Shown: piece by piece, positions 1-64,000 of the stretch
Layout: every line of letters starts with the position of its first letter
How positions within the stretch are numbered: the first letter of the stretch is position 1
Assembly (NCBI RefSeq): GCF_002024165.1
Contig: NZ_MWQN01000003.1
Span: forward strand, 620,001-684,000
DNA length: 64,000 nt
Source: Embleya scabrispora
GTDB taxonomy: Bacteria; Actinomycetota; Actinomycetes; Streptomycetales; Streptomycetaceae
Direction of reading: 5' to 3'
Notes under the pieces: generated by a model
What the model saw: only the letters and a program-made list of their open reading frames with translations
Databases searched by the model: none
What the model was told of the DNA's origin: nothing
Made by a program: the position numbers and the translations under genes

Positions 1-702
1 GCCGGCGGGGCGCAACACGCGCCGGGTGGCCTGCGACGTGTACGAGTCTCCCGTCACCTTCTCGATCAGCATGCCGAGGATTGTGTAGTTGATGTTGAGG
101 TAGTGCTGCCGCGTGCCCGGGTCGAACTCCGGGCCCTTCGCCACCGCCGATGCCACCACGTCGCGGGGCTTCAGGGTGTCGAAGCGGTGCGCGTAGGCCT
201 CCTCGAAGGTGTCCCCGAAGCCGTCACCGGCCTGGATGCCACTGGTGTGGTTGAGCAACTGGCGTACGGTGACGGGCTTGAAGGGCACATGCGACCGCCC
301 CGACTCCAACAGCCCCGGAAGATAGTGCTGTACGGATTCCCCCAGGTCGATCGTGTTGTGGGCGGCGAGTTGCAGCACCACGGCGGCGGTCACCACCTTG
401 GTCGTCGACCCCGCCCGGAAGCGTGCACAGGCGTCCGCGTCCCGACGACTGATCAGATCGTGCACACCCGAACTGCCGCGCCACACCCCCTCGGTACCGC
501 CGACCCGAACGAGCGCCGCGGTCGCGGTCGCATCCGGTAATCCGGCCAACGCGGCGGCCAGCGCCTCGGCGTCCGGGCCTTTCGGCTCGGTGTGTACGGC
601 CGCCGGCGCCGGCGCGTCCGCGGCGAACGCGGGTGCGGCCAAGGGGCCGGCGGCCAGGGTCAGGACGAGAGCTGAGGCAAGGATCGAGGTACGGGTACGC
701 AT
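1..702 (-). CDS. Secreted serine hydrolase, beta-lactamase/D-Ala-D-Ala carboxypeptidase fold (partial)
   Basis: The gene starts at ATG 702 and runs off the left edge, leaving 234 N-terminal residues. A signal peptide is visible (Arg-rich start, hydrophobic stretch, AFAADAP cleavage region). The catalytic SxxK motif appears as STTK in FRAGSTTKVVTA near residue 99, followed by HTSGI and the YxN motif in HYLNINYTI, the signature of class C beta-lactamase-like and R61-type DD-carboxypeptidase enzymes. It would act outside the cell on peptidoglycan peptides or on an ester or peptide substrate; the precise substrate cannot be told. The C-terminal HxG/KTG box lies outside the window. It faces the same way as the downstream nucleoside-type cluster, but 175 bases separate it from the M1 peptidase gene, so it is probably a separate unit. 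Confidence 0.85.
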   Translation of the reverse strand, partial: MRTRTSILASALVLTLAAGPLAAPAFAADAPAPAAVHTEPKGPDAEALAAALAGLPDATATAALVRVGGTEGVWRGSSGVHDLISRRDADACARFRAGSTTKVVTAAVVLQLAAHNTIDLGESVQHYLPGLLESGRSHVPFKPVTVRQLLNHTSGIQAGDGFGDTFEEAYAHRFDTLKPRDVVASAVAKGPEFDPGTRQHYLNINYTILGMLIEKVTGDSYTSQATRRVLRPAG

Positions 703-877
703 GGGCTCTTCCCAAGGATCGAAGGGACATCGCCACTTCAGTCTGCGAGGCCCGCCGTCCGCGCGAATCGTCGGCGCGGAGGACACCGACCCTGGTCCAT
801 CGGGGCAGCAACTCCCTCAAGCACTGCCGCCGTTGCCGGGGATCCCCCCTACGGGTCCGTGCCCCGCACGCGCACCG

Positions 878-2251
878 TCAGCCGTCGATGCGGTACCGCG
901 CCCAAAACGGCGTCAGGTCCCGCGAAGCGGCCGCCCGAGCCGCCTTCTTGAACTCCGCCGTGGTGGAGATCCCGTACCGGTGGGCGGCGGCGTAGTCGCG
1001 CAGCAGCGTCTCCATCGCGGGTTCGCCGATCAGACGCCGCAGTTCGTGCAGCGCGCACTTGCCGTGGTCGTACACCACCGTCTCGTAGCGTGCCGGGTGC
1101 GCGTCCCAGTACCGCATCGAGTTCGTGATCCGCTCCGTCGGCGCGGCCCAGGACAGTTCGCTCCCGCACCCCTCCCCCGTCTTCCCGAGCGCGAGGTCCG
1201 TCGCGTATTCGGCGAACGATTCGTCGAGCCACGGGTCGTCGTACTCGTCGTTGCCCACGATCCCGTACCACCACTGGTGGGCGAGTTCGTGCACGAGCGC
1301 CGTGGGGCGCACGCGGTCCAGGACGAAGCCCGGATACTCCATGCCGCTGAACCACAGGTCGTCGTCCAGGACGATGTCCAGTTCGGTGTACGGGTACGCG
1401 CCGAAGCGCCCGGCGTGGGCGTCGACGGCCGCCCGCGCGACCTCCAACATGGCGCGGGCGTCGGCCGCTTCGACGCCGCCGTCCGCATACACGTTGATCT
1501 CGACGCCGGTCGCGGAGGTCCCGGATACCGCGGTGAACGGCCCCGCCGCCCAGGCGAAGTCCCGTACGTCGCGCGCCGTTGCGGTGGTGACGGTGCGTCC
1601 GGGTGCGCCCGGACGGTGGACCGAGGTGCCGGTGGCCGGTACCCGCAGGTTCGACGGGTGGTCGAGCGTGACGTCGAAGTCGGCGGCGAGCGAGTAGAAG
1701 GACTCACCCGTGTTCGTGTACGGGTCCAGGTGCCGGCCCGTCCCGTCCCGAACCGCCAGCACCGGCAGCGCGTTGCCGAGGAAGGCGTGGTCGCCGTCGT
1801 GGCCGAACCGGTCGATACCGGCCGGGACCCGGATCCGCAGCCGGAAGCCGATCGTGGCGCTCTCCCCTCGGCGCAGCGGCTCGCCCAACACGACCCGCAG
1901 GGCCGTGCAGCCGACGGACAGGCCCGCCGGAACACCGCCGGTGACCTCGGAGACCTCGATCGGCGGCGCCGAACACGTACCGTGCGCGTTGCCCCACAAC
2001 CGCAGGTACACCTCGCCGAGCGGCGCGGCCGACACGTTGGTGAACCCCACCCGTTCGCGGCCGGTCCACCCGCTCCCCGAGGCGTCCCCGGTCACCTCGA
2101 CCGTGTAGCGGGGCGCCGCCGGCGTGCGGACCGCCTCCGCCGGCGCCGCCGTGAACGCTCGTGCCCCTTCCGGGCGCACCGACCCGGAACTCGCTGCGAC
2201 CCCCGCGACGAACGTGGCCAGGGCGGCTAGGGCGGCCACGGCAATTCTCAT
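878..2251 (-). CDS. Secreted M1-family zinc metallopeptidase
   Basis: 457 residues with an N-terminal signal peptide (residues 1-22, MRIAVAALAALATFVAGVAA). The zinc site HELAH at residues 321-325 plus Glu344 in WLDESFAEYA gives the HExxH-18-E pattern of M1 aminopeptidases. The upstream exopeptidase motif, normally GAMEN, reads SGMEYPG near residue 302, so substrate anchoring may differ. The C-terminal ARM-like region of large M1 enzymes is missing, as in short secreted actinobacterial members. It would cleave N-terminal residues from extracellular peptides. It lies 111 bases downstream of the nucleoside-type cluster on the same strand and may be read through from it; a role in processing an aminoacylated product is only a guess. 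Confidence 0.88.
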   Translation of the reverse strand: MRIAVAALAALATFVAGVAASSGSVRPEGARAFTAAPAEAVRTPAAPRYTVEVTGDASGSGWTGRERVGFTNVSAAPLGEVYLRLWGNAHGTCSAPPIEVSEVTGGVPAGLSVGCTALRVVLGEPLRRGESATIGFRLRIRVPAGIDRFGHDGDHAFLGNALPVLAVRDGTGRHLDPYTNTGESFYSLAADFDVTLDHPSNLRVPATGTSVHRPGAPGRTVTTATARDVRDFAWAAGPFTAVSGTSATGVEINVYADGGVEAADARAMLEVARAAVDAHAGRFGAYPYTELDIVLDDDLWFSGMEYPGFVLDRVRPTALVHELAHQWWYGIVGNDEYDDPWLDESFAEYATDLALGKTGEGCGSELSWAAPTERITNSMRYWDAHPARYETVVYDHGKCALHELRRLIGEPAMETLLRDYAAAHRYGISTTAEFKKAARAAASRDLTPFWARYRIDG

Positions 2252-2362
2252 CGAACCCCTGTCCCCATCGCGATCCCCTCGCTGTCCCCGTCGGATCGGC
2301 GACGTGTGGAGGCGGGTGGCCGAGCCCGCGCTCGGCCACCCGCCGGTGCGGCGACGTGCCGC

Positions 2363-2896
2363 TCAGCCCTCGCTCTTGCGAGTGCGCTCGCGGTGCCGGG
2401 ACACCGCCCGGTGCAGCGCCGCGTCCACTTCGGGCAGGTATTCCGCGATGTCCCGGCCCTGCGCGTACTCCACATACTCCACCGTGGCCACGGTGTGCAG
2501 CCCTTGGACGAGGAACGTGTACTCCCGTCCCTCCTCCAGCATCAGCACGATGGGCTTGTCGAAGGCGCTGGCCCAGCCCATCTCGATGTGGGTGCCCGGC
2601 GAGGCGGGGAAGCCCGGGAGCGCGACGAAGACGTCGGCCTTGCGGATCTCGTCCTGGTCGAGGCCGGTGCACTGGTCCGGGCGCATCAACTCGGCGCCCC
2701 ATGCCTCGCGGCGGTGCGCGTTGTGCACGGCGAGTCCGCGTGCCTCGAAGTGTCGGATCAGGATGTCGAAGGGCGCCCGGGCATGCTCCGGCATCTCGCC
2801 GGTGGCCGGGTCGAGGAGTTGGATGAACGGCCCGGCCAGGAACAGCGAACTCACGTCGAGGCCGCACAGTTGGTCGGTCGAGGGGGCGATGGTCAT
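2363..2896 (-). CDS. Nucleoside 2-deoxyribosyltransferase-family N-glycosidase, CMP hydrolase (BlsM/MilB)-like
   Basis: 177 residues. The fold is recognised from SLFLAGPF at the N-terminus and DVFVALPGFPASPGTHIEMGWA, where Glu105 matches the catalytic Glu of the deoxyribosyltransferase family. In blasticidin S and mildiomycin pathways a member of this family hydrolyses CMP or hydroxymethyl-CMP to the free base, supplying cytosine for CGA synthase. The neighbours here make that role likely, but sequence alone cannot distinguish CMP hydrolase from other members. The start was chosen at ATG 2896 because GGAGG sits about 8 bases upstream; the frame stays open further upstream but there overlaps the methyltransferase gene. 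It is the last gene of the cluster, 43 bases after the methyltransferase. Confidence 0.8.
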   Translation of the reverse strand: MTIAPSTDQLCGLDVSSLFLAGPFIQLLDPATGEMPEHARAPFDILIRHFEARGLAVHNAHRREAWGAELMRPDQCTGLDQDEIRKADVFVALPGFPASPGTHIEMGWASAFDKPIVLMLEEGREYTFLVQGLHTVATVEYVEYAQGRDIAEYLPEVDAALHRAVSRHRERTRKSEG

Positions 2897-2939
2897 GCGG
2901 CTGCCTCCGGAATGAGATCGTGGGAACGGAACGGCGTGG

Positions 2940-3557
2940 TCAGGTCTTGCGGAAACACTGGATGTACGCCTGGCCGCTGGTGCCGTACGTGTACTCGGTG
3001 CCCGCGTACGCCTGGTACGGATGCGACTCGACCCGGATGCTCCGGAAGTGCGGCAGGTACTGCCACCGCAGTTCCGGCCGGGTGCTGAAGAAGGGGATGA
3101 ACACCCCGCCGGGGCGCAGCGCCCGCACGACCTCGGGCATGGTCCTCGCCCACAGCGCCTCGTCCTTCCATACGTCCATGTCCAGGGCGGGGTCGAAGAA
3201 CATCCCGTCGATGCTCTCCGACGGCAGTTCGAAGACGCGTTGGAAGAAGTCGCCGCGTTCGATGGTGAGGTTGTCGGGCAACGTCGGGTGCTCGCTGCGG
3301 AACAACTCCTCGACCTCGTCGAAGAGTTCGAGCACGGTGTGGCTGCGGGTGGCCGGGTTGCCGGCGATGCGCAGCGCGGACAGCCCCAGGCCGAGGCCGA
3401 CTTCGTAGAAGTCCCGGCCGTACTCGCACAACATGTCGGCACTGGCCCACATCAGGTCGCGCTCCCAGGCCTGCATGGCCTGTTCGCCGCCGATGCTCAG
3501 GGTCACCTCGCCGTCCTGCTCGACGAGTTCGATCTCGGGCTTGTCTCGGGTTTCCAT
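2940..3557 (-). CDS. SAM methyltransferase, guanidino-N-methyltransferase (BlsL/GAMT)-like
   Basis: 205 residues, class I Rossmann methyltransferase. The SAM-binding region reads DFYEVGLGLGLSALRIAG, with MWASADMLCEYG before it and the acidic GDFFQRVFELPSESIDGMFFDPALD after it. This arrangement resembles guanidinoacetate/arginine guanidino methyltransferases rather than generic small-molecule methyltransferases. In blasticidin S, BlsL methylates the guanidino group of the beta-arginine side chain, and a beta-arginine-forming aminomutase lies in the same cluster at 9403-10569. I infer the same step here. An AAGGACGG ribosome site precedes ATG 3557. It lies between the caspase-like gene (54 bases upstream) and the N-glycosidase gene. 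Alternative: a carboxyl or amine methyltransferase acting on the finished nucleoside. Confidence 0.75.
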   Translation of the reverse strand: METRDKPEIELVEQDGEVTLSIGGEQAMQAWERDLMWASADMLCEYGRDFYEVGLGLGLSALRIAGNPATRSHTVLELFDEVEELFRSEHPTLPDNLTIERGDFFQRVFELPSESIDGMFFDPALDMDVWKDEALWARTMPEVVRALRPGGVFIPFFSTRPELRWQYLPHFRSIRVESHPYQAYAGTEYTYGTSGQAYIQCFRKT

Positions 3558-3611
3558 GGCATCCGTCCTTTGCGGTGACGAGGGAAAGGGGGTTCGTGGG
3601 CGGGCGGATTC

Positions 3612-5504
3612 TCAGGTCGGGCGCGGCACGACCCCGAAGTGGCGGCGTGCCGTCGAGACGGCGAGGTCCTGCACGGCGAAGACCGTGAAGTAGTAGGCCT
3701 GCGGCGCGGTTTCCGCGGCGAACCGGACGCGGAAGGTGACGTCCCGGGGCCGGTCGTCCACGGCCCGGATGCGGACGGCGGCCGGTTCCACGGTCGTGTC
3801 CTCACGCAGGTACGTAGGCACGAACAGGCCCAGTCGTACCGGTCCCGGCCGGGCGGCCCGGAGCGCCACGCGCACCTCCAACACCCCGCCCTGCGCGACC
3901 TCGTCGGCCGCGTATGCCAGCAGGGACGGGGCCTCGGGCACCCGGAAGGTGACGTCGCCGCAGCGCATGCAGACCGCGCAGATCGTGTCCGAGACGTGCG
4001 GGAGCAGTCCGCGCCGGGTGAACTCCTGGGCGGGGCGCCCGCAGTGGCAGGCCACCTCCCGCACCTGCGGGTCGAGCGAACTGCGGTCGCCGAAGTGCGC
4101 GGGGTAGCTCATGATCTCGTTCTCGGGGTTCGCCACGACCTGTTCGGTGATCACGTGGTCCAGCGACTGGAGGTCGGCCGTGAGCGAGGAGCGGATCTCG
4201 TCGGGCGACTGGTCGGCGAGATGCGTCGGCCGGGCGAGCCACAGGTCCACCTTGCGCGCGAGCTTGACCAGCCTCGGACGCAACGCGTGGTTGTGCGGCA
4301 GCAGTTCCGAGGTGAGCAAGGTGGTGAGACGCCGTCCGACGGTGAGCACGAGCGGGTCGGGGCGGTGCTCGGAGGGGGTCGGCGCGGGCATGTCCCGGGG
4401 CGTGCGGGGCAATCCGAAGCGCATGAACGCCGGGTAGGGGTGCGATCCGGCGAGACCGGCGTTCAGGGTGTCCACGGAGTCCGCGCCGGCCAGGGCCGCG
4501 CGCATCCACGCGACGTTCTCCGGCCGGTCGGAGTCGTGCACGGAGACTGCGGCCACGACCGTGCGGGCCGGTCCGTCCAGGGCGTTGAGGAGCAGTTGAT
4601 ACCGGGGGTCGTACAGCGCGAGGTCGGCCAGCGGTCCGCTGTTGCAGGCGCTGAGCACCACCTCGGCCGCCTCCACGCGGTTGAGCGGGATCAGCTTGTC
4701 CTCGGGCTTGTAGCAGGGCAGTCCGTACGCGCAGCGCGGCCCGAGCAGTCCGGCCCGGGCCGGCACGGCCGCGTTCAGGCCGCAGATCGTGAACTCGCCG
4801 AGGTTGACGCTGTCGTCCTTGCCGTGCCCCTGGAACGCCACCCGGTGCCAGCGCGTGCCCAGGACCTCGGCGCGGATGTCGACCCGTTCGAAATCCCGGT
4901 CGTCGAACACCCGGACCCCGGACGGGTGCGGCGGGCGGTCGGTGTCGGTGAACAGGCCGATCGCGTCGACCCCGGCGGCCGGTGTCGAGGTGTACTGCTT
5001 GGCCACATTCCAGGCCACCGAGGCCGCGTCGCGTCCGCTCAGCAGGGTGAGGCCGGGCTCGCGGCCGCGGTAGGTGGTCAACAGCAGGCCGCGGATCGGG
5101 TCCAGGTTGAGCCGGTCGTAGCACCCGACGAGCAGCAGTGTCCCGGGGTGTCGACGCCGGAACGCCTCCGCCGTGCCGCAGAGTTCGTGCTCGGTGACCC
5201 ACGTGCGGGCGAGCGGGCGGGCCAGCGCGGGCAGGCCGTCGGGCAGGTCCTCCGCCCCGAGCAGGACGCCGACGTCCAGGGGCTCGGGGAGTTCGATCCC
5301 GGCGTACAGGCGCGAGGCCAGGTCGACGGCGTGCGCCAGGTCCGGGCGTTCCGCGCACGCCACGGGCACGGGGGTGTGCGCGGGCGCGACCAGGAACTCG
5401 GCCACCGCCTGGGGCAGTCGGTCGACGTCGACCACGGTGAACAGCGCGCCGGCGGGCGTCGGATCCGGGCGGTCTGGTGCTGCGGCGACAACGGGAGCGT
5501 TCAT
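3612..5504 (-). CDS. Caspase-like (CHAT-type) protein with zinc ribbon
   Basis: 630 residues, no signal peptide or membrane segment, so cytoplasmic. A caspase-fold His/Cys dyad is visible: His227 in AFQGHGKDD and Cys287 in VVLSACNSGPLAD, spaced as in CHAT/C14-type peptidases. Residues 486-515 carry CHCGRP and CAVCMRCGD, a five-cysteine zinc-ribbon-like cluster, and the last 90 residues look like a beta-sandwich. An Arg/His-rich helical stretch (about 395-450) lies between. CHAT proteins usually serve in defence or regulated proteolysis; a place inside a nucleoside antibiotic operon is unusual. It could process a peptide carrier or precursor, control pathway proteins or act in self-protection. 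No known family function is assigned. Confidence 0.7.
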   Translation of the reverse strand: MNAPVVAAAPDRPDPTPAGALFTVVDVDRLPQAVAEFLVAPAHTPVPVACAERPDLAHAVDLASRLYAGIELPEPLDVGVLLGAEDLPDGLPALARPLARTWVTEHELCGTAEAFRRRHPGTLLLVGCYDRLNLDPIRGLLLTTYRGREPGLTLLSGRDAASVAWNVAKQYTSTPAAGVDAIGLFTDTDRPPHPSGVRVFDDRDFERVDIRAEVLGTRWHRVAFQGHGKDDSVNLGEFTICGLNAAVPARAGLLGPRCAYGLPCYKPEDKLIPLNRVEAAEVVLSACNSGPLADLALYDPRYQLLLNALDGPARTVVAAVSVHDSDRPENVAWMRAALAGADSVDTLNAGLAGSHPYPAFMRFGLPRTPRDMPAPTPSEHRPDPLVLTVGRRLTTLLTSELLPHNHALRPRLVKLARKVDLWLARPTHLADQSPDEIRSSLTADLQSLDHVITEQVVANPENEIMSYPAHFGDRSSLDPQVREVACHCGRPAQEFTRRGLLPHVSDTICAVCMRCGDVTFRVPEAPSLLAYAADEVAQGGVLEVRVALRAARPGPVRLGLFVPTYLREDTTVEPAAVRIRAVDDRPRDVTFRVRFAAETAPQAYYFTVFAVQDLAVSTARRHFGVVPRPT

Positions 5505-5640
5505 GACGGGTGACCTCGTGTGTGATGTGGATTGGCCCGGTCGGGCACGGGACGAACCGGGGGCGGATGGGGATTCCGTGGGCGGTGGACGGCGATGGCA
5601 GGGTCGGAACGGTCCCGGCGGAGCGGTCGCAGCGGGGCGG

Positions 5641-6987
5641 TCACGTCGCGCACCGCGCCGGGGCCGCGGCCTCGGGAACGAGCAACCCGCGCCCCGCGAA
5701 GGCCAGTCCCGCCCCCACCAGGGCCACGCCGAACGCGACCGTGAACACACCGCGCGGACCGATCGGGTCCATCAGCAGACCACCGACCTGTTGACCCACC
5801 GCGTCCCCGAGGACCGTTGCCAGCGACGCCCAGGTGAACGCCTGTGCCAGCAGCCGCCGGTCCGCGAGGGCGCCGACGAGGGTCATCTCGCCGGCCGACA
5901 CCAGGGCCATCGGCATGCTCCCGACCACCAGGGCGATGCCCAGGGTCACCGGGGTGGTGGTGGGCACGGTCAGCCCCGTACCGATCGCGTAGGCGAGCAC
6001 CAGCCGGGGAAAGCGCACATGCATCGCGACCCGCGACGGGGCACGCCCCAGCCACAGCGCGCCCAGTGCGCTGCCGACTCCCCAGCACGCGTACACGACT
6101 CCCGTGCCGTCGCTCGATCCGTGCGCGGACACCGAGGCCGGAATGGCCAGCGTCATCAGACCGATCGGGACGGCGCTCGCCGCCATCACGCCCATCAGCA
6201 CGAGCATCGACGGATCACGCAGGGGGTGGCGCGGCGTATCCCGGGCGGCGACCCCCTCCGGGCCGGACTCGGTCGCCGCCTCCGGGCTCGTGGGCACGCG
6301 CACGCAGGCCAGGCCGAGGGCGCCCGCGCCGCCGACGACGGCGACCACGGTCAGCGCCGTTCCGGCGGATCCGCACACCATCAGGGCCGCGAGCATCAGT
6401 GGCGCGCCGATGACCAGGACCTCGGTGAGCAGGGCTTCCCAGAGGTAGGCGGTCTCGCGTTGCGCGTCGTCGAGCGGCATGCGCGCCCACAGCGCCCGCA
6501 TGCACGCGTTCGTCGGCGGCAGTGCGATGCCCGAGGCGACGGCCAGGACGGGCTGCGCCCAGGAACCGGGTCGGGTGGCCCACACCAGCGCGGCGAGCGT
6601 GGCCGGATAGGCGAGGCCGGTCACGATCAGCACGCCTCGGCGGCCGTCGCGGTCGAGCAGCCGGGCGATCAGCGGACTGCCGAGGGCCATGCCCGCCGTA
6701 TACAGCGCGGCGATCAGCCCGGCCTGCGGGTAACTCCCGCCCTGCTCGCGGATCGTCAGCACCATGGCCAGCGACATCAGGTAGACGGGCAACCGGGCGA
6801 CGACACTCCACCAGGCCACACCGGCGACGCCCGGGCGGGTGAGCAGGGCACGGAAGCGGGGGAGCAGCCCACCGTCGGGCCCGGAAGCCGCCGCCGGTGC
6901 CGAGTTCCCGGCGGCCGGGCCCGGGGCGACCTCGGATCCGGCGTCGATCCCGGTATCGGTGCCGTCCCGACGCGGAGCGGCGGTCAT
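5641..6987 (-). CDS. MFS exporter
   Basis: 448 residues. After a charged, low-complexity N-terminal tail (about 45 residues) come roughly twelve hydrophobic segments with the MFS loop motif LIARLLDRDGRRGVLIVTG between helices 2 and 3. This is the general layout of drug-proton antiporters. ATG 6987 overlaps the stop of the upstream ATP-grasp gene by ATGA, so the two are translationally coupled. Within this cluster it most likely exports the finished nucleoside and gives self-resistance. The frame remains open past the start toward 8310, but that part is a shadow of the ATP-grasp gene. Confidence 0.88.
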   Translation of the reverse strand: MTAAPRRDGTDTGIDAGSEVAPGPAAGNSAPAAASGPDGGLLPRFRALLTRPGVAGVAWWSVVARLPVYLMSLAMVLTIREQGGSYPQAGLIAALYTAGMALGSPLIARLLDRDGRRGVLIVTGLAYPATLAALVWATRPGSWAQPVLAVASGIALPPTNACMRALWARMPLDDAQRETAYLWEALLTEVLVIGAPLMLAALMVCGSAGTALTVVAVVGGAGALGLACVRVPTSPEAATESGPEGVAARDTPRHPLRDPSMLVLMGVMAASAVPIGLMTLAIPASVSAHGSSDGTGVVYACWGVGSALGALWLGRAPSRVAMHVRFPRLVLAYAIGTGLTVPTTTPVTLGIALVVGSMPMALVSAGEMTLVGALADRRLLAQAFTWASLATVLGDAVGQQVGGLLMDPIGPRGVFTVAFGVALVGAGLAFAGRGLLVPEAAAPARCAT

Positions 6988-8231
6988 CCGGACACCGGAT
7001 CGGGTTCGCGGACCGGGGCCACCTCGATCGTGAAGGCGTCCAGGACCGCCCTCATGCGCTGTTCGACCTGCCCGATCGACTCGCCCACGACGTGGACGTG
7101 CCCCGAGGCGTTGTGCGAGGCGCGGCGGGCCGTCACCGAGTCGCCGACCCCGGCCCGCACGACCGCGTCGACCACGCCCGGCAGGCGCAGGAGTTCGTCC
7201 GCCGAGGTGACCCGGCGCACCGTTCCCGATCCGGGCAGCGGCAGCAGCAGATCCCCGGCGCACCGGCGTTCGCGGTAGTCCAGGCGGGGGCGGCGCCCCA
7301 GGTACACGTCCAGCGTCGCCGCGAAGACGTCGAATCCGTAGGCGTGTCCGTGGTTGGCGGGGATCTCGCAGCCGGCCAGTCGGATCCCGATCTCGCCGGC
7401 GTACACCTGCCCGTCGACCACGAAGAACTCCATGTGGGCGTATCCGTGGTCGATGCCCATGCCGGTGACGATGCGCTGGAGCAGGTCGGGCAGATCCACG
7501 GCCGGGCCCTCGTCCGTGGCGACGCTGATGTTGGCGTTCATCGCGCCGTCGACGATGGCCAGCGGGCGGTGGGGCATCGCGCTGGGCCAGGCGCTCAGCA
7601 CCTCGCCGTCGTGGATGAGCGCGCACACCTCCCATTCGGTGCCGCCGAGGTACTGCTCGACCATGAAGTCCCGGGCGGCGAGGTCGATGTCCCGCACCGC
7701 GTCCCGGCCGCGCAGCAGGTGGGTGTCGACGCAGGCGAACGAGTCCACCGGCTTGAGGACGAGCGGCCAGCCGTGTTCGGCGGCGAACCGCTCCACCTCG
7801 GCCGCCGACCGCACCCGGTCGAAGGCGGCGGTACGCAGGCCGAGTTCGCGAAATCGCCGCTTCATCGCGGCCTTGTCGCGCACCCAGGCCACCTGGTGTT
7901 CGCCGAGGTGGGGCAACCCGGCCAGGGCGGCGAAGCGCTGTGCGACGTGCTGACGCGGCTCGGAGGGGTTGCAGAACCGGGTGGGTGGCGTGGGCAGTTC
8001 GGCGGCCCACTCCCGGTAGCGCCTGGCCTCCTCTGCCAGGGGCGCCCCCTCGCGAACCCAGAACGCCGGCAGGTGCGCGGTCTCGCTCAGGTAGTCCTCC
8101 CGCAGATCGCCACGCGCCTCGGCGAACCGCAGCAGGACCAGTTCCTGGGGCAACGCCCGCGCCGCGTAGCGGGTGAACGAGGAGGCACGGTCGTCCACCA
8201 TCAGCAGCGCGGGCGCCCGCCCCGTGCTCAC
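6984..8231 (-). CDS. ATP-grasp ligase of the nucleoside-type cluster
   Basis: 415 residues from GTG 8231, which overlaps the upstream stop as GTGA. ATP-grasp elements visible are Lys160 in WPLVLKPVDS, the MVEQYLGGTEWEV segment and the metal-binding pair Glu268 (HMEFFVVDG) and Glu280 (GEIGIRLAG). These enzymes activate a carboxylate as an acyl phosphate and join it to an amine. In context it is the obvious candidate for the amide bond between the cytosine sugar acid or amine and beta-arginine, or for adding another amino acid. The N-terminal 100 residues are a family-typical pre-ATP-grasp domain. Substrate assignment is inference; a close relative with known chemistry was not recognised. Confidence 0.85.
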   Translation of the reverse strand: MSTGRAPALLMVDDRASSFTRYAARALPQELVLLRFAEARGDLREDYLSETAHLPAFWVREGAPLAEEARRYREWAAELPTPPTRFCNPSEPRQHVAQRFAALAGLPHLGEHQVAWVRDKAAMKRRFRELGLRTAAFDRVRSAAEVERFAAEHGWPLVLKPVDSFACVDTHLLRGRDAVRDIDLAARDFMVEQYLGGTEWEVCALIHDGEVLSAWPSAMPHRPLAIVDGAMNANISVATDEGPAVDLPDLLQRIVTGMGIDHGYAHMEFFVVDGQVYAGEIGIRLAGCEIPANHGHAYGFDVFAATLDVYLGRRPRLDYRERRCAGDLLLPLPGSGTVRRVTSADELLRLPGVVDAVVRAGVGDSVTARRASHNASGHVHVVGESIGQVEQRMRAVLDAFTIEVAPVREPDPVSG

Positions 8232-9406
8232 ACCGCCTCCAGGACGCGTCGGATCGCCTTGACCGCGGCGACCTGTTCCGCTTCCGGCAACTCCGGGGCC
8301 AGCGGCACACACAGCGTGCGGTCCAACCGGTCGCGGGTACGGGCGAATCCGTCGTGGCTGAGCATGAGCGAGCCCTCGGGGGCGAAATTCCACGGGAAGC
8401 CGTCGGCGTAGATCGAGCGGCGGCCGGTGAGTACCGGATGCTCCGGCAACAGGTATTTGTTCAGCGTCCAGTTGGCGATGCCCTCGGCGGTCAGCGCGGC
8501 CACGGCGGCGTCGCGCAGGGCGCGGTCGCGGCAGCGGAAGCGCAGGCTGACCTTCGCGTCGCCCGCCGCGCGCGGCCGTACCTCCAGGTCCGCACGGTCC
8601 GGCAGGTCCCGCATCGCGATGGCGTACATGCGCTCCAGCCCCTCGAGGAGCTCGTCGAGGTGGCGGAACTGCTGGCACTGGACCGCGGCGACCTGCTCGC
8701 CGGTGACGAAGTTCTCGCCGTAGTGGGCGTCTTCGTTCCAGGTGGGATAGCGCCCGGGCACCCGCGCCGAGCCGTGGTCGTGGTAGCGGCGCATCGCCGC
8801 CCAGGCCTGCTCGTCGTTGCTGATCACCAACCCGCCCTCGCCCGAGGTGAGGATCTTGTTGTGGTGGAAGCTGAAGGTCCCCGCGTAGCCCGCGGTCCCC
8901 ACCGAACGGCCGTCCGGGAAGCGGGCGCCGAGGGACTGGGCGCAGTCCTCGATGAGATACGGCACGCCCTCGGGCAGCGTGGCCACCGTGCCCTCCATGT
9001 GGGCCACGATCACCCGTTCGGCGTCGGCCGGCAGCAGCGTGGGGTCCAGCGACAACGAGTCGTCGGCGTCCACCAGTACCGGGATCAGCCCGCAGGACAA
9101 CACCGCGCCGGCCACCGCCACGAACGTGACGGCCGGCATGTACACCCGGTCCCCGATGCGCGGGCGGGTGGCGATCAGCGCGAGCCTCAGCGCCTCGGTG
9201 CAGTTGTGTACGGCCAACGTGTGGGCTGCGCCCAGGCGTTCGCAGGTGACCCGCTCCAACCGCGAGGCCATGCTCTCGGTCTCGGTCTGGTAGCGGAACA
9301 ACACCCGGTGGTCGATGACCTCCCGCAGCTCCGTCATGTCGGACCAGTCGAGCCAGTTCGCGCCGTAGGGCAGGAAGCGCTGTCCCAGTCGCTTGTCCAG
9401 GGTCAT
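8228..9406 (-). CDS. DegT/DnrJ/EryC1-family PLP enzyme (BlsH-like)
   Basis: 392 residues, fold-type I sugar aminotransferase family. PLP-contact residues are visible: HNCTEAL near residue 68, Asp154 in LIEDCAQSLGA, and the Schiff-base Lys184 in FSFHHNKILTSGEGG. With the lysine present it can form an internal aldimine; DegT enzymes that lost it act as dehydratases by a different route. In blasticidin-type clusters a DegT enzyme modifies the decarboxylated cytosyl sugar (amination/dehydration to the unsaturated amino sugar). ATG 9406 overlaps the aminomutase stop (ATGA). It follows the aminomutase as blsH follows blsG, which supports the assignment. Confidence 0.87.
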   Translation of the reverse strand: MTLDKRLGQRFLPYGANWLDWSDMTELREVIDHRVLFRYQTETESMASRLERVTCERLGAAHTLAVHNCTEALRLALIATRPRIGDRVYMPAVTFVAVAGAVLSCGLIPVLVDADDSLSLDPTLLPADAERVIVAHMEGTVATLPEGVPYLIEDCAQSLGARFPDGRSVGTAGYAGTFSFHHNKILTSGEGGLVISNDEQAWAAMRRYHDHGSARVPGRYPTWNEDAHYGENFVTGEQVAAVQCQQFRHLDELLEGLERMYAIAMRDLPDRADLEVRPRAAGDAKVSLRFRCRDRALRDAAVAALTAEGIANWTLNKYLLPEHPVLTGRRSIYADGFPWNFAPEGSLMLSHDGFARTRDRLDRTLCVPLAPELPEAEQVAAVKAIRRVLEAV

Positions 9407-10569
9407 TGCGCGTCCGCCTCCGTGATCGGGTACACCGCGTTGTCGACGAGCATTTCCTCGCCCTTGTGGTTGCGCAGGCGCAGGCCGTCGGGGGTGACGC
9501 TGAAGTAGGGTCGCGCGATGGGGATCTTGCCGAGGCGGGTGGTCAGCACGTACTGCGGCACCCCGAACCCGGTGATGTGGCCCTGGAGGCCCTCCATGAT
9601 CTCCCAGCCCTTGGCCACGGAGGTCATGAAGTGCGAGACGCCGGTGACGTTGTCGCAGTGGTACAGGTAGTACGGGCGGACCCGGATGCGCAGCAGTTCC
9701 GTCATCAGCGTGCGCATGGTCGCGACGTCGTCGTTGATCCCGCGCAGCAGCACGGTCTGGTTCCCGACCGGGATCCCGTGACGCAGCATGCGGTCCACCG
9801 CCGCGCTCGCCTCCGGGGTGATCTCCTTGGGGTGGTTGAAGTGGGTGTTGATCCACACCGGGTGATGGCGGGCCAGCATCTCGCACAGTTCGTCGGTGAT
9901 GCGCTGCGGCAACAACACCGGGAATCGACTGCCGATCCGGATGATCTCCACGGTCGGGATCGCCCGCAGTCCCGCGATGATCTCCTCGAGTTTGCCGTCC
10001 CGATAGGACAGCGGATCCCCGCCGGTCAGCAACACGTCCCGGATCTCCGGGTGATCGGCGATGTAGCGCAGATCCTCGTCGAAGGACTCGCCCTCGTCGT
10101 CGCGGAAGTAGGTGCCGTTGACGTCGGTGGTGTGGAACTTGCGCGTGCAGTGCCGGCAGTACACCGGGCACGCCTCGGTGACCAGCAGGATGACGCGGTC
10201 CGGATACTTGTGCACGACGCGGTTGGTCTTGCGGTAGTACGTGTCGCCGACGGGGTCGACCTCCGCGCCGGTGAACTCGACCAGTTCGCCGCCCGCGGGC
10301 ACGGCCTGTTGTCGCACGGGGCACAGCGGGTCGTCGGGATCCATCAGCGAGGCGTAGTAGGGCGTGACGCTCCAGCGATATCGCCCCGCCACCCCGGCGA
10401 TCGCCTGCTCCTCCTCGGGGCTGAGGTTGATCCACTGCCGGGCCTTGTCGACGTTGGTGATGCGTCGACGCATGTGCCAGTGCCAGTCGTTCCAGTCCGA
10501 GTCGGGGACATCGGGGCGCACGATCGTGGGGGCGGCCTGGGTGTCGGTGTCGAGGGGTGTGGTGGACAT
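9403..10569 (-). CDS. Radical-SAM, PLP-dependent 2,3-aminomutase (arginine 2,3-aminomutase, BlsG-like)
   Basis: 388 residues of the KamA family. The radical-SAM cluster motif is C134-x3-C138-x2-C141 (ACPVYCRHCTRK), followed by LLTGGDPLSY. The likely PLP lysine is Lys348 in TTRLGKIP. Lysine 2,3-aminomutase grips the substrate side-chain amine with two aspartates. The first is kept (Asp306 in YHCDNVTG), but the second, which precedes the glycine-rich PLP loop in true lysine enzymes, is replaced by Thr and the loop is shortened. That fits a substrate other than lysine, and arginine is favoured by the neighbouring BlsD-, BlsE- and BlsL-like genes. The product would be beta-arginine. It starts a coupled series aminomutase-DegT-ATP-grasp-MFS. 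Confidence 0.87.
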   Translation of the reverse strand: MSTTPLDTDTQAAPTIVRPDVPDSDWNDWHWHMRRRITNVDKARQWINLSPEEEQAIAGVAGRYRWSVTPYYASLMDPDDPLCPVRQQAVPAGGELVEFTGAEVDPVGDTYYRKTNRVVHKYPDRVILLVTEACPVYCRHCTRKFHTTDVNGTYFRDDEGESFDEDLRYIADHPEIRDVLLTGGDPLSYRDGKLEEIIAGLRAIPTVEIIRIGSRFPVLLPQRITDELCEMLARHHPVWINTHFNHPKEITPEASAAVDRMLRHGIPVGNQTVLLRGINDDVATMRTLMTELLRIRVRPYYLYHCDNVTGVSHFMTSVAKGWEIMEGLQGHITGFGVPQYVLTTRLGKIPIARPYFSVTPDGLRLRNHKGEEMLVDNAVYPITEADAQ

Positions 10570-10725
10570 GGCGGCTCCAGGGTTGACGGGCCTTCGGCGA
10601 CACGAGGCGTTCGGTCGGGGCGCGCGGGGCGGGACCCGGCCGGGTGGGGGGTGACGCGGGCGCTCAGCGGTGGCGGTACGGCCGGGTCGGCGCCCGATGG
10701 ACCGCCTCGCCGGGGGTCGGGCTGC

Positions 10726-11715
10726 TCACAGTGGTGCGAGCGCGAGTTGGCGCAGGGTGCGGGCGACGCGCTGGGCGCCGCGCAGATCGTCCGGTTCGGG
10801 ATCGAGGACATCCCACGGCACGGCGTCGTCGGACGATTCCCATACGGAGTCGTGCTCGGGATCGTCGACGAGCGGAATCGGGACCAACTGCCGCACTTGT
10901 GCGGCGAGATCGCGCTGGGCCGCGCCCAGGGCGGGCACGAACGCGAGCGGCGCCCGCCGGGCCCGGGCCAGGCCGACGGCGCCCAACGTCGGTGCGGCCA
11001 GGAACACTTCGGCCTCGGCGTGCAGCGTGTCCACGTCCACGTCGACCGCGCGACGCACCCGCACCCGCCGGTCGTCGCCGAGGCCCGCCAGCGCGGCCCG
11101 GATCGGCTCGAGCCGGGTATCGCAGACCACGTCGCACCGGCCGGTCCGGCGCAGCGCCGCGCGGACCAGCGCGGGCACCGTCTCGGCGGCGAAGGTGTCC
11201 GCCTCGGCGGCCGGCACGTTCCACGCCGACAACAGCAGCAGGGTTCCTTCGCGTTTCCGCCTGCGCGCCGTCCGGGCGGGCGCGAGCAGGCCGGTGGGGC
11301 GGGCGTCCGTGGCCCCGGGGACGGGGTCGGGGGCGGGGTCGGGCAACCATCCGGGTCGGTGGACCCGATGCAGCACACCGTCGAGGCGCGCGGGTGGGTC
11401 GCTCGGAGGCCGGTGGCCGGAGGTCAGATGTACCACCGGCACGCCGGACGCGCGCAGCCGTTCCGTGGCGCCCTCGTCGTCGCAGACCAACACCACGTGC
11501 GGCGGCGGCTCGTCGGGCGCCTCCAGGACCGGCCGCAGGTCGCCGAGGTGGGCGGCGATCCGGCGCCGGGCGAGCAGCGAGTCCAGGTGCTCGTCGCGGG
11601 AGACCAGGAGGATCCGCCGCCCGGACTCGGCGGGTGGTGGCGCGGAGCCCGGTCCGGGATCCTCGGCGGCCGTCCGTCGGGCGTCGGCCCCTTCCCGGGG
11701 AGTCAGTACTGCCAT
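10726..11715 (-). CDS. CGA-synthase-related protein of unknown function (BlsF position)
   Basis: 329 residues. No confident family assignment. RRILLVSRDEHLDSLLARRR and PHVVLVCDDEGATERLRASG look like Rossmann-type strands of a GT-B glycosyltransferase, and the protein may be a degenerate relative of the CGA synthase two genes upstream. The central part (residues about 120-160) is a Pro/Arg-rich linker. ATG 11715 overlaps the radical-SAM stop by 13 bases, so it is translationally coupled. Its place between the decarboxylase-like and aminomutase genes matches blsF in the blasticidin order D-E-F-G-H. It could be a non-catalytic partner of the glycosyltransferase. A 156-base gap follows before the aminomutase. 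Confidence 0.6.
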   Translation of the reverse strand: MAVLTPREGADARRTAAEDPGPGSAPPPAESGRRILLVSRDEHLDSLLARRRIAAHLGDLRPVLEAPDEPPPHVVLVCDDEGATERLRASGVPVVHLTSGHRPPSDPPARLDGVLHRVHRPGWLPDPAPDPVPGATDARPTGLLAPARTARRRKREGTLLLLSAWNVPAAEADTFAAETVPALVRAALRRTGRCDVVCDTRLEPIRAALAGLGDDRRVRVRRAVDVDVDTLHAEAEVFLAAPTLGAVGLARARRAPLAFVPALGAAQRDLAAQVRQLVPIPLVDDPEHDSVWESSDDAVPWDVLDPEPDDLRGAQRVARTLRQLALAPL

Positions 11716-12692
11716 GCCGTCACCGACCCGAGCCGGGCGACGTCGTCGCTGTAGCCGGCCGCCGTGGTGGAACAGCCGTTGCACACCAGGGGCCCGTGTT
11801 CACGGTAGAAGTCGGCATGCGCGCGGAACGCCGGTGTGTCCAGGTCGATCACACCCGCCTCGCGCAGCGGCGCGCCGCCCGGCCCGTCGTCGCCTTCGCG
11901 GTGCGGGATGCAACTGCACGCGTACATCCGTCCGTACTTGCCGTCGATGTAGATGACGTCGTCGGCGACGTGGCACTGCGGCAGCGACGCGCGGGGGGTG
12001 ACGGATTCGGTGAAGTAGGCTTCCTGTTCCGCCGGTTCGTCCCCGTAGAAACGTTTGCCCATCGGCACGAGCAGCACGTTCGGGTCCGCGTCGTAGACGC
12101 GGCCGCAGACGCGGCGCACGTCGTCGGGGTCGGGGTAGGTGATGCTGCGGTCCAGTTTCAGCGCGGACAGTTCCCACTGGCGCACTCCGGCGGACGTCAA
12201 CACCTGCTGGAGCTGCGGCATTTCGGAGTAGTTGTGCGGTCCGACGACGGTGTTGACCCGGGGCAGGACGCCGAGGTCGGCGGCGGCGCGCAGTCCGCGC
12301 AGCCCGCTGTCGAACATGCCGGGCGAACGGCGGTAGACGTCGTGGGTGGCCGCGGACGCCCCGTCGAGGCTGACGATCACCTGGGCCAGGCCCGCCTCGG
12401 CCAGCGGCTCGGCCATCCTGGGCAGCATCGAGCCGTTGGTGATCAGGGACATCTTCATGCCGGCCGCCGTGCCCGAGCGCACCAGGTCCACCACGTCCGG
12501 ATGCATGAGCGGTTCGCCGCCGGTGAAGCGCACGTAGGCCACGCCGGCCGCGCGGGCTTTCGGCAGCAGGTCGGCGAAGTCCTCGCGGGAAAAACGAAAT
12601 GTGTCGCGCGACAAGGCGAAGTCGCACATGAAACAGTCGGCGTTGCAGGCTTCGAGAATCCGGACGAACAGATAACGATGACGCTCACGCAC
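11703..12692 (-). CDS. Radical-SAM enzyme, cytosylglucuronate decarboxylase (BlsE)-like
   Basis: 329 residues from GTG 12692 (AAGGGG upstream); an ATG at 12731 in the same frame would add 13 Pro-rich residues. The 4Fe-4S motif is C16-x3-C20-x2-C23 (EACNADCFMCDF), then FTGGEPL and ITNGS as in SPASM-type radical-SAM proteins. Later cysteines (LPQCHV, YACSCIPH, LVCNGC) suggest an auxiliary cluster. In blasticidin S biosynthesis the radical-SAM enzyme BlsE decarboxylates cytosylglucuronic acid at C5 of the sugar. Its position directly after a CGA-synthase-like gene supports that role, although family members with other substrates exist. Confidence 0.8.
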   Translation of the reverse strand: MRERHRYLFVRILEACNADCFMCDFALSRDTFRFSREDFADLLPKARAAGVAYVRFTGGEPLMHPDVVDLVRSGTAAGMKMSLITNGSMLPRMAEPLAEAGLAQVIVSLDGASAATHDVYRRSPGMFDSGLRGLRAAADLGVLPRVNTVVGPHNYSEMPQLQQVLTSAGVRQWELSALKLDRSITYPDPDDVRRVCGRVYDADPNVLLVPMGKRFYGDEPAEQEAYFTESVTPRASLPQCHVADDVIYIDGKYGRMYACSCIPHREGDDGPGGAPLREAGVIDLDTPAFRAHADFYREHGPLVCNGCSTTAAGYSDDVARLGSVTAWQY

Positions 12693-12770
12693 GGGGGACC
12701 CCTTCGGGCCGGTCGGAGGCGGGGCGGGCATGGGTGTGGCGGTGGTGCGACGGTCGAGGGTGTGTGGCGG

Positions 12771-13979
12771 TCAGGCGGCCCGGGGTACGCCCGGCAGCAG
12801 CGCGAGCAGGGCGTCGGCCACGTCCGCGGCCCCGTCGACACCGACGGTCGCGGTCAGCGCGCCCCAGTCGCGGGTCTCGGCGGCGGCGGCGCGCAGCGCG
12901 GTCAGGATGTCGTCGCGCAGCACGACGGCCGTGCTCCGGCCCGCCGTGTCCGCCGCCGCGGCGATTCCGGCGTAGATGCGTTCCAGGGCGTGGTCCTCGC
13001 CGCGGGTGCGCAGCGACAGCGCCTCCTCCTCGGCGAACACCGCTTTGGGCCAGGCGATTCGGGTCTGCGTACCGATCGCGCGGCTGTGGAAACGCCCGTT
13101 GAAGATCTGGCTGAGGTTCTGCGGCGGCAGGCACAGGGTGGGGACGTGCTGCCGGCCGGCCTCGAGGAGGGTGGTCAGGCCCGGGGAGGTCAGCAGCACG
13201 TCGCAGCCGGCGAGCCGGTCCAGGAACTCGCCGTGTGCGAGCGCCCCCGTGGTCACGTGTGGCGGGGTGATCGACGCGTCGACGAGGCGCCCGGCGAGGT
13301 CGGCGGGCAGGTTGCCGGCGAGGTGTACCTCGTGTACCCCGTGGGCGGCGAGCGCTTCCAGGACGGCGGGAACGACGATGCGCGGGTAGGCCGTCCAGTC
13401 GGCGAGCGCGGGTGCGCGCAGGCCGCCGAGGCTGACCAGGGCGGTGCGGTGGGGACCGGCGACGGGGGCTGCGCGCCCGGAGCGGGCCGGGGTGCCGACG
13501 ACGGCGCCCACCCAGCGCAGCGCTCGCACGGATGCCAGCACGTCCCGGCATTCGGGGGGCAGTTCGACGCACTTTTGCGCGCAGTAGACCGTCGCGTCCA
13601 GGGGCAGCGCCGCCCGGTCCCCCTCGCCCCACATGAACGGCAGGCTGTCCACGAAGACGGTGGGGACGCCGGCCGCCTCCGTCGCCTTCGCGACGGCACC
13701 GTCCAGGACGACGACCGCGGCCACCGCCGCCTCCGCGCCGGCGACGGCGGCGACGGCCTCGCGCAGGTCCTCGGCGTCGTTCGGCAGGTCGTACCAGCGC
13801 TCGATGGCGTGTTCGGACAACACGGGCCGACCGAGCCCGGAGGCCACGCCGACGAATCGCAGGGGCACGGCCGAGCGTTGGCCCAGGGCCGCCAGGATCG
13901 CGCCGAGTTTCCCCGAGCTGCCCCAGCCGAATTCCGCTCCGGAGACGATTACGGTTCGTGTGCTGGAATCAGTGCGCAA
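12771..13979 (-). CDS. Glycosyltransferase, cytosylglucuronate synthase (BlsD/MilC)-like
   Basis: 402 residues, GT-B fold. The N-terminus VIVSGAEFGWGSSGKLGAIL suits an acceptor-binding Rossmann domain, and LLTSPGLTTLLEAGRQHVPTLCLPPQN is the donor-sugar (nucleotide-sugar) region common to MurG-like transferases. CGA synthases join UDP-glucuronic acid to cytosine in the first committed step of blasticidin- and mildiomycin-type nucleosides. No ATG is suitable; the best start is TTG 13979, with GAGACGG upstream. It is the first gene of the minus-strand cluster, behind an AT-rich promoter region. Assignment relies on resemblance plus the flanking radical-SAM, aminomutase and DegT genes. Confidence 0.75.
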   Translation of the reverse strand: MRTDSSTRTVIVSGAEFGWGSSGKLGAILAALGQRSAVPLRFVGVASGLGRPVLSEHAIERWYDLPNDAEDLREAVAAVAGAEAAVAAVVVLDGAVAKATEAAGVPTVFVDSLPFMWGEGDRAALPLDATVYCAQKCVELPPECRDVLASVRALRWVGAVVGTPARSGRAAPVAGPHRTALVSLGGLRAPALADWTAYPRIVVPAVLEALAAHGVHEVHLAGNLPADLAGRLVDASITPPHVTTGALAHGEFLDRLAGCDVLLTSPGLTTLLEAGRQHVPTLCLPPQNLSQIFNGRFHSRAIGTQTRIAWPKAVFAEEEALSLRTRGEDHALERIYAGIAAAADTAGRSTAVVLRDDILTALRAAAAETRDWGALTATVGVDGAADVADALLALLPGVPRAA

Positions 13980-14021
13980 TTGAATCCGTCTCGACTTCCC
14001 GGTCGGCGGCTTGGCGACATA

Positions 14022-14051
14022 AATCTAGGTCGCCGCCCCGGAGCCATGCAA
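14022..14051 (-). promoter_or_regulatory. Candidate promoter of the nucleoside-type cluster
   Basis: On the minus strand TTGCAT (14051-14046) and TAGATT (14027-14022) are separated by 18 bases, about 40 bases before the TTG start at 13979. The flank 14040-14150 is clearly AT-richer than the window. An inverted repeat GGCGAC/GTCGCC (14014-14034) overlaps the -10 region and could be an operator. This is prediction by eye. Confidence 0.45.
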
Positions 14052-14158
14052 CCGGTTAGTAGATATTCACCCGTATGCACGAATGATATTTCTATCCGAA
14101 TTCAATGAGCCGGGAATACGGAGCGCTTATATGAGAATCGGCATCGCTACAGGCACCA

Positions 14159-14407
14159 CTACACCGAGAGCGGGACCGGGTGGACTTCGTCCGCCGGGTG
14201 ACCTGCACGTTCGTGGACGCGTTGTACCGCGTCGGCCGTGGGGGCTTCGGACAGGCAGTACACCGTGCCGGACTCCGGGTCGGCCCATGCCTGCTTGAAG
14301 TGCACGCCCTCCTCTGCCTCGATCGCCAGGTCGGCCTGGTGGGCCGCTGCCAGTTGTTCGTCGGTGATGCCGGTCATGCCGGTGTGGACGTCCATGAAAG
14401 TCGCCAT
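14159..14407 (-). CDS. Small DUF4242 protein (SCO4226-type nickel-binding family)
   Basis: 82 residues beginning MATFMDVHTGMTGITDEQL, the typical start of the DUF4242/SCO4226 family. These are ferredoxin-like small cytoplasmic proteins, and one Streptomyces member binds nickel. The start ATG 14407 has AGGAGG about 10 bases upstream; an in-frame ATG further up would add a low-complexity leader without a good ribosome site. One cysteine is visible (TVYCLSEAP). It is probably monocistronic. The stop at 14159 lies about 110 bases from the cluster promoter, so it reads toward but not into the cluster. Physiological role unknown. Confidence 0.8.
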   Translation of the reverse strand: MATFMDVHTGMTGITDEQLAAAHQADLAIEAEEGVHFKQAWADPESGTVYCLSEAPTADAVQRVHERAGHPADEVHPVPLSV

Positions 14408-14617
14408 CGCCGCACGCCTCCTCGCCTTTCGGTACGGCCCCGAGTGCTCGGTTTCTTCCATGCTCCACCCATGTCCGGACCGGTGCCCTCCGGCGGGGCC
14501 TTCGGACACGTGAATCGACGTGTGGGGCAGGTGGGAATCGCGAGGTGGGCGCGTGTAAAGGAAAGGCGTGAAGTGGGTGTGCCGGGTGGGGGCGTGCGGC
14601 GAACGGCCTCGGGGTGG

Positions 14618-15115
14618 CTACGCGACCCGGGTGGAGGTGGGTTCGTCGTCGGGCAGGTGGATGTCGTCCACGGCCACGTTCACCTCGACGACTTCCAGGC
14701 CGGTCATGCGCTCGACCGTGGCGATGACGTTCCGGCGTACCGCCTGACCCAGTTCGGCGATCGGGACGCCGTACTCCACCACGAGGTTCAGGTCGAGGGC
14801 ACACTGCCGCTCGCCGACCTCCACGCTCACCCCGTGCGCCACGTTCGGCCGACCGCCCGGTACCCGCTGCCGCACCGCGTCCAGGGCTCGCGCCACCGAG
14901 CCGCCCAGGGCGTGCACACCCTCGATCTCCCGGGCGGCCACACCGGTGATCTTCGCGATCACGCCGTCGGCGATCGCGGTGCGGCCACGCGTTCCGGCGG
15001 CCGTCGGCTCCACCGTTTGCGGCGAGCGATCCGGCCCGCTCGGCGCGAGTCGCGCGCCGCCGGCGAGCTCCGGCACCAACGCCGGCGTGTCCGTCACATT
15101 CTTCGACTCAGGCAT
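14618..15115 (-). CDS. Asp23/Gls24-family envelope stress protein
   Basis: 165 residues from ATG 15115 (a GTG just before it is less likely). The Asp23/Gls24 domain spans about residues 45-155: GRTAIADGVIAKITGVAAREIEG, then HGVSVEVGERQCALDLNLVVEYG, and IATVERMTGLEVVEVNVAVDDI. In Gram-positives these proteins associate with the membrane through small partner proteins and respond to alkaline or envelope stress. Streptomyces usually carries several copies in an operon with a partner such as AmaP; no partner is adjacent here, so this is a solitary copy. The N-terminal 40 residues are unstructured and variable. Confidence 0.85.
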   Translation of the reverse strand: MPESKNVTDTPALVPELAGGARLAPSGPDRSPQTVEPTAAGTRGRTAIADGVIAKITGVAAREIEGVHALGGSVARALDAVRQRVPGGRPNVAHGVSVEVGERQCALDLNLVVEYGVPIAELGQAVRRNVIATVERMTGLEVVEVNVAVDDIHLPDDEPTSTRVA

Positions 15116-15250
15116 CACACGCGACCCTTCTTCGGCTACGGCCAGGGCTACGGCTGCGGTTCGGACTTCGGTTCGTGCCCGCCGCTCACAGACTCCGTGA
15201 CCGCCCGTCTGCCCGGCCGGAGCACACTCATTCCTGCCGGCGGGCGGAGC

Positions 15251-16552
15251 CTACCCGGCCACCCACGGCACGCTGCCCGTGTTCCCCGTACGGCCGTTCT
15301 CGGTGCAGTGCGCGGGCGGCGTGGCGCCGTACACGTACTGGATGAAGTCGCGCAGGTCGTTGCGCCAGTAGTCCCAGGCGTGTTCGCCGGGGCCGGTGCA
15401 GTAGCGCGGTGTGAACGACGTACCGATGACCGCGCGCAGTTGGTCGTTCCACGTCTTGATGTCCGACTCCCCCTGCCCACTGGGCAGCCCCTGACCGTTC
15501 GCACCCCCGGAGTACATCGCGAACTTGCCGGAACCGCCCGCGTAGTCCGCGTACTTGCCCGCCGCGGCCATACCCACCGGGGTGATCGCCGGCCAGTTCG
15601 CCTGGGGTCCGTAGACGGCCTCGGTCCGCTCCACCGGAGTGCCGAACACCCGGTAGTTCGGGTCGATCAGCCCGTTCCAGGAGGTCGCCGCGCCATAGCC
15701 GAGCATCGAGTCGGCCACCCGGTTCAACGCCCGGTCGTCGGCGAGCGTGGTTCCGCCCGAAAAGGCCCCCACGGCCGAGAACCGGTCCCGCAGGTCGGCG
15801 GCGTAGCGCAACGCGCCGAGGCCGCCCATCGACACACCCGCGATCGCGCGTCCCGAACGGTTGTCGATCGTGTTGAAGTTCGCGTCGATCCAGGGCACCA
15901 ACTGCCGCATGTGGAACGTCTCCCACATCGGTGCGAAGTTGCCCTGGGTGTGTCCGGCCCAGTCGGTGTACCAACCGGCCTTGCCGCCCTCGGGCATGAC
16001 CACGATGCCCTTGAACGTCCGCCGGTCGATCGTGTTCAGCACGTCGCCCGCGTTCGACTCGGACCACTGCCGGTAGTCGCCGAACCCGCCGTGCAGCAGG
16101 TACAACACCGGATACGCCTTGGCGGGATCGGTCGCGTAGTCGTCCGGCAGCCAGATCCGCACCTTGACCGGCACGGTGACGGGGTCGATCGAAGGCGTCC
16201 CGCCGCGCGCCTGCATGATCGCCGAGGTGGTCATCGTGGCGTCGTACATTTTGCGGTCGTCGAGCAGGTTCGAGTTCGTCCACTGGGTGAGCGTGATGCC
16301 GTGCGAGTTCGCCGCCGGCAGCGGCGGCGCGGGCGGCGGCGGAAACGCCTGCGCCTGGGTCGGCACGCCCACCACGGCCGCGATCAACGCCGCCGCGACC
16401 GCGCACACCATCGCCGCGCGGCGCACGCGACGGCGGGTGCGCCCCGGTGCGCGGGGCTCGCCCCGGCTCCCGCCCCGCCCCGGTGCGTGCGTTCCGTCCG
16501 TTCCGCCCTTGCCGTTCGTTCCGCCCTTGCCGTCTGTGCCGTCCACGAACAC
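15251..16552 (-). CDS. Secreted esterase, antigen 85/esterase D-like alpha/beta hydrolase
   Basis: About 433 residues from GTG 16552 (GAGGAA nine bases upstream). The N-terminus holds a short Gly/Thr/Asp-rich repeat (GTDGKGGTNGKGG), an Arg-rich stretch and a long hydrophobic signal segment (MVCAVAAALIAAVVGVPTQAQA); ATG inside this segment is an alternative start. The mature part has the nucleophile motif AGVSMGGLG, an oxyanion region YLLHGGFGDYRQW and a late GEHAWDYW containing the catalytic His. This matches secreted actinobacterial esterases related to mycolyltransferases; since streptomycetes lack mycolates, an ester or acyl-sugar substrate is more likely. It is divergent from the Nudix gene across 201 bases. 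Confidence 0.85.
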   Translation of the reverse strand: MFVDGTDGKGGTNGKGGTDGTHAPGRGGSRGEPRAPGRTRRRVRRAAMVCAVAAALIAAVVGVPTQAQAFPPPPAPPLPAANSHGITLTQWTNSNLLDDRKMYDATMTTSAIMQARGGTPSIDPVTVPVKVRIWLPDDYATDPAKAYPVLYLLHGGFGDYRQWSESNAGDVLNTIDRRTFKGIVVMPEGGKAGWYTDWAGHTQGNFAPMWETFHMRQLVPWIDANFNTIDNRSGRAIAGVSMGGLGALRYAADLRDRFSAVGAFSGGTTLADDRALNRVADSMLGYGAATSWNGLIDPNYRVFGTPVERTEAVYGPQANWPAITPVGMAAAGKYADYAGGSGKFAMYSGGANGQGLPSGQGESDIKTWNDQLRAVIGTSFTPRYCTGPGEHAWDYWRNDLRDFIQYVYGATPPAHCTENGRTGNTGSVPWVAG

Positions 16553-16753
16553 CCCCGACGGTTCCTCGCCGTATCGATGTGCCCCCACGCGGGCCCGACC
16601 TGGCGCAACCCTGGCCGACCCGGGACCGTCTGTCCTCCCGCACACGGTGGACATCGCGGGTAAACCTGCGCGGTAGCCCTGGACCCGACCTGCACCGACC
16701 GCGGTACGACCTCGCCACCCACGCCGCCCGACCCGGATGACAGAATTCGGTAC

Positions 16754-17197
16754 ATGACGCACCAGGATCGGACGGATTCCATACTCGATCTCGACCCGAA
16801 CGGGCCGCTGATCGTCGTCGCGGCGGCCATCGTGCGGGCGCGGCGTCTCATGGTGGTGAGCAAGAAGGCGGCGCCGGACCTGTTCTACCTGCCCGGTGGC
16901 AAGCCCGACCCGGGCGAGAGCCCGATACAGACGCTGCGCCGCGAACTGGACGAGGAGCTGGGCGCGCGACTCGTGGCACCGCGATTCCTCGCCGACTTCG
17001 ACTCCGTCGCCGCCCTGGAGGGTGTGCCCATGCGACTCACCGTTTTCACGACCCGCCTGGACCGCGACCCCGTGCCGGCCGCCGAACTGGCCGACCTGCG
17101 CTGGATGTCCGGCCGGGACGACCACCTGCGCCTCGCCCCCGCGCTCACCGATCACATCCTCCCGCTCCTCCGCCACACCGGCGCCCTCGCGGCCTGA
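16754..17197 (+). CDS. Nudix hydrolase
   Basis: 147 residues. The Nudix box is complete: GGKPDPGESPIQTLRRELDE followed by ELGA fits G-x5-E-x7-REUxEExGU. It would hydrolyse a nucleoside diphosphate linked to another group, with divalent metal bound by the REUxEE glutamates. LVAPRFLADFDSVAAL and VPMRLTVFTTRL complete the beta-sandwich. The substrate cannot be inferred. It stands alone, divergent from the esterase gene and followed by a degenerate gene remnant. Confidence 0.88.
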   Translation: MTHQDRTDSILDLDPNGPLIVVAAAIVRARRLMVVSKKAAPDLFYLPGGKPDPGESPIQTLRRELDEELGARLVAPRFLADFDSVAALEGVPMRLTVFTTRLDRDPVPAAELADLRWMSGRDDHLRLAPALTDHILPLLRHTGALAA

Positions 17198-17293
17198 ACC
17201 GGCCATCCACCCGTCGCCGCGCCGCGTCCCCTGATTCGGTCGCCTCGCCCCGAACCGCATGCCACCGTGGCAGATCGACACGAGGGAGGTCCG

Positions 17294-17779
17294 ATGGCAT
17301 CGCTCATCATCTGCGGCGCCGGCGTGGTGGGTCTGACCACGGCCCTGTTGCTGACCCGTGACGGGCACGAGGTGACCGTGTACGAGGGCGACCCATCCGT
17401 CGACCGCGCCCGCGCCACCGCGATGAACCCGGACCGCACCACCGAACCACCCTCCACACCGGACCCGTTCGGCGGGGCCGCATTCCACGACGGCGACCTC
17501 TTCCGCGCCCTCCTGGAAACCGCCACGTGCCTGGCCCTGCCCCACCCCGCCCCGTCCCGCCCCCCGGCCCCTCACCCGCGCCCACCTACTCCGGCTGCTC
17601 GCCGACTGACGCCGGCCGGCTCGACCTCGCCGCACCGCAGCCTCGACCACGACGTACGCGAACCTCTGCTCAACGCCATCGCCGAGCGCGTCCGCACCCG
17701 CATGGGCGACCGGGCGCCACGCCATTACCCGAGCGTCCTCCGCGCCGGACGGCGGACCGAACGGTACACGGGCCGTTGA
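17294..17779 (+). pseudogene. Remnant of an FAD-dependent oxidoreductase
   Basis: ATG 17294 follows GGGAGGT and opens a good FAD-binding N-terminus (MASLIICGAGVVGLTTALLL, then GHEVTVYEGD). After about 60 residues the sequence jumps to LFRALLETATCLALP. The expected continuation TRAHLLRLLAD appears in another frame at about 17570-17612 and ends in TGA. Only about a quarter of a normal 450-residue monooxygenase remains, with at least one frameshift and large internal loss. The open frame continues to 17779 but that tail looks random. It is best treated as a decayed gene rather than a functional peptide. Confidence 0.7.
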
Positions 17780-17781
17780 AT

Positions 17782-17801
17782 AAATATGTAGATCGGTCTA
17801 G
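17782..17801. promoter_or_regulatory. TetR operator, copy 1
   Basis: AAATATGTAGATCGGTCTA lies just upstream of the tetR start at 17811. The core at 17788-17801, GTAGATCGGTCTAG, is an imperfect palindrome. The same 19 bases recur exactly before the fusion gene at 18450, so it is very probably the binding site of the TetR protein encoded between them, giving autoregulation. Confidence 0.75.
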
Positions 17802-17810
17802 TCTCGACTC

Positions 17811-18368
17811 ATGGGACGGAAAGGCGCCGACACACGCGACCGACTGCTGGACGCGACCCGCGATCTGGTCGAGGCCGGCGGCTACTTCGGTGCGGGCCTC
17901 AATCAGGTGATCGCCGCCAGTGGCGCACCGCGCGGGTCGCTCTACTTCCACTTCCCCGGCGGCAAGGACCAGATGGTCGGCGAGTCCGTCCGCCGAGCCG
18001 GTCGGTCGATCGGCGACGCGATGGGAGGGTTGGCCGAATCCGACGCGCCCGCCGCCGAGTTCGTCGAGACCGTACTGCGCCTGCTGGGCGACCGCCTCGA
18101 AGCGTCGGACTGGCTCAAGGGATGCCCCGTGGCCACCGTGGCACTGGAGACCGCCGCCACCAACGACGCGCTCCAGCAAGCCTGTTCGGAGGTCTACACA
18201 TCCTGGGAGGCGATCCTGCGCGCCCGACTGGCCGGCCACCCGGACGCCGACGACCTCGCCGTCACGATCCTGGCCCTCGTCGAGGGTGCCCTCCTCCTGG
18301 CAAAGGCACACCGCAGCCGAGACCCGCTCGACCGCGTCGCCCGCCGCATCACGACCCTCCTGAACTGA
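17811..18368 (+). CDS. TetR-family transcriptional regulator
   Basis: 185 residues. The N-terminal helix-turn-helix reads DRLLDATRDLVEAGGYFGAG then IAASGAPRGSLYFHFPGGKD, typical of the YxaF/LmrA-like TetR group that controls oxidoreductases or exporters. The C-terminal ligand domain is hydrophobic with GCPVATVALETA. A 19-base site repeated exactly before this gene and before the next gene indicates that it represses both itself and the dehydrogenase-hydrolase fusion. The inducer is unknown. Confidence 0.92.
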   Translation: MGRKGADTRDRLLDATRDLVEAGGYFGAGLNQVIAASGAPRGSLYFHFPGGKDQMVGESVRRAGRSIGDAMGGLAESDAPAAEFVETVLRLLGDRLEASDWLKGCPVATVALETAATNDALQQACSEVYTSWEAILRARLAGHPDADDLAVTILALVEGALLLAKAHRSRDPLDRVARRITTLLN

Positions 18369-18406
18369 ACGCGCGCCGGATCCACCCGGGCCCACGCCTG
18401 TCCGCA

Positions 18407-18426
18407 AAATATGTAGATCGGTCTAC
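18407..18426. promoter_or_regulatory. TetR operator, copy 2
   Basis: An exact second copy of AAATATGTAGATCGGTCTA (18407-18425). Here the core GTAGATCGGTCTAC at 18413-18426 is a more complete inverted repeat. It lies 24 bases before the start of the fusion gene at 18450 and downstream of tetR, so the fusion gene has its own regulated promoter. Confidence 0.75.
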
Positions 18427-18449
18427 CGATCCTTTCTCCAAGGAGCCCC

Positions 18450-20135
18450 ATGGACGCCATCGTCTTCGGTGCGACCGGCTTCATCGGCCGTTCCCTCGTC
18501 GCCGAGTTGCTGCGCCGAGGTCAACATGTGGCCGCCGCCGTCCGGAACGACACCCTCACTCCCTGGCTCGCCTCCCGAGGCGTCGACACCGGCAGCCTGA
18601 CCGTCGTGCGGGCCGACATCACCCGTCCGCTCACCGCGCTGCCCGAGGTGTCCGACGTCTACAACACCGCCGGGCGCTACGCCTTCGGCCTGGACAAGGC
18701 CGAGGCGCGCGCCGTCAACGTCGCCGGCGCGCTCAACGTGCTCGAATGGGCCGCCTCCCTACCCGGGCTGCGCCGCCTGGTCCACGTCAGCGGGTACCGG
18801 GTCAGCGCCTCCGACGGCATACCCGACTACGCCGGATCGGGCGCGTACGAGGCGTCGAAGCTGGAGGCCGATCTCGCGATACGCGCCCGCGCCCGCGAGT
18901 CGGGCATCCCGCTGAGCATCGCCAATCCCGGCGTCGTCATCGGACCGGGCCAGTTCATCGGCCTCGCGACCCTCGTCCGCGACCTGTGGGACGGCCGACT
19001 GCCCGCGCTGCCCGGCGGGCCCGACACGTTCGTACCGGTCGTCGCCCTCGACCACCTCGTTCGTTTCCTCGCCGAGATCCCCGCATCGCCGGCGGGCGAA
19101 CACCACTGGATCCTCGACGACACCACGCCTCCGTTGCCCGAACTCGTCCGCACCATCGCCCACCACGCGGGCGTACCGGCCCCACGGCGCAGCATCCCCG
19201 TCCGCCTCCTGCGCCGACTGCCGAGCCGGCTCACCGGCGCCGACCCCGAGACGTTGTCCTTCCTGTCCACCGACCGCTACCCCACCACCTCCGCCCGCAC
19301 GTTCGCGGCCCGCGTCGGCCTGGCGATGCCCCCGGTCGGCGATGCCCTGCGCGCGTGGACCGACGACCTGGTGGCCACCCGCTTCGGCACCGCGACGCCC
19401 TGGGCGAGCCCGTACGGCTTCCGCACCGTCGCCGGCAGCGCCACATGGGTGGTCGGCGAACGACGCCACCCCGCCCACGTCCTCCTGCACGGCCTGCCGC
19501 TGAACGCCGACGTGTGGGCACCCGTCGCCGCCCACCTCACCGAGCCGTTCCTGGCCGCCGACCTGCCCGGCCTCGGCCGCTCCGCCGGCACACACTCGGT
19601 GGACGCCTGGCTGACCGACCTGCTGCGCCCGGTCCGGACCCGCCCCGTCCTGGTCGCGCACTCGTCGGCCTGCGACCCGGCGCTGCGCTTCGCCGCCGCG
19701 CATCCGGAGCGCCTCGGCGCACTCGTACTCGTCTCCCCGGCGTTCCTGCAACGTCCCGCCGCCCGCACCACCCGCTCCGGCGCGGCCGTCCCGATGCTGC
19801 GCCGGATGTCCCCCGCCCGCCTGGCCGAAGCGCTCGGCGTACCGAAGAGCCCGGCGGTGACCGGTGCGGCGGCCGACCTGCGCCGCCCCGGCGCGGCGGG
19901 GCGTGTGGTCCGCGCCCTGCGCACCACCGTCGCCGAACGCGAGCACTCCCGGGCCCTGTTGGCCCGCGTCCGGGTCCCGGTCCGGATCCTCGTCGGCTCG
20001 GCGGACCCACTCGTCGTCCCGGTCGACCGCCCCGTGACCGAGATCGCCGGCGCCGGCCACTATCCGCAACTCATCACCCCGGCCGAGGTCGCCCACCACC
20101 TCACCATCGCGACAACTCCGCGCGCCGAAGCATGA
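18450..20135 (+). CDS. Fusion of NAD(P)-dependent extended SDR and alpha/beta hydrolase
   Basis: 561 residues in one frame. Residues 1-~310 form an extended short-chain dehydrogenase/epimerase: GATGFIG nucleotide loop, VHVSGY, and the catalytic YEASK. Residues ~330-555 form an alpha/beta hydrolase: LLHGLPLNADVW oxyanion region, nucleophile Ser in VAHSSACDP (elbow A-H-S-S-A rather than GxSxG), acid in GSADPL and His in GAGHYP. The two halves may act on one substrate, for example reduction or epimerisation followed by lactone or ester hydrolysis. Its control by the adjacent TetR suggests a catabolic or detoxifying role. There is no sign of a frameshift at the junction, so this is a genuine fusion. 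Confidence 0.85.
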   Translation: MDAIVFGATGFIGRSLVAELLRRGQHVAAAVRNDTLTPWLASRGVDTGSLTVVRADITRPLTALPEVSDVYNTAGRYAFGLDKAEARAVNVAGALNVLEWAASLPGLRRLVHVSGYRVSASDGIPDYAGSGAYEASKLEADLAIRARARESGIPLSIANPGVVIGPGQFIGLATLVRDLWDGRLPALPGGPDTFVPVVALDHLVRFLAEIPASPAGEHHWILDDTTPPLPELVRTIAHHAGVPAPRRSIPVRLLRRLPSRLTGADPETLSFLSTDRYPTTSARTFAARVGLAMPPVGDALRAWTDDLVATRFGTATPWASPYGFRTVAGSATWVVGERRHPAHVLLHGLPLNADVWAPVAAHLTEPFLAADLPGLGRSAGTHSVDAWLTDLLRPVRTRPVLVAHSSACDPALRFAAAHPERLGALVLVSPAFLQRPAARTTRSGAAVPMLRRMSPARLAEALGVPKSPAVTGAAADLRRPGAAGRVVRALRTTVAEREHSRALLARVRVPVRILVGSADPLVVPVDRPVTEIAGAGHYPQLITPAEVAHHLTIATTPRAEA

Positions 20136-20388
20136 CTGCCCAGGCGGGAGCGGACGGCGCCCGAACGGCTGGGGTACCGCGCGGCAACCCACCCGTCGAC
20201 ACGGTGCGTTGGTTGTGTGACGGGTGGGATGCCCGATGCCCGATGCCGGGTGTGGGGTCGGGGCGGTGGGGCAGAGGTGGGTGGAACCGTCGGATCCGAG
20301 GATGTCGGACGCAGGTCGGCAGGCGTGCCGCGACATCGTCGCCGCCGGCACCGCACCGAGGTCCGTCAGGATCGGCTGGAGTCCCGAC

Positions 20389-20796
20389 ATGAACACCCTT
20401 CCACCCCGCACGCCCTCTTACGCCCCGATCCGGATCCGCATCCGGGTCCTGCCGGATTCCCCCGGCACCCTGTCCCGGGTCCGCGCCGAGGTTCGCGACA
20501 GACTCGGCACATGGGGTTGGCCGGACGAACGCGCGGACGACGTCGTCCAGGTCGTCTCCGAACTCGTGGGCAATGCCCTGCGGCACACCGGCGGCGAGGC
20601 CCGCGTGCGCCTGACCCGCACCTCGGACGGCGTCGACGTCGAAGTGGCCGATTTCCACGGCCGCCTCCTCGTGCTCCGACGTCCCGCGGACGGCGACGGC
20701 GGCCACGGCCTCCACCTGCTCGACCTGCTCACCACGAACTGGACGGTCGAGCAACACACCACGGGCAAACTCGTCCGCGCGCACATCCGCCGCTGA
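20389..20796 (+). CDS. HATPase_c anti-sigma-factor-like protein (RsbW/SpoIIAB type)
   Basis: 135 residues from ATG 20389; an in-frame upstream ATG at 20302 is possible. The GHKL ATPase N-box reads VVQVVSELVGNALRHTGG, and the G-box is degraded to GGHGLHLLDLLTTNW. Streptomyces genomes carry dozens of such stand-alone ATPase proteins, which can act as serine kinases or anti-sigma factors paired with STAS and PP2C partners. None of those partners is adjacent here. It precedes the decarboxylase gene by 77 bases on the same strand and may be co-transcribed with it. Confidence 0.85.
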   Translation: MNTLPPRTPSYAPIRIRIRVLPDSPGTLSRVRAEVRDRLGTWGWPDERADDVVQVVSELVGNALRHTGGEARVRLTRTSDGVDVEVADFHGRLLVLRRPADGDGGHGLHLLDLLTTNWTVEQHTTGKLVRAHIRR

Positions 20797-20873
20797 TCCA
20801 CCCGAGCCGCCTACCGGGGTCGCGCGCCCATCCGCCGAGTGTCAGGTGCGGCGGACCGGGCAGTCGCAGCAGC

Positions 20874-22349
20874 ATGGATCAGTCGGAAACCCCCGTCCTG
20901 GACGCCCTGACCGCCTACCACGAACGGGCCTACACGCCGTTCACCCCACCCGGCCACAAGCAGGGCCGGGGCATCGACGCCCACACGATGGCCGTCCTGG
21001 GACGAGCCGTGTTCGGCTCCGACGTGCTCGCGACCTCCGGACTGGACGACCGCATGTCCACGGGTCGGGTCCTGGAGCGAGCCCAGGAGTTGATGGCCGA
21101 GGCGGTCCACGCCGAACACGCCTTCTTCTCCACCTGCGGCAGTTCCCTCTCGGTCAAGAGCGCGATGCTCGCGGTCGCGGGACCACACGAGAAGCTGGTG
21201 GTCTCGCGCGACGCGCACAAGTCCGTGGTGTCCGGGCTGATCCTCTCCGGCGTGCGCCCGATCTGGGTGGACCCCGCGTGGGACCCCGAACTGCACCTCG
21301 CGCATCCGCCCCGGGCCGAGGCGTACGAGGCCGCCTTCGCCGCCCACCCCGACGCGCGGGGCGCGCTGGTGACCAGCCCGACGCCCTACGGCACCTGCGC
21401 CGACCTGATCGGGATCGCCGAGGTGTGCCATCGGCGCGGACGACCGCTCATCGTCGACGAGGCGTGGGGCGCGCACCTCCCCTTCCACCCCGACCTGCCC
21501 ACGTGGGCGATGGACGCCGGCGCCGACGTCTGCGTGACCAGCGTGCACAAGATGGGCGGCGGCCTGGAACAGAGTTCGGTCTTCCACCACCAGGGCGACC
21601 TCGTCGATCCGCACGTCCTGCGCGCCCGCGCGGACCTGCTCGGCACGACCAGCCCCAATGTCCTGATCCACGCCGCGCTGGACGGATGGCGGGCACACAT
21701 GGTCGCCAAGGGTCACGAACTCCTGGACGCGGCGCTGCGCCGGGCGGACGACGTCCGGGCGACCATCGAGGACATCGACGGCCTGCATGTCGACCGCGCC
21801 GAATTTCTCGGCCCCGACCGCGCCCACGACCTCGATCCGTTGCAGGTCGTCATCGACATCTCCGCTCTGGGGCCGACGGGCTACGCGGCCGCCGACTGGC
21901 TGCGCGAGCACCACCGGATCAACCTCCACGTATGCGACCACCGCCGGATCAGCGCCCAGCTGACCTACGCCGACGACGACCGCACCACCGCGACACTCAC
22001 CCACGCCCTGCGCGCCCTGGCCGCGACACCTCCGACGACGGCCTCCGCACGGGCCCCGATCCACGTCCCGGATCCGCAGGAACTACGCCTGGAACAGGCG
22101 CAGTTGCCCAGGGACGCGTTCTTCGCCGAGACCGAGCAGGTGCCCGCCTTCGAGGCGATCGGTCGGGTCTGCGCCGAAATGCTCACCCCGTACCCGCCGG
22201 GCATCCCCGCCGTTCTGCCGGGCGAGCGCCTCAACCGCCCCGTCGTCGACTACCTGACCTCGGGAGTACACGCCGGCATGGTCGTCCCGGACGCCGTGGA
22301 CCCCCAACTGGACACCATCCGCGTCGTGGCCGACCGGACAACCGCCTGA
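20874..22349 (+). CDS. Orn/Lys/Arg decarboxylase (short form)
   Basis: 491 residues. Fold-type I decarboxylase of the major Orn/Lys/Arg group: TPPGHKQGRG at the start, HAFFSTCGSSLSVKSA and SRDAHKSVVSGL around the cofactor phosphate, DEAWGAH, and the Schiff-base Lys226 in SVHKMGGGLEQSS. The C-terminal domain (PYPPGIPAVLPGE) is present. It lacks the N-terminal wing domain found in inducible E. coli-type enzymes. It would turn a basic amino acid into a polyamine; the substrate is not determinable by eye. A second, longer and frameshifted family member lies at 54070-56402. Confidence 0.88.
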   Translation: MDQSETPVLDALTAYHERAYTPFTPPGHKQGRGIDAHTMAVLGRAVFGSDVLATSGLDDRMSTGRVLERAQELMAEAVHAEHAFFSTCGSSLSVKSAMLAVAGPHEKLVVSRDAHKSVVSGLILSGVRPIWVDPAWDPELHLAHPPRAEAYEAAFAAHPDARGALVTSPTPYGTCADLIGIAEVCHRRGRPLIVDEAWGAHLPFHPDLPTWAMDAGADVCVTSVHKMGGGLEQSSVFHHQGDLVDPHVLRARADLLGTTSPNVLIHAALDGWRAHMVAKGHELLDAALRRADDVRATIEDIDGLHVDRAEFLGPDRAHDLDPLQVVIDISALGPTGYAAADWLREHHRINLHVCDHRRISAQLTYADDDRTTATLTHALRALAATPPTTASARAPIHVPDPQELRLEQAQLPRDAFFAETEQVPAFEAIGRVCAEMLTPYPPGIPAVLPGERLNRPVVDYLTSGVHAGMVVPDAVDPQLDTIRVVADRTTA

Positions 22350-22736
22350 CGTGGTGCGCGGCGAGGCCCTGGGCGGGTGGACGTCGAGCACGCCCCGGCA
22401 CGGGGTCACCCTGTGATCCCCTCCACGTCATGGCCCGCCCACACCCCGTGCGGGGAGCGGGCGGGCGACGCCCGGCGGCACGGAACCGGCGGGAGCGAGG
22501 CCCAGTACACGGGACGCCATCCGGGGCGTCGCCGTATCACGCTGTCCGCGGCCCGATGACACAGGGACATTTCCAGGGGAACACACCGCCGCCCGAACTT
22601 CGCGCCGACCCGCCGTGCGGAAAACCGCGGCGATCACCGGGATCCACCGAGGGCCGCCGAAATTGTCGGTAAAACTTGACCGCCGTCAGGAATGTGCGCC
22701 GTAGACCGGGGCACGCACGGAGCGGAGGTAAAAATC
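22350..22736. other. Gene-free interval between decarboxylase and hydrophobic peptide
   Basis: 387 bases without a convincing gene. A GC-rich hairpin at 22433-22466 (GCCCGCCC/GGGCGGGC arms) could end the decarboxylase transcript. The rest should hold the promoter of the small gene at 22737; no clear -35/-10 pair was picked out. Confidence 0.4.
22433..22466 (+). terminator. Candidate hairpin terminator after the decarboxylase gene
   Basis: Inverted arms GCCCGCCC and GGGCGGGC enclose an inner CCCC/GGGG pairing. It lies 84 bases past the decarboxylase stop and has no T-tract, which is common in streptomycetes. Confidence 0.4.
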
Positions 22737-22907
22737 ATGATTCCCCTTCTCGTCGTCCTGCTTCTGGCCCTGATCCTTTTCGGCGCCGGATTCGCGATCA
22801 AGGTGCTGTGGTGGGTCGCCGTAGCCGTCCTGGTCATCTGGCTGCTGGGCTTCCTCTTCCGCTCGACCGGCCCCGGCGGGGGTCGAGGCCGCTGGTATCG
22901 CTGGTAA
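22737..22907 (+). CDS. Short hydrophobic membrane peptide
   Basis: 56 residues: MIPLLVVLLLALILFGAGFA followed by IKVLWWVAVAVLVIWLLGFLF, i.e. two membrane-spanning segments in a hairpin, then a Gly/Arg tail ending RWYRW. It resembles the tiny hydrophobic proteins (DUF5670/lmo0937-like) widespread in streptomycetes and often stress-induced. GGAGGT lies 8 bases before ATG 22737, a strong ribosome site, which supports translation despite the small size. Function unknown. Confidence 0.8.
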   Translation: MIPLLVVLLLALILFGAGFAIKVLWWVAVAVLVIWLLGFLFRSTGPGGGRGRWYRW

Positions 22908-23354
22908 CCGAAATACGCGCCCGACGGCGCGGCCTCCGGGAGGCGGGGCGACGGTGCGTTCGGATTCCGAACATCCGCACCGGCGTACCCGCCTTTCCCG
23001 GTTCTCCCACGCACACCGGTATTCCCACGCGCCCCGCGGAATTCGGGTGGGGCGTCGTCCGGTCGTGACGCGTCGTCCCGCCGGGCGCGTATTCCCGAGC
23101 GCCGCCGCGAATTCCCATTGATTCGGGTCCGCCGCCTCCGCCGTGGCGCGGCCACGAAGAAACTCGCGCCCGCGCCCGGTGCCGACACGAAGCCTGGGTA
23201 GCCGTGTGGGCATGACGGACGTGACCCCCTTTGCCGCGGTAGGCATCGCCGCCGAGGTTCCTCGGGACGGCCGCCGGCGTGACCCGCACGAGCGGCCCGG
23301 CTTCGGCGATCTCGGCTCCCGTCCCGCCGACCCGCGCGGGGAAGGCCGGGGCTG
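22908..23354. other. Gene-free interval with an imperfect direct repeat
   Basis: 447 bases with no convincing gene on either strand. Two imperfect copies of a module run GTATTCCC(A/G)(C/A)GCGCC, then CCGCG(G)AATTC and ATTCGGGT, at 23019-23048 and 23089-23128. They share order and most bases, so could be regulatory repeats for the response regulator gene or relics of duplication. Confidence 0.4.
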
Positions 23355-23855
23355 ATGATCGGGTACCGGCCGGGATCCGGTTTGACGGGACCGGTCTGGG
23401 GCCAGACTTCGGGGGTGAACGAGCGTGGGGTGGCGATCGAGGTCCTGCTGGTCGAGGACGATCCCGGGGATGTGCTGCTGACGCGGGAGGCGTTCGCGGA
23501 CAGTGTCCCCAGTTCCCTGCGCGTGGTCGGCGACGGCGTCGCGGCCCTGGACTTCCTGTACCGACGCGCGGGATACGAGGACGCGCCCCGGCCGGATCTG
23601 ATCCTGCTGGATCTGCAGTTGCCCCGGATGGGCGGCCGTGAGGTGCTCGAACACCTGAAGGCGGATGCCGACCTGCGGCGGATACCCGTGGTGGTGCTCG
23701 CCTCCTCGTCCGCCGAGGAGGACATCCTGCGCAGCTACGACCTGCACGCCAACGCGTACGTGACCAAGCCCGTGAACCTCGAGGACTTCGTGGCGGTCGT
23801 CCGCGGGGTCGACGACTTCTTCCGCTCGATCGTGCGCCTGCCCGAACAGATGTGA
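23355..23855 (+). CDS. Single-domain response regulator (Rcp1-like)
   Basis: 166 residues from ATG 23355; GTG 23415 or GTG 23430 would give the usual shorter start just before IEVLLVEDDPGDVLLTREAF. CheY-like receiver: acidic pair in VEDDPGD, phospho-acceptor Asp in LILLDLQLPRMGG, Thr/Ser switch in VVVLASSSAEED and Lys in YVTKPVNLEDF. The extended beta4-alpha4 region fits the Rcp1 group that pairs with phytochrome or hybrid kinases. There is no output domain and no adjacent kinase, so it probably serves a distant partner. Confidence 0.85.
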   Translation: MIGYRPGSGLTGPVWGQTSGVNERGVAIEVLLVEDDPGDVLLTREAFADSVPSSLRVVGDGVAALDFLYRRAGYEDAPRPDLILLDLQLPRMGGREVLEHLKADADLRRIPVVVLASSSAEEDILRSYDLHANAYVTKPVNLEDFVAVVRGVDDFFRSIVRLPEQM

Positions 23856-23941
23856 ACACGGGGCAGCGCACCACACGGCCACGGCCGACGAGTCGGCGCG
23901 TGACCGTGAACCGTGAACCGTGAATCGAAAGGCCCGGCACC

Positions 23942-24502
23942 ATGACCCACAACGACCTGTCCGACCGACGCGTCCTGGCGATCGTCACCAACTACGGGGT
24001 CGAGCAGGACGAACTGGTCGTCCCCGTTCGGGAACTGCGCGAAGCAGGCGCGGAGGTGGCCGTCGCGGCGACCTCGGCGGAGCCGATCCGCACGCTCGTG
24101 AGCGACAAGGACCCGGGTGTGGCCGTGGAACCCACGCTCGTGCTCACCGACGTGGACCCCGCCGGCTACGACCTGCTGCTCGTGCCCGGCGGCACGCTCA
24201 ACGCCGACTCGCTGCGGCTGAACGACACCGCGCTCGCGATCGTGCGCTCCTTCACCACCTCCGGCCGCCCCGTGGCCGCCATCTGTCACGGCCCGTGGTT
24301 GCTGGTCGAGGCCGACGTCGTCCGCGACCGCACGCTCACCTCGTATCCTTCGGTCGCGACGGACATCCGCAACGCCGGCGGCCGCTGGCTCGACGAGTCG
24401 GTGGTCCGCGACGATACGGGCGACTTCGTGCTGATCACCTCGCGCAACCCGGGCGACATCAAGGACTTCCTCGGTCAGATCGAAACCGTCCTCGGCCGGT
24501 GA
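23942..24502 (+). CDS. DJ-1/PfpI-family protein
   Basis: 186 residues. The glutaminase-like fold is evident from LLVPGGTLNADSLRLND and the nucleophile elbow PVAAICHGPWLLVEADVV, whose Cys is the family's reactive residue. Members act as protein or glyoxal deglycases, chaperones or proteases; which applies is not visible. TYPSVATDIRNAGG-type C-terminal sequence is family-typical (here TSYPSVATDIRNAGGRW). It is separated from the response regulator by 86 bases and ends before a convergent hairpin. Confidence 0.9.
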   Translation: MTHNDLSDRRVLAIVTNYGVEQDELVVPVRELREAGAEVAVAATSAEPIRTLVSDKDPGVAVEPTLVLTDVDPAGYDLLLVPGGTLNADSLRLNDTALAIVRSFTTSGRPVAAICHGPWLLVEADVVRDRTLTSYPSVATDIRNAGGRWLDESVVRDDTGDFVLITSRNPGDIKDFLGQIETVLGR

Positions 24503-24540
24503 ACGGCCGCCGGTAGCCGATGGCCGGCCGACCGCCGCAA

Positions 24541-24587
24541 CGCGAAACCGCCCCCGCCGACACTCGTCGGTCGGGGGCGGTCTCGCG
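24541..24587. terminator. Bidirectional hairpin between convergent genes
   Basis: Arms ACCGCCCCCG and CGGGGGCGGT pair with a further CCGAC/GTCGG stem and a four-base loop ACTC; one T bulges. Outer CGCGA/TCGCG extends the stem. It lies between the DJ-1 gene and the convergent small gene ending at 24616. Confidence 0.7.
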
Positions 24588-24615
24588 TGGGTGGCAAGGC
24601 GCGGCCGGACGGCGG

Positions 24616-24939
24616 TCAGGTGCCGAGCGCCTGCTGGAGCTGCTTTTTGTTCATCGAGGAACGGCCCTTGATATTGCGGCGTTTGGCATCCGCGTAGAGC
24701 TGGTCGTAGGTGGGCCCGGTGGACCCGGAGTGCGAATGTTTCCCGCCTCGGCGACTTGCGGGCATGTCTTCGAGGGACGTGCGGCTCGCGGTCTTGGACT
24801 CGCCCGCCTGGGCACGTTCCTTGTTCACCGTGCGGGCCGCGATCTCCTCGGCGCGCTTGGTGGATTCACCGCGCTTCTTCGCACTGTCCTTGATGTGCTC
24901 GTACTGCCGTTCCCGCTTGGGGCTCGATCCCCTGGGCAT
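24616..24939 (-). CDS. Small basic protein, annotated as plasmid-stabilisation protein in related genomes
   Basis: 107 residues, strongly charged (many Arg/Lys/Glu). The N-terminus SPKRERQYEHIKDSAKKRGE looks helical. The C-terminus TYDQLYADAKRRNIKGRSS and MNKKQLQQAL resembles a Rho-N/SAP-like helix-extended-helix motif that binds nucleic acid. Orthologues are common in streptomycete chromosomes. AGGAGG about 8 bases before ATG 24939 supports the start. A DNA-binding or nucleoid role is plausible, and the plasmid-stability label should not be taken literally. Confidence 0.75.
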   Translation of the reverse strand: MPRGSSPKRERQYEHIKDSAKKRGESTKRAEEIAARTVNKERAQAGESKTASRTSLEDMPASRRGGKHSHSGSTGPTYDQLYADAKRRNIKGRSSMNKKQLQQALGT

Positions 24940-24974
24940 GGCACCCCTCCTGTCTTCACCGAGTGAAAATCGGA

Positions 24975-25336
24975 CAACACGGCCCGTACCCGGCCTGCCC
25001 GCGAGCATGCGGCCCGGCACCGCGGCCGCGGGTCGGCCGGCGCCTGGAGGCCGTTGGCCACGATCGCCGCCGACGCGATCGGCAGCGCGGTCTCGGCCAT
25101 ACGCCGGTCGGCGAAGCCGGCGACGCCCGCGAGGGCGCCGATCGGGCCGAGCACGACGGGCCACCACATCATGCGGTTGCCGAAGCCGGCGCGATCGTGC
25201 TCGAGGTGGATCTCCCCGCCGTCACCAGGGAGCCCGCGGCGGTGAGCAGCGCGAGGGTGCGCTGGAAGCGCCCGTGCCGCACGTCGCGCACCAGGCGGTC
25301 GAGCACCGGCACGGCGGTTTCGGGGCGGACGGGCAT
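24975..25336 (-). pseudogene. Frameshifted, truncated small membrane protein gene
   Basis: ATG 25336 lies 5 bases after the pyruvate oxidase stop. Frame 1 gives MPVRPETAVPVLDRLVRDVR, HGRFQRTLALLTAAGSLVTAG and then derails. Adding one G to the G4 run at about 25217-25220 continues as EIHLEHDRAGFGNRMMWWPV, ending after two predicted membrane segments at SAAIVANGLQ. Related streptomycete proteins continue with another segment, which I cannot find here in any frame, so the gene also appears truncated near 25035. The frameshift could be a homopolymer sequencing error. Confidence 0.6.
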
Positions 25337-25341
25337 CGGTC

Positions 25342-27165
25342 TCACTGCCCCTCGTCCGCGCCCGGCCGATCCGGGCGATCGCGCCCGCCGGGCAACATCT
25401 CCTGAAGCTTGGCCTTCAGGCCCTGGCGGAACATCCCGCCCCGGTCGCTGTCGCCGTGCACGACGGCGGCCACCGCCGCCTCGATCTGGTCGAGCGTGGC
25501 GTGCGGCGGGATCGGCGGCACGGCGGGATCGGTACGGAAGTCGAGGACGAACGGCCGGTCCGCGGCCAGCGCCTCGCGCCAGGCCGGCTCCACGTCCTCG
25601 GGCCGGTTCACCCGCAGGCCGCCCAGACCGATCGAGCGGGCGAAATCGGCGTAGGGCACGTCGGGCAGGTGTTGCGACTCCTCGAACTGCGGCGCGCCCT
25701 CCATCGCCCGCATCTCCCATGTGACCTGGTTCAGGTCCTGGTTGTTCAGGACGGCGACGACCAGGCGCGGGTCGCTCCACTCGCGGCGATACTTGCCGGC
25801 GGTGATCAGTTCGGCCATCCCGTTCATCTGCATCGCGCCGTCGCCGACCAGGGCGATCGCCGGTCGCTCCGGGTGGGCGAACTTGGCGCCGATCGCGTAC
25901 GGCACGCCCGGTCCCATGGTGGCCAGGGTGCCGGAGAGCGAGCCGCGCATGTCGCCGCGCATCCGCAGGTGCCGGGCGTACCAGTTGGCCGCCGAGCCGG
26001 AGTCGGCGGTGACGATCGCGTCGTGCGGGAGCAGCGCGTCCAGCGCGTGCACCACGTATTCCGGGTTGATCGGGTCCGCGTCCACCGCCGCGCGCCGCTG
26101 CATCACCTCCCACCACCGCGCCACGTTCGCCTCGATGCCCGAGCGCCACGCGCCGTGCTTCTTGGCCCGCACCAGCGGCAGCAGTCGGCGCAGCGTCTCA
26201 CGCGCGTCGCCGATCAGGTTGATCTCGTACGGGTAGCGCAGCCCGATCATCGAGGGGTCGATGTCGATCTGCACCGCCCGGGCCCGGTCGTACTCCGGCA
26301 GGAACTGCGAATAGGGGAAGTTCGACCCGATGGAGATCAACGTGTCGCACTCGCGCATCAGTTCGTACGAGGGCCGGGTGCCGAGCAGACCGATGGAGCC
26401 GGTGACGTAGGGCAGTTCGTCGGAGAGCACGTCCTTGCCGAGCAGCGCCTTCGCCACGCCCGCGCCGAGCAGTTCGGCCAGTTCCTCGACCTCCGCCCGG
26501 GCGCCGCGCGCACCCTGGCCGACCAGGATGGCGACCTTCTCGCCGTCGTTGAGCAGATCCGCGGTGCGGCGCAGGTCCTCGTCGCCGGGCACCGGTGCGG
26601 ACCAGGTCGCCCCGAGGCTGGACGGCACCATCTTGAAGGCGTGCCCGGGGGCGGTGTAGTCGAGGTCCTGGACGTCGGAGGGCACGATCACGGCGGTGAC
26701 GGTGCGCCGCGCGGCGGCGATCCGGATGGCCCGGTCCAGCACGTTGGGCAGCTGTTCGGGCACGGTCACCGTCTCGCAGTACTCGGACGCGACGTCCTTG
26801 TACAGGCTCGCCAGGTCCACTTCCTGCTGGTACGAGCCGCCCATCGCGCTGCGCGCGGTCTGGCCCACGAGCGCCACCACCGGCACGTGGTCGAGCTTGG
26901 CGTCGTAGAGACCGTTGAGCAGGTGGATCGCGCCCGGCCCGGAGGTGGCGGCGCACACCCCGACCCGGCCGGAGAACTTGGCGTAGCCCACCGCCTGGAA
27001 CGCGGCCATCTCCTCGTGTCGCGCCTGGATGAACCGTGGCCGGTCGTCCGCCCGCCCCCACGCGGCCAACAGGCCGTTGATGCCGTCCCCCGGGTAGGCG
27101 AAGACGTACTCGACGTCCCATTCGCGCAGCCTGGCCAGGATCCGGTCCGCGACCTTCTCCGACAT
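25342..27165 (-). CDS. Thiamine-diphosphate enzyme, pyruvate oxidase/quinone dehydrogenase type (PoxB-like)
   Basis: 607 residues from ATG 27165 (GAAGAGGG upstream). Domain order is N-terminal ThDP pyrimidine domain (EYVFAYPGDGINGL, then FIQARHEEMAAF with the activating Glu), central FAD/Rossmann domain, and C-terminal ThDP domain with GDGAMQMNGMAEL and NNQDLNQ. This matches pyruvate dehydrogenase (quinone)/pyruvate oxidase proteins, which decarboxylate pyruvate to acetate; a related acetolactate synthase-like activity cannot be excluded. The C-terminal tail (FRQGLKAKLQEMLPGG) resembles the membrane-binding helix of PoxB. The membrane-protein pseudogene follows directly in the same unit. Confidence 0.85.
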   Translation of the reverse strand: MSEKVADRILARLREWDVEYVFAYPGDGINGLLAAWGRADDRPRFIQARHEEMAAFQAVGYAKFSGRVGVCAATSGPGAIHLLNGLYDAKLDHVPVVALVGQTARSAMGGSYQQEVDLASLYKDVASEYCETVTVPEQLPNVLDRAIRIAAARRTVTAVIVPSDVQDLDYTAPGHAFKMVPSSLGATWSAPVPGDEDLRRTADLLNDGEKVAILVGQGARGARAEVEELAELLGAGVAKALLGKDVLSDELPYVTGSIGLLGTRPSYELMRECDTLISIGSNFPYSQFLPEYDRARAVQIDIDPSMIGLRYPYEINLIGDARETLRRLLPLVRAKKHGAWRSGIEANVARWWEVMQRRAAVDADPINPEYVVHALDALLPHDAIVTADSGSAANWYARHLRMRGDMRGSLSGTLATMGPGVPYAIGAKFAHPERPAIALVGDGAMQMNGMAELITAGKYRREWSDPRLVVAVLNNQDLNQVTWEMRAMEGAPQFEESQHLPDVPYADFARSIGLGGLRVNRPEDVEPAWREALAADRPFVLDFRTDPAVPPIPPHATLDQIEAAVAAVVHGDSDRGGMFRQGLKAKLQEMLPGGRDRPDRPGADEGQ

Positions 27166-27459
27166 GACGTTCCCTCTTCCCTTCATCGGCGCCACCGCGT
27201 GGGTGCCCGGCGCACCACCACGTTCCGGGAAACGCGATCGTGGCCATGCTGCTAACCGCGCGCCGGCTCGGGAAACGACCCATCGAGGCAAAGACTCGGT
27301 AGACGCCCGCTCGGCGGATCCTCCCGGCGGGGCAGGTGTCAGGGGCACGAGGGAAGCCGGTGCGGCGGGCGAGGGCGGTGGTCGGGACGGCTGCGGTCCT
27401 GTGGCGCCGGGCACAGCGTGGCCAGGGTCGGCAGGGCGAGGGTCGCGGCGGGCGGCGGG

Positions 27460-29214
27460 TCAGCGTGCCGCGATGAGGTCGATCACGAAGACGAGGGTGG
27501 CGTTGGGGCGCATCTCGCCGGGTGGGGTCGCGCCGTACGCCTTGTCGGGTGGGATCACCAACTGCACCCGGCTGCCGACACGTTGGCCGACCAGGCCCTC
27601 GTCCCAGCCGGGGATCACCTCCCCCGTGCCGATGCCGAAGACGGCGGGTTCGCCGCGGGACCACGAGGAGTCGAACACCGCGCGGTCGCTCTGGTAGACG
27701 CCCACATAGTCGACCGTGATCTGCTGCCCGGCTCGGATCTCGGGGCCCGAGCCGGGTTCGAGTACACGGGTCACCAGCCCGCCGGCGCCCTTGGTGACGT
27801 CGAGGGCGCGGATGTCCGGTTGGGTGCGTGGTGGGGCGGACGCGGCGGGCGAGGACGCGGACGACGGCTGCCCGCCGGACGGGACGGAAGCGGCTGGGCG
27901 CGTGGGCGGCCCCGTCGTGGCGGAGCGCGTCGCGCTCGCCGTCGGCTTGGGGGTACCCGCGGACCGGTTGCCGGCGTCGTCGTCGCGCGTGGCCAGGACG
28001 ACCGCGACGGTGATCGCCGACACCACGACGACCGACCCGGCGGCCAGGAACGCCCGGTACCGCGGCCACGCTCGGGGCGGCTTGGGCGGCGGTGGTGGCA
28101 GGAACCCCGGGAACCCGTCGGGACGCGGCGGCCCGCCGGGCATGGGAGGCACGGGTGGCACCGGATCCGTGCGAGGCGGCGGCGGCACGGGCGGCACCGC
28201 ACCCTCCTCGACCACATCCGCCGGCACGGGCACGGTCACCGCCGACGCCTGCGGCACACCCTCGTCCATGGGCACCGTGCCGGCCGGCGCTCCCCCGTCC
28301 ACGGGCGCAGCACCGACCGGCGCCCCGTCCCGACCCCCGCCCGGAATCGCCCCGGCCACCGCCGCCGGCAACCACCACCCCGCGCCCGCGCCCGCCACGC
28401 TCGCGTCGATCGCCAGTTCGGCCAGCACCTCGGCGGCCGTCGGACGCGCCGTCGGCGACTTGTCCAGGCACGCCGACACCAGCGGCACCAACGGGGCGGG
28501 CACACCGTCGAGATCGGGGGCGTCGTGCACGACCCGATAGAGCAGGGCCGGCACCGACCCGTGCCCGAACGGCCCGCTCCCGCGCCCCGCGAACGCCAGT
28601 ACCGCGCCGAGCGAGAACACGTCCGACGGCTCGCCCACCTCACGGTCCGCGCACTGCTCGGGCGACATGAACCCCGGTGAGCCGACCGTGCTGCCCGTGC
28701 GGGTGAGCACGCTCGCCTCGACCGCCCGCGAGATGCCGAAGTCGATCACCTTGGGCCCGTCGGCGGCCAGCATGACGTTGGACGGCTTCAGGTCGCGGTG
28801 GATCACGCCCACCGCGTGGATCGCCGCCAGCGCCTCGGCCAACCCGGCCCCCAGCGCCCGCAACGGCCCCACCGGCCACGGCCCGTACCGCGCCACCGCG
28901 TCGGACAGCGCCATGCCGTCGACGTACACGGTGGCCAGCCACGGGCTCGGCGCGTCCGGCGCCGCGTCGACCACGGCCGCCGTGAACGCCCCGCTCACCG
29001 CCCGGGCCGCCGCCACCTCGCGGGCGAACCGCCGCCGGAAGTCCGCGTGCTCCGCCAGGTCCGGCCGCACCACCTTGACCGCCACGGCCCGCCCCGACGC
29101 CGACCGCCCCAGGTACACCCGGCCCATGCCGCCCTGTCCGAGCCGCCGCTCGATCCGGTACGGCCCGATCCGCGCCGGATCGTCGCCCGTCGGCCCGCTC
29201 ACGCCGTCCCCCAC
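27460..29214 (-). CDS. Membrane Ser/Thr protein kinase with extracellular FKBP-type prolyl isomerase domain
   Basis: 584 residues. The kinase domain (about 18-270) is complete: GQGGMGRVY loop, Lys47 in AVKVV, HRDLKPSN (139-146) and DFG (158-160). A long Pro/Ala-rich linker (270-385) leads to one membrane helix (about 389-408), a Ser/Thr/Pro stalk, and a C-terminal FKBP domain (about 485-584: ITVDYVGVYQSDRAVFDSSW, VIPGWDEGLVGQRVGSRVQL, IPPDKAYG). Key FKBP pocket residues (Tyr, Asp, Trp) are present. The usual extracellular sensor is thus replaced by a prolyl isomerase. It could sense secreted proteins or a macrolide-like ligand such as FK506-type compounds; this is inference. Confidence 0.88.
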   Translation of the reverse strand: MGDGVSGPTGDDPARIGPYRIERRLGQGGMGRVYLGRSASGRAVAVKVVRPDLAEHADFRRRFAREVAAARAVSGAFTAAVVDAAPDAPSPWLATVYVDGMALSDAVARYGPWPVGPLRALGAGLAEALAAIHAVGVIHRDLKPSNVMLAADGPKVIDFGISRAVEASVLTRTGSTVGSPGFMSPEQCADREVGEPSDVFSLGAVLAFAGRGSGPFGHGSVPALLYRVVHDAPDLDGVPAPLVPLVSACLDKSPTARPTAAEVLAELAIDASVAGAGAGWWLPAAVAGAIPGGGRDGAPVGAAPVDGGAPAGTVPMDEGVPQASAVTVPVPADVVEEGAVPPVPPPPRTDPVPPVPPMPGGPPRPDGFPGFLPPPPPKPPRAWPRYRAFLAAGSVVVVSAITVAVVLATRDDDAGNRSAGTPKPTASATRSATTGPPTRPAASVPSGGQPSSASSPAASAPPRTQPDIRALDVTKGAGGLVTRVLEPGSGPEIRAGQQITVDYVGVYQSDRAVFDSSWSRGEPAVFGIGTGEVIPGWDEGLVGQRVGSRVQLVIPPDKAYGATPPGEMRPNATLVFVIDLIAAR

Positions 29215-29318
29215 CTGCGTCCCCTCGCCACGTGCCGCCCCGACGACACCCGCCGCCCGCGCCGCGCCTCACCCGACCGGCCCCGGCCCGGGTGTCCGCG
29301 ATCATCCCACTCGCGGGC

Positions 29319-29999
29319 TCACCCGCGCGTCGGGTTCCCGTCGATGCCCTCGCCCCGGGGCAGCAGCCCGGTCTCGATCGCGGTGACCACCGCGTGGGTG
29401 CGGTCGCTGACGTCGAGTTTGGCGAAGATGCGGAGCAGGTGGGTCTTGACCGTGGCCTCCGCGATCACCAGTCGGGCGCCGATGTCCGCGTTGGACAGTC
29501 CGTCCGCCACCGCGTCCAGGACCTGGATCTCGCGGGAGGTGAGCACCACCGGGGCGGGTCGGCGCATCCGGGCGACCAGGCGCTCCGCGACCCTGGGAGC
29601 CAGTACGGTCTGGCCCCGGGCCGCGGAGCGGATGGCGTCGACGAGTTGTTCGCGGGTGGCGTCCTTGAGCAGGTAGCCGATGGCGCCGGCCTCGACCGCG
29701 CTCTCGATCTCGGCGTCGGTGTCGTAGGTGGTCAGGATCAACACCCGGGTCCGCTTGCCCAGCCCCACGATGCGGGCGGTGGCGGCCACCCCGCCCAGCA
29801 CCGGCATGCGCAGGTCGAGCAGCGCCACGTCCGGCTCCAGGCGCTCGACCAACTCGACGGCGGCCGACCCGTCGCCCGCCTCGCCGACGATCTCGATCGT
29901 GGGGTCCGCGGCCAGCAGCGCGACCACCCCCGCCCGCATCACCGAGTGGTCGTCGACCACGACGACGCGCAGCGTGTCCCCGTTCGTGTCGCCGCTCAT
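29319..29999 (-). CDS. NarL/LuxR-type response regulator
   Basis: 226 residues. Receiver domain 10-125: VVVVDDHSVMRAG acid pocket, phospho-acceptor in DVALLDLRMPVLGG, Lys in GYLLKDATREQL. LuxR helix-turn-helix at about 150-210: LTSREIQVLDAVADGLSNAD and ATVKTHLLRIFAKLDV. ATG 29999 overlaps the histidine kinase stop (ATGA), making a coupled two-component pair. The MMPL gene just upstream is the likely functional partner: such systems usually react to cell-envelope stress or a lipid-like substrate. Confidence 0.93.
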   Translation of the reverse strand: MSGDTNGDTLRVVVVDDHSVMRAGVVALLAADPTIEIVGEAGDGSAAVELVERLEPDVALLDLRMPVLGGVAATARIVGLGKRTRVLILTTYDTDAEIESAVEAGAIGYLLKDATREQLVDAIRSAARGQTVLAPRVAERLVARMRRPAPVVLTSREIQVLDAVADGLSNADIGARLVIAEATVKTHLLRIFAKLDVSDRTHAVVTAIETGLLPRGEGIDGNPTRG

Positions 30000-31237
30000 G
30001 TCGCGCTCTCCCGCCGGTAGTCGTGCACATCCGCCACATCCGCCCCGGCCGCCTCGGCCGCACCGTCGACGGGAATCATCGCCAGGATCCGCGTACCGTC
30101 CCCGACCGAGCTGGTGACCGTCAACTCGCCGCCCAGCTCGGCCAGTCGCCGACGCATCCCGTCCAGACCGAAGCCTCGGGCCTCGTCCACCACGAACCCC
30201 CGCCCGTCGTCGGTGATCTCCAGCTCCACACCGTCCGCGACCCGGGTGAGCACCACACCCACCGTGCCGGCGTCCGCGTGTTTGCGGATGTTGGCCAGCG
30301 ACTCCTGCGTACAGCGCAGCAGCGCGATCCGGGTGCGCTGATCACACTCGACGTCGGGCAGTTCGGCCTCCACGTTGATTCCCGTGTCCTGGGCGAAACG
30401 GTCCAGGGTCCGGCGCAGCACCCGGGCCGGCGACCCGGTGACCAGGCCGCTCTGTGGGGCCGAGCCGACCAGTACCCGCGCCTCGGCCAGGTTCTCCCGG
30501 GCGGTGCGCTCGATCGACAACAACTGCCGCTCACTCGTGTCGGGATCGTTCGCCAGGCCCGAGCGCGCGGCCTCCGCCAGCACCACGATGGAGGCGAACC
30601 CCTGGGCGAGGGTGTCGTGGATCTCCCGGGCCAGCCGCTCCCGCTCCTCCGCGGCGCCCCGGCGCAGATCGGCGTCCGCCAACCGCTCCCGGGCGCCGGC
30701 CAGTTCGCTGTCCAGGGCCCGCACGCGAGCCCCGTTCTGCTCGATGTAGCGATGTACCGACAAGCCGACCGGCACGCTCACCGCGTAGGCGATCAGAGTC
30801 GCCGTGGTGTTCCCGGTGAGCAGGTTCGGACTCCAGCCCTGCGAGGCGACGCCGCCGAGCACGGTGCCGGCGGCGGCGACGCCGCTGCGCATGATCGAGG
30901 GATAGGGGGCGCGGGCGGCGAACCAGAAGTGCGGAAGGCTCGCCACGTACAACGACGCACCGCCGTCGCGCACGTAGGCCAGCGCGACCAGGCCGACGGT
31001 CAGCACCGCCGGGAAGGCGCTCGGCCGCAGCACCCGATTCCCCGGGAACACCCGTACGACCAGGTAGCTCAGGCCGAGCAGGACCGGCAGCCCGACCGCC
31101 CACAGCCGCTTCGCCCCGGGGTCGCCCGCCCCGGCCAGGGCCACCGGGCAGAGCCCGAGCAGCACCCAGAACAGGATGTACCAGCGGTGCGGCGTCCACA
31201 TCGGGAAACGCTCGGGGGACCGCGGCCGTTCGGACAT
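29996..31237 (-). CDS. Sensor histidine kinase (HisKA_3)
   Basis: 413 residues. The N-terminal half has about five or six membrane segments with very short extracellular loops, so it is an intramembrane-sensing type. A coiled coil (RALDSELAGARERLADADLR) leads to the HisKA_3 phospho-acceptor EREIHDTLAQ-type box (LAREIHDTLAQGFASIVVL) and to the GHKL ATPase (NIRKHADAG, ITDDGRGF, GFGLDGMRRRLAELGG). It begins 5 bases after the MMPL stop and overlaps the regulator start, so the three genes form one operon. It would phosphorylate the regulator encoded at 29319-29999. Confidence 0.92.
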   Translation of the reverse strand: MSERPRSPERFPMWTPHRWYILFWVLLGLCPVALAGAGDPGAKRLWAVGLPVLLGLSYLVVRVFPGNRVLRPSAFPAVLTVGLVALAYVRDGGASLYVASLPHFWFAARAPYPSIMRSGVAAAGTVLGGVASQGWSPNLLTGNTTATLIAYAVSVPVGLSVHRYIEQNGARVRALDSELAGARERLADADLRRGAAEERERLAREIHDTLAQGFASIVVLAEAARSGLANDPDTSERQLLSIERTARENLAEARVLVGSAPQSGLVTGSPARVLRRTLDRFAQDTGINVEAELPDVECDQRTRIALLRCTQESLANIRKHADAGTVGVVLTRVADGVELEITDDGRGFVVDEARGFGLDGMRRRLAELGGELTVTSSVGDGTRILAMIPVDGAAEAAGADVADVHDYRRESAT

Positions 31238-31242
31238 GGCGC

Positions 31243-33456
31243 TCAGCCTACGTTTTGGGCCGGTCGAACCTCGGCGGCGGGGGTGCGGCCCCGGCCCCGG
31301 CGCAGTGCGATCGCCGGCCACCAGCTGCGTTCGCCCAGCAGCAGCATGGCGGCGGGCAGGATCATGATCCGGATCACGAACGCGTCCAGGAGCACGGCCA
31401 CCGCGAGGCTGAAGCCGAACTGCTTCATCTCGATCAGGTGCAGGCCGATGAAACTGGCGAACACGGTGACCATCACGAACGCGGCGCTGGTGACCACGCC
31501 CGCCGAGTTGCCGATCCCGTCGAGTACGGCCTGCCGGGTCGTCACGCCGCGCCGCACGGCCTCGCGGATCCGGCTGATCACGAACACCTGGTAGTCCATG
31601 GACAGTCCGAACAGGATCACGAACAGGAACAGCGGCACCCGGGAGCCGATCGAGCCGGTCGAGTCGAAGTCGAGCAGCGCCTCGGCCCAACTCCCTTGGA
31701 AGACCAGGACGAGCAGTCCGAGCGCGGCGCCGGCCGACAGCAGGTTGAGCAGCATGCCGAGCAGGCCCAGGACCACCGAGCCGAACGCGATCACGGTGAT
31801 CACGAAGGTCACCAGGAGCAGTGTCGTGACGATCATCGGCAGCTTGGTCTTCTGGTGTTCGGGGTAGTCCGCGTAGCGGGCCACGTCGCCGGTGACCGCC
31901 ACGTCGACCCCGCGCAGTCGGCCGATCGTGGCCGGTACGTAGTCGTCGCGGACCCGATCGAGCGAGTCCTGCGCCGCGTCGGTACTGACGAAGTGCGGCA
32001 CGCGCAGCTCCAGCATGGTGATCCGGTGGTCGGGCGAGGTGCGCAGTTCGGCGATGCCGGCGAGCGCCGGGTCGGTCTTGGCCCGTACCTCCAACTCGCG
32101 CAGCGCGCCGGCCACCTCGTCGGCCCGGCCGGCGTCGGCGCGGACCACGACCTGGTGCATCGACTTCAGCTCCGGGAACGCCTCGTTCTGCCGATGCCAG
32201 GTGTCCATGGCGGGCAGGTCCCGGGAGTAGGTCTCACGGCCGATCTCGGTCAGTTTCAGGTTCGCGAGCGGGGCGGCCAGGGCCAGCATGGCGAACACGG
32301 CGACGGCGAGCGTCGCGACCGGGCGGGCGGCGGTGACTCGCAGGACGGCCGAGGTGATCCGGCCGGCACCACTGCGCGCGGGCTTCGCGGCGACCGGCTC
32401 GCCCCGGCGGGCCGCGCGCTCGGCCTTGGCCGCGGCGCGGCGTTCGGCCCGGGCACCGAGCTTGACCAGCAGCGCGGGCAGCGCGGTCAGCGAGCCGATC
32501 ACCGCGACCACGGTGACCACGATCGCGCCGATGGCGATGGAGGAGAAGATCACGTCGTCGGCCAGGAACAGCGTCGCGCTGGAGGCGGCGACCGCGAGCC
32601 CGGAGACCACGACGGCGTGTCCGGAGGTGGCGGCGGCCAGTTCGACCAGGGCTCGGGAGTCGAGTCGCCCGCCCGAGCGGGCCCGTTCCTCGCGTTCGCG
32701 CTTGAGGTAGAAGAGCGCGTAGTCGACGCCGACGGCCAGGCCGATCAGCAGGATCACGTTGGTGCCGACCCCGGCGTCCGGGAAGACGTGCGACGCGAGC
32801 ATCGACAATCCGACGGCCGCCGCGATCGCGGACAGCGCGAGCACCAGCGGCACGGCGGCCATCGCCGCCGAGCGGAACACGATGAACAGGGTGATCAGGG
32901 TGATCGGCAGTGCGATCATCTCGGTCTTGGCGAGGTCGTCGCCGCGTTGGCCCTGGACGTCCTTGCTGATCGAGGGGCCGCCGCTCTCCGCGATTCGCAA
33001 CGACGGATGTTCCGCCCGTACCTTCGGGGTCTGTGCCAGGAGCGGGTCGACGTGCTTCTTCCCCTCCTGCTCCTCACCCTTCATGGTGATGTCGACCCGA
33101 ACCGCCCTGCCGTCGGCCGAACGCACCGGCGCCCCGACCGAGGACACCTCGGGCAGTCGCCGCATGCGGTCCGCGATCTCGCCGGCCGCGGCGTCCGCCT
33201 CCGGGCCCACCCGTTCCGCGCCGGCCTTGGCGGTGATCAGCACCCGCTCCATCGGACGCTGCTCCAGGCCGCCCTGCGCGGCCAGCGCTTCCCCGCGACC
33301 GGCCTCGCCCACCCGATAGTCCTCGCTGGTGGCGGTGTTCGTCCCGGCGGCGATGCCGGCCCCCAGGCACAACGCGACAAACAGCACCCAGCCGGCGATG
33401 GCCCACCAGGGACGCCGAGCACTCCACCCGGCCACTCGAACAGGAAGTTTCGTCAT
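31243..33456 (-). CDS. MMPL-family RND transporter
   Basis: 737 residues. Architecture is the classical duplicated one: membrane helix 1, a large extracellular loop (about 45-190), helices 2-6, cytoplasmic linker rich in Ala/Arg, then helix 7, a second loop and helices 8-12. MMPL signature residues appear in GLAVGVDYALFYLKREREER and FGLSMDYQVFVISRIREAV, the Asp-Tyr pairs thought to relay protons. Such proteins export lipids, siderophores or antibiotics. ATG 33456 was chosen because MTKLPVRVAGWSARRPWW is the usual family start. A 36-base palindrome lies 50 bases upstream. Confidence 0.92.
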   Translation of the reverse strand: MTKLPVRVAGWSARRPWWAIAGWVLFVALCLGAGIAAGTNTATSEDYRVGEAGRGEALAAQGGLEQRPMERVLITAKAGAERVGPEADAAAGEIADRMRRLPEVSSVGAPVRSADGRAVRVDITMKGEEQEGKKHVDPLLAQTPKVRAEHPSLRIAESGGPSISKDVQGQRGDDLAKTEMIALPITLITLFIVFRSAAMAAVPLVLALSAIAAAVGLSMLASHVFPDAGVGTNVILLIGLAVGVDYALFYLKREREERARSGGRLDSRALVELAAATSGHAVVVSGLAVAASSATLFLADDVIFSSIAIGAIVVTVVAVIGSLTALPALLVKLGARAERRAAAKAERAARRGEPVAAKPARSGAGRITSAVLRVTAARPVATLAVAVFAMLALAAPLANLKLTEIGRETYSRDLPAMDTWHRQNEAFPELKSMHQVVVRADAGRADEVAGALRELEVRAKTDPALAGIAELRTSPDHRITMLELRVPHFVSTDAAQDSLDRVRDDYVPATIGRLRGVDVAVTGDVARYADYPEHQKTKLPMIVTTLLLVTFVITVIAFGSVVLGLLGMLLNLLSAGAALGLLVLVFQGSWAEALLDFDSTGSIGSRVPLFLFVILFGLSMDYQVFVISRIREAVRRGVTTRQAVLDGIGNSAGVVTSAAFVMVTVFASFIGLHLIEMKQFGFSLAVAVLLDAFVIRIMILPAAMLLLGERSWWPAIALRRGRGRTPAAEVRPAQNVG

Positions 33457-33505
33457 GTCCGAATCCTGTTCGTCGGGCCGGTTGCCTCGACAGCCTCGAC
33501 CGACG

Positions 33506-33541
33506 GAACTCCTTGTCCACCGATCGGTGGACAAGGAGTTC
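33506..33541. promoter_or_regulatory. Perfect 36-base palindrome before the MMPL operon
   Basis: Each arm is GAACTCCTTGTCCACCGA; the second arm is its exact reverse complement with no spacer. The centre ACCGATCGGT is typical of TetR-family operators. It lies 12 bases after the RidA stop and 50 bases before the MMPL start. It could also fold as a 16-base-pair RNA hairpin with a GATC loop and end the RidA transcript; no T-tract follows. Confidence 0.7.
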
Positions 33542-33552
33542 GGGGAGGGGGT

Positions 33553-33960
33553 TCAGTCCAGGATCGCGATGGCCTCGACCTCGACGAGATGGGCGGGAAT
33601 GTCCAGGGCGGCGACGCCCAGGAGGGTGGCCGGGGCCGCCGGCGTCACACCCAGTGCGGCGGCGGCGCGGGCGATGCCGTCGAGGAGCGGCGGCATCTTG
33701 TCGGGCGTCCAGTCGACCACGTGCACGGTCAACTTCGCGACATCGTCGAAGGACGCCCCGACAGCGGCCAGGGCGGTGCCGACGTTGCGGTAGCACTGTT
33801 CGACCTGGGCGGCGAGATCACCCTCGCCGACCGTGACCCCGTCGGCGTCCCAGGCGACCTGCCCGGCCAGGAAGACCAGCTTCGACCCGGTGCCGACCGA
33901 CACCTGCCGATACACGTCGACTTCCGGCAGGCCGGCGGGGTTCGTGAGGGTGATGGCCAT
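33553..33960 (-). CDS. RidA (YjgF/YER057c)-family enamine/imine deaminase
   Basis: 135 residues. Family motifs are visible: SKLVFLAGQVAWDADG, DLAAQVEQCYRNVGTALAAVGASFDDVAKLTVHVVDW and LLGVAALDIPAHLVEVEAIA. The conserved Arg at the RidA active site (usually in an R-x-x-V-E or IPAHLVEVE context) is not obvious, since the segment reads IPAHLVEVEAIAILD, so this may be an Rid subfamily member lacking deaminase activity. It stands alone on the minus strand. An inverted repeat overlaps its promoter. Confidence 0.85.
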   Translation of the reverse strand: MAITLTNPAGLPEVDVYRQVSVGTGSKLVFLAGQVAWDADGVTVGEGDLAAQVEQCYRNVGTALAAVGASFDDVAKLTVHVVDWTPDKMPPLLDGIARAAAALGVTPAAPATLLGVAALDIPAHLVEVEAIAILD

Positions 33961-33979
33961 GGTGCTACCTCCGTAGTGG

Positions 33980-34010
33980 TCTCCGATGGTTACTCGGAAA
34001 CCATAGGAGA
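33980..34010. promoter_or_regulatory. Inverted repeat upstream of the RidA gene
   Basis: TCTCC-G-ATGGTT and AACCAT-A-GGAGA form an interrupted dyad 20 bases before the RidA start. The arms match at 11 of 12 positions with a seven-base centre. It is well placed for an operator of a MarR/HxlR-type repressor, none of which is encoded nearby. Confidence 0.5.
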
Positions 34011-34090
34011 GTGAGCGCTGACCTGGAAGAACGCACTTTTCGGTGCCCGAGGAACTCGAAGGTGACCACGGGAAGGTGGGTGCCGCCCCC

Positions 34091-34873
34091 TCACGACGCG
34101 TCGAGAACGGCGCCCACGTCCCTGCGCAGCGCGCGCAGCACGAAGGGTCGGGCGTCGTCCAGGTACAGGTGCCCGCCCGGAAAACGCCGTACGCCGGACG
34201 CCGGCGGGTCCGGACGGCCCAGGCGGGCCCAGGCGCGCAGCCCGGACTCGTCGACCGACGTGTCCTCCGTCCCCGCGTAGACCACGATCGGGCAATCCGG
34301 CGGCGCGCCGGGAACGTGCGTGTACGTCTCGGCGATCGTGTAGTCGGCGCGCAGCCGGGGCAGCAGGGCGCGCAGCAGCTCCGCCTCGTGCGGCCCGGCG
34401 TCGGCGCTGCCGCCGAGGCGGGCCACCTCGGTCAGGAACGCGTCGTCGGGCAGCAGATGGCGCTCGCGCGCCGACGCGGCCACGCGGTCCGGCGCCTCGC
34501 TGCCGGAGGCGATCAGGAGCAGCGGCGGACGGCCGCGGGCGGCGAGGCGCCGGGCCGTCTCGTAGGCGGTGATCGCTCCGAGGCTGTGCCCGAACACGGC
34601 GTACGCGAGACCGGGCGCCGTGTCGAGGTGCGCGGCCAGCGCGTGCGCCGCCGTCGTCGCCAGGGTGGTCATGTCCGGCGGCACCGGTTCGCCGACCCTG
34701 GTGTCGCGGCCGGGCAGGAGGACGGGGCAGACCTGGATGTCCGGGCGCAGCTCCGTCGTCCAGGCGCGATACGTGCCGCTCGCACCGCCGGCGTGCGGGA
34801 AGCAGTACAGCCGAGCCCGGCAGCCGGGGTCGGGTTCGGGCGTGGGCGGCACCCAGGACGCGGAATCAGCCAT
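34091..34873 (-). CDS. Type II thioesterase
   Basis: 260 residues, alpha/beta hydrolase of the GrsT/TEII group. LYCFPHAGGASGTYRAW is the oxyanion region, Ser97 in FGHSLGAITAYE the nucleophile, ASGSEAPD the lid start, and GGHLYLDD carries the catalytic His. Such enzymes remove stalled or wrong acyl groups from NRPS carrier domains, and in single-module systems may release the product. ATG 34873 overlaps the NRPS stop by 8 bases, so it is coupled to the dehydrogenase-adenylation-carrier fusion and is the third gene of that unit. Confidence 0.92.
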   Translation of the reverse strand: MADSASWVPPTPEPDPGCRARLYCFPHAGGASGTYRAWTTELRPDIQVCPVLLPGRDTRVGEPVPPDMTTLATTAAHALAAHLDTAPGLAYAVFGHSLGAITAYETARRLAARGRPPLLLIASGSEAPDRVAASARERHLLPDDAFLTEVARLGGSADAGPHEAELLRALLPRLRADYTIAETYTHVPGAPPDCPIVVYAGTEDTSVDESGLRAWARLGRPDPPASGVRRFPGGHLYLDDARPFVLRALRRDVGAVLDAS

Positions 34874-37766
34874 CGGTGTCCTCCCGTGCGGTGTCGGGGG
34901 CCGCCGAGGGTCGCTCGGCGGCGGAGCCGGCCGCTCCCGCCGTCGCGGCTCCGATCGTCGGTGCGGCGAAGAACGCCTCCAGGTCGAGTTCGACGCCCAG
35001 TTCGCGCCGTACCCGGGCGACGAATCGGGCCGCGTCCAGCGAACTGCCGCCCGCCGCGAAGAAGTCGTCGCCGGGGGCGAGCCGGTCCACTCCGAGCACC
35101 TGGCCGGCCAGCGTGAGCAGGGCCCGCTCGGTCGCGTCGCCCGCGACGTCCTCGGCGGTGCCGCCGCCTCGCGCGGCCAGGCTCGGCAGGGCGCGGCGGT
35201 CGATCTTGCCGTTGGCGTCCAGCGGCACGGCGGCGAGGGCGCCGATGCCCGAGGGCACCATGTGCGCGGGCAGCCGCTCGCGCAGGTGGGCACGCAGCCG
35301 CTGCTCGTCGAACCCGGCGTCCGGGGCGGGCAGTACGTGTGCCTCGATCCGGCCCGCCAGCACGTTGAGCACCGCCGTATGGACATCCGGGTGCGTCTCC
35401 AGGGCCGCCTCGATCTCGCCGGGTTCGATGCGGTGTCCGCGCACCTTGACCTGGTGGTCGGATCGGCCGAGGAAGTACAGCGCGCCGTCGCGGGCCCGCG
35501 TGACGATGTCGCCGGTGCGGTAGAGCCGGCCGCCGGGGCGCGGGGCGAACGGGTCGGGGACGAAGCGAGCCGCGGTGAGGCCGGGGCGGTTGCGGTAGCC
35601 GCGGGCCAACCCCGCGCCGGCGACGTGCAGTTCCCCGGGAGAGCCGAGCGGCACCGGGGTGCCGAACTCGTCCAGGACGTGGACGCGGACGTTGTCGATG
35701 GGCCTCCCGATCGGCACCGACGCCTCGACGTCCCGGGGGTCGAGCCGCCAGTGGGTGACATCGATCGTGCATTCGCTGGGACCGTAGAAGTTGTGCAGTT
35801 CAACCCCCGGGACCGCCGCGTGGAAGCGGGCGCACAACTGCGGGGACAACACCTCGCCGCCGCAGAACACCCGTCGCAGGTCGGGCAGATCGGCGAGGGC
35901 CGGCTCGCGTTCCTCGATCAGCACGTCGAGCAGCGAAGGTACGCAGGCCAGCACGGTGACGCCCGTCGCGGCCGCCTCGGCGAGCAGGGCGTGCGGGTCG
36001 CGGCTCGCCTTGCGCGGGGCCACGACCAGGCAGGCGCCGGAGGTCAGCGGAGCGAAGATCTCCCAGACCGAGATGTCGAAGCCGAGCGAGGTGTGTTGGA
36101 GGATCGTGTCCGCGCCCGTCGAGCAGAACGCGCGGGCGTCCCACAGGAGTCGGTTGACCAGGCCGCGGTGCTCGATCTCCACGCCCTTGGGGGTCCCGGT
36201 GGACCCGGAGGTGTAGATCAGGTACGCCAGGCCGCCGGCGCCGACCGAGGCGCCCACGGGCGTGCTCGGCGCCCGCTCGATCCGGTCCGCGATCGTGTCC
36301 AGGAACAGGATCGGGACATCCGTCTCGGGCAGCCATTCGCCCGTCCACTCGTGGGTCAGGAGCAGTACCGCCGCACTGTCGCGGATCAGGAACTCGACCC
36401 GCACGGCGGGGTATTCGGGGTCGATCGGCACGTAGGCGCCGCCCGCCTTGAGTACGGCCAGGATCGCGACGATCGCATCGACGCCGCGATCCATGCAGAT
36501 CCCGACCGGGTCGTCGGGGCCCACGCCATGGTCGCGCAACACGTGCGCGAGGCGGTCGGCCCGCCGGTCCAGTTCCCGATAGGTCAGCGTCGTGGACCCG
36601 CATCGCAGCGCGATCCGGTCGGGGCGGCGGGCCGCGGTCCGCTCGAACAACTCGTGTACACACACGTCGTCCGGCCGGTCGACGGCGGTGTCCTCGACGG
36701 CTCGCGGAACCCGCCGACGGGCCACCTCGACCACGTCCGCGGGCGCCGGCGGACCGATCACGTGCGGGCGTCGGGACGGCGGGGCGTACGGGTGGTCGAC
36801 GCCGCGGGTGTACGCGGCTTCGCCGGCCGTCTCGGCGAGGAGGCGCCGGCGGCAGCGGGCGGCGACGCAGTCCCGGGCCAGGCCCGCCGCGCCGTGTACC
36901 TGCGAACCGTGCGAGACGCACGCCTCGACCAGGGGGCGCAGCGCGGCGAAGATCGCCTCTGCGCGGGCCAGTACACCCTCGGCTTCGCCGGGATCCGCCG
37001 CCAGGCACAGCAGTTCCTCCCCGATCGCCAGGCGCAGTGCCTCCTGCCGGGCCCGGTGCGCGGCGAGCGGGATCGCCACCGCCTGGTAGTGGCCGATCTT
37101 TTGCCCGAACTGGCGGCGTTCGCGGGCTCGTTCGATGCCGACGTCGACGGCGGTGGCGCCGATTCCGAGCAGGTGCGCGCAGCGCAGCAGTACGGCGGTG
37201 GCCCACAGGGGACCCGCGTCGAGCGCGCCGGCTCTCGGCGCCGGGCGCGCGGAGATCGCCCACAATCGCCCGTCGGGTCCGACGAGTTCTTCGGCGAGGA
37301 GGTCCGCGCCCTCGATCGGGCGCACTCCGGTCGGGCCGTCCGGAAGCAGGAGGAGTTCGGGCACGGCGTGCGTCAGGTAGGCGGTCGTCCCGTCCTCGCG
37401 GGTCACCCGGGGGTGGGTCGGTGGGCACAGCGTCACGCGTGCCCGATCCGTGTCCGATCCGCCCGGCAGGCCCCATCCGGCCAGGACGGGTGCGGCCGGT
37501 ACGGGGTCCATCGCCTCGGCGGGCAGCAGGGCCCGGCCCAGACTCTCCGCGAGCAGCGCCGCCTCCGTGCCGCCCAGCCCGAGCCCGCCCTCGTCGGCGC
37601 TCACGAGCAGGTCGTGCCAGCCGTGCCGGACCAGCACGGCACGCGCGTCCTGCGACCGGTCGGGGTCGCGACGCACGTCCGCGTCGTTGTCCTCGGCGGC
37701 GCAGTGGCGCCATGCGGTGGTGAAGTCGCGGACGAGGCGACGCTGCCACGTGGTGTGCGCGAACAT
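34866..37766 (-). CDS. Fusion of acyl-CoA dehydrogenase-like domain with NRPS adenylation and carrier domains
   Basis: 966 residues, one uninterrupted frame. Residues 1-~330 resemble the second, FAD-poor subunit of heteromeric actinobacterial acyl-CoA dehydrogenases (RERRQFGQKIGHYQAVAIPL). Residues ~369-870 are an adenylation domain: YLIYTSGSTGTPKG, FYGPSE, YRTGD, NGKIDR with the A10 Lys near 854. Residues ~878-945 are a carrier domain with phosphopantetheine Ser near 909 (FFAAGGSSLD). No condensation domain exists. It lies 1 base after the stand-alone dehydrogenase gene and overlaps the thioesterase gene. The enzyme probably loads an amino acid on its own carrier for alpha,beta-desaturation by the joint dehydrogenase, analogous to prolyl-PCP oxidation. 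Confidence 0.87.
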   Translation of the reverse strand: MFAHTTWQRRLVRDFTTAWRHCAAEDNDADVRRDPDRSQDARAVLVRHGWHDLLVSADEGGLGLGGTEAALLAESLGRALLPAEAMDPVPAAPVLAGWGLPGGSDTDRARVTLCPPTHPRVTREDGTTAYLTHAVPELLLLPDGPTGVRPIEGADLLAEELVGPDGRLWAISARPAPRAGALDAGPLWATAVLLRCAHLLGIGATAVDVGIERARERRQFGQKIGHYQAVAIPLAAHRARQEALRLAIGEELLCLAADPGEAEGVLARAEAIFAALRPLVEACVSHGSQVHGAAGLARDCVAARCRRRLLAETAGEAAYTRGVDHPYAPPSRRPHVIGPPAPADVVEVARRRVPRAVEDTAVDRPDDVCVHELFERTAARRPDRIALRCGSTTLTYRELDRRADRLAHVLRDHGVGPDDPVGICMDRGVDAIVAILAVLKAGGAYVPIDPEYPAVRVEFLIRDSAAVLLLTHEWTGEWLPETDVPILFLDTIADRIERAPSTPVGASVGAGGLAYLIYTSGSTGTPKGVEIEHRGLVNRLLWDARAFCSTGADTILQHTSLGFDISVWEIFAPLTSGACLVVAPRKASRDPHALLAEAAATGVTVLACVPSLLDVLIEEREPALADLPDLRRVFCGGEVLSPQLCARFHAAVPGVELHNFYGPSECTIDVTHWRLDPRDVEASVPIGRPIDNVRVHVLDEFGTPVPLGSPGELHVAGAGLARGYRNRPGLTAARFVPDPFAPRPGGRLYRTGDIVTRARDGALYFLGRSDHQVKVRGHRIEPGEIEAALETHPDVHTAVLNVLAGRIEAHVLPAPDAGFDEQRLRAHLRERLPAHMVPSGIGALAAVPLDANGKIDRRALPSLAARGGGTAEDVAGDATERALLTLAGQVLGVDRLAPGDDFFAAGGSSLDAARFVARVRRELGVELDLEAFFAAPTIGAATAGAAGSAAERPSAAPDTAREDTDG

Positions 37767-37767
37767 C

Positions 37768-38964
37768 TCAACTCACCTCCCGTTCCCACGGATCCCCGCC
37801 GCCGTCGAGCAGGTCGGCGGCGAGGGTGTTCAACAGCACCTCGGAGGCTCCGGCGGCCAGGGTGAGGCCGGGCGCCTCCCGAACCGCGAGCAGCAGGTCC
37901 GGGAACTGCGCGTGTCCCACGCCGGCGGCGGGCGGCGGGCCGAGCAGTTCCCACGCCGATCGGGCCACCCGCTGGGCCAGTTCGCTCGCCCACCACTTGG
38001 CCGCCGCGGCCGTGGACGCGTCCGGGCGCTGTTCGGCGACGTCCCGCACGGCCCGCCAGGCCAGCAGTCGACAGGAGCGCACCTCGGCGTCGAGACGGCG
38101 CAGTTCGTGTCGTGCCTCGGCGGCCGGGAGCCGATCCTGCGCACGCAGCGCGGCGATCAGTCGGTCCAGCCAGCGGACGGCGCGTCCGGCGAAACAGATG
38201 CCCGTCCGCTCCAGTCCCAGTGCCCGGGACAGCAGCGCCCAGCCCTGCCCGGGCCGGCCGACCAGGGCATCGGGCGGCAGCGCGACGTCGTCGAGGCGGA
38301 CGTGGAAGAACAGTTCGGGGTTGATCGTGGCGATCGGTTCGACGTGCACCCCCGGGGCGCGCAGCGGCACGATGAACAGGCTGATCTCGGCGTAGCGGTT
38401 GCCGGCCCCGGGGGTGCGGGCGGCACAGATGCCGAACGTGGCCGAGGATGTGCGGGCGTTCCACGACTTGACGCCGTTCAGGAGCCATCCGTGCCGGGTC
38501 GGGTGTGCCTCGGTGGTGAGCGCGGCCAGGTCGCTGCCGGCCTCCGGTTCGGTGTACAGGACGGCGAAGACGCGCTCCCCTCGGGCCATGGCCGGGAGGT
38601 GGCGGGCGCGCTGTTCGGGGGTGCCGGCCGCGAGGAGGGTGGCGCCGGCGTTGTCGACGGTGTTGACGCGGGCGCTGTCCGGGACGCCGTGCAGCGCCAG
38701 TTCCTCTGCGACCGTCGCCGAGGCGTAGGAGTCGGCGTCCAGACCGCCGTAGGCGCGCGGCCAGTGCGGTGCCAGGAGGCCGGCGCCGCCGAGCGCGCGA
38801 TACGTCGCGTCGGCGTGCGGGAGGTCCCCGGTACCGGTGCCCGCCGCCGCCCAGATGGTCGCCGATTCGGCCCGTACACGCGGGGAATCGAGTACGGCGC
38901 GTACCCGCGTACGCATATCCCCTTTCCCGTCTCTTGCGTCGTCGGTGATCATTCCGGGCGGCAT
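37768..38964 (-). CDS. Acyl-CoA dehydrogenase-like flavoenzyme
   Basis: 398 residues from ATG 38964, chosen for its AGGAGGAG site; internal ATGs at residues 5 and 17 are alternatives. FAD-binding features are clear: VLYTEPEAGSDLAAL, LNGVKSWNA, and LGLERTGICFAGRAVRWLDRL. Helical C-terminal part with WASELAQRVARSAWELLG. It ends 1 base before the fused dehydrogenase-NRPS gene. Together they look like the two halves of a heteromeric enzyme, this subunit carrying FAD. Its substrate is likely the aminoacyl thioester on the carrier domain rather than a CoA ester; that is inference from gene order. Confidence 0.88.
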   Translation of the reverse strand: MPPGMITDDARDGKGDMRTRVRAVLDSPRVRAESATIWAAAGTGTGDLPHADATYRALGGAGLLAPHWPRAYGGLDADSYASATVAEELALHGVPDSARVNTVDNAGATLLAAGTPEQRARHLPAMARGERVFAVLYTEPEAGSDLAALTTEAHPTRHGWLLNGVKSWNARTSSATFGICAARTPGAGNRYAEISLFIVPLRAPGVHVEPIATINPELFFHVRLDDVALPPDALVGRPGQGWALLSRALGLERTGICFAGRAVRWLDRLIAALRAQDRLPAAEARHELRRLDAEVRSCRLLAWRAVRDVAEQRPDASTAAAAKWWASELAQRVARSAWELLGPPPAAGVGHAQFPDLLLAVREAPGLTLAAGASEVLLNTLAADLLDGGGDPWEREVS

Positions 38965-39304
38965 GACTCCTCCTGGGGAATCTTGATGGCGCGCGGGGCG
39001 GGTGCGATTTCCGTCGATCATTTCGGAACACGATGCGAGGCGTTCGGCGAGACCGCTCCGAAGCCGGACTGCTGCCCGTTATCCGATCGCCCAAACGGGA
39101 AAATTTTCAATCAATCTATAGTGCCGACGAAAACGGCGCTCGAAGCGCTGATCATTCAGGTGAAAGCCCTGTTCGGCGGCCTTGGATATATCAATTGCGG
39201 CGCCGAAGGAGCCTGGTTGACAAGGGAGTTCGGGCTTTCTACGTTTGACTGCACAGCACCGGGAAGCGAAAGAATCACGAAAGAGAACCGGAAAGGGAGA
39301 ACAC
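38965..39304. other. Divergent regulatory interval between dehydrogenase operon and methyltransferase
   Basis: 340 bases, markedly AT-richer than its surroundings between 39090 and 39260 (AAAATTTTCAATCAATCTAT and neighbours). It holds the promoter of the methyltransferase gene and presumably that of the minus-strand dehydrogenase operon. A GAAAATTTTC palindrome at about 39101-39110 could be an operator. No convincing ORF lies here. Confidence 0.5.
39217..39245 (+). promoter_or_regulatory. Candidate sigma70-type promoter of the methyltransferase gene
   Basis: TTGACA at 39217-39222 and TACGTT at 39240-39245 with a 17-base spacer, close to the consensus for the main actinobacterial sigma factor. 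The start codon at 39305 gives a leader of about 50 bases. Confidence 0.65.
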
Positions 39305-40153
39305 GTGTCGATCCACGAGCCCGCGTCCATATCCGCCGACGACCCGACGTCGACCGAGAAGGCGACCGTCACCTCGGTATACCGTCGGGTCGCCGCCGAG
39401 TACGACGAGCGTATTCCCGGTGACGGCCCCTCCGACGAGTTGTTCACGGAGGCCGAACGCGACTTCCTGCTGGGAAAGATCGCCCCCGGGGAGCGGGTAC
39501 TCGACATGGGGTGCGGCACCGGTCGATTCACCGTTCCCATGGCCGAACGAGGCGCGCTGCTCAGCGGGTTGGACATCTCGCGGGCCATGCTCGACGTCGC
39601 CGAGCGCAAGTTGGCCGAACGGGGCCTGAGCGCGGACCTGCGCGAGGGTGACATGGCATCGATCCCGTTCCCCGACGACTCGTTCGACACCGTCACCACG
39701 ATGCTGGCCCTGATGCACGTGCCGATCGCGGAGCGGCCGCGCGTCTTCGCCGAGGTCCGGCGGGTGTTACGCCCCGGCGGTCGCATGCTGCTCGGTGTGA
39801 AGAACTCCGTGTTCGAGCGCATGTTCACGGGCGACCGGTTCGCCGCGGTGGACGTGACGGACGTGCCGAACAAGCAACTCCTGTTCACCAACACCCGCAG
39901 CGGCGACGACTACACCGCCCCGTGGTACAGCTTCAGCCCGCAGGAGTTGACCACCCTGTTCGCCACGGTCGGCATGACCGTGACCCAGATGCGGGGCAAC
40001 TCGCCGATCGCCGCCTGGCTGGCCGACGAGGTACTCGCGGACAAGGCGATCGCCGGCCTGGTGACCCGGCTGGAGCGGGTCCTGGGCGACATGCCGCCGT
40101 TCAGCCACCTCGGCTACCACCTGTTGGTCGAGGCGATCAAGCCGATGTACTGA
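39305..40153 (+). CDS. Class I SAM-dependent methyltransferase
   Basis: 282 residues from GTG 39305, preceded by AAAGGGAG. SAM-binding motif I VLDMGCGTGRFTVPMAERG, acidic residue in LSGLDISRAML, LREGDMASIPFPDDSFD and RVLRPGGRMLLGV are all typical of the Methyltransf_11 group. The C-terminal part (WYSFSPQELTTLFATVGM) is the usual substrate cap. It is divergent from the dehydrogenase-NRPS unit and could methylate that unit's product, but proximity is the only evidence. It ends at a very long convergent hairpin. Confidence 0.88.
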   Translation: MSIHEPASISADDPTSTEKATVTSVYRRVAAEYDERIPGDGPSDELFTEAERDFLLGKIAPGERVLDMGCGTGRFTVPMAERGALLSGLDISRAMLDVAERKLAERGLSADLREGDMASIPFPDDSFDTVTTMLALMHVPIAERPRVFAEVRRVLRPGGRMLLGVKNSVFERMFTGDRFAAVDVTDVPNKQLLFTNTRSGDDYTAPWYSFSPQELTTLFATVGMTVTQMRGNSPIAAWLADEVLADKAIAGLVTRLERVLGDMPPFSHLGYHLLVEAIKPMY

Positions 40154-40180
40154 TCCGTCGCCGCCGCTCCCGCACAGGTC

Positions 40181-40238
40181 CGCGCGCGGGCGCCCCGTCA
40201 CGCGTACGTGCCCACGCGTGACGGGCCGCCCGCGCGCG
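40181..40238. terminator. Long bidirectional terminator hairpin
   Basis: Two 25-base arms (40181-40205 and 40214-40238) are reverse complements with a single mismatch, around an eight-base loop ACGTGCCC. It separates the convergent methyltransferase and EamA genes and is the longest near-perfect hairpin I saw in the window. Confidence 0.85.
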
Positions 40239-40277
40239 GGCTTTCGGCTGTCCGCCCCTCCGGCACGATGACGCGGG

Positions 40278-41207
40278 TCAGGCCCGGCCGTCGTCCTCCG
40301 CCCCACGCTCCCCGACCAGTACGGCCACCACACCGACGACCACGATCAGCGCGCCGACCACGACCCACACGGTGATCGACTCGTCCAGCACGAGCCACCC
40401 CAGGAACAGCGCCACGGCCGGGTTGACGTAGGTGTACGTGGTCGCGATCGAGGTGCGCGTACGCGAGACCAACCACACGAACGACACGTACGCCAGGATC
40501 GATCCCGGCCCGATCAGGTAGAGCAGCGAAAGCAGGCTCCGCTGCGACCACCGGTCCACGTCGAGGTGTTCGCCCACGGCCAGGCCCACCACGAACAACA
40601 CCGGACCCGCGACCAGCATCTGCACGGCCGAGGCCAGGATCGGATCCTCGACCAGCGAGAACCGCGGTGCGTAGTACGAGCCGACCGCCTCCGACAGCGC
40701 CGCCGCCAGCAGGAACAGGATGCCCGACACGGCCGCCGTACCGCCCGCGCCGCCGACCAGGCTCAGCAGTGCCACGCCGAACAGGCCGCAGACCACCCCG
40801 CCCCATGTCGACCACCCGACCCGTTCGCCGTGCGCGGCCCGCAACAGGACCACCCACACCGGCACGGCGGCGGCCAACAGCGCGGCCAGGCCGGACGGTA
40901 CCGAGTGCTCCCCGAGGGTGAGCAGGCCGAGCCCCGCGCCGATCACCAACAGCCCGATGAAGCCGGTCCCCACGAGCCGATCGGTCTCCATCCGCGGCAG
41001 CGACCGACTGCGTACCGCGCACATCCCGTACAACAACGCGCCCGCGACGGCGAACCGCAGCCCCGCGCCGACGAGCGGCGGAATGGTCTCGACCATGATC
41101 CGGATCGCGAGGTAGGTCGACCCGAACACGACGTAGACGACGGCCAGGTTGCCGGCCACGGCCCGGCCCGACGGTGGGGTCGGGGTGCGATCGGTCACAG
41201 CGCTCAT
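40278..41207 (-). CDS. EamA/DMT-family transporter
   Basis: 309 residues with ten predicted membrane helices in two EamA repeats (VVYVVFGSTYLAIRIMVETI in the first; LLYLIGPGSILAYVSFVWLV in the second). Drug/metabolite transporters of this type export amino acids or small metabolites. ATG 41207 (MSAVTDRTPT) was preferred over a frame-internal start at 41387 that would add a non-membrane leader. Its position after the dehydrogenase-NRPS/methyltransferase locus suggests export of that product, without direct proof. It diverges from the chitinase gene. Confidence 0.88.
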   Translation of the reverse strand: MSAVTDRTPTPPSGRAVAGNLAVVYVVFGSTYLAIRIMVETIPPLVGAGLRFAVAGALLYGMCAVRSRSLPRMETDRLVGTGFIGLLVIGAGLGLLTLGEHSVPSGLAALLAAAVPVWVVLLRAAHGERVGWSTWGGVVCGLFGVALLSLVGGAGGTAAVSGILFLLAAALSEAVGSYYAPRFSLVEDPILASAVQMLVAGPVLFVVGLAVGEHLDVDRWSQRSLLSLLYLIGPGSILAYVSFVWLVSRTRTSIATTYTYVNPAVALFLGWLVLDESITVWVVVGALIVVVGVVAVLVGERGAEDDGRA

Positions 41208-41516
41208 GCCCACCCCCTGCCCGGGACGGGCCGTCCGATACTCCGCCGAACGCGCACACGTGCCCGAGCCGTCGGGCCCGGCGAGGCGTATCGGCCTCTC
41301 CCACGGGAGGGTTGGCGGCATTGCCCACGCCAGTGGTCGAACGCCCCGAAACGGGTCCGGCCAGGGGCGGAGCCTCGCGGCTCGCAAAAATGGTCTAGTC
41401 CATTTTTGGTCCAGACCATTGACTTCGATACCGCGTGAGCTATCTCATACCGATGCCGCCGAGAGCCACGCGAAGCGACGGCGGTCCGTCCCCTCTCACA
41501 GTCTGGACGCACGCAC
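41208..41516. other. Divergent regulatory interval between EamA and chitinase genes
   Basis: 309 bases. The chitinase side holds two DasR-like boxes and a TTGACT -35 sequence (41419-41424) with a weak -10 TATCTC at 41441. The EamA side is GC-rich and shows no obvious promoter pair. No gene is seen. Confidence 0.5.
41391..41418 (+). promoter_or_regulatory. Tandem DasR-responsive (dre) sites of the chitinase promoter
   Basis: TGGTCTAGTCCA (41391-41402) and TGGTCCAGACCA (41407-41418) each match the 12-base direct repeats of Streptomyces chitinase promoters, which are bound by the N-acetylglucosamine-responsive GntR regulator DasR. They lie immediately before TTGACT, so bound DasR would block the -35 region. 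Confidence 0.85.
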
Positions 41517-43034
41517 ATGCGACTCCTTCGTACGTTACGAGCGGCCGTCGCCGCCACGGTCACCGCCGCCGCGGCGGTGAGCCTGACCGCCTTCGGAGCC
41601 GGCCCCGCCCAGGCCGCGACTCCCCTGCCCGCACACGTCTTCGCCCCCTACTTCGAGGCGTGGACCGGGGACAGCCCGGCGGCGCTGTCCGCCCAGTCGG
41701 GCGCGAAGCACCTGACCATGGCGTTCCTGCAGACCGCCACCTCGGGCTCCTGTACGGCGTACTGGAACGGCGACACCGGCATGCCGATCGCCCAGTCCAC
41801 GTTCGGCGCCGACATCAAGACGATCCAGGGCCGGGGCGGGGACGTGATCCCCTCCTTCGGCGGCTACACCGCGGACACCACGAACACCGAGATCGCGGAC
41901 AGCTGCACCGACGTCAACCAGATCGCCGAGGTGTACAAGAAGGTCATCACGACCTACGACATCTCCCGCCTCGACATGGACATCGAGGTCGACGCGCTCG
42001 ACAAGACGGCCGGCATCGACCGCCGCAACAAGGCGATCAAGCTGGTCCAGGACTGGGCCGCGGCCAACGGGCGCAAGATCGAGATCTCCTACACGCTGCC
42101 CACCACCACGCACGGCCTCGCCGAGAACGGCGTGGCGCTGCTGCGCAACGCGGTGAGCAACGGCACGCGGGTCGACGTGGTCAACCTGATGACGTTCGAC
42201 TACTACGACAACGCCACGCACAACATGGCCAACGACACCGAGACGGCCGCGCAGGGCCTGTACAACACCCTCGCGCAGCTCTACCCGGGCAAGACCCCCA
42301 CCCAGCTCTGGGGCATGATCGGCGTCACCGAGATGCCCGGCATCGACGACTTCGGCGCGGCCGAGACATTCACCCTGGCCAACGCCAACCAGGTGTACAA
42401 CTGGGCGGTGTCGAAGGGCATCAACACGCTCTCCTTCTGGGCGCTCCAGCGAGACCGCGGCAACTGCGGGGCGTCCTCCGACAGTTGCTCCGGAATCCCG
42501 GGCAACCAGTGGGACTTCAGCCACGTCTTCGCGCCGTTCACCAGCGGCACGACGACCCCGACCAACGACTTCTCGGTACAGACGACGCCCGCCTCCGGCA
42601 CGGTCGCCGCGGGCAGCTCGACCACCAGCACGGTGAGCACCGCGGTGACGGCGGGTTCGGCGCAGACGGTGAACCTCACCGTCAGCGGCGCTCCCGCCGG
42701 CGTCTCGGCCTCGCTCAGCCCGACATCGGTGACGGCGGGCGGCAGTTCGACGCTGGCCATCACCACGACCTCGGCGGCCGTCTCGGGGACGTACACCCTG
42801 ACGGTGACCGGCGCCGGCCCGTCCGCCAACCACTCGGCGACCTACACGCTGACCGTCACCGGCGGCAACGGCCACCAGTGCACGGCCCCGCCGTGGGCCT
42901 CCGGCACGGTCTACACCGGCGGACAACAGGTCTCGTACCAGGGCCACACCTGGAAGGCCAAGTGGTGGACGACCGGCGAGACGCCCGGCACCACCGGCCA
43001 GTGGGGCGTCTGGCAGGACCTCGGCGCCTGCTGA
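41517..43034 (+). CDS. Secreted chitinase, GH18 with Ig-like and chitin-binding domains
   Basis: 505 residues. Signal peptide 1-34 ends AQAATPLP. The GH18 barrel spans about 36-345 with the catalytic DxDxE motif at 153-157 (RLDMDIEVDA); Glu157 is the proton donor. An Ig-like linker domain (about 350-455, rich in Ser/Thr/Gly) follows, then a CBM5/12-type chitin-binding domain (about 460-505, APPWASGTVYTGGQQVSYQG). It hydrolyses extracellular chitin, feeding the DasR/N-acetylglucosamine network that its promoter boxes respond to. It is monocistronic, ending before a strong hairpin. Confidence 0.93.
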   Translation: MRLLRTLRAAVAATVTAAAAVSLTAFGAGPAQAATPLPAHVFAPYFEAWTGDSPAALSAQSGAKHLTMAFLQTATSGSCTAYWNGDTGMPIAQSTFGADIKTIQGRGGDVIPSFGGYTADTTNTEIADSCTDVNQIAEVYKKVITTYDISRLDMDIEVDALDKTAGIDRRNKAIKLVQDWAAANGRKIEISYTLPTTTHGLAENGVALLRNAVSNGTRVDVVNLMTFDYYDNATHNMANDTETAAQGLYNTLAQLYPGKTPTQLWGMIGVTEMPGIDDFGAAETFTLANANQVYNWAVSKGINTLSFWALQRDRGNCGASSDSCSGIPGNQWDFSHVFAPFTSGTTTPTNDFSVQTTPASGTVAAGSSTTSTVSTAVTAGSAQTVNLTVSGAPAGVSASLSPTSVTAGGSSTLAITTTSAAVSGTYTLTVTGAGPSANHSATYTLTVTGGNGHQCTAPPWASGTVYTGGQQVSYQGHTWKAKWWTTGETPGTTGQWGVWQDLGAC

Positions 43035-43060
43035 AACCGGCCCGAACCGCATCATGAACG

Positions 43061-43093
43061 GTGTCGCCCGGCGGATTTCCCGCCGGGCGACAC
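43061..43093 (+). terminator. Chitinase terminator hairpin
   Basis: GTGTCGCCCGGCGG (43061-43074) pairs perfectly with CCGCCGGGCGACAC (43080-43093) around the loop ATTTC. It lies 26 bases after the chitinase stop. Confidence 0.85.
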
Positions 43094-43185
43094 CCGCATA
43101 CCCCCACCGGGACGGTTTCCCCACGTTCAGCCGAATTCGGGCGCATACTCGACTCCACGACAGGTGTTCTCGGGGGAGGAACGCG

Positions 43186-44170
43186 ATGCGCGCGCGGCGG
43201 GTCGGGACACGGGCGAGACTGGTCACGGTGTGCACGGTGATGGCGCTGTTCGGCGCCACGTCGTGCGGCTACTTGGGATTCGACGAGGACGGCGAGCGCA
43301 AGGCGGGGCTCGACGATCCGGTACTCGGCTACGCGATCGGGCCGATCAAATTCTCCATCTCGACGCGCGGGAAGATCTCCGTGTCGCTCGGGGCGCGCTG
43401 GGTCACCCCTGCGGGGACGTTCACGGTCGACGGCGGCGTCGACTACTCGAGGAAGGCCGCGACCACCGGCAACGAACTCATCGTGGTGATCCGGCATCGT
43501 GAGGACGGTCGGGTCAAGGAGGACGTCTACCGGGTCGCCGCCGCGAAGGGGCTGCGGGTGACGCTGGAGGGCAGGGTCGTCCAGGAGTTCTCGCCGGGGC
43601 GGGTGCTGCTGGACGCCGACTCGGGCACCACCATCACGATCGATTCCCCGGACGGCGGCGCGAGCCCTGGGACGAACCCGGGCACCGCCGCGAGCGCGCG
43701 TGCGAGCGCCGGGGCGACCGCGAGGCCGCCCGAAGGTCGGCCGTCCGTCACCGGCTCCACGCCGAGCACGAGCACAAGCCCGCGCCCGACCGCGCAGCCG
43801 ACCACCCGCCGACTGCCGGCCGACTTCGCCGCGAGTTGGCGCGGCAGCGCCGTCAGCGCCGCCACGTTCGCCGTCCGCCTGCGGCTCCACGTGGGCAAGG
43901 CCGGAACCGTCGTCGGCGAGTCGGACTACCCCGGTGGCAACTGCTCCGGGACCCTGACCCTGGAGACCGAGGACCGCGCCGCCATCCGCGCCGACCGGGT
44001 CGTCCTGCGCGAGGACATCGTCCGCAACCCGGGGCAGAGGTGCGCGCGGCGGCTGGGTCGTGCTCGGCAGGGTCCTCGGCAACAGGCTCAAGTACGACTA
44101 CTACGCAACCTTCCCCAACGGCAACGTCCCGGTACAGGCCGCAGGCCTCCTGACCCGCGACACCGCCTGA
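43186..44170 (+). pseudogene. Lipoprotein gene with one apparent frameshift
   Basis: ATG 43186 follows GGGGGAGGA. The product has a lipoprotein signal (VMALFGATSC lipobox-like), a soluble domain (LGYAIGPIKFSISTRG), a Ser/Thr/Pro linker, and a second domain FAASWRGSAVSAATFAVRLR reading to about 44033. The frame is then wrong: the sensible C-terminus GWVVLGRVLGNRLKYDYYA and the stop at 44168-44170 lie one frame over. Removing one G from the G4 run near 44030-44033 joins the two halves. The present frame runs open into narG, giving a false giant ORF. Either a true null allele or a homopolymer error. Function unknown. Confidence 0.65.
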
Positions 44171-44463
44171 CCCCGACCGACCCCGCCCCGGCCCCGACAA
44201 CCGCCCGGCACGGCCCGCGCCGCCCAGGCCGAACGGCAGCACCCGCCTTCCGGTCGACCGGCACCGACCCGGCCCCCTCGACCGCCAAGGCCTGGTCCTG
44301 CCGGACGACCCCACCACCGCCCCTCCACCGCCGCGCCACCCCTGGCCCCCCGGCCGCGCGGGCGAACACGGTGAGCCGGGTGCTCAAATCCCACCATCGA
44401 ACGCCTACATATAGGACATTTACTTATATTCAGCATGCAGAGCAGCCATCCCGAAGGGTCGTC

Positions 44464-47400
44464 ATGGACACCGGTTCGTCCCCGCCCACCGACCCACCGC
44501 CCCCGGCCGACCCGCCCCCGGCTCCCGGCCTGGACGGTCCCGCGAGCGAGTTGCTTCTGCGTACCGGGCGCTTCTTCCGCCGCAACGCGGAGGTCTCGCC
44601 GGACCTGCGCGCCCAATACCTCAAGGGCGGCCGGCAGGGCGACGTCTTCTACCGCGAGCGCTGGAGCCACGACAAGGTCGTCACCTCCACCCACGGCGTC
44701 AACTGCACCGGCTCCTGCCGCTGGAAGGTCTACGTCAAGGACGGCGTGATCACCTGGGAGACCCAGGCCACCGACTACCCCTCGGTGGGCCCCGATCGCC
44801 CCGAGTACGAGCCGCGCGGCTGCCCGCGCGGCGCCGCGTTCTCCTGGTACACCTACTCCCCCACCCGGGTGCGCTACCCCTACGTGCGCGGCGTGCTCCT
44901 GGAGTTGTACCGCGAGGCCCGACAACGCCTGGGGGATCCGGTCCTGGCCTGGGCCGACGTGGTCGGCGACCCCGAACGCCGACGGCGCTACCAACGCACC
45001 CGAGGCCGGGGCGGCCTGGTCCGGGCCACGTGGGACGAGGCGGTGGAGATCGTCGCCGCGGCGCACGTGCACACCATCGCGCGGTACGGACCGGACCGGA
45101 TCGCCGGGTTCTCCCCCATCCCGGCCATGTCGATGGTCTCGCACGCGGCCGGCGCCCGCTTCATGAGCCTGATCGGCGCGCCGATGTTGTCCTTCTACGA
45201 CTGGTACGCCGACCTGCCGGTGGCCTCTCCGCAGGTGTTCGGCGACCAGACCGACGTGCCCGAGTCGGGCGACTGGTGGGACGCGGCGTACCTGATCATG
45301 TGGGGCACCAACGTGCCCGTCACCCGCACCCCCGACGCGCACTGGATGGCCGAGGCGCGCTATCGCGGGCAGAAGGTGGTGGTGGTCGCGCCGGACTACG
45401 CGGACAACGCGAAGTTCGCCGACGAATGGCTGCATCCGCATCCGGGAACCGACGCCGCGTTGGCCATGGCGATGGGCCACGTGGTGCTCAAGGAGTGTTT
45501 CGTCGACCGGACCGTCGAGTTCTTCGACACCTACGTCAAGCAGTTCACCGACCTGCCGTTCCTGGTCACGCTGACCGAACGCGCGGACGAGCCGGGCGCG
45601 TACACCCCCGCCAAGTTCGTCCGCGCCGCCGACCTCGCCGCCGACGGGGCCGCCTCGACCCAGGAGGGCGCGGACTGGAAGACGGTCCTGCTCGACGACG
45701 CGACGGGCGAGCCGGTCGTGCCGGGCGGCTCGATCGGCTTCCGCTGGACCGCATCGGGCCGGGGTCGCTGGAACCTCGACCTGGCCGGCGTACGCCCCCG
45801 GCTCACCCTGTACCGCGACCCCGCCGCACACGGCGTCGAGGTCCTGCTGCCCCGCTTCGACACCGAGGGCGGCGAGCACGGCCAGGGTCGCGGCGAGGTG
45901 CTGCGCCGAGGCGTGCCGGCGCGCCGACTCGGACCCGGCGGCCCGCTGGTGACCACCGTGTTCGATCTGCTCCTGGCCCAGTACGGGGTACCGCGCGACG
46001 GCCTGCCCGGCACATGGCCCATCGACTACGACGACGCGACCCAACCGGGCACACCCGCCTGGCAGGAGACGCTGACCTCGGTGCCGGCCGCGCGCGCCGT
46101 CGCCATCGCGCGGGAGTTCGCCGACACCGCCGAGCGGTCCAGGGGTCGCTGCATGATCCTGATGGGCGCCGGAACCAACCACTGGTTCCACTCCGAGACG
46201 ATCTACCGCACGTTTTTGGCCCTGCTGCAACTCACCGGCTGCCAGGGCCGCAACGGCGGCGGCTGGGCACACTACGTGGGCCAGGAGAAGTGCCGGCCGG
46301 CCACGGGATGGGCCACCCTCGCGAGCGCCAACGACTGGTCCCGGCCGCCGCGGCAGATGATCGGCACGGCCTACTGGTACCTGAACACCGACCAGTGGCG
46401 CTACGACGGATTTCCCACCGACGTCCTGGCCTCCCCGCTGGGCGCGGGCGACCTGGCCGGGACGACCGCCGCCGACTGCCTGGCGACCTCGGCCCGGCTG
46501 GGCTGGATGCCCTCCTACCCCACCTTCGACCGCAATCCGCTCGACCTGGTCGACGAGGCCGAACGCGCCGGCGCCGACCCCGTCGAGCACACCGTCGAGG
46601 CGCTGCGCTCCGGGGCGTTGGGCTTCGCGTGCGAGGACCCGGACGCGCCGCACAACTGGCCCAGGGTGCTCACCGTGTGGCGCTCCAACCTGCTCGGCTC
46701 CTCCGCCAAAGGCGCCGAATACTTCACCAAACACCTTCTGGGCACCGACAGTTCGCTGCGCGCCGAGGAGGCGCCGCCGGGCTCGCGGCCGCGGGGCGTG
46801 CGCTGGCACGAGCAGGCCCCGGAGGGCAAACTCGACCTGCTGTTGTCGCTGGACTTCCGGATGACGTCCACCACGCTGATGTCCGACGTGGTGCTGCCGG
46901 CCGCGACCTGGTACGAGAAGCACGACCTGTCCTCGACCGACATGCACCCCTTCGTGCACGCGTTCACCCCGGCGATCGACCCGCCTTGGCAGGCCCGTAC
47001 CGACTTCGAGGCGTTCCACGCCATCGCGGCGCGTTTCGGCGAACTGGCGCGCGGACACCTGGACACCCGCCGGGACCTGGTGGCCACCGCCCTCCAGCAC
47101 GACACCCCCGGCGAGATCGCCCAGCCCGGCGGGATCGCGGCGGACTGGCGGGCCGGCCACTGCCCGGCGGTGCCGGGCCGGACCATGCCGAACCTGACCG
47201 TGGTCGAACGCGACTACACCGCCGTCGCCGCCAAGATGGCCACCCTGGGCCCGCTCGCCGAGCAACTGGGCCTGCCGGTCAAGGGAATCACCTTCGACGT
47301 GGCCGCCGAGGTCGAGGACCTGCGCCGGCTCAACGGCAGCGCCCGCACCGGGGTCGCCGCGGGTCGGCCGCTGATCGATACCGCGGTCCGGGCCTGTGAC

Positions 47401-48243
47401 ACGATCCTGGCACTGTCCGGAACGACCAACGGCAGGCTGGCCGTTCAGGGCTTCCGCACCCTCGAGGCGCGCACCGGGCAGGCGATGGCGCACCTGGCCG
47501 CCGAACACGAGGGCAGGCGGATCGGCTACGCGGACACCCAGGCCCGGCCCGAGCCGGTGATCACCTCGCCGGAGTGGTCCGGCAGCGAGGCCGGCGGCCG
47601 GCGCTACACCGCGTTCACCCTCAACACCGAACACCTCAAACCCTGGCACACCCTCACCGGCCGCCAGCACTTCTTCCTCGACCACGACTGGATGCACGAA
47701 CTCGGCGAGGCGCTGCCGGTGTACCGGCCGCCGCTGGACATGCACCGGCTGTTCGGCGAGCCCGTGCTCGGCCCGGACGGCGCACACGAGGTGACGGTCC
47801 GCTACCTCACCCCGCACAACAAGTGGTCGATCCACTCCGAGTACCAGGACAACCTGTTGATGCTCTCCCTCTCGCGCGGCGGCCAGACCATCTGGCTGAG
47901 CACCGCCGACGCGCGGGCGATCGGGGTGCGCGACAACGACTGGATCGAGGCGGTCAACCGCAACGGCGTGGTCACCGCCCGCGCGGTGGTGTCGCACCGC
48001 ATGCCCACCGGCACCGTCTACATGCACCACGCCCAGGACCGCACCGTCGGGGTCCCCAAGGCGCAGAGCACCGGCCGGCGCGGCGGGATCCACAACACCC
48101 TCACCCGTGTACTGCTCAAGCCCACCCATCTGATCGGCGGATACGCGCAATTGAGCTGGGCGTTCAACTATCTGGGCCCCACCGGCAATCAACGCGACGA
48201 GGTCACCGTAATCCGGCGCCGCTCGCAGGACGTGGAGTACTGA
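44464..48243 (+). CDS. narG: Respiratory nitrate reductase alpha subunit
   Basis: 1259 residues, molybdenum enzyme. The N-terminal FS0 iron-sulphur motif STHGVNCTGSCRWKVYVKDG, EPRGCPRGAAFSWY and the Mo-ligand region YADLPVASPQVFGDQTDVPE are those of membrane-bound NarG; C-terminal NKWSIHSEYQDN and GNQRDEVTV agree. It catalyses nitrate to nitrite with quinol electrons from NarI via NarH. The start ATG 44464 is chosen although the frame stays open far upstream through the frameshifted lipoprotein gene. The AT-rich stretch 44400-44440 probably holds the promoter. The N-terminal tail is unusually Pro-rich. NarH starts 1 base after its stop. Confidence 0.96.
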   Translation: MDTGSSPPTDPPPPADPPPAPGLDGPASELLLRTGRFFRRNAEVSPDLRAQYLKGGRQGDVFYRERWSHDKVVTSTHGVNCTGSCRWKVYVKDGVITWETQATDYPSVGPDRPEYEPRGCPRGAAFSWYTYSPTRVRYPYVRGVLLELYREARQRLGDPVLAWADVVGDPERRRRYQRTRGRGGLVRATWDEAVEIVAAAHVHTIARYGPDRIAGFSPIPAMSMVSHAAGARFMSLIGAPMLSFYDWYADLPVASPQVFGDQTDVPESGDWWDAAYLIMWGTNVPVTRTPDAHWMAEARYRGQKVVVVAPDYADNAKFADEWLHPHPGTDAALAMAMGHVVLKECFVDRTVEFFDTYVKQFTDLPFLVTLTERADEPGAYTPAKFVRAADLAADGAASTQEGADWKTVLLDDATGEPVVPGGSIGFRWTASGRGRWNLDLAGVRPRLTLYRDPAAHGVEVLLPRFDTEGGEHGQGRGEVLRRGVPARRLGPGGPLVTTVFDLLLAQYGVPRDGLPGTWPIDYDDATQPGTPAWQETLTSVPAARAVAIAREFADTAERSRGRCMILMGAGTNHWFHSETIYRTFLALLQLTGCQGRNGGGWAHYVGQEKCRPATGWATLASANDWSRPPRQMIGTAYWYLNTDQWRYDGFPTDVLASPLGAGDLAGTTAADCLATSARLGWMPSYPTFDRNPLDLVDEAERAGADPVEHTVEALRSGALGFACEDPDAPHNWPRVLTVWRSNLLGSSAKGAEYFTKHLLGTDSSLRAEEAPPGSRPRGVRWHEQAPEGKLDLLLSLDFRMTSTTLMSDVVLPAATWYEKHDLSSTDMHPFVHAFTPAIDPPWQARTDFEAFHAIAARFGELARGHLDTRRDLVATALQHDTPGEIAQPGGIAADWRAGHCPAVPGRTMPNLTVVERDYTAVAAKMATLGPLAEQLGLPVKGITFDVAAEVEDLRRLNGSARTGVAAGRPLIDTAVRACDTILALSGTTNGRLAVQGFRTLEARTGQAMAHLAAEHEGRRIGYADTQARPEPVITSPEWSGSEAGGRRYTAFTLNTEHLKPWHTLTGRQHFFLDHDWMHELGEALPVYRPPLDMHRLFGEPVLGPDGAHEVTVRYLTPHNKWSIHSEYQDNLLMLSLSRGGQTIWLSTADARAIGVRDNDWIEAVNRNGVVTARAVVSHRMPTGTVYMHHAQDRTVGVPKAQSTGRRGGIHNTLTRVLLKPTHLIGGYAQLSWAFNYLGPTGNQRDEVTVIRRRSQDVEY

Positions 48244-48244
48244 G

Positions 48245-49948
48245 ATGCGCGTGATGGCCCAGATCGCCATGGTGATGAACCTCGACAAGTGCATCGGCTG
48301 CCACACCTGTTCGGTCACGTGCAAGCAGACGTGGACCAACCGGGGCGGCGTCGAGTACGCCTGGTTCAACAACGTCGAGACCCGTCCCGGACAGGGTTAT
48401 CCGCGCCGCTGGCAGGACCAGGACACCTGGCAGGGCGGCTGGCGGCGCAATCGGCGCGGCCGACTGCGCCTGGCCTCCGGCGGCCGGTGGCACCGGCTGA
48501 GCCGGATCTTCGCCAACCCCAGGCTGCCCACGATCACCGACTACTACGAGCCGTGGACCTACGACTACCGCACCCTGACCGACGCCCCGCTCGGCGACGA
48601 CATCCCGGTCGCCCGCCCGCGCTCCCTGCTCACCGGCAAGCCGATGGAGATCTCCTGGAGTTCCAACTGGGACGACGATCTCGGCGGCACCGCCGAACTC
48701 GGACACTTGGACCCGATGGTGGCCAAGACCCGGGAGAAGGTCGCCGACCGGATCCGGTTCGAGTTCGAACAGACCTTCATGTTCTACCTGCCGAGGATCT
48801 GCGAACACTGCCTCAACCCCTCGTGCGTGTCCGCGTGTCCGTCGGGCGCGATGTACAAGCGGGTCGAGGACGGCATCGTGCTGGTCGACCAGGACGGTTG
48901 CCGCGGCTGGCGGATGTGCGTGACCGCCTGCCCGTACAAGAAGGTCTACTTCAACCACAAGACCGGCAAGGCCGAGAAGTGCACCATGTGCTACCCGCGG
49001 ATCGAGGTGGGCCTGCCGACGGTGTGCTCGGAGACCTGCGTCGGCCGACTGCGCTACCTCGGTGTCCTGCTCTACGACGCGGACGCGGTGCTCGCCGCCG
49101 CCTCCGTCGAGCACGAACACGACCTGTATCCGGCTCAGTTGGGCGTCTTCCTCGACCCCGAGGACCCCGCCGTGCGGCGCGCGGCCGAGGCGGCCGGCAT
49201 CGCGCACGACTGGATCGAGGCGGCCCGCCGCTCACCGGTGCATACGCTGATCGCCGAGTATCGGGTGGCGCTCCCCCTGCATCCGGAGTTCCGCACCATG
49301 CCGATGGTCTGGTACATCCCGCCGCTGTCCCCGGTGGTCGACGCGCTGACCTCGACCGGCCACGACGGCGAGGACGCCGGCAACCTCTTCGGCGCGATCG
49401 ACACCCTGCGCGTACCGCTCGAATACCTCGCCGAGTTGTTCACCGCCGGCGACCCCGCACCGGTGCGCGCCGCGCTGGAGCGACTGGCCGCGATGCGCTC
49501 CTACATGCGGGCGATCAACCTCGACGAGGAGCCGGACGAGGCGATCGCCGCCCGGGTCGGGCTGACCGGCACGCAAGTGCGGGACCTCTACCGACTGTTG
49601 GCCGTCGCCAAATACGACGAACGCTACGTGATCCCGACTGCGGCGATCGGCGACGCCACCCGCCTGGAGGAGTCCGCCCTGCCCGACGGGTGCAGTCTGG
49701 ACTTCGCGGGCGGCCCGGGCATGGGCGGATCCGGCCCGTTCGGCGAGGCGTCCGGGCGGCCGGTACCGGTGAGCGTGGAGAACTTCCACGCCCTGCGCGA
49801 TCGAGGCACCGCGGACCGACCCGCCGACACCGCCGGGCCCGGCGCGCGGGTCAACCTGCTCAACTGGGACGGAAACGGCCGCCCGGCCGGACTGTTCCCA
49901 CCGCCCGACGAGGCGCGGCGCGACGACCCGGGAGAGACCGACCGATGA
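48245..49948 (+). CDS. narH: Respiratory nitrate reductase beta subunit
   Basis: 567 residues. Four cysteine groups bind the Fe-S clusters: CIGCHTCSVTCKQTW, CEHCLNPSCVSACPSGAMYK, CRGWRMCVTACPYKK and CTMCYPRIEVGLPTVCSETC. The Trp in CRGWRMC is the hallmark that makes one cluster a 3Fe-4S centre in NarH. It passes electrons from NarI haem to NarG. An in-frame ATG 9 bases later (MAQIAMVMNLDKC) could be the real start. Its stop overlaps narJ by ATGA. Confidence 0.96.
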   Translation: MRVMAQIAMVMNLDKCIGCHTCSVTCKQTWTNRGGVEYAWFNNVETRPGQGYPRRWQDQDTWQGGWRRNRRGRLRLASGGRWHRLSRIFANPRLPTITDYYEPWTYDYRTLTDAPLGDDIPVARPRSLLTGKPMEISWSSNWDDDLGGTAELGHLDPMVAKTREKVADRIRFEFEQTFMFYLPRICEHCLNPSCVSACPSGAMYKRVEDGIVLVDQDGCRGWRMCVTACPYKKVYFNHKTGKAEKCTMCYPRIEVGLPTVCSETCVGRLRYLGVLLYDADAVLAAASVEHEHDLYPAQLGVFLDPEDPAVRRAAEAAGIAHDWIEAARRSPVHTLIAEYRVALPLHPEFRTMPMVWYIPPLSPVVDALTSTGHDGEDAGNLFGAIDTLRVPLEYLAELFTAGDPAPVRAALERLAAMRSYMRAINLDEEPDEAIAARVGLTGTQVRDLYRLLAVAKYDERYVIPTAAIGDATRLEESALPDGCSLDFAGGPGMGGSGPFGEASGRPVPVSVENFHALRDRGTADRPADTAGPGARVNLLNWDGNGRPAGLFPPPDEARRDDPGETDR

Positions 49949-50634
49949 GGGCGTTCACCGACCGCTTCCGCCCCCGCGCGGCCCGCACCGGCCGGCGGCG
50001 CACCACCGCGGTGCTCCGCCAGGCCGCCGCGTTGTGCCTGCACTACCCCGACCGGGACTTCCACGCCCGGGTGCCACTGCTGCGCGCCGCGCTGGCCGAG
50101 GTCGCCCCGAGCCCGGCCGCGGTGCTGCTCACCGACTTCCTCGACGAGGTGTGCGCCTGGCCGGCCGACCGGCTCGCCGCGCACTACGTCACCGTCTTCG
50201 ACCTGCGCAACCGGCGCAGCCTGTACCTGAGTTGGTGGCGCGAGGGGGACACCCGCCGGCGCGGCACGGCGCTGGTCGGCTTCAAGCGCCTCTACCGCGC
50301 GCACGGTCTGGACTTCGTCGGCGCGGAACTGCCGGACTTCCTGCCCGCCGTGCTGGAGTTCGCCGCCGTCGGCGGTCCGGAGGCGGCCGAGGCCGGCAGC
50401 GCGCTGCTGTGTGAACACCGGCCCGGCATCGAGTTGTTGCGTTTCGCGCTGCACGACGCGCGGACCCCGTACGCGGGTGTCCTGGAAGCCGTGTGCGCGA
50501 CGTTGCCCGGCCCCTCCCCCAGGGACCGCGCCGAGGCCCGCGCCCTGGCCCACGCGGGACCACCGCGCGAGGACGTCGGCCTGGCGGCGTTCGGCGACGC
50601 CCCTTCCATCGCACACCCCGGAGCCGGCCGATGA
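49945..50634 (+). CDS. narJ: Nitrate reductase assembly chaperone
   Basis: 229 residues of the NarJ/TorD fold: QAAALCLHYPDRDFHAR, LAAHYVTVFDLRNRRSLYLSW and the family-typical EGDTRRRGTALVGFKRLYRAHG. NarJ proteins hold NarGH for molybdenum cofactor insertion and membrane docking and are not part of the final complex. ATG 49945 overlaps the narH stop, and its own stop overlaps narI (both ATGA), so subunit synthesis is coupled. Confidence 0.95.
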   Translation: MRAFTDRFRPRAARTGRRRTTAVLRQAAALCLHYPDRDFHARVPLLRAALAEVAPSPAAVLLTDFLDEVCAWPADRLAAHYVTVFDLRNRRSLYLSWWREGDTRRRGTALVGFKRLYRAHGLDFVGAELPDFLPAVLEFAAVGGPEAAEAGSALLCEHRPGIELLRFALHDARTPYAGVLEAVCATLPGPSPRDRAEARALAHAGPPREDVGLAAFGDAPSIAHPGAGR

Positions 50635-51356
50635 ACACCATGTTGTGGGCGGTGCTGCCCTACCTGTCCCTGGTCGTCCTGGTCGGCGGCACCGTCTGGC
50701 GGCACCGCTACGACCGGTTCGGCTGGACCACCCGCTCGTCCCAGCTGTACGAGTCGCGACTGCTGCGCATCGGCAGCCCGCTGTTCCACTACGGCCTGCT
50801 GTTCGTGGTCGCCGGCCACGTCGTGGGCCTGCTCGTCCCGCAGTCGTGGACGAACGCGGTGGGCGTCGGCGAACACGCCTACCACGTGGCGGCCACCGCC
50901 CTGGGCCTGGCCGCGGCGGCGGCGACCATCGCGGGCATCGCGCTGCTGATCCGCCGCCGGCGCACCACCGGGCCGGTCTTCCTGGCCACCACCCGCAACG
51001 ACAAGCTGATGTACCTCTTCCTCGCCGGCACCATCCTCGCCGGCACCGCCGCCACGGTGTGGAACACGGTGGGCCCGCACGAGCACAACTACCGCGAGAC
51101 CATCGGGCCCTGGTTTCGCAGCCTGTCCTACCTGCGTCCGAAGACCGAGCTGATGGCCCAGGCGCCGATCACCTACCAGGTGCACGTGGTGCTCGCGATG
51201 CTGCTGTTCGCGCTGTTCCCGTTCACCCGGCTGGTGCACGCCTTCAGCGCGCCGGTGGGCTACCTCTTCCGCCCGTACGTCGTCTACCGCAGCCGCGACG
51301 CACGGCCGCCGGGCGCCACGGAACCCCGGCCCGGGTGGGAGCCGGTCGACCGGTAG
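50631..51356 (+). CDS. narI: Respiratory nitrate reductase gamma subunit (cytochrome b)
   Basis: 241 residues, five membrane helices. Haem-ligand histidines occur in LFHYGLLFVVAGHVVGLLVP and in ITYQVHVVLAMLLFALFPFTRLVHAF, as in E. coli NarI. It oxidises menaquinol at the outer face and passes electrons through two b haems to NarH. ATG 50631 overlaps the narJ stop (ATGA). It is the last gene of narGHJI; the LexA-like box of the next gene starts 12 bases after its stop. Confidence 0.95.
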   Translation: MNTMLWAVLPYLSLVVLVGGTVWRHRYDRFGWTTRSSQLYESRLLRIGSPLFHYGLLFVVAGHVVGLLVPQSWTNAVGVGEHAYHVAATALGLAAAAATIAGIALLIRRRRTTGPVFLATTRNDKLMYLFLAGTILAGTAATVWNTVGPHEHNYRETIGPWFRSLSYLRPKTELMAQAPITYQVHVVLAMLLFALFPFTRLVHAFSAPVGYLFRPYVVYRSRDARPPGATEPRPGWEPVDR

Positions 51357-51367
51357 CGAGCACCCGC

Positions 51368-51383
51368 TCGAATATGCGTTCGA
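51368..51383. promoter_or_regulatory. LexA-like SOS box
   Basis: TCGAAT-ATGC-GTTCGA matches the actinobacterial LexA operator TCGAAC-N4-GTTCGA at 11 of 12 conserved positions. It sits 22 bases before the ATG at 51406 of an AlkB-family repair gene, where LexA would control such a gene. Confidence 0.75.
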
Positions 51384-51405
51384 ATCGATGGTATATCGTG
51401 GTGGA

Positions 51406-52035
51406 ATGTCCGGCTCACTCCAGGGTTCGCTCTTCGACCAGGGCGACGTCGTCCGCGTCGGCCCGCCACGCGGGCTGCGCCGCACCGTGCTGGGTCGCGG
51501 CGCGTGGATCGACGAGCTGCCCGGGTGGGTGGCGGGCGCCGACACCCTGTTCGCCGCACTCGCCGAGACGGTTCCCTGGCGGGCCGAACGGCGGCTGATG
51601 TACGAGCGTGTCGTCGACGTCCCCCGGCTGCTGGCGCACTACCGCGCCGCCGACGCGCTGCCGCATCCCGCCCTCGCCGAGGCGCGCGACCGGCTCTCCG
51701 AGCACTACGCGGCCGAGCTGGGCGAGCCGTTCGTCGGTGTCGGCCTGTGCCTGTACCGCGACGGCCGGGACAGCGTCGCCTGGCACGGCGACCGCGACGG
51801 CCGCGGCGCCCACGCCGACACGATGGTCGCGATCGTGTCCGTCGGGGCGCCGCGCGATCTGCTGCTCCGACCGCGCGGCGGCGGCGAACCGGTGCTGCGC
51901 CGCCCGCTCGGACACGGCGACCTGATCGTGATGGGCGGCTCCTGCCAACGCGCCTGGGAACACGCGATTCCCAAGTCGGCCAAGGCAACGGGACCACGCA
52001 TCAGCATCCAGTTCCGCCCACACGGTATCGGCTGA
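51406..52035 (+). CDS. AlkB-family 2-oxoglutarate/Fe(II) dioxygenase
   Basis: 209 residues from ATG 51406; an ATG at 51388 would start only 4 bases after the SOS box and is less likely. Iron ligands are His127 and Asp129 (VAWHGDRDG) and His186 (WEHAIPK); 2-oxoglutarate binding residues Arg198 and Arg204 lie in GPRISIQFRPH. This is the AlkB pattern HxD...H...RxxxxxR. It repairs alkylated bases in nucleic acid by oxidative demethylation. The upstream LexA box implies SOS induction. It ends at a strong convergent hairpin. Confidence 0.9.
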   Translation: MSGSLQGSLFDQGDVVRVGPPRGLRRTVLGRGAWIDELPGWVAGADTLFAALAETVPWRAERRLMYERVVDVPRLLAHYRAADALPHPALAEARDRLSEHYAAELGEPFVGVGLCLYRDGRDSVAWHGDRDGRGAHADTMVAIVSVGAPRDLLLRPRGGGEPVLRRPLGHGDLIVMGGSCQRAWEHAIPKSAKATGPRISIQFRPHGIG

Positions 52036-52049
52036 GCGGGCCGCCGACG

Positions 52050-52082
52050 CGGTGCCCGCCGACCTCGGGTCGGCGGGCACCG
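52050..52082. terminator. Bidirectional hairpin between convergent genes
   Basis: CGGTGCCCGCCGACC (52050-52064) and GGTCGGCGGGCACCG (52068-52082) are perfect complements with a three-base loop TCG, between the AlkB gene and the hydrolase gene ending at 52091. Confidence 0.85.
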
Positions 52083-52090
52083 CCGCTCGG

Positions 52091-53736
52091 CTACTTGACG
52101 CAGGTCCGGTCGGTCCTCGGCAGTCGGCCCGTGGCCAGGTAGTCGTTGACCCGATCGTCCACGCAGGAGTTGCCGTAGACCCCGTAGACGGCGTGTCGGT
52201 TGGCCCCCTGGAGGGTGAGCAGCCTGGAACTCGGCATCATCGTGTGCAGCGCCACACTGCCGGTGTACGGGGTCCGCGGGTCGCCGTCGGCGGCCACGAT
52301 CAGCATCGCCACGTCGCGCCGTACGCGTACCGGGTCCTCGCGCGGCGCGTCCCAGAAGGCGCACGGCACGATGTTGTTGGTGAACGGGCCGTACAGCGGG
52401 TGCGCGGCACGGGCGGCCTCGATGTCGCGCCAGTACACCTCGGGATCGCGTGGTGCGGCCACGTCCCCGCACAGGATGGCGATCTGGGCACCGGTGGGGC
52501 CGGTGTCGCCGGTCAGGAACATCCGCAGCTTCCCCGCGAACCCCGCCGACAGCGGCGCCGGTTGCCCGGCCGCGGCCCTGACGAGGGTGGCCATCTCGTC
52601 GGCGAACGCCGCCCGCGCCGCGTCGCTGTCGTCCGCGTTGTCCATCAGCAGCACGAACCCGACCCGGCTGTCGTCCAGCCGGAAGACCTCCGGTGCGGTG
52701 CCGACGACGAGCGGATCGCGCGCCGACGCCTCCTGGACGCGGGTCACCGTGGCCAGTACCTCCGCGCGGGTGCGGCCGAGGTGGTAGGTGTCGTCCCGAA
52801 GCGCGGTCCAGGCCGCCCAGTCGGACAGCGCCCGATCGTTCTCGCTCTCGCTGCCCCGCAACACCCGGGGGGCGTAGCGGCGCGGGTCGAGCGCGCCGTC
52901 CAGGACGACCCGATCGACACGGCCGGGGAACATCTGGGTGTAGGCCGTCCCGAGGTAGGTGCCGTACGAATAGCCGAAGTAGGACACGCGCCGCTCGCCG
53001 AGCGCGGCCCGGACGACATCCATGTCGCGGGCGGTGTTGCGGGTGCTGATGTACGGCAGCACGGGCGCGTTGGTCGCCCGGCATCGGTCGGCCAGATCCT
53101 TTTGCAGCGCGACCTGACGTTCGAAGCTCGCTCGACTCAGGCCGGCCGAGAAGAGGTTGGTGCCGACGGGCCACCCGCAGTCCAGCGCCGTACTGCGGCC
53201 GACGAAGCGCGGATCCATGCCGATGAGGTCGTAGCGCCCGCCGACCTCCTTCATCGCGGTACGCAGGACCAGGGTCAGATCGAGGCCCGAACCGCCGGGG
53301 CCGCCCGGGTTGGTCAGCATCGTGCCGATCCGGTGCCGGGTGTCGGCGGCCCGGATCCGCGAGATCGCGACGGTGATCGTGCGACCTCGGGGTTGGTGTA
53401 GTCGAGCGGGACGGTCACGTCGGCGCAGCGGGCACCGCCGCGTTCGAGGCCATGGCCCACGGTGTCGTCCGGGCCCAGGACACAACTGCGCCAGTCGAGC
53501 CGTTGGTGGTGGTAACGCTCCAACCCGGCGCCGGAGTTCGCGGTCATGTCGGTGTCGTCGGGTTCGGCCGCCGACGCCGTCGCCGATATCGCGCCCAGAC
53601 ACGCGGCGAGGGCCAGGCCCACGGCCAGGACCCGGCGCGCGGGACGGGCACGCCGACGCGGTGTTCTCGCCGTCACCGTCGCGGTCGCCGCGTCGGGGTG
53701 GTGTTCACTCGTTCGGTGCGCTGACGTTCTCGTCAT
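52091..53736 (-). pseudogene. Secreted tripeptidyl-aminopeptidase-like hydrolase with one apparent frameshift
   Basis: ATG 53736 starts a signal peptide (RRVLAVGLALAACLGAISAT) and the first mature residues LERYHHQRLDWRSC through VPLDYTNP. The frame then shifts: the remainder TITVAISRIRAADTRHRIG through CVDDRVNDYLATGRLP runs in another frame to 52091. Adding one base to the G4 run at 53389-53392 (C4 on the coding strand) restores one frame of about 548 residues. The catalytic set is intact: Ser in YFGYSYGTYLG, Asp in AADGDPRTPY, His in ANRHAVYG. Family members remove tripeptides or amino acids from extracellular peptides. Treat as frameshifted pending resequencing. Confidence 0.75.
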
Positions 53737-54069
53737 GCTCGTCTCCGGAGTCCGATCCGCAGACGCACCCGAACACCCGCCGCAGTCGCGGTTGTCGGCG
53801 CACTGTCGAGGCGACGCGCCGCCGCGTGTCGACCCCGTCCCGGCGCGGAACGGATCGGCGTGCGGCGGCGCGGGCGGCGGCAGGGTCCGCAATCCGGCGG
53901 GACGGGTGGGGGGACGTGCGGATGCCTCGTATGAACGTGCACGACCCTACGAACGTGTCCCTGGCCGGACATCGGCCGGCCGCACGACGAGCGGCTTCCC
54001 GCTTCGTGTGCCGGACCGATCCCGCCTACGCGTGCCGCCGCCTACAATCTCCGGTCGCCGACCGGCGGT
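53737..54069. other. Gene-free interval upstream of the secreted hydrolase
   Basis: 333 bases with no supported gene. GAACGTG occurs twice 18 bases apart (53933-53939 and 53951-53957), which could be a direct-repeat activator or repressor site for the minus-strand hydrolase gene. No clear promoter hexamers were identified. Confidence 0.4.
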
Positions 54070-56402
54070 TCAGCCGCTCAGGGCCTGTTCCCGGTCCGGG
54101 CGGACACACTCGATGCGGTAGTCGCCGCTCTCCGGGTCGACGACGACGCCGTGGGTTTCGCTGTGGAATCCGGGGAAGTGCCGGTCGAACGCCTCCAGCG
54201 CGCCGAGGTAGCGCAGGAGCGGGCCGTCGGCGGCGCCGATGTTCTCCCCGGGCATCAGGACGGGGATGCCCGGCGGCGTCACGGTGACCATGGCCGCCGC
54301 CACCCGCCCGGCCGCCTCGGCCAACGCCACCCGTTCGGTACCGCCCCGGACCAACTCGCGATAGCACCGCTGCGGCGGCGCCACCGGCACCGGCAGGTCC
54401 CGGAAGGCGGTGTCCAACAGCTCGACCAGGTTCGCCCCGCGCAGGTGGTCGTGCATGTCGCGGCACAGCTCCCGCAGCCCCTGCTCGGCGTAGCGACCCG
54501 GGAACAGCGCGACGACGTCGGGCAGTACGGCGGTCAGCGGCGCGTTCTCGTCGTACAGCGCCTTGAAGTCCGTCAGCGCGTCGAGCAGCGTGCCCCACTT
54601 GCCCTTGGTGATGCCCATCGAGAAGAGCACGAGCGTCGTGTAGGAATCGGTCTTCTCCACCACGATGTTGCGGGTGGCGAGGTAGGCGGTGAGCACCCGC
54701 GCGGGGATGCCCCACTCGGCCATCGTCCCGCCGGCGTCGATCCCCGGACAGGTGAGCGTCACCTTGATCGGGTCCAACAGGCAGTATCCCTCGGTCAGTT
54801 CCGGGAATCCGTGCCAGGCCGCGCCCGGTTCCAGCTCCCAGCACGAGGGTTCGCCGCGCAACAACTCCCGGGGGCACGGGCGAAGTCCCAGCGTTCGCCG
54901 GTCGCGGGGTCGGTCACCGTGTCGGGTTGCCAGACGCCGAAGAACCACGGCGGCCGGTCGCCCGCGGCGGCGATGCGTTCGCCGAGCCGCACCATCGACT
55001 GCCGGAAGCGGATCGCCTCGACCACGGCCTCGTCGACCAGCCAGTGCCCCTGCGGGCCGTCCATCATGCCCGCCGCCACGTCCAGGGACGCGATGACCGG
55101 GTAGAGCGCGGAGGTGGTGCCGTGCATCATGAACGCCTCGTTGAACCGGGCGTGTTCCACGGGAGCGCGCGGTGCGGGGCGCACGTGCACCATCGCGCTC
55201 TGCGAGAGCGCGGCGAGCAGCTTGTGCGTGGACTGGGTCGAGAACACGGTGGGTCGATCCTCGTCCGGGAAGCCGTCCGGCCCCACCGACATGCCGTAGC
55301 GGCCGGCGTAGAGCGGGTGGAAGCGGGCGTACGCGAACCACGCCTCGTCGAAGTGCAGGCGCGGGGTGTTGGCGGCGAGGGCCCGGGCGAGCGCCGCGGC
55401 GTCGTAGCACAGGCCGTCGTACGTAGAGTTGGTCACCACCGCGTACTGGGCGTCGGGGCGCACGGCGTCGCGCGCGAGCGGATTGGCGGCGATCCGGGTC
55501 GCCACGGCCGCGGCGTGCACCTCGGTCGGGGGCAGCGGGCCGGCCAGGCCGAATCCGTTGCGGGTCGGGGTCAGGTAGACCGGGCGGGCGCCGGAGACGA
55601 CCAGGCCGTGCAGTACGGATTTGTGGCAGTTGCGGTCCACGAGCGCGATCTCGTCGTGGGTGACGCAGTAGTGCCCGACCATGCGGTTCGCGGTGGAGTC
55701 GCCGTGCAGGACGAAGTAGGTGCGGTCGGCGCCGAAGATCCGGGCGGCGTTGCGTTCGGCGGCGCCGATCGGGCCCGAGTGCTCGTACAGCGAGCCCAGT
55801 TCGCCGACCGAGATGGACAGGTCGCTGCGAAACAGCTGCTCGCCGAAGTAGTCGAAGAACGCCCGCCCGACCGGGGACTTCAAGAACGCCACGCCGCCGG
55901 AGTGGGCGGGGGTGTGCCAGGAGTATTCGTGGGTGTCGCCGAAGTGCCGCAACGCCTTGAAGAACGGCGGAAGTACCGCTTCGAGGTGGGCACGCGCCGC
56001 GTGCACGATGCGCCCGGCGACGAAGGACGGGGTGTCCTCCAGCGGCCAGACGTAGCCGACCACGGTCTCGGCCACCCACAGCGGCAGTCCTTCGAGATCG
56101 TCGTCGGCCATCACCAGGAAGACCGGAAGTCCGGTGAAGCGCCGCCCCACGCAGCGCAACACCGCCGCGCCGGCGGTCTCCTTCGTGGACTGCTCGGCGC
56201 CGGGCAGGTCCCACGACACCAGTGCGGCGGCCAGCCCCGCCTCGGTCCGCAGCACCGCCTCGGCCTCGACCCCGTCCCGCGCCCACCGCACCTCGAAGCC
56301 CTGGTTCCGGATCTCGGCGGCGATCCGCCGAAACTGCTCCGCCCCGGCAGCGGACCCGTCCGAAGCCTCGGAGACCACGAAGACCACCGTGCCGACCGCC
56401 AT
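54070..56402 (-). pseudogene. Orn/Lys/Arg decarboxylase (long form) with one apparent frameshift
   Basis: ATG 56402 begins a receiver-like wing domain (MAVGTVVFVVSEASDG, residues 1-~140), then the PLP domain WHTPAHSGGVAF, HGDSTANRMVGHY, VDRNCHKSVLHG, HFDEAWFAY and Schiff-base Lys394 in STQSTHKLLAAL. At WDFAR the frame breaks; the C-terminal domain (ELLRGEPSCWELEPGAAWHG through PPGIPVLMPGE) continues one frame over to 54070. Adding one base to the G5 run at 54870-54874 joins them into about 776 residues, the length of inducible acid-stress lysine/arginine decarboxylases. If real, the break removes the C-terminal domain. Confidence 0.78.
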
Positions 56403-56645
56403 GTCCGCCCCCTCACGCACCGTGTACCCGCCATCACCCTTTCGAGGGTCACCCGGACGGTGTCACGAAAGTCCCCGAAAGCTCCCCAAACCCCTCTTTC
56501 GAGGGAAAACGTGGCCCGCCGGGCGCGGCGGTGACGTCGACCCGGCGGAGGACGCGAGTCGTGTGGACGGGTTCGCGCGCTCCGCCATATCGTGTCGTGG
56601 TTGAGACCAGGCCGATATGACGACACCGATGAAGGAGACCCCAGA

Positions 56646-58576
56646 GTGGGCACGGGTGGCAGCGTCGAGACGTTGGAATTCCAGGCCGAGACCCGGCAGT
56701 TGCTCCAGTTGGTGATCCATTCGATCTATTCGAACAAGGACATCTTCCTGCGTGAGCTGATCTCCAACGCCTCCGACGCTCTGGACAAGTTGCGATTGGA
56801 GTCGTTGATCGACTCCGACCTCGAGGTCGATACGTCCGACCTGCACATCGTCTTGGCCGTCGACAAGGACGCCCGCACGCTGACCGTGCGCGACAACGGC
56901 ATCGGCATGAGCCGCGACGACCTCGTGGAACTGATCGGCACGATCGCCAAGTCCGGCACCGCCGGTCTGCTGGAGAAGATCAAGGAAGCCAAGGAGTCCC
57001 AGGACGGCGCCGCGGCGCAGAACCTGATCGGGCAGTTCGGCGTCGGCTTCTACTCGGCGTTCATGGTCGCCGACAAGGTCACCTTGCGCACCCGGCGGGC
57101 GGGCACCGACTCGGGCACCGCGTGGGAGTCCGACGGCGAGGGCACCTACGAGATCCGGGCCGTCGACGACCTGCCCGTGGGCACCTCGGTCACCCTGCAC
57201 CTCAAGGCCGCCGACAACGAGGACGGGTTGGCCGACTACCTGTCCGAGTGGAAGATCCGGCAGATCGTCAAGCAGTACTCGGACTTCATCCGCTGGCCGA
57301 TCCGGATGGCGACGGAGCGGACCGACGCCGACGGCGTCACCACGCACGGCGTCGACACGCTCAACTCGATGAAGGCGCTGTGGGCCAGGCCGCGCAGCGA
57401 GGTGACCGAGGCCGAATACGCCGAGTTCTACCGGCAGATCAGCCACGACGGGCTCGACCCGGCCGAGACGATCCACATGCGCGCCGAGGGCAACTTCGAG
57501 TACGAGGCGCTGCTGTTCATCCCGTCGCAGGCCCCGTTCGACCTGTTCTCGCGCGAGACGAAGCGCGGCGTACAGCTGTACGTCAAGCGGGTGTTCATCA
57601 TGGACGACTGCGAAGCGCTGATGCCGAACTATCTGCGCTTCGTCAAGGGTGTCGTGGACGCGCACGACCTGTCGCTGAACATCTCCCGCGAGATCCTGCA
57701 ACACGACCGGCAGATCCGCGGGGTGCGCCGGCGCCTGGTGAAGAAGGTCCTCGGCGCGATCAAGGACATGCAGGCCAAGGACGGCGAGCGCTACACGAGG
57801 TTGTGGGCGCAGTTCGGCCGGGCGCTGAAGGAGGGCCTGCTCGAGGACACCGACAACACCGAGGCGTTGCTGGAACTGGTTTCGGCGGCCTCCACGCACG
57901 ACCCGGAAAAGACCACCACGCTGCGCGAGTACGTCGAGCGCATGAAGGACGGTCAGGACGCGATCTACTACCTGACCGGCGAGACCCGGGCGATGGTGGA
58001 GAACTCCCCGCACATGGAGGCCTTCGCCGCCAAGGGGTACGAGGTGCTGATCCTCACCGACCCGGTCGACGAGGTCTGGGTCGACCAGGTCCCGGCGTTC
58101 GCCGGCCACGCGTTGCGGTCCATCGCCAAGGGGCAGGTCGACCTCGACGAGCCCGCCGACGACGACGGCGAGGCCGAGTCGGACCGGGCCAAGCGCGAGG
58201 AGGACTTCGCCGCCCTGCTCCCGTGGCTGACCACGACGCTGTCCGAGCAGGTCAAGCAGGTGCGCCTGTCGTCCCGGCTGACCACGTCGGCGGCCTGCAT
58301 CGTCGGCGACGCGCACGACATGACGCCGACCCTGGAGAAGATGTACCGGGCGATGGGCCAGGAGATGCCCCCGGTCAAGCGCATCCTGGAACTCAACCCG
58401 ACACACCCCTGATCACCGCTCTGCGCGCGGCGCACGCGACGAACGCGGAGGACCCGGCGCTCGCCGAGATCGTGGAACTCGTCTACGGCGGCGCCCTGCT
58501 CGCCGAAGGCGGCGACCTCCCCGACCCGGCCCGCTTCACCCGCCTGCTGACCAACCACCTGGCCAGGGGCCTGTAA
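56646..58576 (+). pseudogene. htpG: Hsp90-family chaperone with a late apparent frameshift
   Basis: GTG 56646 has GGAGA upstream. ATPase motifs are all present: LRELISNASDALDKLR, DNGIGMSRDDLV, GTIAKSGT, GQFGVGFYSAFMV; the middle domain has the catalytic-loop Arg in NISREILQHDRQIRGVRRR. The current frame stops at 58412 after LNPTHP. The expected end (LITALRAAHATNAEDPALAE to HLARGL) lies in the next frame and stops at 58576. One more C in the C4 run at 58406-58409 makes a normal full-length protein. Even as given, only the last ~55 residues, part of the dimerisation domain, are lost. Ends before a perfect hairpin. Confidence 0.85.
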
Positions 58577-58583
58577 CCCACCC

Positions 58584-58618
58584 GGGGTGCGACCGGCCGG
58601 GCCGGCCGGTCGCACCCC
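58584..58618. terminator. Bidirectional hairpin after htpG
   Basis: Two perfect 17-base arms (58584-58600 and 58602-58618) around a single central G, beginning GGGGTGCGACCGGCCGG. Located between convergent htpG and the oxidoreductase gene. Confidence 0.8.
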
Positions 58619-58668
58619 CCGCCCGGCCGCGAGGACACCTGTGTGGGGCGGCCGGACGGGTCGGGGGC

Positions 58669-59562
58669 TCAGATGACGATGACTCGGCGGCCGCGGGTGT
58701 GGCCGGCCCGGCTGTCGATCTGGGCCGCTGCGGCCTCGGTGAGGCGGTACGACTTTTCGATCGGGATGTGCAGCCGCCCCCGGGCGATGAGGTCGGCGGC
58801 CTCGGCGAGCGCGTCCGGCACGCTTCCGGCCGCGCCGGAGAAGCGCACGCCGAGGTCCGGCGCGCCGAGGTCGGCGATGGAGATCACCTTGAGTGGGTCC
58901 CCGGTCAGCTCGACGAGTTCGCGGATCACCCCCGAGCCGGCCAGATCGAGCGCCGCGTCGACCCGGCCGAGCCCGCGCACCCGCTCGACCCAGCCCTCGC
59001 CGTATGTCGTGGCGACGGCGCCCAGGCCGCGCAGATAGTCCTGGTTCGCGGCGCCGCCCGTGGCGATCACCGCGATGCCGCGGTCGCGGGCGATCTGCAA
59101 CACCGCCGATCCCACTCCCCCCGACGCACCGCTGACCAACAGCGTCTGCCCGGGTTCCACGCCGACCTCGCGGATGATGCGCAACGCGGTCTCCACCACG
59201 GACGGGTACCCGGCCGCCTCCTCGAAGCTCAGCCCCTCGGGCATCCGGGCCCAGGCCGACATCACGGCGAACTCGGCGTAGGTGTCCGACCCTTCGCCGA
59301 ACACGTGGTCGCCGACCTCGACTCCCTCGACGCCTTCGCCGACCTCGTCCACCACCCCGGCGGCGTCCAACCCCACTCCGGAGGGCAGCTCGATCGGATG
59401 GGCCGACAGTTTCTGGCCTTCACGAATCCTCCAGTCGACGGGGTTCACCCCCGCCGCCCGCACGGCGATGCGTATCCGGCCGGGGCCCGCGTGGGGCTCC
59501 TCGGCGTCCAGGAGGCGCAAAACATCGGGACCACCGAACTCGGCGAAGCTCACTTTCCTCAT
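58669..59562 (-). CDS. NADPH:quinone oxidoreductase-like medium-chain dehydrogenase
   Basis: 297 residues of the MDR superfamily. VRAAGVNPVDWRIREG is the typical N-terminal segment, and LLVSGASGGVGSAVLQIARD is the NADPH loop. Zinc-binding cysteines of alcohol dehydrogenases are absent, so this is a zinc-free quinone/enone reductase. It diverges from a TetR gene with two palindromes in the 70-base gap, a standard repressor-target pair; the substrate may be a quinone or electrophile sensed by that TetR. Confidence 0.9.
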   Translation of the reverse strand: MRKVSFAEFGGPDVLRLLDAEEPHAGPGRIRIAVRAAGVNPVDWRIREGQKLSAHPIELPSGVGLDAAGVVDEVGEGVEGVEVGDHVFGEGSDTYAEFAVMSAWARMPEGLSFEEAAGYPSVVETALRIIREVGVEPGQTLLVSGASGGVGSAVLQIARDRGIAVIATGGAANQDYLRGLGAVATTYGEGWVERVRGLGRVDAALDLAGSGVIRELVELTGDPLKVISIADLGAPDLGVRFSGAAGSVPDALAEAADLIARGRLHIPIEKSYRLTEAAAAQIDSRAGHTRGRRVIVI

Positions 59563-59576
59563 GCCGTGGACCGTAG

Positions 59577-59600
59577 CACTAACGGTTAGTGTTTCGAAAC
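59577..59600. promoter_or_regulatory. Tandem palindromes between oxidoreductase and tetR
   Basis: CACTAAC-G-GTTAGTG (59577-59591) is a perfect 15-base inverted repeat followed directly by GTTTCGAAAC (59591-59600), another perfect palindrome. They lie in the divergent promoter gap and are the likely binding site of the TetR protein at 59633. Confidence 0.75.
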
Positions 59601-59632
59601 CGTTGTTGTCTCGTAACTGATAGCATCAGGTC

Positions 59633-60226
59633 ATGACCGAGCCAGTCGGCCGCCGCGAACGCAAGAAGGCCGCGACCCGCCAGAACATCGCCGACACCGC
59701 CCTGCGGCTCTTCCTGGAGCGCGGATACGACGCGGTGGGCATCCGCGACGTGGCCGCCGAGGCCGACGTCGCCGTCACCACGCTCTTCTCGCACTTCGCC
59801 TCGAAGGAGGCCCTGGTGTTCGAGCGGGACCAGGACTTCGAAAAACGCCTCGCCAAGGCGGTCACCGACCGCGAACCGCACGAGCCGATCGTCCCCGCGT
59901 TGCGGCGCGAGATGCGGGACATGGTGCGCCATTGCGCGTCGGAGGGCGCCGCCCCGACCTGGCACATGATCGACGCGACGCCCGCGCTGCGCGAATACGA
60001 GGAGTCGATGCGACTGCGCCACGCCGAATCGCTGGCCGCGGCCATCGCCGCCGACCTCGACCTGCCCCCGGGCACCACGGCCTGCCGGACGATCGCCAGG
60101 TTCGTGACCGACGCCCATGCGCCGGCCCGCGAGGCGGCCGATCCGGACGCCGCGGTGGATGAGATCTTCCGGATGATCGAGGCCGCCTGGGAGGTCGCCT
60201 TCCCGACGGCGACGCCTCGATCCTGA
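59633..60226 (+). CDS. TetR-family transcriptional regulator
   Basis: 197 residues. Helix-turn-helix: NIADTALRLFLERGYDAVGI then VAAEADVAVTTLFSHFASKE. The C-terminal domain (about 80-190) follows the pattern of the MftR/AcyR-like group with a long aromatic-lined pocket (WHMIDATPALREYEESM). It is divergently arranged with the oxidoreductase gene and presumably represses it through the palindromes between them. Confidence 0.93.
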   Translation: MTEPVGRRERKKAATRQNIADTALRLFLERGYDAVGIRDVAAEADVAVTTLFSHFASKEALVFERDQDFEKRLAKAVTDREPHEPIVPALRREMRDMVRHCASEGAAPTWHMIDATPALREYEESMRLRHAESLAAAIAADLDLPPGTTACRTIARFVTDAHAPAREAADPDAAVDEIFRMIEAAWEVAFPTATPRS

Positions 60227-60303
60227 TACAACCGATCAGCGATCAGCAGCACCACCAACGGCAGCACACGTCGACACTGAAGGACCATTGCGACCGCCGC
60301 ACC

Positions 60304-60318
60304 ACAACCCATGGTTGT
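60304..60318. promoter_or_regulatory. Inverted repeat before the lysR gene
   Basis: ACAACC-CAT-GGTTGT, a perfect six-base-arm dyad 18 bases before the LysR start, suited to autoregulation by the LysR protein. Confidence 0.5.
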
Positions 60319-60335
60319 ACCCATAGGGTGTCCGC

Positions 60336-61271
60336 ATGGACCTCGACGCCGTCCGGACCTTCGTCACCGCCGCCGAGGCGGGGCAGTTCCAAGAGGCCGC
60401 CACCGAGTTGGCGGTCACCCAGCAGGCCGTCTCCAAGCGCATCGCCGCGCTGGAGCGCACCCTCGGCGTACGACTGTTCACCCGCACCCCGCGCGGCGCC
60501 GAACTCACCATCGACGGACAGGCGTTCCTGCCGCACGCCCGGGAACTGCTGCGCGTCGCCGAACGGGCCGTCGAGTCCGTACGCATCGGCAGCCGTCCGC
60601 TTCGCGTCGACGTGCTCAGCTCACGCGGCGCGGCGTCGGGCCTGCTGCGCGGCTTCCATCGGGCACACCCCGAGGTCGAGCTCGACGTGGTGATGTTGTT
60701 CGGCATCGACACGGCCATCGCCGCCATCCGGTCCGGTGCGATCGACGCGTCCTTCCGCGCCGTCACCGTGCCGGGCCGGCCGCTCCCCGACGACGTCGAG
60801 TCCGCCCGGGTGCTCGACGAGCCGCTCCAACTCCTCACCGGCCCCGGACACGTCCTGGCCGGCGCCCGCTCGGTGCCCATGGCCGGGCTCGCCGGGCATC
60901 GGATCTGGATGCCCGGCATCGTCCCCGGCACCGAGTGGGCGGCCTACTACGACGACCTCGTCGCCGAGTTCGGCCTGACCATCGAGGCGACCGGCCCCAA
61001 CTTCGGCGCCGACGCACTCCTCGACACCGTCGCCGACACGCCGGCCCTGGCCACCTTCATGGGCGGAAACACCCGCCTGGTCTGGCCCACCGACCACGGC
61101 CTGCGCCGCATCCCGGTGACCGACCCGATGCCCGTCTACCCCCACTCACTCCTGTGGCAGCGCGGCAACCCCCACCCCGCGCTGGCAACCCTTCGCACGC
61201 ACCTCGCCGACACGGCCACCGCGCCCAACGCGCCCGGGACCTGGACCCCCGACTGGACCAACCCGCACTGA
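60336..61271 (+). CDS. LysR-family transcriptional regulator
   Basis: 311 residues. The winged helix-turn-helix is at the N-terminus: FVTAAEAGQFQEAATELAVT, QQAVSKRIAALERTLGVRLF. The substrate-binding domain (about 88-300) has two lobes with VLSSRGAASGLLRGFHRAHP and an effector cleft. LysR regulators typically control a divergent or adjacent gene; here the neighbours are an unrelated TetR upstream and a secreted nuclease downstream, so the target is not evident. Confidence 0.92.
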   Translation: MDLDAVRTFVTAAEAGQFQEAATELAVTQQAVSKRIAALERTLGVRLFTRTPRGAELTIDGQAFLPHARELLRVAERAVESVRIGSRPLRVDVLSSRGAASGLLRGFHRAHPEVELDVVMLFGIDTAIAAIRSGAIDASFRAVTVPGRPLPDDVESARVLDEPLQLLTGPGHVLAGARSVPMAGLAGHRIWMPGIVPGTEWAAYYDDLVAEFGLTIEATGPNFGADALLDTVADTPALATFMGGNTRLVWPTDHGLRRIPVTDPMPVYPHSLLWQRGNPHPALATLRTHLADTATAPNAPGTWTPDWTNPH

Positions 61272-61520
61272 GCCCGGCCGGATTGCCGGCCGGGTGGCCC
61301 GAACTCCCGCCGTGTCGGCGGCCCTGCGCATGGCCGGCTGCCCGATCGGCCTGCCACGCAATCGAGTTCGCGGCGGGTACCGGCGGCCGCCGTCGTGGTC
61401 ACGGTTACCGAATGTTCACACCCCGTAGGGTCCCGGCGGCCCCTCGGCGTCCGGCACGCTGGTCGCGATCCGCGCCCGGGTCCGGGCCGGACGTCACCAC
61501 GTCACTCGGGAGGCCTCGCC

Positions 61521-62165
61521 TTGTCCACCTCGACCGTGCTCCGCCGCGCCGCGACGACCGGCTGTGTCGCCCTGCTCACCCTCGCCGCGACCTCGACCCT
61601 GACCGCTCCCGCGCAGGCCGCGTTGCCGACACCCGTCTCCGCGGCGACCGCCCGCTCGTATCTGGCCGGCATGGCCGCCACCGCCGAGAGCCACGGCGAC
61701 AGCTACGACCGCAGCCTGTTCCCGACCTGGATCACCATCTCCGGGACCTGCGACACCCGCGAGTGGATACTCAAGCGCGACGGCGCGGGCGTGACCACGA
61801 ACTCGGCCTGTGGCGCCACATCCGGCACCTGGACCAGCGCCTACGACAACGTCGTCACGACCGACCCGTCGACGTTCGACATAGACCACGTGATACCGCT
61901 GTCCGAGGCCTGGGCCTCCGGCGCCTGGGCCTGGACCACCACACGCCGTCGTACGTTCGCCAACGACGTGAACGACCCGCAACTGATCGCCGTCTCCGCC
62001 TCGTCCAACCGCTCGAAGGGCGACCGGGACCCTGCCGAATGGCTGCCCCAGGCGTCCTTCCGCTGCACGTACGCCCGGGCCTGGGTCCAGGTCAAGCACG
62101 ACTACGCGCTCACCGTCGACAGCAGCGAGAAGAGCGCGCTCGCCTCCATCCTCGGCGCCTGCTGA
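61521..62165 (+). CDS. Secreted HNH-type nuclease (DUF1524/GmrSD C-terminal-like)
   Basis: 214 residues from TTG 61521, with GGGAGG seven bases upstream; the frame is open further up but lacks a ribosome site. Signal peptide 1-~35 (VALLTLAATSTLTAPAQA). The beta-beta-alpha-metal nuclease motif is FDIDHVIPLSEAWASGAW with catalytic His, and the second part VSASSNRSKGDRDPAEW carries Asn and metal-side residues. It would degrade extracellular DNA. Cysteines at GTCDTREW, NSACGATSG, FRCTYA and the terminal LGAC suggest two disulphides. Possibly a nutrient-scavenging or competition nuclease. Confidence 0.88.
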   Translation: MSTSTVLRRAATTGCVALLTLAATSTLTAPAQAALPTPVSAATARSYLAGMAATAESHGDSYDRSLFPTWITISGTCDTREWILKRDGAGVTTNSACGATSGTWTSAYDNVVTTDPSTFDIDHVIPLSEAWASGAWAWTTTRRRTFANDVNDPQLIAVSASSNRSKGDRDPAEWLPQASFRCTYARAWVQVKHDYALTVDSSEKSALASILGAC

Positions 62166-62286
62166 TCTCACGGACCGCGAACCGGGCGCCCCGGCCGCCC
62201 GTTCACCCGTTTCCCACACTGCGGATGCGGATTTCCTCGACAGAAGCGATCATGTAGACCGCCCGAGGAGAAAGCGGCACATATCC

Positions 62287-63261
62287 ATGATTGTTGCGGA
62301 AGGCCTCACCAAGAGGTACGGCGCGAAGACGGCTGTCGACGACGTCAGCTTCGAGGTCCACCCCGGGCGGGTCACCGGGTTCCTCGGACCCAACGGCGCG
62401 GGGAAGTCCACCACGATGCGGATGATCCTGGGCCTGGACCGACCCAGCGCCGGTCGGGTGACCGTGGACGGTCGGGCCTACCGCGACCTGAGCGCGCCGA
62501 TGGTGGAGGTCGGCGCGCTCATCGACGCCAAGGCCCTGCACGGCGGCCGGACCGCCCGAGACCACCTGGTCGTACTGGCCAAGTCCAACGGCGTCCCGCT
62601 CACCCGCGTCGACGAGGTCTTGGACGTCGTCGGTCTCACCTCGGTCGCCAAGAAGCGCTCCGGCGGCTTCTCGCTGGGCATGGGCCAGCGGCTGGGGATC
62701 GCCGGGGCGCTGCTCGGCGATCCCCGGGTGCTCCTGTTCGACGAGCCGGTGAACGGGCTCGACCCCGAGGGGATCCTGTGGATCCGCAACCTGATGAAGC
62801 GCCTCGCCGGCGAGGGCCGCACGGTCTTCGTCTCCTCACACCTGATGAGCGAGATGGCGCTGACCGCCGACCACCTCCTCGTCATCGGGCGCGGGCGGAT
62901 CCTCGCCGACACGGGCGTGGCCCAGTTCATCGCGGAGAACTCGGTCAGCCACGTGAAAGTGCGCTCGCCGCAGGCGGATCGGCTGGCCGAACTCGCCGCG
63001 GAGGCGGGCTGGCAGGTGAACCGGGACCCGGCGGGGGCGCTGTTGATCCAGGAGGTGACCACCGATCAGGTCGGTGATCTCGCCGGGCACAACGGGGTGT
63101 TCCTGCACGAGTTGGCGAAGGTCGAGGCCTCGCTCGAAGAGGCGTTCATGCGGCTCACCGCCGACAGCGTCGAATACCACACCGGTGGTACACCCCCGAA
63201 GGTCGCCCCCGAGGCGGTCCCGGGATGGGGCCCGCCGACCGCCGCCGACCGGATCGGATGA
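62287..63261 (+). CDS. ABC transporter ATP-binding protein
   Basis: 324 residues. Walker A GPNGAGKSTT, signature FSLGMGQRLGIAGALLG (a degenerate but usual LSxGxxQ), Walker B VLLFDEPVNGLDPEG and switch His in VSSHLMSEM. It belongs to the DRR-type/CcmA-like exporters of antibiotics or lipids, with a ~100-residue C-terminal extension. It is followed 7 bases later by the membrane subunit. AGGAG lies upstream of ATG 62287. Confidence 0.93.
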   Translation: MIVAEGLTKRYGAKTAVDDVSFEVHPGRVTGFLGPNGAGKSTTMRMILGLDRPSAGRVTVDGRAYRDLSAPMVEVGALIDAKALHGGRTARDHLVVLAKSNGVPLTRVDEVLDVVGLTSVAKKRSGGFSLGMGQRLGIAGALLGDPRVLLFDEPVNGLDPEGILWIRNLMKRLAGEGRTVFVSSHLMSEMALTADHLLVIGRGRILADTGVAQFIAENSVSHVKVRSPQADRLAELAAEAGWQVNRDPAGALLIQEVTTDQVGDLAGHNGVFLHELAKVEASLEEAFMRLTADSVEYHTGGTPPKVAPEAVPGWGPPTAADRIG

Positions 63262-63268
63262 GGCCACG

Positions 63269-64000
63269 ATGACGACGACCGCACCCGCCGCGCCCAGCGC
63301 GGTCGCGCCCGGCGCGCGACTGACCTTCGGCCGGATCCTGGATTCCGAGTGGGCCAAGATCAAGACCGTACGCTCGACCGTTTGGACCCTGCTCGCCCTG
63401 TTCGCGGTGAGCGTGCTGATCAGCTGGGGCATCGCCGCCCTGGCCGCGAGCGATGTGGCCAAGGACGTGGCCGAGGGCAAGAAGAACGACGCGCCCGATC
63501 TGCTCACCGTGGGCGTCGCGTTCGGCCAGATCGCCGCGCTGGTGCTCGGCGTGATGTCGATGACGGCCGAATACTCGACCGGCATGATCCGTACCAGCCT
63601 GACCGCGGTGCCGTGGCGTGCCTCGATGCTCACCGCCAAGGCCGTGGTACTGGCCCTGGTCCTGTTCGTGGTGGGCGCGATCACCGGGTTCTGCTGCTAC
63701 TTCCTGGCCAACCTGATGCTCGACGCCAAGGACGTCGGCGTCGACCTGGGCGAACCCGGCGTGATCCGGGCCCTGATCGGCACGGGCCTGTACCTGGCCG
63801 TCCTCGGCCTGTTCGGTATGGCCCTGGGCGTACTGCTGCGGCACACCGCCGGCGCCATCACCCTGGGCATCGCGCTGATCTTCGTGGTCGGCGGCGTGGT
63901 CGGCCTGATCCCCGGCAGGACCGGCGACTGGATCGCCAAGCTGATGCCCGCCAACGCCGGCGGCCAGGTCATGTCGGTCGAGGCCGCGGACAAGATGCTC
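63269..64000 (+). CDS. ABC transporter permease (partial, right edge)
   Basis: At least 244 residues; the gene leaves the window. Membrane segments include VWTLLALFAVSVLISWGIAA, VGVAFGQIAALVLGVMSMTAEYS and VLALVLFVVGAITGFCCYFL. EYSTGMIRTSLTAVP is the typical cytoplasmic loop of ABC-2-type permeases that contacts the ATPase. ATG 63269 is 7 bases after the ATPase stop, so they form one exporter, with an unknown substrate. Confidence 0.9.
   Translation, partial: MTTTAPAAPSAVAPGARLTFGRILDSEWAKIKTVRSTVWTLLALFAVSVLISWGIAALAASDVAKDVAEGKKNDAPDLLTVGVAFGQIAALVLGVMSMTAEYSTGMIRTSLTAVPWRASMLTAKAVVLALVLFVVGAITGFCCYFLANLMLDAKDVGVDLGEPGVIRALIGTGLYLAVLGLFGMALGVLLRHTAGAITLGIALIFVVGGVVGLIPGRTGDWIAKLMPANAGGQVMSVEAADKML

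Follow-up and report, generated by a model that had tools for sequence, protein, structure and literature searches.

An apparently complete blasticidin S-type gene cluster in Embleya scabrispora, with candidate proteins for leucine addition and removal

A set of ten genes that is almost certainly a blasticidin-type cluster is found in Embleya scabrispora, on the minus strand at 2363-13979 of the window, that is, the whole stretch of 64,000 nt analysed here (assembly GCF_002024165.1, contig NZ_MWQN01000003.1, positions 620,001-684,000 of the forward strand). The genes are homologues of blasticidin D-E-F-G-H, followed by I, J, K, L and M. At the cluster level, the roles of K and of a neighbouring M1 aminopeptidase being set apart, the most likely reading is a blasticidin S-type cluster that is apparently complete, and blasticidin S itself would probably be the product. 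Blasticidin S is an antifungal and a much used selection antibiotic, and the comparison with relatives gives candidates for two steps, the protective addition of leucine and its removal, for the latter as to both place and agent.

Cluster layout and protein families

The longest open reading frames of the cluster genes are too long, and starts were picked from upstream sequence and homologues. With the chosen starts, neighbours among the ten cluster genes overlap or are separated by at most 156 bp. The features are as follows.

12771..13979, minus strand: D, cytosylglucuronate (CGA) synthase, 402 aa, TTG start as in homologues (TIGR04467)
11703..12731, minus strand: E, radical-SAM cytosylglucuronate decarboxylase, 342 aa (TIGR04466; CxxxCxMC and GGEP motifs)
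10726..11715, minus strand: F, CGA synthase-related protein, 329 aa (TIGR04469)
9403..10569, minus strand: G, arginine 2,3-aminomutase (beta-arginine), 388 aa (TIGR04468; PDB 2a5h)
8228..9406, minus strand: H, DegT-family PLP enzyme, 392 aa (PF01041; collinear in 24/41 loci)
6984..8231, minus strand: I, ATP-grasp, L-amino-acid-ligase-like enzyme, 415 aa (PF18603; PDB 4wd3)
5641..6987, minus strand: J, MFS transporter, presumed exporter, 448 aa (PF07690; collinear in 24/41 loci)
3612..5504, minus strand: K, CHAT/separase-like protein, candidate leucyl transferase, 630 aa (fold, conserved residues)
2940..3557, minus strand: L, guanidino-N-methyltransferase-like (BlsL-like) protein, 205 aa (PDB guanidinoacetate methyltransferase; collinear counterparts)
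2363..2896, minus strand: M, CMP N-glycosidase (BlsM-like), 177 aa, motif FLAGPFIQL (BlsM 5vto)
878..2251, minus strand: linked M1 aminopeptidase, 457 aa, N-terminus signal-like by eye, HELAH-x18-E (PF01433)

All the cluster genes named by the first-pass annotation were recovered, through NCBIfam, Pfam and PDB matches and, for the CHAT protein, Foldseek. Four proteins pass the curated equivalog cut-offs of NCBIfam: D (557 bits, cut-off 300), E (643 bits, cut-off 400), F (350 bits, cut-off 150) and G (641 bits, cut-off 600; the S. cellostaticus counterpart of G reaches 652 bits). The glycosyltransferase and the radical-SAM protein, on whose affiliation that annotation had made its reading depend, thus fall inside the CGA families TIGR04467 and TIGR04466. 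In E, the CxxxCxMC and GGEP motif residues are invariant across 15 aligned sequences, window included, and G matches the lysine 2,3-aminomutase 2a5h (5.6e-108). H is assigned by PF01041 (154 bits) and J by Pfam to the MFS. For I, LAL_C2 (PF18603) lies above and ATP-grasp_4 below the Pfam cut-off, and the L-amino acid ligase 4wd3 is matched in the PDB at 1.8e-11. L has no Pfam or NCBIfam match; its top solved relative is a guanidinoacetate N-methyltransferase, a weak match at 3.3e-6, and its counterparts in 24 collinear loci are 75-97% identical. The collinearity and the weak match both hint that L is a BlsL orthologue.

The top solved relative of M is BlsM (5vto, 1.1e-59; 63% identity), followed by MilB (4jem, 2e-49). 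Its motif FLAGPFIQL places Ile at the position of MilB Arg23, where 5-hydroxymethyl-CMP enzymes have a positively charged Arg or Lys. Because of this Ile, M is predicted to be a CMP-type and not a hydroxymethyl-CMP-type hydrolase, and plain cytosine is expected in the product. The four equivalogs and the BlsM match bear out the earlier proposal of a cytosine/beta-arginine peptidyl-nucleoside cluster of the blasticidin type.

Gene order among relatives and the expected product

D to L stand in the window order in 24 of the 41 loci found with BlsE, and M comes next after L in 19 of these 24. Among the collinear loci are those of S. cellostaticus and S. morookaense DSM 40503 (= JCM 4673), the former with an M that shares 91.5% identity with the crystallised BlsM; the D-to-M order is that of loci L030 and L022. 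The D-E-F-G-H order described earlier as that of blasticidin agrees with these close counterparts of the blasticidin cluster, which here stand in for the S. griseochromogenes original. The CGA synthase, radical-SAM decarboxylase, CGA-related protein, arginine 2,3-aminomutase, DegT protein and CMP hydrolase are all shared with the bls cluster, as is, putatively, the methyltransferase. The Embleya cluster differs by the M1 gene after M and by sequence, the identity of its proteins to those of S. cellostaticus ranging from 48% for F to 84% for G. Since I, J and K occupy the same place in all 24 D-to-L loci, the ATP-grasp, MFS and CHAT genes do not set this cluster apart, contrary to the first-pass annotation; the idea that they are foreign to the cluster is rejected on the same ground.

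This annotation had also proposed a new beta-arginine/cytosine nucleoside as the probable product. The divergence from S. cellostaticus, together with the 63% identity of M to BlsM and the separate branch formed by the window cluster in a concatenated tree, speaks for such a compound, and a modified product is therefore possible. However, gene content and order equal those of the blasticidin-cluster counterparts, with no additional gene between D and M, M is devoid of the hydroxymethyl-type motif, and both the arginine aminomutase and the methyltransferase are kept. Nothing was found that positively points to a compound different from blasticidin S, and a new nucleoside appears improbable. The simplest route would lead to leucylblasticidin S and then to blasticidin S.

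Clusters for other cytosine nucleosides are arranged differently. Locus L053, presumably mildiomycin-like to judge by its gene order, is arranged M-D-H-E, and its fetched stretch contains no match to G, I, J, K or L. The loci L045 (S. coeruleorubidus) and L071, presumably arginomycin-like, share M-D-E-F-H and homologues of I, K and L with the window, but have no arginine 2,3-aminomutase gene (G) in the fetched stretches and carry K and L on the opposite strand. As for the mil cluster, its CGA synthase (MilC), decarboxylase (MilG), DegT protein (MilD) and CMP hydrolase (MilB) belong to families that are represented here as well (PMC11784345); the window M differs by the missing Arg/Lys of hydroxymethyl-CMP enzymes. 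The cluster is one more blasticidin-type cluster. Among the matches listed in a literature search, no paper names both 'blasticidin' and 'Embleya', and blasticidin is unmentioned in an Embleya genome paper.

Proposed pathway and possible role of K

The reactions of D, E, L and M and the leucyl intermediate are taken from published work on blasticidin and mildiomycin enzymes. M would release cytosine from CMP, D would join it to UDP-glucuronate to give CGA, and E would decarboxylate CGA. The sugar would become that of the amino, unsaturated cytosinine through E, H and possibly F, the parts of F and H being putative. G would produce beta-arginine, which I may couple to cytosinine to give demethylblasticidin S. 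K, with a presumptive leucyl donor, may then attach leucine to the beta-amine, which would mask toxicity and permit N-methylation. L would N-methylate the leucylated intermediate to leucylblasticidin S, J would presumably export it and, in this lineage, the M1 aminopeptidase beside M may remove leucine outside the cell to yield blasticidin S. Deletion of blsL leads to accumulation of leucyl-demethylblasticidin S, and BlsL requires an acylated beta-amine; the leucine-adding activity had not been demonstrated as of 2017 (PMC5572114). S. lividans carrying the bls cluster at first yielded leucylblasticidin S only, and deleucylation was attributed to PepN, which is encoded outside the bls cluster and for which action at the cell surface was proposed (PMC4664946).

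Once the other cluster proteins are set aside, only I and K would be left as likely catalysts of the two amide bonds. K is the best candidate for the leucyl transferase, a role to which we give slightly less than an even chance, and the earlier statement that no leucyl-transfer gene is visible is doubtful. K is classed, by fold only, as a CHAT/separase-type protein of clan CD. With its N-terminal domain, Foldseek puts the TPR-CHAT of Craspase at the top, and separase and DdvA come next; the only two matches at E<=0.001 are both TPR-CHAT, separase and DdvA lie at E 0.01-0.04, and TM by query is only 0.32-0.38. With the full-length model, the best 50 matches listed are mostly beta-sandwich proteins by name and include no CHAT or caspase-type protease. 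The window K matches no Pfam family even at E<=5 and no NCBIfam family, and gives no significant PDB sequence match; the other 28 members give stray Pfam matches only, at E 0.058 or worse and in one member each. His227 and Cys287 are invariant in the 29 aligned members, and in L105, a distant member outside this alignment, the catalytic His is not at the same place. CxC cysteines (486/488), CxxC cysteines (512/515) and C-terminal beta-strands are further features of K.

Among 394 genomes of the family, all 16 with BlsE fall within the 25 that have a K match. The presumed mildiomycin-like locus has no K match in 20.9 kb, and K is therefore not general to CGA nucleosides. The five full-length relatives found outside CGA clusters (L101-L105) all lie no more than about 6 kb from an ATP-grasp-like gene, and K relatives also adjoin carrier-protein or NRPS genes, in clusters with uncharacterised products. 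Genome G417 has J-K-M without L, and a search run there without a positive control gave neither a BlsE nor an L match.

K might instead be a peptidase or regulatory protease, for instance a deleucylating one, with I making both amide bonds or the host adding leucine. Its best structural matches among solved folds (TPR-CHAT and separase) are indeed proteases, and I resembles L-amino acid ligases. Nevertheless, the presence of the bls cluster makes little difference to how well S. lividans strains remove leucine, and pepN was the only E. coli mutant in which this removal was lost (PMC4664946), which argues against deleucylation by K; the proximity of K relatives to carrier-protein and NRPS genes would fit acyl transfer, short of proof. 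A protease role for K is thus rather unlikely. Pur6 (puromycin/cystocin), a large protein whose structure in part resembles the cysteine proteinase gingipain R, is proposed to join an amino acid to a nucleoside with aminoacyl-tRNA as donor (PMC11641026); it is likened here to K by description. MilH, a conceivable equivalent of K, is called a putative tRNA-dependent aminoacyltransferase (PMC11784345). No paper naming a function for K was found in the literature search.

The linked M1 aminopeptidase

The protein encoded next to M belongs to the M1 aminopeptidases (PF01433, 61.6 bits, cut-off 27.7) and scores 66.5 bits, below the cut-off of 591, with the S. lividans-type PepN equivalog TIGR02412. 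In all 11 clusters examined, from Embleya and from the Kitasatospora-containing group g249, its gene directly follows M on the same strand, with a gap of -4 to 186 bp, and the HExxH-x18-E zinc motif is present in every one of the 11 proteins (the match is split into two pieces in G456 and G514). The tree groups its six M1-bearing clusters into a single clade (support 0.96). Secretion is suggested by a putative signal peptide, judged by eye, some M1 starts being uncertain. M1 is linked to the cluster even though the published deleucylation was credited to a peptidase whose gene lies elsewhere.

Whether M1 is the deleucylase appears evenly balanced. The view that it is a mere chromosomal neighbour with no pathway role draws on relatives with 65-68% identity that the same lineage also encodes apart from clusters of this kind, namely in G410 and G554, both g249 genomes that gave no BlsE match, and in G542, where there is a second copy. 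This view is weakened by the constant adjoining position and strand in 11/11 clusters, while the genes past M1, read in nine of them, are common only within two close pairs; moreover, 10 of the 11 genomes have no further copy above 60% identity. A bystander role is accordingly doubtful.

Taken together, the candidate roles suggest, as a speculative scheme that is more probably wrong than right, a cassette for masking, export and unmasking, where K would leucylate inside the cell as an aminoacyl transferase, not a protease, and the secreted, cluster-borne M1 would unmask outside. If this were true, K would be the founding member of a family of CHAT-fold enzymes that form amides and also serve unrelated carrier-protein and NRPS pathways.

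Shared gene families were surveyed around the clusters in 36 stretches (some representing one genome twice) and the window. Outside D-M, only two families recur widely, M1 and ABC-F. Three further recurring families are apparently antisense reading frames, judged by position, and one real-looking gene family is present in five stretches (L038, L039, L061, L065 and L066).

Gene order and spread of the cluster

The window (G000:C3:620001-684000) belongs to a host genome of 10.96 Mb and carries a run of ten genes on the minus strand, for which starts were chosen from upstream sequence and homologues. D to H, L and M are named after blasticidin genes, whereas I, J and K are positional labels implying no equation with BlsI, BlsJ and BlsK.

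14159-14407 (-): small ORF of 82 aa, upstream of D, presumably resembling a nickel-binding DUF4242-type protein
13979 to 2363 (-): D-E-F-G-H-I-J-K-L-M, where I is ATP-grasp, J MFS and K CHAT
878-2251 (-): M1 aminopeptidase (PF01433), beginning 111 bp after M

D, E, F and G each score above the NCBI curated equivalog cut-offs, and the nearest crystallised relative of M is BlsM, followed by MilB. E, the cytosylglucuronate decarboxylase BlsE (TIGR04466), occurs in 16 of the 394 family genomes scanned, in three of the four genomes of the genus (G001, G002 and the window's own) and, among 396 genomes sampled from the phylum, in the window's own only; none of 14 control genomes has a match above the cut-off. 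Scanning the genome_contigs collection with BlsE alignment A2 (15 sequences) gave 41 loci, 24 of which show the single-strand order D-E-F-G-H-I-J-K-L. M comes next after L in 19 of these 24 (in L034 it is cut by the locus end) and was not found within the fetched stretch of five (L024, L029, L035, L042, L043). Of the remaining 17 loci, some are short or cut contigs (e.g. L028, L031, L057), others weakly or distantly related, with their genes in a different order. L022 is S. morookaense DSM 40503, that is, strain JCM 4673.

L030, from S. cellostaticus DSM 40189, serves best as a proxy for the original blasticidin cluster, its M sharing 91.5% identity with the sequence of crystallised BlsM. Identity between window and L030 proteins runs from 48% (F) to 84% (G), and I, J and K occupy the same positions in both. 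The first-pass annotation had taken the ATP-grasp, CHAT and MFS genes in mid-cluster as the main ground for expecting a new nucleoside; because blasticidin-cluster counterparts carry them in the same places, this ground falls. The cluster as such is ordinary, and its value lies in pointing to two testable candidates, for the addition and the removal of leucine.

Outside Actinomycetota, judging by record names, homologues of CGA synthase and BlsE occur in an Ardenticatenales MAG (L049), where K is also present, and in a Lysobacterales MAG (L050). Two loci, L045 and L071, have M-D-E-F-H plus I, K and L, and arginine 2,3-aminomutase was not found in their fetched stretches. We presume that they may be arginomycin-like.

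Expected chemistry and protein K

CGA is described as made by D/MilC and then decarboxylated by E (PMC3715490). According to PMC4081090, M-type enzymes cleave CMP, and Arg or Lys at the MilB Arg23 position marks the 5-hydroxymethyl-CMP enzymes, BlsM having Met. M of the window has Ile there (motif FLAGPFIQL), so that cytosine is the expected base. What F, H and I would do in this scheme is inferred from their families. As stated in PMC5572114, efficient guanidine methylation by L requires prior leucylation of the beta-amine, and the leucine-adding enzyme was not yet demonstrated.

K is a candidate for this step. One ground is elimination, since the pathway has two amide bonds to form and no cluster protein besides I and K seems suited to it. 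The other is analogy with Pur6, which is large, shows part of a cysteine-proteinase fold and has been proposed to draw on aminoacyl-tRNA (PMC11641026). Alternatively, leucylation may be supplied by the host. In the portion available, a review of aminoacyl-tRNA-dependent enzymes (PMC12945691) does not mention blasticidin.

Window K has no Pfam match at E<=5, no NCBIfam match and no match among PDB sequences. In alignment A3, 28 other K proteins share 35-95% identity with it, and His227 (in GHG), Cys287 (in SCN/ACN) and cysteines 486, 488, 512 and 515 are invariant. The AlphaFold2 model has a mean pLDDT of 84.2 at full length and 83.6 for residues 18-376. A Foldseek search with this domain ranked TPR-CHAT of Craspase first: two entries for it (E 7.5e-4 and 9.9e-4; probability 1.00; TM by query 0.38 and 0.36) were the only matches at E<=0.001, ahead of separase and DdvA, which scored E 0.01-0.04. 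As TPR-CHAT comes first, the earlier label of CHAT protein is borne out at the fold level, although with full-length K no CHAT or separase likeness appeared among the 50 matches listed.

K matches at E<=1e-4 occur in 25 of the 394 family genomes, including all 16 with BlsE. In G003, K-L-M-M1 lie on a 4.9 kb contig and the missing BlsE is presumably an assembly gap. In the draft genome G417 (L108, contig C371), J-K-M occur without L; neither L nor BlsE was matched there, in a search without positive control, and the locus may encode a demethyl variant or be incompletely assembled. K stands in other surroundings in G645, G554, G453 and G697, and so does the second K copy of G542, whereas G692, G777 and G762 gave weak or partial matches. 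Outside CGA clusters, five full-length copies (L101-L105, 40-46% identity) each have an ATP-grasp-like gene at most about 6 kb away. Neighbours at L101 (via Pfam) and L102 (via like sequences) are a LysW-like carrier, an amino-acid kinase, a semialdehyde dehydrogenase and DegT; those at L103, L104 (via Pfam) and L105 (by eye) are NRPS/PCP genes. K of L105 is without His at the usual place.

The M1 aminopeptidase gene beside M

In the blasticidin pathway, PepN takes leucine off, is encoded outside the cluster and is proposed to act at the cell surface (PMC4664946). At 66.5 bits against a cut-off of 591, the window's M1 protein is not a PepN equivalog of the S. lividans type. All 11 clusters examined, from four Embleya genomes (G000-G003) and seven of the Kitasatospora-containing group g249 (G456, G509, G514, G532, G542, G544, G564), have an M1 homologue just past M, on its strand. 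The gap is -4 to 186 bp and HExxH-x18-E is found in 11/11; starts are uncertain in G456, G509 and G514, and the protein match is in two pieces in G456 and G514.

Genes past M1, read in nine of the 11 genomes (not G003, G514) and at three sites with off-cluster relatives, are common only to G544/G564 and to the window genome/G001. Since they are mostly unshared, M1 would travel with the cluster and, on gene context, is linked to it rather than to one chromosomal site. Against this link stand M1 relatives of 65-68% identity elsewhere in G410 and G554, which have no BlsE match, and a second copy in G542. In a six-protein concatenated tree of the 24 loci and the window, all six clusters that carry M1 group in a single clade (support 0.96; inner node 0.76), beside S. 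lavendulae (L023), whose 0.7 kb past M showed no M1. Six BlsE-bearing genomes of group g2 (G525, G579, G648, G686, G505, G632) have distant M1 proteins only (27-34% identity). In the open-access literature searched, no report of a cluster-linked aminopeptidase and no named function for K came to light; most subscription papers fell outside this scope, and either may be in print.

ABC-F-like genes around the clusters

In 10 of the 41 named loci, the fetched stretch includes (E<=1e-20) an ATPase gene that we take to be ABC-F-like and that may protect ribosomes. It is immediately before D and divergent in L021, L023, L027, L040, L041 and L051, the others being L044, L048, L053 and L054. None was seen in Embleya loci L019 and L020. 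The window's genome yields a single match at E<=1e-50, G000:C1:329583-331262 (61% identity), which lies away from the cluster.
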